A stretch of 25,445 nt of DNA from Holdemanella sp. Its GTDB lineage: Bacteria > Bacillota_I > Bacilli_A > Erysipelotrichales > Erysipelotrichaceae. Below, piece after piece: positions 1 to 25,445 of this stretch. The notes below the pieces were generated by a model that searched no databases, had not been told where the DNA came from, and saw nothing but the letters and a program-made list of their open reading frames with translations. Both the position numbers and the translations under genes were made by a program. The stretch lies in the NCBI GenBank assembly GCA_021442845.1, contig JABUSD010000296.1:1-25445 (forward strand), written 5' to 3'. How positions within the stretch are numbered: position 1 is the stretch's first letter; every line of letters begins with the position of its first letter.

Positions 1-57
<57 letters not shown>

Positions 58-78
58 GTATTTGCTGAATGCTCAATT

Positions 79-107
79 ATATTATCATCACATGCATATA
101 ATGTCAA
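79..107 (-). promoter_or_regulatory. Promoter for the tRNA-Ile gene
   Basis: On the minus strand a perfect TTGACA (positions 102-107) is followed after 17 bases by TAATAT (79-84). Transcription would start about 15 bases before the tRNA 5' end at 57. An overlapping TATAAT lies a few bases further on with a 20-base spacer. A consensus -35 box is usual for stable RNA genes, and this probably drives a tRNA cluster extending out of the window. Confidence 0.7.
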
Positions 108-167
108 TACTTTTTTAATAAATTATAATTATTTTGATTCCAAAATGATTTTGTCCCTTTGTGGAAT

Positions 168-1526
168 TTATTTTTTCATATCACATGTTGATTTTAGTCT
201 TACACTTTTTTTATTTGTCTGCATGCAAAATATAAATCCTACAATTAGAGAGAAGATTGTTGTAACTGGCTGGGCAAAGGCAATTCCATAAACGCCAAAC
301 ACCCTTGCAAAAACCAGAAGAATTGGTAAATAGAATATCCCTTTATCAAGAAGCGCAACAATCGTGGCATATTTCGGGTTTTCTGTAGCTTGTAGATAAA
401 CCTGTGTAAGCTGATACCATCCTGCAATCGGACCAACAATTAACGCACCAAATATCATAACTTGCCCGTATTTCATAATATCCGGATTGTTAATAAACGC
501 ATTGATTATATTTTTACGGAATATACAGCCTAGAACGGCAATTGTTACACCCACAACAAAAGTAAAAACCATTGTATTTTTTATGATATATTGAATTCGT
601 TTTCTGTCTTTTCTTCCATGAGCAAATGTCATAGCTGGTTGAAGCCCCATACAAACACCCATCGCTAACATCGAAATTAACATGCCAAGTTTTCCTGCAA
701 TGCCCTGTGCTGCTAATGCTGTTGATCCATATTGCATCATCATATAGTTTGAAATCATATTCGATACACTCATCACAAGCGTACTGCAAGCTAATGGAAG
801 TCCCATTGCAATTACTTTGCCTGCAACCATCTTAATTTCAGGATGCCACCGTAATGACATTGAATAGGTTCCATTTTTCTTCATATAATATACTAAATAT
901 ATACAGCTGGCTACATTGCCTAAAATTGTTGCCCACGCTGCCCCTTCTACACCTAGATTAAACACAAGGATAAACAAGGCATCAAGAACAATATTCAACA
1001 CCGTTCCTAGCATATTGCAGATCATCGATGAGATGGCAGCTCCATCCGCACGAATGATATTGCAGAATGTTCCATTAAACATAACAGCTGGTGCACCGAT
1101 CGCGATAATGCGAAAATAATTTTTTGTATATTCTACTGTATTAACATCACACCCTAATAATTCTACAAGATAATTTATAGAACATAATACTACAATCATA
1201 AAAACCAATCCCGTACAGATTGCACCTATGAAACAAAAGCTATTCACATATTCAATCTTCTGTTTTTCTCCTTTTCCTAAGCATAGAGAAATCAATGTAC
1301 ATCCACCATTGCCAAACAACGTTCCCAATCCCGATAAAATAGTAAATATAGGAGTACACAAAGATACTGCTGCCAGCATATCAGGATTTCCAATCTGTCC
1401 AACAAAAAATGTATCTGCCATATTGTAAATCACCATTACAATCATTATGACCACTGTTGGAAGGCATAAATTCAATAATAGTTTTCCATACGATCCTTTT
1501 TCTAATAGTTCTAAGTTATTTTTCAT
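168..1526 (-). CDS. MATE family multidrug/metabolite exporter
   Basis: This is a 452-residue polytopic membrane protein of the MATE family, cation-coupled antiporters that export drugs, toxins or metabolites. The opening ELLEKGSYGKLLLNLCLPTV is typical of the family. Two homologous halves of about six membrane helices each can be followed through the sequence, and length is normal for the family. The open frame reaches a GTG at 1535, but GGGTGA lies five bases before the ATG at 1526, so that ATG is preferred. The gene is divergent from the TetR regulator at 1645, and the two promoters overlap, so the exporter is probably repressed by that regulator and induced by its ligand. The substrate cannot be told from sequence. 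Confidence 0.93.
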   Translation of the reverse strand: MKNNLELLEKGSYGKLLLNLCLPTVVIMIVMVIYNMADTFFVGQIGNPDMLAAVSLCTPIFTILSGLGTLFGNGGCTLISLCLGKGEKQKIEYVNSFCFIGAICTGLVFMIVVLCSINYLVELLGCDVNTVEYTKNYFRIIAIGAPAVMFNGTFCNIIRADGAAISSMICNMLGTVLNIVLDALFILVFNLGVEGAAWATILGNVASCIYLVYYMKKNGTYSMSLRWHPEIKMVAGKVIAMGLPLACSTLVMSVSNMISNYMMMQYGSTALAAQGIAGKLGMLISMLAMGVCMGLQPAMTFAHGRKDRKRIQYIIKNTMVFTFVVGVTIAVLGCIFRKNIINAFINNPDIMKYGQVMIFGALIVGPIAGWYQLTQVYLQATENPKYATIVALLDKGIFYLPILLVFARVFGVYGIAFAQPVTTIFSLIVGFIFCMQTNKKSVRLKSTCDMKK

Positions 1527-1539
1527 AAATATCACCCAT

Positions 1540-1632
1540 TTATTCCAACACTTGTTTGTTTATTACGTATATAGTATAATTCCAGCATATGATTAAATTC
1601 AATCAACAGATATATCTAAAATGTTGGAATAA
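1540..1632. promoter_or_regulatory. Overlapping divergent promoters with inverted operator-like repeats
   Basis: Plus strand (for the regulator): TTGTTT at 1552-1557, a 17-base spacer and TATAAT at 1575-1580. Minus strand (for the exporter): TTGAAT at 1597-1602, an 18-base spacer and TATACT at 1573-1578. The two -10 boxes therefore overlap. An 11-base inverted repeat flanks the region: TTATTCCAACA at 1540-1550 and TGTTGGAATAA at 1622-1632. Each arm falls just ahead of one gene's Shine-Dalgarno site. A related ATTCCAGCA is at 1579-1587. The repeats are good candidates for regulator binding sites, which is inference. Confidence 0.6.
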
Positions 1633-1644
1633 AGGAGAAAATGT

Positions 1645-2178
1645 ATGAATACACCTAATAATAAAAGAAAAAAAGAATCACAGAAAAGAATTGAAGATGC
1701 TTTTCTTCTCCTATTAGAGAAAAAAGAACTTCATGAAATCAATGTAACGGATATCGTAAAAATGGCAAAAGTGAACCGTTCAACCTTCTATGCCAATTAT
1801 ATAGATGTATATGATTTAGCTGATGAGATTAAACGCAAAGCCTTTGAAAACCTGCTTCATCTTTATCCTGAAGAATCAAAATCTGGAAAACATTCCTTTA
1901 ACTTTCTCCCTCTATTTGAAAACATCCAGGAGAACCTTTCCTTCTATAAACTTTTACTTAAATTGGATTTTGATTTTCTTTATCGTTTTGATTCCAATTT
2001 AGACAAGGAAATAGTGAATCAATATTATGGAACTGATGATTATATGGACTATCACATTGAATTCTTTAAGGCTGGTCTAATGGCTATTATTAAAAAATGG
2101 ATAAATAATGGGTGTAAAGAAAGCCCTCAACAAATCAGTAAGATACTGGAAGATGAATACAAAGGAAAAAAGGTTTGA
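1645..2178 (+). CDS. TetR/AcrR family transcriptional regulator
   Basis: The 177-residue protein has an N-terminal TetR helix-turn-helix (about residues 14-60). Recognisable features are the run KRIEDAFLLLLEKKELHEI and the recognition-helix segment VNRSTFYANY. The C-terminal part is helical and would bind ligand and dimerise; it looks like the shorter C-terminal domain found in many Bacillota members. AAAGGAG seven bases before the ATG fixes the start. It is divergent from a MATE exporter with which it shares an overlapping promoter region, so it is most likely the local repressor of that exporter and of itself. The inducer is unknown. Its stop codon lies inside a bidirectional terminator. 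Confidence 0.92.
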   Translation: MNTPNNKRKKESQKRIEDAFLLLLEKKELHEINVTDIVKMAKVNRSTFYANYIDVYDLADEIKRKAFENLLHLYPEESKSGKHSFNFLPLFENIQENLSFYKLLLKLDFDFLYRFDSNLDKEIVNQYYGTDDYMDYHIEFFKAGLMAIIKKWINNGCKESPQQISKILEDEYKGKKV

Positions 2179-2193
2179 TCATTTCAAACCTTT
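2169..2193. terminator. Bidirectional intrinsic terminator
   Basis: A perfect 10-base stem, AAAGGTTTGA against TCAAACCTTT, with a five-base loop lies between the convergent TetR and CPBP genes. It overlaps the stop codons of both. The A/T ends of the stem can supply the U-tract in either direction. Confidence 0.8.
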
Positions 2194-3089
2194 CATATGT
2201 AATATTTAAACATTTCCATTAGAATTTTAATAATGTTTATAATTAGAATTCCAATCATGAATGGATTCAAAAAAATATATTGGAAAAATGGGTAATTCCA
2301 ATCACGCTGGATTTTAAACAGGTGTTTATTGCGCCAGATCAAATAGATCAATGCTGCAACTCCACTTAACATAAGAACAATAAGAAGCAATGCCATAAAA
2401 TCGTTATAGTAGATAGTCATTAATACAGAAATCATATTGTTCACAAAATGTATACTCATAGGAAGAAGCAAGGAATCATATTTCAACGAGAGATACGCTA
2501 GAATCAGCCCTAAAGCAAATGTATATGTCCATTGCGCTAATGATCCATGTAACATCGCAAATAAAATAGAACTGCTGATAATGGCAATCGTATGATTGTA
2601 TCGATCTAGAATCCTCAGAATAGCTCCTCTAAAAAGAAGTTCTTCAAATATTGGTGCTATCACAACAGCTGAAACAACCAATGCAGCATTGGCAATCCTA
2701 TCATCCCCAAAGATAAATTCAGGTTGTGCTGTTGAAACATTAAATAGATAGCTAATCACAAGCATAATTAAATTGTTGATGAAGTTCAATCCAAATATAA
2801 CAACAACCATTAATGGAATAATCGAGATTGAAAAATTCTTAATGAAATATTTCTTTTTGATTTTAAAGCCATACTTTTTAACCGCAAGGAAAATTGCAGA
2901 TGTCATTGCCAATATCGCAACAATACAGGATGCGATATTGATTGTTCGATCACTTAATGGACTCTGTGTATCCAGATACTTAAATAACAGGGAGGAAGCT
3001 AACGATACAATCAGATAAACCCAGATAATGAAGGCTACTCCTTTACAATCTCTTTTTGCTTTTAATAATATATTTTCAGGTATTTGCAT
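2193..3089 (-). CDS. CPBP family intramembrane glutamic endopeptidase
   Basis: This 298-residue membrane protein has about eight hydrophobic segments and the three motifs of the CPBP (formerly CAAX/Abi) family. These are EELLFR at residues 149-154, FAMLH with H181, and HFVNN with H214 and N218. Family members cleave within membranes, process prenylated or bacteriocin-like substrates, or confer self-immunity. The bacterial substrate is mostly unknown and nothing nearby identifies one; there is no bacteriocin operon here. The only plausible start is the ATG at 3089. No Shine-Dalgarno site precedes it, and an extended -10 box lies six bases upstream, so the message may be leaderless. Confidence 0.9.
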   Translation of the reverse strand: MQIPENILLKAKRDCKGVAFIIWVYLIVSLASSLLFKYLDTQSPLSDRTINIASCIVAILAMTSAIFLAVKKYGFKIKKKYFIKNFSISIIPLMVVVIFGLNFINNLIMLVISYLFNVSTAQPEFIFGDDRIANAALVVSAVVIAPIFEELLFRGAILRILDRYNHTIAIISSSILFAMLHGSLAQWTYTFALGLILAYLSLKYDSLLLPMSIHFVNNMISVLMTIYYNDFMALLLIVLMLSGVAALIYLIWRNKHLFKIQRDWNYPFFQYIFLNPFMIGILIINIIKILMEMFKYYI

Positions 3090-3095
3090 ATATAG

Positions 3096-3104
3096 ATTAT
3101 ATCA
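3096..3104 (-). promoter_or_regulatory. Extended -10 promoter of the CPBP protease gene
   Basis: On the minus strand TGATATAAT reads as an extended -10 element (TG, one base, TATAAT), with six bases between it and the ATG at 3089. A normal +1 position would be the A of that ATG. No convincing -35 box is seen, as is common for extended -10 promoters. Confidence 0.5.
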
Positions 3105-3161
3105 CAGAAAAAGAACATGATTATTTTAACTATTTCCTTTATAATGGATATGGTGATCAAT

Positions 3162-3335
3162 ATGAACAAAATCGGAAAATATCTAGCTTTATATGTAATC
3201 TGTGTTGCCCTATTCTGTGGTATCAACTATGTCAGAGGAAACCCAATCAATATCATCACAAATATGATATTAGCCCTATTTGTTGTGCTATTTCAGATCT
3301 ACAGGGATAAACAAAGAGACAAATTTAATTTATAA
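3162..3335 (+). CDS. Small two-helix membrane protein, unknown function
   Basis: This 57-residue protein starts MNKIGKYLALYVICVALF. It has two hydrophobic segments (about residues 6-19 and 30-46) joined by a short polar loop, and ends with a charged tail, QIYRDKQRDKFNL. I do not recognise a family. GGTGATC lies five bases before the ATG at 3162; an upstream in-frame ATG at 3117 would fall before the likely promoter (TATAAT at 3140-3145) and was not used. The gene is divergent from the CPBP protease, and a strong hairpin terminator follows directly. That a promoter, start and terminator frame such a short frame supports it being real, but this is moderate evidence. Confidence 0.6.
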   Translation: MNKIGKYLALYVICVALFCGINYVRGNPINIITNMILALFVVLFQIYRDKQRDKFNL

Positions 3336-3367
3336 AAAATCTTAGTCGTTATTTGACTAAGATTTTT
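3335..3367. terminator. Bidirectional intrinsic terminator
   Basis: A 13-base perfect stem, AAAAATCTTAGTC against GACTAAGATTTTT, with a seven-base loop separates the small membrane protein gene from the convergent niaR gene. The A and T runs at the stem ends provide a U-tract both ways. Confidence 0.85.
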
Positions 3368-3843
3368 AATTCCATCAATTTTATTTCTATAAGATCAAGA
3401 ATTTCATTGTTTATAGCACTGATTGTATGATAGTGATCACCTGAGGTAAGATCCGTTAATAATTTAGAATCCCCTTTTTCCATGCTCTTTAGAAACTGTT
3501 CGATTTCATAGCGATTCTTAAGATTTAAAGGTGCTTTTAATGTTCCATAAATTTCATGTTTTACAAATACATCTTCAATGATGCCACCACAATCAACAAT
3601 CGCATTCAATTCATTCACGGTATCCTTTTTTTCATGATTGACATGAATACATCTTGAAACATTTGAATTCTTTACAATATATCCTGTATGGGTAGATACA
3701 ATCTCTTTGTTCTGCGCTCTTAAAAGGGCAATATCCTGTACAATTACCTGTCTGGATACATTGAATTCCCTAGCAAGGGTAGCACCAGAAATAGGCTTTT
3801 CACTTTCAGATATACGCTTATACACTTTATCTTTTCGATCCAT
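3349..3843 (-). CDS. niaR: NiaR-type nicotinate-responsive transcriptional repressor
   Basis: The 164-residue protein joins an N-terminal winged helix of the HTH_11 class (about residues 3-58, with LAREFNVSRQVIVQDIALLR as the helix-turn-helix) to a C-terminal 3H domain. The likely metal-binding histidines are H70, H96 and the pair in GDHYH (H137, H139). NiaR (YrxA) represses NAD synthesis and niacin transport genes when nicotinate is present. No such genes are in the window, so its targets are elsewhere. It lies 21 bases after the PAP2 gene and is probably the last gene of a larC-PAP2-niaR unit. GGGGTG just upstream serves as the ribosome site. Length matches the family. Confidence 0.9.
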   Translation of the reverse strand: MDRKDKVYKRISESEKPISGATLAREFNVSRQVIVQDIALLRAQNKEIVSTHTGYIVKNSNVSRCIHVNHEKKDTVNELNAIVDCGGIIEDVFVKHEIYGTLKAPLNLKNRYEIEQFLKSMEKGDSKLLTDLTSGDHYHTISAINNEILDLIEIKLMELKILVK

Positions 3844-3864
3844 AGTGCACCCCTTTTCTACTTC

Positions 3865-4383
3865 TTATTCAGGCTTTTGCTCAGGCATGAGTTTCTTGAC
3901 AACCAGATAGGTGATAAACGCAACAAGAGCCCCACATAGAACATCAGTTGGATAATGTACCCCTAAATACATTCTAGAGAAAGCAACCAGACATGCAAGT
4001 ACACAAAGTATAATCGCATATTTCTTATCCACAAAATCCTTTAATCCAAAGAATATCGCAAAAGCAGCGCATGTGTGTCCAGATGGGAACGAATAGTCCT
4101 TCATCAGCACTAACGGATGCAGAATAGTATTGCTTGTATATGGCCTTGGTCGACATACTATATTTTTAATAATCACAGAATTTACCAAAGCAGATGCGGC
4201 AAGCACAACAGCACAGAAGATTCCAATCTTTCTTGTCTTCTTCATCGCTATAAGAATCAGGCAGACAAGAATGGGAACAATGCCTTTTTCAGCAAGATAT
4301 GTAAGTCCAAAATTAATATAATCCATGACAGGTCCACGAAGTGTTTCCTGAATCCAATATAAAATGCTTACTTCCCAACTCAT
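3865..4383 (-). CDS. PAP2-superfamily membrane phosphatase
   Basis: This 172-residue protein with about five membrane segments carries the complete PAP2 phosphatase signature. K73 with R80-P81 forms the KX6RP motif, residues 100-103 are PSGH, and S136-R137 with H143 and D147 forms SRX5HX3D. Such enzymes dephosphorylate lipid phosphates at the membrane, such as phosphatidate, undecaprenyl pyrophosphate or phosphatidylglycerol phosphate. The substrate cannot be assigned from sequence. It overlaps the end of larC by four bases (ATGA), so the two are translationally coupled, and niaR follows closely. The functional link with larC and niaR is not obvious. Confidence 0.92.
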   Translation of the reverse strand: MSWEVSILYWIQETLRGPVMDYINFGLTYLAEKGIVPILVCLILIAMKKTRKIGIFCAVVLAASALVNSVIIKNIVCRPRPYTSNTILHPLVLMKDYSFPSGHTCAAFAIFFGLKDFVDKKYAIILCVLACLVAFSRMYLGVHYPTDVLCGALVAFITYLVVKKLMPEQKPE

Positions 4384-5543
4384 AACTTTCTATATACCTC
4401 CTTAATCGAAAGATTCCTTTCGTTGCTAATTTTTTTCACATCCTCATATTCTGGATAGTAATATACATTATCAAGATGTGTTACCTTCTTAAAGTGCACC
4501 TTACCGAATGGTGTATCCCTTTCTACAATCTCCCTTGGTAGAACAAATCGTTTTTCTTTTCGATAACGCATACCAATGGTTGTGGTATGAAGAAATAAGA
4601 TATCTCTCATCGTTTCTAAACATTCATTCTTACAGATGATATTCATGCGATAAGCAGGCCTTGATTTTTTCATAAAGATTGGCGTATAAAATACATCTAA
4701 CGCTCCCTTTTCAAACAGCTTTTCCATCGTATACGATAATACTTCCGGCGTTGTATCATCAATATTTGTCTCAATGATTGTGACTGTATCCTCTTCTGCT
4801 TCCATTTTCCCTTGCATAACCCGCAATACATTTGGAATTGGTAAATCCTTTGATCCGCATCCATAACCAATTTTATCCATAGACATAACGGGTGCTTTTC
4901 CAAAAGAACAGGCTAGTTCACTGATGATGGCAGCCCCTGTTGGTGTTACCAATTCTGTAGGCACATCAATTTGTCTGGTCAACGCTTTCCGATTCGCAAA
5001 GATTTCACAGGTTGCTGGTACAGGAACAGGGATTGTTCCATGGGCACACTCTATAAATCCATATCCATCATTGACAACACTCGAATATATGGCATCTGGT
5101 TTAATCTTTGTGATCAAAATAGCACATCCGACAATATCCACAATCGAATCAATCGCTCCCACTTCATGAAAATGCACTTCCTCAATTGGCTTTCCATGCA
5201 CTTTTGCTTCTGCCAAGGCAACGCGCATAAAAATTCTTTTGGCCAGATTTTTTGCTTCTTCTTCAATTTCACTTTGATTTATAATCGATTCTACATCCTG
5301 TAGATTTCTATGTTCATGATGATGTCCATGATCGTGATGATGTCCTTCTAAGTGTACATCTACATAATTGGCCAATATTCCGTTTTTATTCTGCTTAGAA
5401 AAGTGGATATGATATCCATCTACATTCAATTTATTTAATTCTGTAACAAGATATTCCTGTCCATTTTCAACAAGGTCCATCAAAGCACCAAGTGTCATAT
5501 TTCCACTAATACCACTTGCACAGTCAAAAAATAATATTTTCAT
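4380..5543 (-). CDS. larC: LarC, nickel insertion enzyme for the nickel-pincer nucleotide cofactor
   Basis: LarC is a CTP-dependent cyclometallase that inserts nickel into the pyridinium bis-thiocarboxylate mononucleotide made by LarB and LarE. The product is the cofactor of lactate racemase and related LarA enzymes. The 387-residue protein begins MKILFFDCASGISGNMTLGA, as in the family. It has a histidine-rich metal-binding stretch at residues 68-78, then the conserved HFHEVGAIDSI and VPTELVTPTGAA segments. The frame stays open upstream to 5672, but GAGGTGG just before the ATG at 5543, the family N-terminus, and a promoter inside the extension argue for the inner start. larC is one uninterrupted frame, unlike the frameshifted larC1/larC2 of Lactiplantibacillus plantarum. 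No larA, larB or larE is nearby. Confidence 0.93.
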   Translation of the reverse strand: MKILFFDCASGISGNMTLGALMDLVENGQEYLVTELNKLNVDGYHIHFSKQNKNGILANYVDVHLEGHHHDHGHHHEHRNLQDVESIINQSEIEEEAKNLAKRIFMRVALAEAKVHGKPIEEVHFHEVGAIDSIVDIVGCAILITKIKPDAIYSSVVNDGYGFIECAHGTIPVPVPATCEIFANRKALTRQIDVPTELVTPTGAAIISELACSFGKAPVMSMDKIGYGCGSKDLPIPNVLRVMQGKMEAEEDTVTIIETNIDDTTPEVLSYTMEKLFEKGALDVFYTPIFMKKSRPAYRMNIICKNECLETMRDILFLHTTTIGMRYRKEKRFVLPREIVERDTPFGKVHFKKVTHLDNVYYYPEYEDVKKISNERNLSIKEVYRKL

Positions 5544-5566
5544 TCGCCACCTCATTTCTATATTGT

Positions 5567-5596
5567 ATTTTACACTGTTTTTATAGTGATTATCAA
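5567..5596 (-). promoter_or_regulatory. Promoter for larC
   Basis: On the minus strand TTGATA (5591-5596), an 18-base spacer and TAAAAT (5567-5572) sit just ahead of the larC start at 5543. Confidence 0.5.
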
Positions 5597-5597
5597 T

Positions 5598-5603
5598 TAT
5601 AAT
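5598..5603 (+). promoter_or_regulatory. -10 box for the MalY/PatB gene
   Basis: A consensus TATAAT lies just before the strong GGAAGGAGG ribosome site of the plus-strand aminotransferase gene. The -35 region is weak. It abuts the -35 box of the divergent larC promoter, so the two may compete. Confidence 0.4.
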
Positions 5604-5622
5604 ATAGGAAGGAGGTCTCTTT

Positions 5623-6816
5623 ATGAAATACGATTTTACATCAAGATTAAACAGAAAAGGACATGATGCCATTGCCCTGGATATAATCCCTTATGATAAT
5701 GTAGAGATAAAAGAAGGATTTACCACATTACCAATGTGGGTTGCCGACATGAACTATCCTGTATTTCCAGGCATCCAGGATGCGATTGTTGAAAGAATCA
5801 ACGAACCCCACTTTGGATATTTTATGCTGCCACAAAAGTACTTTGATGCGATTAAAGACTGGCAATACGCTAGAAATGGTATAGAAGGAATTGAAAATGT
5901 AAACATAGGATATGAAAATGGCGTGCTAGGTTGTGTTAGTACTGCCTTACAGGCATTTACGGCACCAGGTGAATGCATTCTTGTCCATTCCCCTACTTAT
6001 ATTGGATTTACTTCAGTATTCAATTCAACGGGAAGAAAAGCAATTGATAGTCCATTAATTCTAGATGAAAAAGGGATCTGGAGAATGGATTATGAAGATA
6101 TGGATAAAAAGATCAAAGAAAACAAGATTCATCTGGCTATATTCTGTTCTCCACATAATCCAACAGGTCGTGTATGGGAAAAGGAAGAAATAGAAAAAGC
6201 AATGGAAGTATATAGAAACAATGACTGCATTGTTATTTCCGATGAAATCTGGTCTGATATCATCAATCCAGATTATAAGCATATTCCAACCCAATCCATC
6301 AGTGAAGATGCCAAAAATAGAACGATTGGAATCTATGCACCAAGCAAAACATTCAATTTAGCAGGTCTTGTTGGTTCCTACCACATCATTTACAATAAGA
6401 CAATTTTAGATCGAATGGCAAAGGTAGAAAGTCTATCTCACTACAATTCAGCAAATATCCTTTCTGTATATGCATTAATTGGTGCCTATAGCGATGAAGG
6501 TAAAATCTGGGTCGATGAGTTATGCCAGACTATTGCCAACAATGTCAATTTTGCATATACCTTCATTAAGGAGAACTTCAAAGGGGTTTCCTTAAGCTAT
6601 CCACAAGGTACATATATGTTATATCTGGATTGTGATGAATATTTAAAAGAAAAGGGAATCACAATGGATGAACTATTAAGAAAAGGTGTTGAAGTCGGTG
6701 TTATCTGGCAGGATGGAAGACCATTCAAAAAAGACAATACGATTCGTATTAACCTAGCTCTTCCTACCGATCTGGTTAAAGAAGCATTTGATCGATTAAA
6801 AAAATATGTATTCTAA
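5623..6816 (+). CDS. MalY/PatB family PLP-dependent aminotransferase (probable cystathionine beta-lyase)
   Basis: The 397-residue fold-type I PLP enzyme has the MalY/PatB N-terminus, with LPMWVADMNYPV at residues 36-47. The aspartate-box SDEIW carries D207, SPHNPTGRVW carries N179, and the Schiff-base lysine is K242 in APSKTFNLAGL. Characterised members cleave cystathionine or cysteine conjugates to a thiol, pyruvate and ammonia. Some act as aminotransferases, and E. coli MalY also represses the maltose regulon. Family membership is clear, but the preferred substrate is not. GGAAGGAGG about eight bases before the ATG fixes the start. No sulfur-metabolism genes flank it, and it appears monocistronic, ending at a bidirectional terminator. 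Confidence 0.92.
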   Translation: MKYDFTSRLNRKGHDAIALDIIPYDNVEIKEGFTTLPMWVADMNYPVFPGIQDAIVERINEPHFGYFMLPQKYFDAIKDWQYARNGIEGIENVNIGYENGVLGCVSTALQAFTAPGECILVHSPTYIGFTSVFNSTGRKAIDSPLILDEKGIWRMDYEDMDKKIKENKIHLAIFCSPHNPTGRVWEKEEIEKAMEVYRNNDCIVISDEIWSDIINPDYKHIPTQSISEDAKNRTIGIYAPSKTFNLAGLVGSYHIIYNKTILDRMAKVESLSHYNSANILSVYALIGAYSDEGKIWVDELCQTIANNVNFAYTFIKENFKGVSLSYPQGTYMLYLDCDEYLKEKGITMDELLRKGVEVGVIWQDGRPFKKDNTIRINLALPTDLVKEAFDRLKKYVF

Positions 6817-6818
6817 AT

Positions 6819-6845
6819 AAAATGAGCAGAGTTTCTGCTCATTTT
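6819..6845. terminator. Bidirectional intrinsic terminator
   Basis: A 12-base perfect stem, AAAATGAGCAGA against TCTGCTCATTTT, with a three-base loop lies between the convergent aminotransferase and GNAT genes. It covers the GNAT stop codon. Confidence 0.85.
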
Positions 6846-7333
6846 ACAATTCGATAATAATTATCAATACTTAAGAATTCGTTGAATTTCATTCCTACAT
6901 TTGGAATTCTACCCGCAAAGATAAAGTTAAACTTTTCATGAAGACGTACACTTGCCTGATTTCCAGAAGTGATAACGGATACGATATTATATGTGGATGG
7001 ATCTTTTATTGCCCAATCCACAATAAATTCCATCAATTCTGTTGCGACATGCTTACCACGATGATGTATATCAACATAAATGCTGATTTCTACTGTTGTA
7101 CGATATGCCTCTTTTTCACGATATGGGCTTAATGAACAATATCCTACAACTTCATCATCTATGACGGCTACATAAAGAGGATGGTTGTTTATATTGTGTG
7201 CATAGAACCATTCCTTGCGATCTTCCACTGTCTTTGCGTGTAAATCCAATGTAGAGATTCCATGAACCACTTCATAATTGTATATTTCTGTCAGTTTAGG
7301 CAGATCCTCTATTTTTGCCATTCTGATTTCCAT
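6839..7333 (-). CDS. GNAT family N-acetyltransferase, phosphinothricin acetyltransferase-like
   Basis: This 164-residue GNAT enzyme would transfer acetyl from acetyl-CoA to an amine. The start (IRMAKIEDLPKLTEIYNYEV), the middle GYCSLSPYREKEAYRTTVE and the acetyl-CoA loop HHRGKHVATEL (about residues 90-100) match the Pat/Bar/MnaT branch. Members of that branch acetylate phosphinothricin, methionine sulfoximine or related amino acid analogues. The natural substrate here is unknown; methionine-derivative detoxification is a reasonable guess only. GGAGG seven bases before the ATG at 7333 decides the start over upstream in-frame codons. It is a single gene between two terminators. Confidence 0.9.
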   Translation of the reverse strand: MEIRMAKIEDLPKLTEIYNYEVVHGISTLDLHAKTVEDRKEWFYAHNINNHPLYVAVIDDEVVGYCSLSPYREKEAYRTTVEISIYVDIHHRGKHVATELMEFIVDWAIKDPSTYNIVSVITSGNQASVRLHEKFNFIFAGRIPNVGMKFNEFLSIDNYYRIVK

Positions 7334-7371
7334 CAAGATTCCTCCTTTGTACACCTAGCATAGTTTAAATC

Positions 7372-7400
7372 AAAAAAAAGGACTTATCAAGGATAAGCCC
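7372..7400 (-). terminator. Intrinsic terminator after the pyrophosphatase gene
   Basis: Read on the minus strand, GGGCTTAT pairs with ATAAGTCC (one G-U) around a five-base loop and is followed by eight T. It directly follows the stop codon of the pyrophosphatase gene. Confidence 0.85.
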
Positions 7401-9028
7401 TATACATTCTGTGAAATTATATCATTTATCAAAGGAATGATCTGTTTCTTTCTGGATAAGACATCTTTCATGAAAATTCCCTTTTCATCATAGGAATAAT
7501 CTTCTTTAAACCAGTTTGATATCTTTCCACTATAGAAGAACAAAGATCCCTTATCCATAATCGATGTGAAAGCAAGCACCGATAAATCATATCCATATCG
7601 TTGTGCATATTCATCTAAGGATGGCTGTATTTCATTTTTAAACTTATTGAGTGCTTCCACATTTGGAACGATGACCTGTGCTACCATGACACGATAACCT
7701 CCAACCTCAAAGTCTTTAACATCTTCTTTCAGAAAATCCTTCATTGTCTTATTTTCAATGTCAGAACCAATATAGAACATATCATAAGCAAGCTGTTCCA
7801 TATCCACATTGGCAATCTTTGCCAATTCTTCAGCCAGTTCAATATCCTTTGTTGTCGTTGTTGGCGATTGGAAGTTCAGTGTATCGGAAATGATAGCACA
7901 TAATAGAATTCCCGCTATATTCTTAGGAATGGCAACATTCGCTTCCATATACATCGATGTGATTATTGTTGAAGTGCTTCCAACAATTTCATTTCTAAAC
8001 CGAATTGGTTTTCTTGAGAAGAAATCATAAATTCTATGGTGATCGACAACCTCTACAACATCTGCATGCCGTATATGATTTACGGATTGAGAGAATTCAT
8101 TATGATCAACTAGAATCATCTTTTTTCGTGGATAATTAATAGCATGCTCCTTATATAGAAATCCAAGGAAATGTTTATCCCTGTCTATAATAGGATAGGA
8201 TTTGTGTTGTGTCTTTGTCAGTTTTCTAACAAGATCTTCCATATATTCATATTCATAGAACATATCGACATTTGTTGACATCAGCAAAGAAACCGCTGGT
8301 GAGAAATAGATATAACGGGATGTGTTCATAACCCCCAATCCAGATATCACCAAAGAACAGTCATATTCTTTAGCAAGTGTAACGACTTCTTCATCTATAG
8401 TATCTGTCCATACCATAATCAACATGGCTGCTCCCTTTTTTATCAGATCTTTTTGTGCCTCAACGTCTTCTCCAATGACAACAATTCGATCCTTTACATC
8501 ATAATATTTTGTTCTTCTATCAGATAAAGCAACAATGCTGACTTTTCCATTGGCATGGGGATTCTTTGCCTTATAAATCAAAGCCCCTTCCAATGTATTC
8601 ACAACATTTTCCACAGGTGTCTGTTTCAATAAGTCAATACCAAAAGCTGTATCACCTAATCCTACCATAGAAAGATCATTCTTTGTGACCATACCAATAA
8701 CTCTATATTCATGATCTATTACTGCCAAAAATGGCTTTCCATTTGTATACATAATCTTTAAGGCATTGAAGATTGTACAATCAGCACCTACATACAACGG
8801 TTTGGCATATTCAATTTCACCGACACGAACACGTGCATCTTCCAGCAATAACGGTTCATCAAATCCAAAGCGATTTAATACATAGCTTGTTTCCTGATTT
8901 AACGGACCCAATCGGCAAGCAACAGCACGCTGCCCTTTTTGATTTTTTAAATAGGCATAGGCAATACTTGCGACAATAGAATCCGTATCTGGATTTTTAT
9001 GTCCTGTAATATAGACTGTATCATTCAT
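7400..9028 (-). CDS. ppaC: Manganese-dependent family II inorganic pyrophosphatase with CBS and DRTGG domains
   Basis: This cytoplasmic enzyme hydrolyses pyrophosphate to phosphate. The 542-residue protein opens with the DHH motif GHKNPDTDS (H10, D14, D16). A CBS segment follows at about residues 70-130, then a DRTGG-type region at about 200-270, and the rest of the DHH domain with VDHNEF and the VVDHH signature. It ends in a DHHA2 domain with the catalytic RKK at 526-528. The insert between DHH segments is the hallmark of CBS-PPases, which are about 540 residues and are regulated by adenine nucleotides, AMP inhibiting and ATP or diadenosine polyphosphates activating. GAGG upstream of the ATG at 9028 supports the start. 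It is monocistronic and divergent from glnS. Confidence 0.95.
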   Translation of the reverse strand: MNDTVYITGHKNPDTDSIVASIAYAYLKNQKGQRAVACRLGPLNQETSYVLNRFGFDEPLLLEDARVRVGEIEYAKPLYVGADCTIFNALKIMYTNGKPFLAVIDHEYRVIGMVTKNDLSMVGLGDTAFGIDLLKQTPVENVVNTLEGALIYKAKNPHANGKVSIVALSDRRTKYYDVKDRIVVIGEDVEAQKDLIKKGAAMLIMVWTDTIDEEVVTLAKEYDCSLVISGLGVMNTSRYIYFSPAVSLLMSTNVDMFYEYEYMEDLVRKLTKTQHKSYPIIDRDKHFLGFLYKEHAINYPRKKMILVDHNEFSQSVNHIRHADVVEVVDHHRIYDFFSRKPIRFRNEIVGSTSTIITSMYMEANVAIPKNIAGILLCAIISDTLNFQSPTTTTKDIELAEELAKIANVDMEQLAYDMFYIGSDIENKTMKDFLKEDVKDFEVGGYRVMVAQVIVPNVEALNKFKNEIQPSLDEYAQRYGYDLSVLAFTSIMDKGSLFFYSGKISNWFKEDYSYDEKGIFMKDVLSRKKQIIPLINDIISQNV

Positions 9029-9132
9029 TATTCATTCCTCTTTTTATCATTATAAGTCTAAAAGTTAAAAAATTTCATATTAAATTACACAATCTATGAT
9101 AAAATGAATTGACTGAGGAAAGGATGTTTTTT

Positions 9133-10806
9133 ATGGAAAAAGAACCTGTAAGCAAAAATTTTATTGAAAGAATAATTGAGCAGGATTTAGCTGAAGGAAA
9201 AGATGTAAAGATTATTACGCGTTTTCCACCAGAACCAAATGGATATTTACATGTAGGACATGCGAAATCAATTCTATTGAACTATGGATTAGCACAGAAA
9301 TATAACGGTCTATTTAACCTTCGTTTTGATGATACAAATCCAGTGAAGGAAGACATTGAATTTGTGAACTCAATTGTAGCCGATGTTGAATGGTTAGGTG
9401 CAAAATATAACGAAGAAGTAAAGTTTGCTTCTAACTATTTCCAGGATATGTATGAAGCCGCTGTACGTCTAATTAAAAAAGGAAAAGCATATGTATGTGA
9501 ATTAACGCCAGATGAAATCCGCGAATACCGTGGAACATTAACAGAGCCTGGAAAAGAATCTCCTTATCGCAATCGTTCCATCGAAGAAAACCTTGCGTTA
9601 TTTGAAGGAATGAAGAATGGTGATTTCCCGGATGGATCAAAGGTATTACGTGCAAAGATTGATATGGCAAGTTCAAATATCAATATGCGTGATCCAATTC
9701 TATATCGTGTTGCCAGAATTCACCATCACAATACCGGAGATGACTGGTGCATTTATCCAATGTATGACTTCGCACATCCAATTGAAGATGCAGTCGAAGG
9801 TATTACCCACTCTATCTGTACTTTGGAATTTGAAGATCACCGACCACTTTATGACTGGGTGGTGATTGAATGTGGATATAAGAACACGCCAGACGAATTC
9901 CCTAAACAGATTGAGTTCGCAAAGCTATATCTAAAGAACGTTGTGACAGGTAAGCGTTATATCAAAAAACTAGTACAGGATGGTGTTGTAGATGGATGGG
10001 ATGACCCTCGTCTAGTTACAATTGCTGCCTTAAGAAGAAGAGGATTTACACCAGATTCATTAAAGAAATTTATGGATTTAGTCGGGGTTGCCAAAGCGGA
10101 TTCTTCAGTTGATTATGCGATGTTAGAATACTGTATCCGTGATGACTTAAAGCCAAAGGCACCACGTGTAATGGCTGTCATCGATCCAATCAAGCTTGTG
10201 ATTGATAACTACCCTGAAAATGAAATTGAATGGTTACCAGCAACTACAAATGTCGAAAATCCAGATTTAGGAACACATATGGTGCCATTTGGAAAAGAAT
10301 TATGGATTGAACGCGAAGACTTCATGGAAGTGCCAGTGAAGAAATACTTCCGTTTATTCCCAGGTAATGAAGTACGTCTTATGAACGCATACTTTGTAAA
10401 ATGCGTAGGATGCGAAAAAGATGAAAACGGAAACGTAACTGTAGTTCACGCAACATACGATTCAGAAACAAAGAGCGGATCTGGATTTACAGGACGTAAA
10501 GTAAAAGGTACAATCCACTGGGTAAATGCTGCAAACGCAATAGAAGCAACAGCTCGCCTATATGAAAACCTTGTTGATGAAGAAAAGGGTGTATACGATA
10601 AGGAAACTGGATTAATGAATTTGAATCCAAATTCATTGCAGGTAACAAAAGCCTATGTTGAACCATTCATCAAAGAATTCAAACCAGGTGATTCCTTCCA
10701 GTTTGTACGTAATGGTTACTTCTGTATCGATACAAAGGATACAACAGAAGAAAACCTTGTCTTTAACCGTATCGTTTCATTAAAATCATCATTTAAACTA
10801 AATTAA
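9133..10806 (+). CDS. glnS: Glutaminyl-tRNA synthetase
   Basis: This class I synthetase charges tRNA-Gln with glutamine. The 557-residue protein has [15 protein letters not shown], with the HIGH-equivalent HVGH at residues 40-43. Next come [11 protein letters not shown], the GlnRS-type segments around [15 protein letters not shown], and a C-terminal anticodon-binding beta-barrel. The KMSKS-like loop reads [11 protein letters not shown] rather than the E. coli-type MSKRKL. Three in-frame starts (TTG 9109, ATG 9124, ATG 9133) are possible. The site GAGGAAAGG is at 9115-9123, and the ATG at 9133 gives the family-like N-terminus [10 protein letters not shown]. Many Bacillota lack GlnRS and use GatCAB transamidation instead. 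It is monocistronic with its own terminator. Confidence 0.95.
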
Positions 10807-10827
10807 GAGGTTCAGATTGAACCTCTT
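10805..10827. terminator. Bidirectional intrinsic terminator
   Basis: A perfect 10-base stem, AAGAGGTTCA against TGAACCTCTT, with a three-base GAT loop lies at the convergent ends of glnS and the patatin-like gene. It overlaps both stop codons. Confidence 0.8.
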
Positions 10828-11674
10828 ATTTCTTTATATATTCCTTTAATGCTTCTAGCTGTTCCAGTGCCGCTTCTCTTCCCAATTGGTATACTCTTTC
10901 CAATTCCTTTGGATTCTTTTCTGTTGAACCTATTTCTAAGCTTTCCTTTGGACAGATGACAAATACTTTATTCTCTTTTTCAATGTTTTTGATATATTCT
11001 GTTGTCTGATTGTATTTGATGTGCCTATTTCTTATTGCGTTTATTATTTTTGGGTATTTTCTTAATACGACTTTTAAAATAGGCAAAAGCTTATTCTTCT
11101 TTTTTACATATGCTCTAGGCTGGGTTAATACCACTACATTATGATCATATCCAATGGATTCAAAAAAACGGATTGGAATGGAATCAGCAATTCCGCCATC
11201 CAATAACTTTCGATTTCCAATTTCTACAATGCGGCTGACAAGGGGCATAGAAGCTGATGCACGAATCCATTTTCCATCTTCTCTACCACCTTTACGACAT
11301 TTATAATAAACAGCTTTTCCCGTTTCTACATCGGTACATGTAACATAGAATTCCATTGGATTTTCTTCAAATGCCTTTTCATCAAATGGATATATATGAT
11401 AAGGAATCTGTTCATAACAAAAATCTACATTATATAAATCCCCTGTTTTTATGAGAGATTCAATACTGCAGTATCTTTTATCATTACAGAATTCCATGTT
11501 GTAGCGATACGGACGCTGATGTTGTTTCGATTTTATATTGCATCCAAAACAAGCTCCTGCACTTGTACCGATAGCCCCATCAAATTCAATATTGTTTTCA
11601 AGAAATACATCGATAACACCACATGTGAACAATCCACGCATGGCACCACCCTCTAATATCAGTCCTGTTTTCAT
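10826..11674 (-). CDS. Patatin-like phospholipase family protein
   Basis: The 282-residue protein has a patatin fold with a Ser-Asp dyad. The oxyanion-hole loop is GGAMRG (residues 9-14), the nucleophile is S38 in GTSAG, and the aspartate is D159 in LLDGG. The arrangement resembles the YjjU-type bacterial patatins, which have a C-terminal extension of charged helices; residues 190-282 here are rich in Lys, Arg and Glu. Expected activity is acyl-ester hydrolysis of phospholipids or other lipids. There is no signal peptide, so it is likely cytoplasmic. The Shine-Dalgarno site is weak (TAGAG directly upstream). It stands alone between terminators, and the substrate is unknown. Confidence 0.9.
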   Translation of the reverse strand: MKTGLILEGGAMRGLFTCGVIDVFLENNIEFDGAIGTSAGACFGCNIKSKQHQRPYRYNMEFCNDKRYCSIESLIKTGDLYNVDFCYEQIPYHIYPFDEKAFEENPMEFYVTCTDVETGKAVYYKCRKGGREDGKWIRASASMPLVSRIVEIGNRKLLDGGIADSIPIRFFESIGYDHNVVVLTQPRAYVKKKNKLLPILKVVLRKYPKIINAIRNRHIKYNQTTEYIKNIEKENKVFVICPKESLEIGSTEKNPKELERVYQLGREAALEQLEALKEYIKK

Positions 11675-11712
11675 ACTCTAAATTTTATTTTATTGTCCTC
11701 CATATTACAATA

Positions 11713-11738
11713 AAAACCTCTCTGTTTAGAGAGGTTTT
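11713..11738 (-). terminator. Intrinsic terminator of the por operon
   Basis: AAAACCTCTC pairs with GAGAGGTTTT around a six-base loop, just downstream of porB on the minus strand. The T end of the stem provides the U-tract. Confidence 0.8.
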
Positions 11739-11753
11739 ACAAATCATTTCTTA

Positions 11754-12707
11754 TTAATCGTTGTATTCACGATTGCATTTGTAAAGTAGATCTTCCCAGC
11801 GTCTATCAACTTCAGCCTGGAACTGTGCAATCAAGTGTTCATTTCCTGGCTTGAACAAGTGTTTGAAACGACCTTGTGTCTTTAAGAATTCTTCTACAGG
11901 AAGTTTTTTCTTAGGAACATAGTTTAGTTTCCAGCGACCGTGGTCAACTTCAAATAGTGGCCAGTAACAAGTTTCAACAGCTAAGCGGCAGATTTCCATT
12001 ACATCTTCTGTGTTATAACGCCAACCACGTGGACATGGTGCCATTACATTTAAGAAACATGGTCCTTCTGTATAGATACCTTTTTCAGCTTTCATATGGA
12101 TATCTCTAAAATCACGTGTGAATGTAGTCTGTGCTACATAAGCTACATCATGATCTGCAATAATGCTTGCCAGATCTTTACGGTTCTGCATCTTACCATC
12201 TGAACATTTACCTGCTGGTGTTGTTGTTGTATCCGCAAACATAGGAGTAGCGGATGATCTCTGGATACCTGTATTCATATATGCACCGTTGTCATAACAT
12301 ACATAAAGGAAGTCATGACCACGTTCCATTGCACCCGATAATGATTGGAATCCAATATCATATGTACCACCATCTCCACCAAATGTAATGAATTTATAAT
12401 TTACATCGGCAGGAATCTTTCCTTTTTTCTTTAATGCCTTATAAGCTGTTTCAACACCAGAAATAGTAGCCCCTGCATTTTCAAATGCATTATGGATATA
12501 ACTATCTTCCCATGCTGAATATGGGTATGTAAAAGTTGATACTTCCAGACATCCTGTTGCATTTCCAATTACAGCATGATCACCCTGGTGTAAACCACGC
12601 AATACAGCACGTACCGCAATAGTAGCTCCACATCCTGCACACATTCTATGACCAGGCGCTAAACGCTCTGGCTGGTTCATCATTGTTTTTAAGTTAAAAT
12701 TTTGCAT
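11754..12707 (-). CDS. porB: 2-oxoacid:ferredoxin oxidoreductase, beta (TPP-binding) subunit
   Basis: This 317-residue subunit binds thiamine pyrophosphate and a [4Fe-4S] cluster. It carries the cluster cysteines C23 and C26 (HRMCAGCGA), C53 (NATGCLEV) and one near residue 215 (GPCFLNV). The TPP/Mg motif begins FGGDGGTYDIG. With PorA, PorD and PorG it converts a 2-oxoacid plus CoA to acyl-CoA, CO2 and reduced ferredoxin, reversibly. The frame opens at 12713, but AGGAGG is only two bases from that ATG and eight from the ATG at 12707, so the latter is chosen. The porA stop codon lies inside this Shine-Dalgarno site, indicating coupled translation. It is the last gene of the T-box operon. Pyruvate or a branched-chain oxoacid could be the substrate. 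Confidence 0.93.
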   Translation of the reverse strand: MQNFNLKTMMNQPERLAPGHRMCAGCGATIAVRAVLRGLHQGDHAVIGNATGCLEVSTFTYPYSAWEDSYIHNAFENAGATISGVETAYKALKKKGKIPADVNYKFITFGGDGGTYDIGFQSLSGAMERGHDFLYVCYDNGAYMNTGIQRSSATPMFADTTTTPAGKCSDGKMQNRKDLASIIADHDVAYVAQTTFTRDFRDIHMKAEKGIYTEGPCFLNVMAPCPRGWRYNTEDVMEICRLAVETCYWPLFEVDHGRWKLNYVPKKKLPVEEFLKTQGRFKHLFKPGNEHLIAQFQAEVDRRWEDLLYKCNREYND

Positions 12708-12719
12708 GAACATTCCCTC

Positions 12720-13901
12720 CTACTTACGTAATCCAATGTATTGGAACTGTTCAATTTCTGTTCCATTTTCAACTAAATCTTCTAATTGTCCAAAGATGTC
12801 ATATACATCTGTAACAGTAAAGTCACGTCCAGCTAAACCATAGATATAATTTACAGTTTCAACCATAACTTTATTTCTGAACAATCCAGCTATTACTTCC
12901 ATACCTAATGGACCACCATTTGCGTTATAGCTTTCACAACGGTCCATAATCGCTACTGCTTTAGCATTCTTTAATGCTTCTGCAATTTCCTTTGCAGGGA
13001 ATGGTCTAAATACACGAAGTTTTAAAACACCCACTTTTTTACCCTGTGCTCTTAAATCATCAACAGCCTGCTTAGCTGTACCAGCAGCACTACCTATAAT
13101 AACCATAACATAATCGGCATCTTCCATACGGTATTCTTCAAAGAATCCATATTTACGTCCCGATAGCTTTTCAAATTCCTTTGCAACTTCTAAGATGACA
13201 TCTCTTGCGTTTTCCATTGCGATTTCCTGATTCTTTCTTGCTTCCATTGCATAATTAGAAACAGAATAAGGTCCTACAGCGATTGGTTTTCCAACATTCA
13301 ATAAGAATTCTTCTGGTTCATATTCCCCAACAAAATTCTTAACTTCTTCATCTTCTAACAATTCAATATTTTCAACCGCATGTGATGTAATGAATCCATC
13401 CTGACAGATCATGATTGGAAGATGAACATCCTTGTGTTCGGCAATAGGATATGCCTGTACAAAGTTATCATAGGCTTCCTGGTTATTTTCTGAATAAATC
13501 TGAATCCATCCAGTATCTCTTGCACCCATACCATCTGTGTGGTCACAGTTGATATTGATTGGCCCTGACAATGTACGGTTAACAAGGGCTAATGCAAGTG
13601 GCATACGATTAGATGCGGCCAACAACAATTCTTCCCACATAAGGGCAAGACCAGCCGATGAAGTAGCCGTTAAAGAACGAGCTCCTGCAGCTTCTGCACC
13701 AATTGTTGCAGACATGCTTGAGTGTTCACTTTCAACAGGAATGAATTCTGTATCCATCTGTCCATTTGCGATATAGGTAGATACCATCTGAGGAATTTCC
13801 GTTGATGGTGTAATAGGGAATGCAGGCATTACATCCGGGTTAATCTGACGGATTGCATAAGAAACAGCTTCGTTTCCTGACATACGATCTCTTTTAGCCA
13901 T
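12720..13901 (-). CDS. porA: 2-oxoacid:ferredoxin oxidoreductase, alpha subunit
   Basis: The 393-residue alpha subunit supplies the pyrimidine-binding domain of the thiamine site and the C-terminal transketolase-like domain. The segments MSGNEAVSYAIRQINPDVMPAF and FIPVESEHSSMSATIGAEAAGA are diagnostic. TSSAGLALMWEELLLAA and RNQEIAMENA-type stretches also fit PorA/VorA. It begins one base after the porD stop, and its Shine-Dalgarno site GGAGGG lies within the last codons of porD. Gene order gamma-delta-alpha-beta matches the four-subunit POR of Thermotoga. Four-subunit enzymes include pyruvate, 2-ketoisovalerate and 2-oxoglutarate types, and sequence inspection alone does not settle which this is. 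Confidence 0.93.
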   Translation of the reverse strand: MAKRDRMSGNEAVSYAIRQINPDVMPAFPITPSTEIPQMVSTYIANGQMDTEFIPVESEHSSMSATIGAEAAGARSLTATSSAGLALMWEELLLAASNRMPLALALVNRTLSGPININCDHTDGMGARDTGWIQIYSENNQEAYDNFVQAYPIAEHKDVHLPIMICQDGFITSHAVENIELLEDEEVKNFVGEYEPEEFLLNVGKPIAVGPYSVSNYAMEARKNQEIAMENARDVILEVAKEFEKLSGRKYGFFEEYRMEDADYVMVIIGSAAGTAKQAVDDLRAQGKKVGVLKLRVFRPFPAKEIAEALKNAKAVAIMDRCESYNANGGPLGMEVIAGLFRNKVMVETVNYIYGLAGRDFTVTDVYDIFGQLEDLVENGTEIEQFQYIGLRK

Positions 13902-13902
13902 A

Positions 13903-14205
13903 CTATCTTCCCTCCTTCATTTCAATTGCACCAAAAGGACAAGCCTTAGCACAGATTCCACATCCTTTACAGTGGTCATAATCAAAATTTAAACGTTTTG
14001 AGTCAACAACCGGAATGCTTGAATCTGGACATACTGGTGTACATAATAAACATTGTTTACATACATCTGGTTTCCATACTGGAGTATTTGTTCTCCATTC
14101 ACCTGTTTCGAATTCTTTTGTTGTTCCAGCATTGAACAACATCAATCCTTCTGTTAAATCCTGATGAGGTGATTTTTCATTGATTTTACTTACATCTGTT
14201 CTCAT
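13903..14205 (-). CDS. porD: 2-oxoacid:ferredoxin oxidoreductase, delta (ferredoxin-like) subunit
   Basis: The 100-residue protein holds two complete [4Fe-4S] motifs: C49, C52, C55, C59 (CKQCLLCTPVCP) and C79, C82, C85, C89 (CKGCGICAKACP). The delta subunit passes electrons from the thiamine site to external ferredoxin. The N-terminal 48 residues, including FETGEWRTNTPVW, are typical of PorD. It follows porG by nine bases; the porG stop overlaps its AGGAGG site. Confidence 0.93.
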   Translation of the reverse strand: MRTDVSKINEKSPHQDLTEGLMLFNAGTTKEFETGEWRTNTPVWKPDVCKQCLLCTPVCPDSSIPVVDSKRLNFDYDHCKGCGICAKACPFGAIEMKEGR

Positions 14206-14214
14206 AAGCCCCTC

Positions 14215-14790
14215 CTATAGACCTAATGCTTCAAAAGTCATTTTCAAAGCATTCATATTTCCTTCGATAACTTCTGGTTTCTTTGCAAACTTGTGCTCAT
14301 ATGAAGCCTGCATTTCATTGATGAATTCATCTTTAGGCATAACACCACTAACCGCAACAGCTGCTGCAAGCATAGGTGAGTTAGGGAAGTATTTTCCTAA
14401 TGCCTTTACTGAAATCGTACGTGCATCCAATGTGTAAACACGTCCCTTGTATCCATTCAACAATGGCTTGATTTCTTCAACCGGTTTTGGAGAATTGACA
14501 ATAATTGCTCCATCTTCCTTTAGCCCAGCCGTTACATCGACTGCATGTAACAATGTTTCATCTACAACCACAACAAGTTCTGGTGTATAGATGTTTGAAT
14601 GTACACGAATTGGATCGGTACTGATACGGTTGTATGCTGTGATTGGTGCTCCCATTCTTTCTGGACCATATTCTGGGAATCCCTGTACATACTTACCTGT
14701 CTTAAACGCAACATCTGCTAATAGTAATGCTGCTGTCTTAGCACCTTGTCCTCCACGACCGTGCCAACGAATTTCTAAAGTATTTGCCAT
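14215..14790 (-). CDS. porG: 2-oxoacid:ferredoxin oxidoreductase, gamma subunit
   Basis: The 191-residue gamma subunit carries RWHGRGGQGAKTAALLLA near the N-terminus and EYGPERMGAPITAYNRIS, both characteristic of PorG/VorG. This subunit helps form the CoA-binding surface. The frame remains open to 14931, but that stretch is the T-box terminator and antiterminator. AAAGGAGG a few bases before the ATG at 14790 marks the real start. As the first gene of porGDAB, its expression depends on readthrough of the T-box terminator 20 bases upstream. Confidence 0.93.
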   Translation of the reverse strand: MANTLEIRWHGRGGQGAKTAALLLADVAFKTGKYVQGFPEYGPERMGAPITAYNRISTDPIRVHSNIYTPELVVVVDETLLHAVDVTAGLKEDGAIIVNSPKPVEEIKPLLNGYKGRVYTLDARTISVKALGKYFPNSPMLAAAVAVSGVMPKDEFINEMQASYEHKFAKKPEVIEGNMNALKMTFEALGL

Positions 14791-14809
14791 ATAATCCTCC
14801 TTTATGACT

Positions 14810-14843
14810 AAAAAAAATAGTCCCTTCATATATATGAAGAGAC
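14810..14843 (-). terminator. T-box regulated intrinsic terminator
   Basis: On the minus strand GTCTCTTCAT pairs with ATGAAGGGAC (one G-U) around a four-base ATAT loop; TA and then eight T follow. Its 5' arm contains the CTCTT that pairs with AAGAG in the antiterminator, so the two structures exclude each other. Confidence 0.9.
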
Positions 14844-15056
14844 GAATGTATAAATCCGCGGTACCACTCTTATTTATTCTTGCGAATACCCTCATCGATG
14901 CCAACACATCTAGCCACTTTAACGGAAGCAACCGTCTACGCCTACATTATCGGCATAGCCACTCCATGGTGATTTTCAATATATCTTAGCTGACGCCTTT
15001 CACCCAACTAGCATCTCTCTTCTTGAGCAAGCCTATATTTACTCTTCCATATCAAC
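14810..15056 (-). ncRNA. T-box riboswitch leader (probable Ile specifier)
   Basis: The minus strand carries a full T-box leader. Stem I starts near 15050, with the specifier loop formed by AGAGTA on the 5' side and GAAAATCA on the 3' side between helices ATGG/CCAT and AATATA/TATATT. The AG-bulge region AAGAGAGATG and the apical GTTGGGTGAAAGGC follow. The T-box sequence TGGTACCGCGG is at 14856-14866. AAGAG before it can pair with CTCTT to form the antiterminator, which uses the same bases as the terminator's 5' arm. The specifier reads best as ATC (14971-14973, followed by A). The T-box TGGT would pair with an A discriminator, as in tRNA-Ile. The alternative frame AAT (Asn) fits less well, because Asn tRNAs normally carry G there. 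Confidence 0.93.
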
Positions 15057-15061
15057 GTGTT

Positions 15062-15091
15062 TTTATATGTAACATATAATATCACTTTCAA
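15062..15091 (-). promoter_or_regulatory. Promoter of the T-box/por operon
   Basis: Minus strand TTGAAA (15086-15091), an 18-base spacer and TATAAA (15062-15067). Transcription would start near 15055, right at the foot of T-box stem I. I see no terminator between the upstream dehydrogenase gene (ending at 15110) and this promoter, so some readthrough into the leader is possible. Confidence 0.6.
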
Positions 15092-15109
15092 TATTTTTTT
15101 CAAGCGTTT

Positions 15110-16000
15110 TCATTTATTAAATACAATATTTTTCAATGTTTTTTCACAAACGAAATTATTTACATTTTCAACAGCCAAATCAATAAACAGTTCAAAAGCT
15201 TTATCCAGTTCAAATGTACCTGAAATATGTGGAGTTATAATTACATTTTCCATATCCCATAAAATACTTTCTTTGCTTAAAGGTTCATTTTCTACAACGT
15301 CCAGCACCATTCCCTGTATCAATCCTTCTTCCATGACTTCTTCAAGTTCATGAATGTGAACAAGACTTCCTCTTCCTACATTCACAAAGATCAGGTTCGA
15401 TTTCATTTTCTTAAAATCATCCTTAGACAATAGATATCGACTCTCATTATTATCCGGAATACAGGAAATCAGCATATCTGCATTAGAGATATACATATCC
15501 AACTCCTTGATGGAATGAACCTCGTCAAAGCCATCCACTTCTTTTACATTTCTTCTAAATCCAATTGTATAAGCTCCCATCGCTTTCATTCTCTTTGCGA
15601 TATTTGAACCTAAATCCCCTGTCCCTAGAATTAATACAGTATCTCCATAAATAGAACCTATATGATCCCCAAATCGATTCCATTCATGCTTGTTTTGAAA
15701 TCCTATATACTTCTTCATATGTCTTTTTAGCATCAGCACTGCACATATGACATATTCACTGATTCCAAGTCCAAAAGCTCCAGATGCATTTGCGACGATA
15801 CAATCAAACTTTCCTTCATATTTCTCATATCCGGCACTTTCCAACTGTACAAAAATTGGATGAAATTCTTCGATTTCATCCAATTTAGGATTCCCTATTA
15901 CAATATCAGCTTCTCCTTTATTCTTAGTAAAGTCTACATGAAACCGATTTTTCTGCTCTTTTGTTAGTGGTAAACAAGCGTATGCTTTTAGTCTGCCCAT
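15110..16000 (-). CDS. D-isomer-specific 2-hydroxyacid dehydrogenase family protein
   Basis: This 296-residue NAD-dependent dehydrogenase has the Rossmann motif GTGDLG at residues 126-131, the catalytic arginine R210 in NVGRGSLV, a glutamate in DVVENEPL and H258 in TPHISG. Family members reduce 2-oxoacids to D-2-hydroxyacids or oxidise 3-phosphoglycerate. The substrate is not evident. The protein is slightly short for the family, from a brief N-terminal lobe. The ATG at 16000 overlaps the last 13 bases of xpt and gives a normal N-terminus; an in-frame ATG at 16042 lies deeper in xpt. The overlap implies co-translation with xanthine phosphoribosyltransferase, an unusual partnership. Confidence 0.88.
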   Translation of the reverse strand: MGRLKAYACLPLTKEQKNRFHVDFTKNKGEADIVIGNPKLDEIEEFHPIFVQLESAGYEKYEGKFDCIVANASGAFGLGISEYVICAVLMLKRHMKKYIGFQNKHEWNRFGDHIGSIYGDTVLILGTGDLGSNIAKRMKAMGAYTIGFRRNVKEVDGFDEVHSIKELDMYISNADMLISCIPDNNESRYLLSKDDFKKMKSNLIFVNVGRGSLVHIHELEEVMEEGLIQGMVLDVVENEPLSKESILWDMENVIITPHISGTFELDKAFELFIDLAVENVNNFVCEKTLKNIVFNK

Positions 16001-16557
16001 ATAATCTTTCCATCTTTGATTGTATCGATAGAGGCAAGGCAATATAAATCATATCCTTTATCCACAATGTATTTATGTCCATTCTGGAAAGCTTTTTCTA
16101 CAACAATACCCACACCTTTCAATTCAGCTCCACAAGCTTTGATCAGTGTTTCACACGCCTTGAATGCTTCTCCATTTGCTAAGAAATCATCAATAAACAA
16201 CACCTTATCATTTTCAGAAACAAAATCTCTTTCCATACATACTTCATAGACTTTATTCTTTGTGAATGAGAATACTTTTGTTGTTACTGGATTCATCATT
16301 GTACTAGGCATAGCCTTCTTGATGAATACAAACGGAACATTCATTTTTAATGCTGTAGCAAAGGCAGGAGCAATTCCACTTGTTTCTAATGTGATAATTT
16401 TTGTGATTCCTGCATCTTTATAATGTTCATACAAATCATCTGCCATGGCTGATACCAATTCTACATCTACCTGATGATTTAAAAAGGAATCAATTTTGAT
16501 GATTTTATCATCAATGACTCTTCCTTTTGTCTCAATTGCCTCTTTCAATAATTGCAT
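15988..16557 (-). CDS. xpt: Xanthine phosphoribosyltransferase
   Basis: The 189-residue purine salvage enzyme converts xanthine and PRPP to XMP. It shows the family N-terminus MQLLKEAIETKGRVI, the segment FLNHQVDVELV, and the PRPP-binding loop VLFIDDFLANGEA. Length equals that of Bacillus Xpt. GGAGGG six bases before the ATG sets the start. In Bacillus, xpt is controlled by a guanine riboswitch; the 62 bases upstream here are too short for one, and an extended -10 promoter (TGGTATTAT) is seen instead. Its 3' end overlaps the hydroxyacid dehydrogenase gene. No xanthine permease (pbuX) follows. Confidence 0.95.
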   Translation of the reverse strand: MQLLKEAIETKGRVIDDKIIKIDSFLNHQVDVELVSAMADDLYEHYKDAGITKIITLETSGIAPAFATALKMNVPFVFIKKAMPSTMMNPVTTKVFSFTKNKVYEVCMERDFVSENDKVLFIDDFLANGEAFKACETLIKACGAELKGVGIVVEKAFQNGHKYIVDKGYDLYCLASIDTIKDGKIIWAD

Positions 16558-16592
16558 ACATTACCCTCCACTAATTAAAAAAAGATATCACA

Positions 16593-16601
16593 ATAATACC
16601 A
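16593..16601 (-). promoter_or_regulatory. Extended -10 promoter for xpt
   Basis: Minus strand TGGTATTAT between the asparaginase stop and xpt forms an extended -10 element. Transcription would start about 30 bases before the xpt ATG. The -35 region is weak. Confidence 0.4.
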
Positions 16602-16619
16602 TATGAATAGATTAAAAAA

Positions 16620-17624
16620 CTAGTTATTTTCTTCGAAAAACAACATATCGTGATTAATCGTTTTATAGAACAATTCCATAAAGTCCTTGTCTTTCTGCGC
16701 AAGAGCCCACATTGTCTTGGCAACAACTGCTTCTAGAGTCATATCATATGATTCAGGCAAGTGGAATTCCCTTTTCATAGTCTTCCCAACCTGATAAATA
16801 TCCATATCACTACCTTCATGGGTTACCTGCGTTGCCATGACAACCATCGTTCCTCTTTTTACACAGCGAAGTATCGCTTTATAGAAATTATCCTCTTCAT
16901 AAGATGGAAGGCCACCTACACCAAAGGATTCAATGACAATCGCATCATACATTCCTGATAGCGCCTTTAAAATAGAACCATCAATTCCTGGAATCAGTTT
17001 TAAAAGGAATACATTATCATTTAGTTCATGATAGAAGGTAACTTCATCTTCTTCTTTTTTGTCATCGATATAGAATATAATTCGATGATCTTGAATAACA
17101 GCAATCTGGGGGTAATTGATACTGGAAAACGCATTATAGCTTTTTGATCTTTCCTTCTTTGCACGTGTACCACAGATTACAACACCCCCAAAAACGATAT
17201 TAACACCATGAGCCCGGTCATGGGATGCAAAGCGTAAGCTATCCATTAAGTTTGTACGTGCATCTGTGATATTCAGATCAATTGGTTTCTGTGCTCCAGT
17301 AATCACGATTGGCTTCTTGCTGTTCTGAATCAGATAGGATAGTGCCGCTGCTGTATAAGCCATTGTATCTGTACCATGACAGATGATAAAGCCATCATAG
17401 TCGGAATAGTTCTTTTCGATAATATCTTCAAGAATAATCCATTGTTTCGCATAGATATTTGTACTATCCAGATTAAAAGGCTGTACAACATCCACAGCAC
17501 AGAATTGTTCATATCCTGGCACATAGCTAAGCAGCGCATCCGATTCAATCTGTGGGCATAAGCCATCCTCTGTATATTGGGAAGCAATCGTTCCTCCTGT
17601 GGCAATCATCAATAATCGTTTCAT
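16620..17624 (-). CDS. ansA: L-asparaginase, type I (cytoplasmic)
   Basis: The 334-residue protein belongs to the bacterial asparaginase family. The first catalytic Thr is in ATGGTIAS near the N-terminus, and the second motif is HGTDTMAYTAAALS. The active-site lysine lies in ITGAQKP. There is no signal peptide, so it is cytoplasmic, like AnsA. It hydrolyses asparagine to aspartate and ammonia; related enzymes act on modified asparagine. AGGGG is two bases from the ATG at 17630 and eight from the ATG at 17624, so the inner start is used. It begins 11 bases after the SIS-domain gene and is evidently co-transcribed with it, which hints that the substrate may be a sugar-linked asparagine. Confidence 0.92.
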   Translation of the reverse strand: MKRLLMIATGGTIASQYTEDGLCPQIESDALLSYVPGYEQFCAVDVVQPFNLDSTNIYAKQWIILEDIIEKNYSDYDGFIICHGTDTMAYTAAALSYLIQNSKKPIVITGAQKPIDLNITDARTNLMDSLRFASHDRAHGVNIVFGGVVICGTRAKKERSKSYNAFSSINYPQIAVIQDHRIIFYIDDKKEEDEVTFYHELNDNVFLLKLIPGIDGSILKALSGMYDAIVIESFGVGGLPSYEEDNFYKAILRCVKRGTMVVMATQVTHEGSDMDIYQVGKTMKREFHLPESYDMTLEAVVAKTMWALAQKDKDFMELFYKTINHDMLFFEENN

Positions 17625-17635
17625 ATTCATATCCC

Positions 17636-18694
17636 CTATACTCTAGTAACCATATATCGTGTATAGTCATCGTTGGCATTTCTATTTGGATCCATTCCGT
17701 TTATTTCAGGTACATATGCCGATATAGCCTGAATGCATGCAATAATGGAGAATACAGAAAGTGTATATGGATACTTCCCTACATTTATTACATTATCATC
17801 TGGAATTCCTTCTTCTCCATTTATCATTAATACATGGATATTCTTATCTTTACAGTAATCCATTGTCCTTATCATCATCTCTGTGTCTACTTTTGCATTT
17901 AATAATATGACATAGGATTCTGTATTCAATGATCTGTGCATACCATGTGAAAACTCAACAATATCGCTAAACATCGTTGGAATGCACATTGTTTCCATCA
18001 GTTTTAGCTGTCCTTCCATAGCTGATGCGAAATGAATTCCATTCCCTACTACATAGACATTCGACATACCTTTTCCATATTGATGCTTATTGCACCACTG
18101 TATTGTCCTATCTATCACTTCATTTAATTGAAGCAATTCTCTTTTTATGTCCTTATATATGTCATCTTTTTTATTTGAAGATACATATCCTTTTACAAAT
18201 CCAAGTTCTAATGCAAACAGATATAAAATCAGCAAAGTAGCACTATATCCTTTTGTCTTGGCATTGGAATCTTCATTTCCTATCTGCAGATAATAATGAA
18301 TGTCTCCTATTCTATCGATTGGAGAATTCTTCTCATTGGTAATTGTAATCATCTTATATCCATCTATACTGTCAAGAGCTTCCAGTACCCCTCGACTTGT
18401 TCCTGTCTGTGATATGCCAATAACTGCGGTTGTTGGTTTATCTTCAAGCGAAAAAGACATCCTATTGTGTCTAAAGCCAGATGGTGTATATACATAACAT
18501 CGCACCTTTGCATATTCACTGATTATGGATGCCATTGTATTGCATGCATTATAAGAACTTCCATGCGCAACAAAATAGAATGCCTGTACATCCTTTAACA
18601 ATTCAATATTTTCTTTTACATTATGTTTTTCAAGAAGCTGAATCAAAAGATTCCTTTCTTCTCTCATATACATCCACATACAACTATCAAACAT
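17636..18694 (-). CDS. Double-SIS-domain sugar-phosphate isomerase/deglycase-like protein
   Basis: The 352-residue protein has two SIS domains (about residues 30-165 and 200-340) and lacks the glutaminase domain of GlmS. GSS at 45-47 and SQTGTS at 95-100 would grip a sugar phosphate. The second domain has VVGNGIHFASAMEGQLKLMET, with the SAMEGQLKLMET-type helix seen in GlmS, AgaS and FrlB/FraB relatives. Activities in this group include glucosamine-6-phosphate deamination and cleavage of phosphorylated Amadori compounds (fructoselysine or fructose-asparagine 6-phosphate). A GntR/UTRA regulator precedes it and an asparaginase follows 11 bases later. TATAAT at 18712-18717 gives a possible own promoter. 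The exact reaction is not settled by sequence. Confidence 0.88.
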   Translation of the reverse strand: MFDSCMWMYMREERNLLIQLLEKHNVKENIELLKDVQAFYFVAHGSSYNACNTMASIISEYAKVRCYVYTPSGFRHNRMSFSLEDKPTTAVIGISQTGTSRGVLEALDSIDGYKMITITNEKNSPIDRIGDIHYYLQIGNEDSNAKTKGYSATLLILYLFALELGFVKGYVSSNKKDDIYKDIKRELLQLNEVIDRTIQWCNKHQYGKGMSNVYVVGNGIHFASAMEGQLKLMETMCIPTMFSDIVEFSHGMHRSLNTESYVILLNAKVDTEMMIRTMDYCKDKNIHVLMINGEEGIPDDNVINVGKYPYTLSVFSIIACIQAISAYVPEINGMDPNRNANDDYTRYMVTRV

Positions 18695-18738
18695 ATCTCT
18701 ACCTTAGATTCATTATATATCAAAAAAGAGCAAAAACT

Positions 18739-19470
18739 CTAACGAATCTTCACTCTTGCGTTATAACAGAAGCTGGTATATTTTGGATCGTGATAAGACT
18801 TGGTATACTCTACCGGGTTATCCATGGAGTCATATCCCTTATAGTAGAATACAAACATCTTCTTCTTTGATTCCATCTTCATTAGATCTAAATATTCAAA
18901 TGGGAGCACATCAATATGAAGGGTTGATTCCATAATTGTTGGATAATGATTTAAATCCCGCATATAGTCATATAAGGATTCATTCACAAAGTCAAAGCGT
19001 TCGGCATCCCTAAATATACTGCAGGGAATATATGTTTCCTGCAAGGCATAAGGTCGATCATTAATCAAAGATACACGAATAATTTCATAGACTTCTTTTT
19101 CATTGGGATATTCTTCCTTAATATCCCCTTCACAAGGAATTTTTGACATAGATACTAGAATTCTAGATGACTTCATTCCCATCTGGCGAATCTGCATTCC
19201 TAAAGAACACATCGTCTCTTTTCCTAATTCGATCTTCTTTTCAATCTTAGGAATTTTTAGAACATAAGTCCCTTTCCCGCGATAGGAAGCTACAATGCCT
19301 TCCTGTTCAAGATGTTTCAAGGCATTACGGACGGTCATACGATTGATGCCATACCGCTGTGACATTGTTCTCTCAGAATCGAGTCGATCTCCTATCTGGA
19401 TATCGCCATCAACAATTTTCTTTTTGATGCTATCCATAAGCTGTTCATAGATCTTAGTTGCCTGAGCCAT
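18739..19470 (-). CDS. GntR family (HutC subfamily) regulator with UTRA domain
   Basis: The 243-residue protein pairs an N-terminal GntR winged helix (about residues 5-70, with RLDSERTMSQRYGINRMTVR and GTYV at the wing) with a C-terminal UTRA ligand-binding domain (about 85-235). UTRA domains sense small molecules such as sugar phosphates. The ATG at 19470 starts MAQATKIYEQL, a normal GntR opening; the frame stays open upstream within the preceding gene, whose last 17 bases it overlaps. It lies directly upstream of the SIS and asparaginase genes, which are its likely targets. Its companion upstream is a second UTRA protein without a DNA-binding domain. Confidence 0.93.
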   Translation of the reverse strand: MAQATKIYEQLMDSIKKKIVDGDIQIGDRLDSERTMSQRYGINRMTVRNALKHLEQEGIVASYRGKGTYVLKIPKIEKKIELGKETMCSLGMQIRQMGMKSSRILVSMSKIPCEGDIKEEYPNEKEVYEIIRVSLINDRPYALQETYIPCSIFRDAERFDFVNESLYDYMRDLNHYPTIMESTLHIDVLPFEYLDLMKMESKKKMFVFYYKGYDSMDNPVEYTKSYHDPKYTSFCYNARVKIR

Positions 19471-19984
19471 TGTTTCCCACACTCCTAATTCTATATAAAG
19501 TGGAAATGTTTGAACTTTCAAAATATTCAAAGATTCTATCTTCCCCTTCAAAGCTTACCAGTCCCTTATACAACAGGATTTCTTCCTCATCTGTCAGTTC
19601 CAGATATTTCTTTTCTGTTTCATTGGCATTTACAATCAGCATTTCTTCCTTTGTCGTCATATAATTAATATTCTTTTTTTCAGATATCAATCTGTATAAG
19701 TCAAAGGAAGTATATTCCTTATCTTCTAGATCCATCAGCTGTTCCATATCGATATAATATTTGTTGTAAGCTATAGGATGATTTCCTACACGAACCAATT
19801 CGCTAGAGCAATATACCCTAGATGTAAGTGGAACACCTAAACGCTTGCTGATATAGTAATTTGCTTCGACGATTCCATGTTCAAGGATTTCGATTTCTAC
19901 ATCTCCATATTTCTGGGCAAGAAGATTTGTGACTAACGGAGAACAATTTAAATCTCGCTGGATAAATACATCTTCTCTGTTCAT
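19454..19984 (-). CDS. Stand-alone UTRA-domain protein lacking a DNA-binding domain
   Basis: The 176-residue protein reads as a UTRA effector-binding domain. VPLTSRVYCSSELVRVGNHP, YNKYYI, a VNANETEKKYLEL segment and EDRIFEYFESSNISTLYRIR follow the usual order of that domain. The first 25 residues (MNREDVFIQRDLNCSPLV...) are too short for, and unlike, a GntR winged helix. GGAG six bases before the ATG at 19984, overlapping the upstream stop codon, shows it is translated as its own gene. The upstream frame is an intact carboxypeptidase, so no HTH remnant precedes it. It overlaps the full GntR gene by 17 bases and may form mixed dimers with it or act as a ligand sink; both are inference. Confidence 0.8.
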   Translation of the reverse strand: MNREDVFIQRDLNCSPLVTNLLAQKYGDVEIEILEHGIVEANYYISKRLGVPLTSRVYCSSELVRVGNHPIAYNKYYIDMEQLMDLEDKEYTSFDLYRLISEKKNINYMTTKEEMLIVNANETEKKYLELTDEEEILLYKGLVSFEGEDRIFEYFESSNISTLYRIRSVGNNGSGN

Positions 19985-19994
19985 AGTTTGCTCC

Positions 19995-21284
19995 TTATGA
20001 CTGGATAGCCAGAGAATAATCAAATCCATTCTCTAAGATATATTCTTCCAATGTCAAATTATCTTCATACATCTCTTCCGCTATCTCTTTACCCACATAG
20101 CGAATATGCCAAGGTTCACATTCTACACCCGTAATATTTTCCTTGCTCTCCGGATAGCGAAGGATAAATCCATATTTATGTGCATTCTTCTTGAGCCATT
20201 TGAATTCATCCGTATCTCCAAATGAATAATGCTCACCAATCAACACACTATAGCTTGTTAGATCCAAAGACGTTCCTAGCTGATGCTCAGAACATCCAGC
20301 TGGCAAACAATATTTTTTTATATATGCATATCCATATTCTTTTACATAAGCATCATATAATGCATCCTGATCGGCATAAGAGCGATAGGAACTTGTTACC
20401 ACCAGTTGAAGATCTTTCTTTTCGGCAGCTGCAACCATCTTTTCATATGCTTTTGCCGCTTCTTTTCTTAAGGATGGAGCAGGTGTACCATATGCATATA
20501 ACACATCTGGTTCCACTAAATCTTTCGGTTCGTAATCCTGTTTTAAATTATAGTCTTCCTTGACAAGCACACTTTTACTCTGTTCAGGATCTACAATAAC
20601 ATATTCTCTATCCAGCTGCTTTGAGGAATTCACATTTCGATAGGAAACTTCCATAATCGCTTCTTCTGGTGTTTTCGCATCCGTCTGGATATAGTCCTCA
20701 ATATCACGGATAATACAATATGGAATGTTCAGGTATGGCTTTGCCTCCTCATATTCAATCTCATGGTCGACTAGAAGCCTGAATTCAGAAACGGATACAG
20801 TATCCATAAACTTCCTGCAGGTTTCCATATCATATCCAAGTTCCTGCAGTTTAGGAAAGATTGTATAGAAACCATCAATATATGTTACAACCGTTGCGAC
20901 ATCAGGATATGTCTTCTTCAGAAGGTAATAATCATAGTAATGACCATCATTTTCAATTTCTTCCCAGTCTTCCATATTAATCGCATCTTTAAGCTTCAGA
21001 TAATCAGATATATCTCCGTCCTTGCTTTTGATTAGTAAACCTGCATCATGGAATGTATATCCCTTCATCATTAGACGAAGCCTTTGCCGATTCGAAAACC
21101 CAAGAAATAGCGCAATAACCAGAGTGACAATTAAGATTATGTTTCGATTGCGATAATACGTCTTTGAATGTTTCTTCTTTTTTCGCTTTTGTTTATTCTT
21201 TACCGGTAAATTACTGACTTGTTTCTTCTTTCTTTTTTTTGGTAAAAAACGAAGTCTTCGTTTCGGCTTTTTCTTATTTTCCAT
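19995..21284 (-). CDS. Membrane-anchored M15 family D,D-carboxypeptidase (VanY-like)
   Basis: The 429-residue protein has a very basic cytoplasmic tail (residues 1-48, rich in Lys/Arg), one membrane helix (about 49-63) and a long extracytoplasmic region. The C-terminal M15B/VanY zinc peptidase domain (about 265-410) has ligands H334 and D341 in SEHQLGTSLDL and H393 in EPWHIRYVG, with SSYRS before them. Such enzymes trim the terminal D-Ala of peptidoglycan stem peptides. Residues 70-260 have no domain I recognise. AAAGGAG before the ATG at 21284 fixes the start; upstream in-frame codons lie in the promoter. Its stop codon overlaps the ribosome site of the UTRA gene, so it heads that run of genes. 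Confidence 0.9.
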   Translation of the reverse strand: MENKKKPKRRLRFLPKKRKKKQVSNLPVKNKQKRKKKKHSKTYYRNRNIILIVTLVIALFLGFSNRQRLRLMMKGYTFHDAGLLIKSKDGDISDYLKLKDAINMEDWEEIENDGHYYDYYLLKKTYPDVATVVTYIDGFYTIFPKLQELGYDMETCRKFMDTVSVSEFRLLVDHEIEYEEAKPYLNIPYCIIRDIEDYIQTDAKTPEEAIMEVSYRNVNSSKQLDREYVIVDPEQSKSVLVKEDYNLKQDYEPKDLVEPDVLYAYGTPAPSLRKEAAKAYEKMVAAAEKKDLQLVVTSSYRSYADQDALYDAYVKEYGYAYIKKYCLPAGCSEHQLGTSLDLTSYSVLIGEHYSFGDTDEFKWLKKNAHKYGFILRYPESKENITGVECEPWHIRYVGKEIAEEMYEDNLTLEEYILENGFDYSLAIQS

Positions 21285-21300
21285 AAGTCTCCTTTTAACT

Positions 21301-21326
21301 GGTATATATACAAGACAAGTATACCA
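21301..21326 (-). promoter_or_regulatory. Extended -10 promoter with inverted repeat before the VanY-like gene
   Basis: Minus strand TGGTATACT (21318-21326) is an extended -10 element. GGTATA (21301-21306) and TATACC (21320-21325) form an inverted repeat with a 13-base gap, and the second arm overlaps the -10. GTATATATAC at 21302-21311 is itself a perfect palindrome. HutC-type GntR proteins often bind GT/AC-bounded palindromes of this kind, so this is a candidate operator for the GntR protein encoded downstream. Confidence 0.4.
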
Positions 21327-21346
21327 CTGCTTTGTTTGTAACAAAA

Positions 21347-21375
21347 TTGAAATAATACTTTTTTATATATATAAT
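21347..21375 (+). promoter_or_regulatory. Promoter for ridA
   Basis: TTGAAA at 21347-21352, a 17-base spacer and TATAAT at 21370-21375. The ridA ATG is at 21402 with AAAGGAG between. Confidence 0.7.
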
Positions 21376-21401
21376 CAGTATAGATAAAGGAGATATGTCA
21401 T

Positions 21402-21770
21402 ATGAAAATTATTTCTACAAACAATGCACCAGCTGCAATCGGTCCTTATTCACAGGCTATTATTACTGGAAACCTTGTATATGGGTCTGGACAGATTCCT
21501 GTAGATCCAGCAACAGGAAATATTCCGGAAGGAATTGAAGCACAAACTCACCAGAGCTGTAAAAATGTTAAAGCTTTAATGGAAGCAGCGGGAACAAGCA
21601 TGGAAAACGTTGTTAAGACAACTTGTTTTTTGGCTGACATTGCTGATTTTGCTGCATTCAACGCGGTTTATGCTCAATACTTCGTATCAAAACCAGCTAG
21701 AAGCTGTGTCGCTGCTAAAGACCTTCCAAAAGGGGTTCTTTGCGAAATCGAAGCTATCGCTGAAATCTAG
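21402..21770 (+). CDS. ridA: RidA family enamine/imine deaminase
   Basis: RidA hydrolyses reactive 2-aminoacrylate and other enamine/imine intermediates released by PLP-dependent dehydratases, protecting PLP enzymes. The 122-residue protein shows the family order: APAAIGPYSQA, YGSGQIPVDPATG, the catalytic arginine in KPARSCVAA, and CEIEAIA at the C-terminus. Length is normal. It has its own promoter and a strong terminator, and lies divergent from the VanY-like gene. It may serve the PLP lyase at 5623, but there is no direct link. Confidence 0.95.
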   Translation: MKIISTNNAPAAIGPYSQAIITGNLVYGSGQIPVDPATGNIPEGIEAQTHQSCKNVKALMEAAGTSMENVVKTTCFLADIADFAAFNAVYAQYFVSKPARSCVAAKDLPKGVLCEIEAIAEI

Positions 21771-21794
21771 ACAGGTGACCCTGTCTATTTTTTT
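21768..21794 (+). terminator. Intrinsic terminator of ridA
   Basis: TAGACAGG pairs with CCTGTCTA around a four-base loop and is followed by seven T. The first base triplet of the stem is the ridA stop codon. The roughly 230 bases that follow, to 22027, show no gene or structure I can support. Confidence 0.9.
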
Positions 21795-22027
21795 GTTTAA
21801 TCTGAATAGTATTGTTTTGTTTTATAGACCACTATCTTCATGTTACTATTCTAGTTTTATGCAGATAGCACAATTTATTTCGTATTGTAATGTAACAAAT
21901 TGTATTTGTAAATCTATCAAAACTCTGCTATGTTTAAGTTGCCATTGTAATAGATTATGATTCTCTATACACAACTTCATCTAAACTTTCTCCAACTTTC
22001 CGGTTTATAGCAGTTCATAATCAACAG

Positions 22028-22053
22028 AAAAAGACAAGTCACCTTGTCTTTTT
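22028..22053. terminator. Intrinsic terminator after the TatD-like gene
   Basis: An 11-base stem, AAAAAGACAAG against CTTGTCTTTTT, with a four-base loop overlaps the last codons and stop of the minus-strand TatD-family gene. The A/T ends of the stem supply a U-tract. This closes the TPP-riboswitch operon. Confidence 0.85.
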
Positions 22054-22728
22054 TTCTATCTCATAGAAGTTCTTATCGAGTTGAATTTCCATCTCTGCAA
22101 AGGGCATGTTTTTGATTTTTGAAATTGCACCTATACTCTTTGTAAGTGCATCTAAATACGATACATCTTCTTCTTTGCATCCATATGCCCAGGCAATCGC
22201 CTCTATGCCATCACTTTCCAGCAGTAATTTATCTAAAGGACATTTTCTACATACTTCATTGACCGCTTCATCTATTTCAATGGATGGACCGATTGTGAAA
22301 TAACATCCTAAATCTATATATTCCTGTATCATTTCCTTACTAGAATGCCAATGAACAATATATGTATTTGGATATTTACAGATATAGGAATATGCTTCTT
22401 TTTCCATTCCCTTTAAATGAAGAATCACAGGTTTATGTAATTTACATGCTAATTTCAACTGCTTTTCAAATATATTTTTTTGAAGTGTTAAATCGGTTGA
22501 ACACCATGTATTATCCAATCCAATTTCACCAATCATATCTGCCTTCTCTAAACAAGGAAGCATTGCATCATACTCTGTACAATCCACATACCATGGGTGA
22601 ATGCCTGCACTTACAATATAATCATATTCTCTTAAACGATTATATTCTTCTGGACTGGATGCATTGACAATCCCTTTTAAGGAATACTTCAATAAAGGAT
22701 CACTCATATGAAAATGAGCATCATGCAT
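22039..22728 (-). CDS. Divergent TatD-family metal-dependent hydrolase in a TPP-riboswitch operon
   Basis: The 229-residue protein has the TatD amidohydrolase-fold metal ligands: H5 and H7 in HDAHFH, E68 in IGEIGLD, H104 in VILHLKG, H126 in VHWHSS, and D173 in LLLESDG. AGIHPWY also fits. It departs from ordinary TatD: HLKG replaces the usual HSR/HCR and HWHSS replaces HCFSG, and it is about 25 residues shorter. GGTG six bases before the ATG at 22728 sets the start, although a GTG lies at 22737. It overlaps the end of the ABC ATPase gene by eight bases, so it is co-translated with the thiamine-precursor transporter. A role in processing the imported pyrimidine is possible; a DNase role is the alternative. 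Confidence 0.87.
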   Translation of the reverse strand: MHDAHFHMSDPLLKYSLKGIVNASSPEEYNRLREYDYIVSAGIHPWYVDCTEYDAMLPCLEKADMIGEIGLDNTWCSTDLTLQKNIFEKQLKLACKLHKPVILHLKGMEKEAYSYICKYPNTYIVHWHSSKEMIQEYIDLGCYFTIGPSIEIDEAVNEVCRKCPLDKLLLESDGIEAIAWAYGCKEEDVSYLDALTKSIGAISKIKNMPFAEMEIQLDKNFYEIEKKTR

Positions 22729-23458
22729 TGTTTTCACCTTTTAATAATTCAAAGATTTCCTTTTTTAATTCGCCCTGGCCAAATAACCAGTCTCTATTTT
22801 TTTCAATAGAGGAAAGATCAATTTCCTTGATAATGCGAGATGGCTTATTGGAAAGAATCAGAATTCGATCTGCCAGATATAAGGCTTCATCAATATCATG
22901 CGTAACCAGTAGATTCGTACGGTTATATTCCTTTCTTAAATTCAATAGCCAATCCTGCATATCATTTCTTGTGATGACATCCAATGCTCCAAAAGGTTCA
23001 TCCAGCAGTAAAATCTCTGCCTTGCATAGAGCCGTTCTTAGAAAGGCTGCTCTTTGTCGCATACCACCGGATAGCTGGGAAGGATATGCATCCTGATAGC
23101 CATCTAAACCAAATCGTTTGAATTCCTGTTTTGCCTGCTCAACGGCTTCTTTTCTATTTCCATTAATCTGTCCATATAGCGTAACATTATCTAGAATCGT
23201 CTTCCATGGAAGCAGCAAATCACTTTGTGGCATATATGAAAAATGATTGCTGATTCCTTTAACTTCTTTATTATCAACTGTTACTATGCAACTATCTGCG
23301 ACTAACAAACCCGCTAATATATTCAGAATTGTTGATTTCCCACATCCACTAGGTCCTAGAATCGCAACAAATTCTCCATCCTTTACATCAAACTCGATAT
23401 GATTCAAAATTAAAGAATTATCAAAGGAAAGGCATAAATCTTTAACTTGTAATTTCAT
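22721..23458 (-). CDS. thiZ: ABC transporter ATPase, thiamine-precursor uptake (ThiZ-like)
   Basis: The 245-residue ATPase has Walker A GPSGCGKST (residues 35-43), the Q-loop at YMPQSDLLLPW, the signature LSGGMRQR (129-136), Walker B LLLDEPFGALD with D153/E154, and switch histidine H187. It groups with nitrate/sulfonate/taurine-type (SsuB/TauB-like) ATPases, as ThiZ does. AGGAG directly abuts the ATG at 23464 but lies six bases from the ATG at 23458, so the inner start is chosen. It energises the permease and lipoprotein encoded just upstream. The operon is headed by a TPP riboswitch, which supports assignment to thiamine-precursor import. Confidence 0.92.
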   Translation of the reverse strand: MKLQVKDLCLSFDNSLILNHIEFDVKDGEFVAILGPSGCGKSTILNILAGLLVADSCIVTVDNKEVKGISNHFSYMPQSDLLLPWKTILDNVTLYGQINGNRKEAVEQAKQEFKRFGLDGYQDAYPSQLSGGMRQRAAFLRTALCKAEILLLDEPFGALDVITRNDMQDWLLNLRKEYNRTNLLVTHDIDEALYLADRILILSNKPSRIIKEIDLSSIEKNRDWLFGQGELKKEIFELLKGENNA

Positions 23459-23467
23459 GAACATCTC

Positions 23468-24472
23468 CTATTTTATAAATTCATTTGTATATTGTTCGCT
23501 TGCCTCGATTGTCTTTGTAATCAATCCATATTCATACATGAAATTTGTATAGTTATCCCATACTTCATCTTTCATAACTCCCCAAGTATCACTATCCTTA
23601 CTGTATTGTTCACTTAGGTATGCTTGTGATTTCTTTAAGAATTCCAGATCAACATCTTTTAAGGCAACATCATGTAAAATTGTCGCTGCATCATCTGGAT
23701 TTGAAATGGCATATTCATATCCTTTTTTAGTTGCAGATATAAATGCTTTGATAGTCTCTGGATCGTTTTTAATCATTTCATCGTTTGTGATGATTAATGG
23801 AGTGTAATAATCCAAGCGTTGATCTAAATCAGAACATGCCATATAATTCAATTCATATCCATCCATCATTCCACGAATAACAGCCCATCCATAGAATTCC
23901 CATTGAATGTTTACTTTATCTTTTCCAGCATCTTTTGAAAGTGATGCAAATCCAGATCCATCTGCACCAACGATTGTCAGTTTTTCAAAATCGGCATTAT
24001 CCTTTTTCATAATGGCTTTAATGACCGCTTCTTCACTAGGTGCACCCCATCCAGCATATGTCTTTCCCTCAAAATCCTTTGGTGTGTTAATATTTGCATC
24101 CTTTAAAGATACAAACCCCGATGTATTATGTTGAATAATTGTCGCAATTGTCTTAATTGGAAGTGGTTCTTCTGCTGTTAATGCATAAGTAACATCTTCC
24201 TGATATCCTACACCAAACTGAGCTGCATTTGTCGCAACCATAGTTGTTGTGGCATTGTCACCAGGTTCTACAATATTCACCTTTAATCCAGCTTCTTCAT
24301 AATACCCTTTCTGCTGGGCTACATAAAATCCTGTATGATTTGTATTTGGTGTATAATCCAGCATCAATGTAACTTCCTTTAATCCTGAAGTTTCTTCTGT
24401 TCCACCTTTTGAGCACGCCATCATAGAAAGGGCAAGTGCACCCGCCAATAATACTTTTCCTACTTTTTTCAT
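23468..24472 (-). CDS. thiY: ABC transporter substrate-binding lipoprotein, pyrimidine-precursor binding (ThiY-like, NMT1/THI5 family)
   Basis: The 334-residue protein has a lipoprotein signal peptide ending LSMMAC with the lipidated C20. An NMT1/THI5-type binding fold follows, opening VTLMLDYTPNTNHTGFYVAQ, the hallmark of HMP/formylaminopyrimidine-binding ThiY proteins. It is anchored outside the membrane and hands the ligand to the permease, whose gene it overlaps by four bases (ATGA). The TPP riboswitch upstream makes a thiamine pyrimidine precursor (HMP or N-formyl-4-amino-5-aminomethyl-2-methylpyrimidine) the likely ligand. A thiamine-independent sulfonate or nitrate ligand would be the alternative for the family at large. 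Confidence 0.93.
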   Translation of the reverse strand: MKKVGKVLLAGALALSMMACSKGGTEETSGLKEVTLMLDYTPNTNHTGFYVAQQKGYYEEAGLKVNIVEPGDNATTTMVATNAAQFGVGYQEDVTYALTAEEPLPIKTIATIIQHNTSGFVSLKDANINTPKDFEGKTYAGWGAPSEEAVIKAIMKKDNADFEKLTIVGADGSGFASLSKDAGKDKVNIQWEFYGWAVIRGMMDGYELNYMACSDLDQRLDYYTPLIITNDEMIKNDPETIKAFISATKKGYEYAISNPDDAATILHDVALKDVDLEFLKKSQAYLSEQYSKDSDTWGVMKDEVWDNYTNFMYEYGLITKTIEASEQYTNEFIK

Positions 24473-25236
24473 TTCTTTTCTCCTTTTTTCTTGCGCAAGT
24501 GAGGGAATGCCAGATACTCAATAAATGTCACAAGCAGGTGAAGCAACAAGCTCCATAAGATAATCATGACAACACAAGCAAATACTTTATCCAGCATATA
24601 ACCATTTTTTACGCGAAGCATGTAATATCCTAACCCCGCTGATGAAGATAACCATTCGCCTACAATAGCCCCGCCAATACAATAGGTAGCACTCACTTTT
24701 AACCCTGAAAATAAGCCTATGGCACCACTTGGAATCTTTACCATCTTATAAATCTGGAATGTATTGGCTCCAAAGCTCTTTAAAAGATTAATCTGATTTA
24801 AGTCCACTTGTCCTAATGCATCGACAAACGATACTACGATGGGAAAAAAGCACATAAAAATGACAATCAAAACTTTAGGGGCTAATCCAAATCCCAGCCA
24901 GATGGAAAATAAGGGTCCTAATACCATAACCGGAACAGTCTGTGTCACAATCAAATGCGGATAGATACTTGTCTTAAATGATTTTGACATATCCATTCCT
25001 ATCGCAATAATGATGGCAAGCACTGTAGAAATCACCAGCCCTATGATTGCTTCCTGTAAGGTTACCATAGAGTGCTGCCATAAAACAGGAAAGTCACTGA
25101 CTATAGCACTAGCAATCTTTGTTGGTGCTGGTAAAATATACAAACTGATTTTAAAGAATCGTACACAGAACTCCCAAACCACCAATGTAATAATCATCAC
25201 CAATACTGGCATCGTATACTTATGTTTGTTTTTCAT
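24469..25236 (-). CDS. thiX: ABC transporter permease, thiamine-precursor uptake (ThiX-like)
   Basis: The 255-residue permease has about six membrane helices. It starts at a periplasm-facing first helix (VLVMIITLVVWEFCVRFF), with PAPTKI following, typical of the SsuC/TauC/ThiX group. The EAA-like loop LKSFGANTFQIYKMVKIPSG couples to the ATPase. GGAGG six bases before the ATG fixes the start. It is the first gene after the TPP riboswitch and terminator, followed by the binding protein (four-base overlap), the ATPase and a TatD-like hydrolase. Confidence 0.93.
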   Translation of the reverse strand: MKNKHKYTMPVLVMIITLVVWEFCVRFFKISLYILPAPTKIASAIVSDFPVLWQHSMVTLQEAIIGLVISTVLAIIIAIGMDMSKSFKTSIYPHLIVTQTVPVMVLGPLFSIWLGFGLAPKVLIVIFMCFFPIVVSFVDALGQVDLNQINLLKSFGANTFQIYKMVKIPSGAIGLFSGLKVSATYCIGGAIVGEWLSSSAGLGYYMLRVKNGYMLDKVFACVVMIILWSLLLHLLVTFIEYLAFPHLRKKKGEKK

Positions 25237-25257
25237 GCATTTCCTCCTTTCTCATAT

Positions 25258-25284
25258 AAAAAGACGTCCATATAGAGACGTCTT
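25258..25284 (-). terminator. TPP-riboswitch controlled terminator
   Basis: On the minus strand AAGACGTC pairs with GACGTCTT around an eight-base loop and runs into TTTTT. It lies 17 bases past the aptamer and about 20 bases before the permease start, the expected place for a transcription-terminating expression platform. Confidence 0.85.
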
Positions 25285-25301
25285 ATCGTATATATAATGA
25301 T

Positions 25302-25382
25302 ATGACTCCCTACGCTAGTACTAACTAGATCAGGTCATAAGGGATTGTATTAATACATCTCAGCCTATGGCACCCCTGTCAT
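25302..25382 (-). ncRNA. TPP riboswitch (THI element)
   Basis: The minus strand carries the conserved THI-box segments in order: AGGGGTGCC, GGCTGAGAT, AATCCCTT, GACCTGATCTAGTTAG and TAGCGTAGGGA. Helix P1 is closed by ATGAC (25378-25382) and GTCAT (25302-25306). Binding of thiamine pyrophosphate should stabilise P1 and permit the terminator at 25258-25284 to form, shutting off the transporter operon when thiamine is plentiful. Confidence 0.96.
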
Positions 25383-25420
25383 GACAATTTATTATATGAA
25401 CTTTTCTTTTTACGTAAGAT

Positions 25421-25426
25421 ATTATA
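25421..25426 (-). promoter_or_regulatory. -10 box for the TPP-riboswitch operon
   Basis: TATAAT on the minus strand, preceded directly by TG. Transcription would begin near 25414, about 30 bases before the aptamer. The -35 box would fall at or beyond the window edge. Confidence 0.55.
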
Positions 25427-25445
25427 CACCTTTTTTATTAAATGC

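Follow-up and report, generated by a model that had tools for sequence, protein, structure and literature searches.

Genes and signals at the locus

The stretch analysed here (the window) comprises positions 1 to 25,445 of contig JABUSD010000296.1 from Holdemanella sp. (assembly GCA_021442845.1), and the locus of interest lies within 11754..15103 on the minus strand. Four genes there encode a complete subunit set of a 2-oxoacid:ferredoxin oxidoreductase: porG (14215..14790; gamma subunit of 191 aa; TIGR02175, 201 bits), porD (13903..14205; ferredoxin-like delta subunit; TIGR02179, 92.5 bits), porA (12720..13901; alpha subunit), and porB (11754..12713; beta subunit). The gamma and delta subunits score above the cut-offs of their models, and the alpha and beta subunits match the NCBIfam Por models with E-values of 3e-143 and 7e-105, respectively. 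PorA reached 477 bits with PorA_Arch vs 336 bits with the VorA model, PorB reached 351 bits with the PorB model vs 294 bits with the VorB model, and the pyruvate oxidoreductase (POR) structure PDB 9bt4 matched at 300 bits (alpha) and 281 bits (beta, 9bt4_C). Judged by these scores, both subunits appear POR-like rather than VOR-like, at values that fall under the NCBIfam equivalog cut-offs for pyruvate synthase (477 of 550 bits for alpha; 351 of 405 for beta) and under those of the VOR models (336 of 646 and 294 of 405). These values neither place the enzyme cleanly with pyruvate-specific POR nor set it apart from that group.

Immediately upstream of porG, a T-box leader RNA of the isoleucine type (14835..15064, minus strand) was matched over its full length by the Rfam covariance model RF00230 (136 bits, E 1.6e-30), which also covers the Stem I architecture. 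The T-box sequence UGGUACCGCG (14857..14866) was placed by the Rfam alignment, and its UGGU part (14863-14866) suits an A discriminator, which we take to be that of tRNA-Ile, with UGGU presumably pairing with the ACCA end of the uncharged tRNA. At 14820..14843, an intrinsic terminator hairpin with a trailing U run was identified by a separate terminator search and fold, in which one terminator was found vs 0.2 expected in the searched stretch. This terminator and the antiterminator defined by the Rfam alignment have GUCUCUU in common and are, as modelled, mutually exclusive. The sequence-only reading of a complete T-box leader directly before porGDAB is therefore borne out. The mutually exclusive hairpins that it also proposed are supported by the common bases and by the energy fold of the terminator stretch (z -2.62), but not by the fold of the antiterminator stretch (z -0.52); since the latter and the whole-leader fold (z -1.07) were no better than shuffles, they were given no weight. 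A promoter-like TTGAAA-16-TATTAT (15076..15103, minus strand) is a consensus match only, and such sites occur at chance level (2 found vs 1.5 expected).

Comparison of the por leaders revealed an additional hairpin, which in the window has the loop UGUUGG (14897..14910, minus strand). Hairpins with the loop UGWURG and at least four pairs are present in 14 of 16 por leaders, and a similar hairpin is found at a similar place in 4 of 64 other T-boxes, so that it is not an exclusive mark of por. The covariation count, which used 9 rows (7 of them different) out of the 14 that passed, is biased towards structure, because rows were picked for having the stem; leaders L209 and L212, each with a mismatched pair that failed the regular expression, were excluded from it.

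At the other end of the window, positions 1..57 (minus strand) hold the 5' part of a tRNA with the anticodon GAU (Rfam tRNA, 40 bits). The tRNA-Ile(GAT) gene proposed for this place is thus recognizable by its anticodon; however, it is cut by the contig end, received no ARAGORN call, and has its 3' part, including the discriminator position, outside the window.

The isoleucine specifier and its distribution

In other T-boxes of the same genome, the specifier codon lies four nucleotides before an xGGAG-like 5-mer, a rule that in seven of nine cases yields the codon that the downstream gene would predict, with genes and codons assigned by inspection (metG AUG, argG CGU, serS AGC, hisZ CAC, leuS CUU, alaS GCU, and thrS ACU). 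The two exceptions are the hisS leader, which gives GAC, and the asnS leader, which lacks the motif. The same spacing places AUC (Ile) in the Stem I specifier loop of the por leader (14971..14973, minus strand), confirming the frame read earlier as ATC. If the frame were shifted to AAU (Asn) or UCA (Ser), UGGC would presumably be needed in place of UGGU. AUC was also read in the leaders before ileS (assigned by inspection) in three relatives, two of which exceed the gathering score.

A total of 16 porGDAB leaders with a T-box were found in two distant lineages, and all 16 carry AUC. In the erysipelotrichid family, the T-box leader is present in 6 of the 7 por-bearing genomes among 145 sampled, with PorA identity down to 61%. 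Among clostridial relatives with PorA identity of at least 87%, it precedes 10 of 11 full-length loci, the eleventh being cut by its contig, and the covariance model confirms 4 of these 10 leaders. One clostridial carrier has the PorA of S. wolfei, and the carriers very probably include Syntrophomonas wolfei. Specifier, T-box, and terminator are retained although the leaders are only 48-56% alike between groups.

Motif searches found no T-box at any of 80 Lachnospiraceae-type por loci, the best 80 of at least 537, some with incomplete upstream DNA (9 of the 80 with an upstream stretch before porA shorter than 1,300 bases), nor did a scan of 22 of these loci with all Rfam models. The narrower T-box pattern was blind to the TGGTATAGCG form, and a wider pattern over the same 80 loci found none; the sole match of the narrower one, L048, lacks a T-box context. 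Other clostridial por loci gave 0 of 79, again with some upstream DNA incomplete. Here, 90 of 128 matches were examined, the other 38 including the fragment G941 (91% identity over ~180 residues), and the porG motif was out of reach in 18 of 60 and 4 of 30 stretches (L210 among these); a second scan of the 60 stretches covered all of the upstream sequence retrieved for them. No T-box was found at four order-mate por loci with an acetate kinase gene upstream (Pfam on one) or before the por genes of genome G005. These negatives reject the T-box leader as a common trait of all por operons. Most por operons of the same type that were examined have no T-box, an observation that counts against the reductive route proposed below.

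In a quick PorA tree built without bootstrap from 89 rows (87 of 181 extracted PorA sequences and two PDB rows), T-box-bearing por genes occupy at least three places, with at least four label changes; L210, drawn as 'none', was excluded from this count, and the branches of the two PDB rows are long, which makes their placement uncertain. The window and genome G001 of the same genus are not sisters inside the Lachnospiraceae-type clade, with weak support (81), and a fourth place is therefore possible.

Other isoleucine and oxoacid genes

The genome also encodes IlvBNCD and threonine deaminase (ilvA). ilvC is present in all five genomes of the genus and an ilvA homologue in all ten tested genomes (identity 48-100%), which rejects POR as a stand-in for a missing threonine deaminase and leaves no isoleucine gap that would force the por route. 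A NifJ fragment of 501 residues on another contig points to a separate pyruvate oxidoreductase, and POR is therefore unlikely to be the sole such enzyme of the genome; truncation of the fragment at the contig end accounts for its score of 783 bits, below the cut-off of 911. Genes for an acyl-CoA ligase-like protein, butyrate kinase, and phosphotransacetylase adjoin this fragment. With ilvB, ilvC, ilvD, ilvA, and NifJ all represented, the por route would come in addition to the threonine route, not in its place. In G001, the leucine-committing gene leuA is under a T-box reading CUU; por thus occupies the matching isoleucine place.

A proposed reductive route to isoleucine

The isoleucine-specific T-box before por supports control by isoleucine and hence a role in its supply, as far as sequence can tell, and suggests that the enzyme works in reverse as a contribution to isoleucine synthesis in some gut bacteria and syntrophic clostridia. 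When isoleucine is short, uncharged tRNA-Ile(GAU) would bind the leader, pairing through its anticodon with AUC and through its ACCA end with UGGU; antiterminator formation would follow and allow transcription of porGDAB. PorGDAB would use reduced ferredoxin and CO2 to carboxylate an acyl-CoA to a 2-oxoacid for isoleucine, most likely propionyl-CoA to 2-oxobutyrate, which IlvBN, IlvC, IlvD, and a transaminase could convert to isoleucine alongside the threonine deaminase route. The POR-type scores and the NifJ fragment also speak for this scheme. Taken as a whole, the case for it is about evenly balanced in our judgement. The sequence-only reading had already proposed reductive use of the enzyme for isoleucine; its regulatory half is strengthened by AUC in all 16 leaders, while the direction of the reaction is backed by standard T-box logic rather than by chemistry, and 2-methylbutyryl-CoA and propionyl-CoA are both candidate substrates.

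Propionyl-CoA is favoured by the isoleucine-only specifiers and by G005, in which por lies directly behind a methionine gamma-lyase-like gene (score under the lyase cut-off). The product of that gene would be 2-oxobutyrate, an arrangement that could equally mean 2-oxobutyrate catabolism. The 16 isoleucine specifiers also speak against a broad branched-chain enzyme, because valine or leucine specifiers would then be expected at times. More tentatively, PorGDAB under isoleucine T-boxes may be a dedicated 2-oxobutyrate synthase whose pairing with the leader was kept, or made anew, after the enzyme genes were swapped between lineages. The window would exemplify such exchange, having a Lachnospiraceae-type por behind an isoleucine T-box although its source lineage showed no T-box before por.

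The same switch and direction could instead serve 2-methylbutyryl-CoA, carboxylated to 3-methyl-2-oxopentanoate and transaminated straight to isoleucine; a branched fatty acid present in the gut or in a syntrophic community would thereby be scavenged. 2-Methylbutyrate serves methanogens for isoleucine, according to the available part of PMC10658910, the four-gene enzyme of C. sporogenes acts on branched 2-oxoacids and on pyruvate in the available text of PMC13290082, and the genes adjoining the NifJ fragment could activate short acids. However, the alpha and beta scores are closer to POR than to VOR models, ilvB, ilvC, and ilvD are in the genome, and the C. sporogenes enzyme also accepts the valine and leucine oxoacids (PMC13290082, same text), yet every por leader reads isoleucine; we therefore consider this substrate rather unlikely. 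An anabolic pyruvate synthase, for which isoleucine starvation would be a general signal of carbon-skeleton shortage, agrees with the top NCBIfam and PDB matches, all pyruvate enzymes, but pyruvate supplies valine, leucine, and alanine more than isoleucine, which makes the uniform isoleucine specifiers hard to reconcile with it and the explanation improbable.

Least probable is an oxidative enzyme of amino acid fermentation behind a T-box that is a functionless hitchhiker or relic. Assayed gut enzymes of this class serve oxidation (PMC13290082, in the part available) and the por genes of G005 adjoin the lyase-like gene; nevertheless, a T-box would switch an isoleucine-oxidising enzyme in the wrong direction, and a relic is at variance with signals retained in such divergent leaders.

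Carboxylation of propionyl-CoA or 2-methylbutyryl-CoA for isoleucine has long been claimed for anaerobes on biochemical grounds. The available part of PMC7476758 describes the reductive carboxylation of propionyl-CoA to 2-oxobutyrate, citing Buchanan 1969 and Monticello 1984; it doubts that an oxidoreductase is always responsible and names a second possibility, a formate-lyase route that starts from propionate, which counts against the oxidoreductase route. The presence of a tRNA-Ile switch before the genes of one particular four-gene enzyme directs attention to a set of genes for this claim, and Syntrophomonas wolfei offers a cultured organism for testing the role of por. A T-box on such an oxidoreductase was not found in the literature searched, although an earlier report is possible; in two surveys of T-boxes or RNA regulons (PMC3766115 and PMC2494555), a term search of the main text as available returned neither 'ferredoxin' nor 'oxidoreductase'. 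The case also cautions that homology alone is insufficient for labelling an enzyme a fermentative pyruvate or ketoisovalerate oxidoreductase.

Among known systems, the isoleucine-specific ileS leaders (RF00230) have the Stem I motifs, AUC, the UGGU T-box, and the antiterminator and terminator of the por leader, which governs a ferredoxin-dependent oxidoreductase instead. The archaeal-type four-subunit pyruvate synthase PorABDG (PDB 9bt4) has the same subunit set, with alpha and beta homologous over nearly their full length, but the window enzyme has NIN for NIW after the NR..S.P segment, its alpha and beta subunits fall below the equivalog cut-offs, and its operon is under isoleucine control. 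The VOR of C. sporogenes (CLOSPO_00146-00149) is, by its description in the available text of PMC13290082, also a four-gene 2-oxoacid:ferredoxin oxidoreductase of an anaerobe; the role described there is branched-chain amino acid catabolism. A counterpart in the proposed reaction and its purpose is the propionyl-CoA carboxylation of Buchanan 1969 and Monticello 1984, which, in the part of PMC7476758 available, comes without named genes or RNA control, unlike the por operon of the window.

The T-box leader upstream of por

The sequence-only reading had placed a T-box leader before porGDAB (14790-11754, reverse strand), and the covariance-model search it had proposed bears this out: the Rfam model RF00230 matches a full leader at 14835-15064 on the reverse strand (136 bits, E 1.6e-30), followed by porG, porD, porA and porB, all confirmed by NCBIfam. 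Ten T-boxes, nine of them above the cut-off, were found in this genome and used to set the specifier frame. The codon lying four bases 5' of an xGGAG-like motif is the expected one in seven of the nine other T-boxes (metG, argG, serS, hisZ, leuS, alaS and thrS; genes and codons by reading), the exceptions being hisS, which reads GAC, and asnS, which has no motif. At the specifier place of the hisS leader (locus L007, 1501-1695, reverse strand) stands GACAC, in which an Asp codon (GAC) shares its last base with a His codon (CAC). By this rule the por specifier is AUC (14971-14973, reverse strand), the Ile codon originally claimed. The T-box sequence is UGGUACCGCG, whose UGGU fits discriminator A, and the terminator (14820-14843, reverse strand) has bases in common with the modelled antiterminator. 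The tRNA-Ile(GAT) gene reported at the window start stands as to its anticodon, which reads GAU, but is incomplete, being cut off by the contig end.

Distribution and history of por leaders

PorA matches at E <= 1e-80 were found in 7 of the 145 genomes sampled from the window's family, and six of these, from three genera (G000, G001, G058, G114, G022 and G051), have a T-box before porG that passes the Rfam threshold, every one with AUC and UGGU. No T-box was found upstream of por in the seventh, G005, where a methionine gamma-lyase-like gene lies directly upstream (452 bits, where the cut-off is 550). Further upstream (L103, 988-4930) is a PatB/MalY-like aminotransferase gene (by reading), with an oppositely oriented gene between. 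Across the order, PorA is matched in 12/315 genomes, the five new ones being one distant match and four genomes of another family; these four have an acetate kinase-like gene upstream of por (Pfam checked on one), and no T-box was found before por (two of the four tested by covariance model too).

Only one of 398 clostridial genomes, G801, matched a strict pattern of the T-box TGGTACNGCG followed by a porG start. With its PorA as query, matches at E <= 1e-100 were obtained in 128 of the 398, and 90 of these (the 30 closest and 60 further loci) were inspected for leaders. An Ile T-box with specifier AUC precedes porG in ten of the 30 closest loci, L208 among them; none was found in the remaining 19 or in the 60 further loci. 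These ten represent all but one of the 11 full-length matches with PorA identity of at least 87%; the stretch of the eleventh, L210, begins inside the operon, and a fragment at 91% identity, G941, fell outside the 90 inspected. The covariance model, run on four of the ten leaders, matched at E 1e-15 to 1e-19, with two falling short of the gathering score. Among named sequences, those close to the clostridial PorA are mostly from Syntrophomonadaceae, plus Sporotomaculum, and G669 is very probably Syntrophomonas wolfei, since its PorA is identical to that of this species over the length compared. No T-box was found in the best 80 of at least 537 matching loci; in these 80, mostly titled Lachnospiraceae, PorA is 79-89% identical (22 of the 80 scanned with all Rfam models too). 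LysR-type genes that form one cluster (Pfam on one member) lie in the fetched stretch of 50 of the 87 loci compared for neighbours, namely the window, these 80 Lachnospiraceae-type loci and six family loci.

The PorA tree has 89 rows, and those with a T-box occupy at least three places: (i) Syntrophomonads together with G022 and G051 (SH-aLRT 97); (ii) G058 and G114 beside the four T-box-less genomes of the same order; (iii) the window and G001 within a Lachnospiraceae-type clade (100), as non-sisters with weak support. On this tree the T-box label has to change at least four times. Roseburia-type proteins share 89% identity with the window PorA, whereas the pyrophosphatase encoded near por shows about 53% identity to its nearest relatives, apart from a single 74% match, so that por was probably acquired from the Roseburia-type lineage. 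The named relatives of this pyrophosphatase (Dubosiella, Faecalicoccus, Merdibacter and Erysipelotrichaceae) place the genome as an erysipelotrichid. From one group to another the leaders are 48-56% alike, and a hairpin with loop UGWURG, located between the IIA/B element and the T-box core (14897-14910, reverse strand), occurs in 14 of the 16 por leaders (six of the family and ten clostridial) versus 4/64 other T-boxes at a like place; thus, either the leader was kept through exchange of por genes or leader and genes became paired on at least two occasions.

Branched-chain amino acid genes and other regulated loci

The window's genome contains the gene run ilvB-ilvN-ilvC-ilvD-DUF815-ilvA (ilvN from sequence reading only; ilvA runs off the contig), which has no T-box match. 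The DUF815 gene, encoding an AAA-type ATPase (L113, 14158-15354), sits between ilvD and ilvA; in G001 a protein of like size, the only property compared, adjoins ilvA. Within the genus ilvC is present in 5/5 genomes, and an ilvA homologue was found in 10/10 genomes tested. In G001, leuA lies behind a T-box reading CUU (Leu), and leaders before ileS (by reading) in G001, G091 and G005 carry AUC, that of G005 below the gathering score; a scan of the window's assembly that took in T-boxes only found none before ileS. In this genus T-boxes thus stand before a committed Leu gene, before the gene for the Ile tRNA synthetase and before por.

Also encoded in the window's genome are a NifJ fragment, truncated where its contig ends, and IorA, with IorB by reading. 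Beside the NifJ fragment (L106, 1575-7700) are genes for an acyl-CoA ligase domain protein with an extra N-terminal part, a phosphotransacetylase, a butyrate kinase and a synthase that resembles LeuA but scores far under the LeuA cut-offs. T-box cores in relatives (L172, L175, L168 and L180) precede genes for a carbon starvation protein resembling CstA, a BASS-type transporter and substrate-binding proteins of ABC systems, all named by reading. A TPP riboswitch (25290-25387, reverse strand, 78 bits) lies upstream of an ABC transporter (22721-25236, reverse strand; permease, substrate-binding protein and ATPase, by reading), which probably carries a thiamine precursor; a TPP riboswitch is also immediately 5' of a related permease gene in G001.

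Direction and substrate of the enzyme

An uncharged tRNA causes its T-box to raise expression of the downstream gene, and 2-oxoacid:ferredoxin oxidoreductases are reversible. An Ile T-box would fit an enzyme making an Ile precursor and would be the wrong control for one burning the Ile oxoacid; the por enzyme is therefore likely to serve Ile supply through carboxylation. Propionyl-CoA carboxylation to 2-oxobutyrate for Ile is described in PMC7476758, with a formate-lyase route as the alternative, and the propionyl-CoA reaction is favoured by the Ile specifier of all 16 por leaders, by alpha and beta subunits scoring closer to pyruvate than to 2-ketoisovalerate enzyme models, and by the lyase-like gene beside por in G005, whose product would be 2-oxobutyrate. 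Some enzymes of the class depart from sequence-based prediction (PMC13290082), which speaks against a firm call; propionyl-CoA, though favoured, is about as likely as not to be the substrate. Methanogens are described as making Ile from 2-methylbutyrate (PMC10658910), and 2-methylbutyryl-CoA is the less likely candidate here.

T-boxes, the oxidoreductase and the carboxylation reaction are each already known. Their link, a T-box before such an oxidoreductase, did not turn up among the papers listed by full-text searches aimed at it or in term searches within papers, and an earlier mention is possible. The por leader is real, conserved and informative, and extends a known switch to a new class of target.
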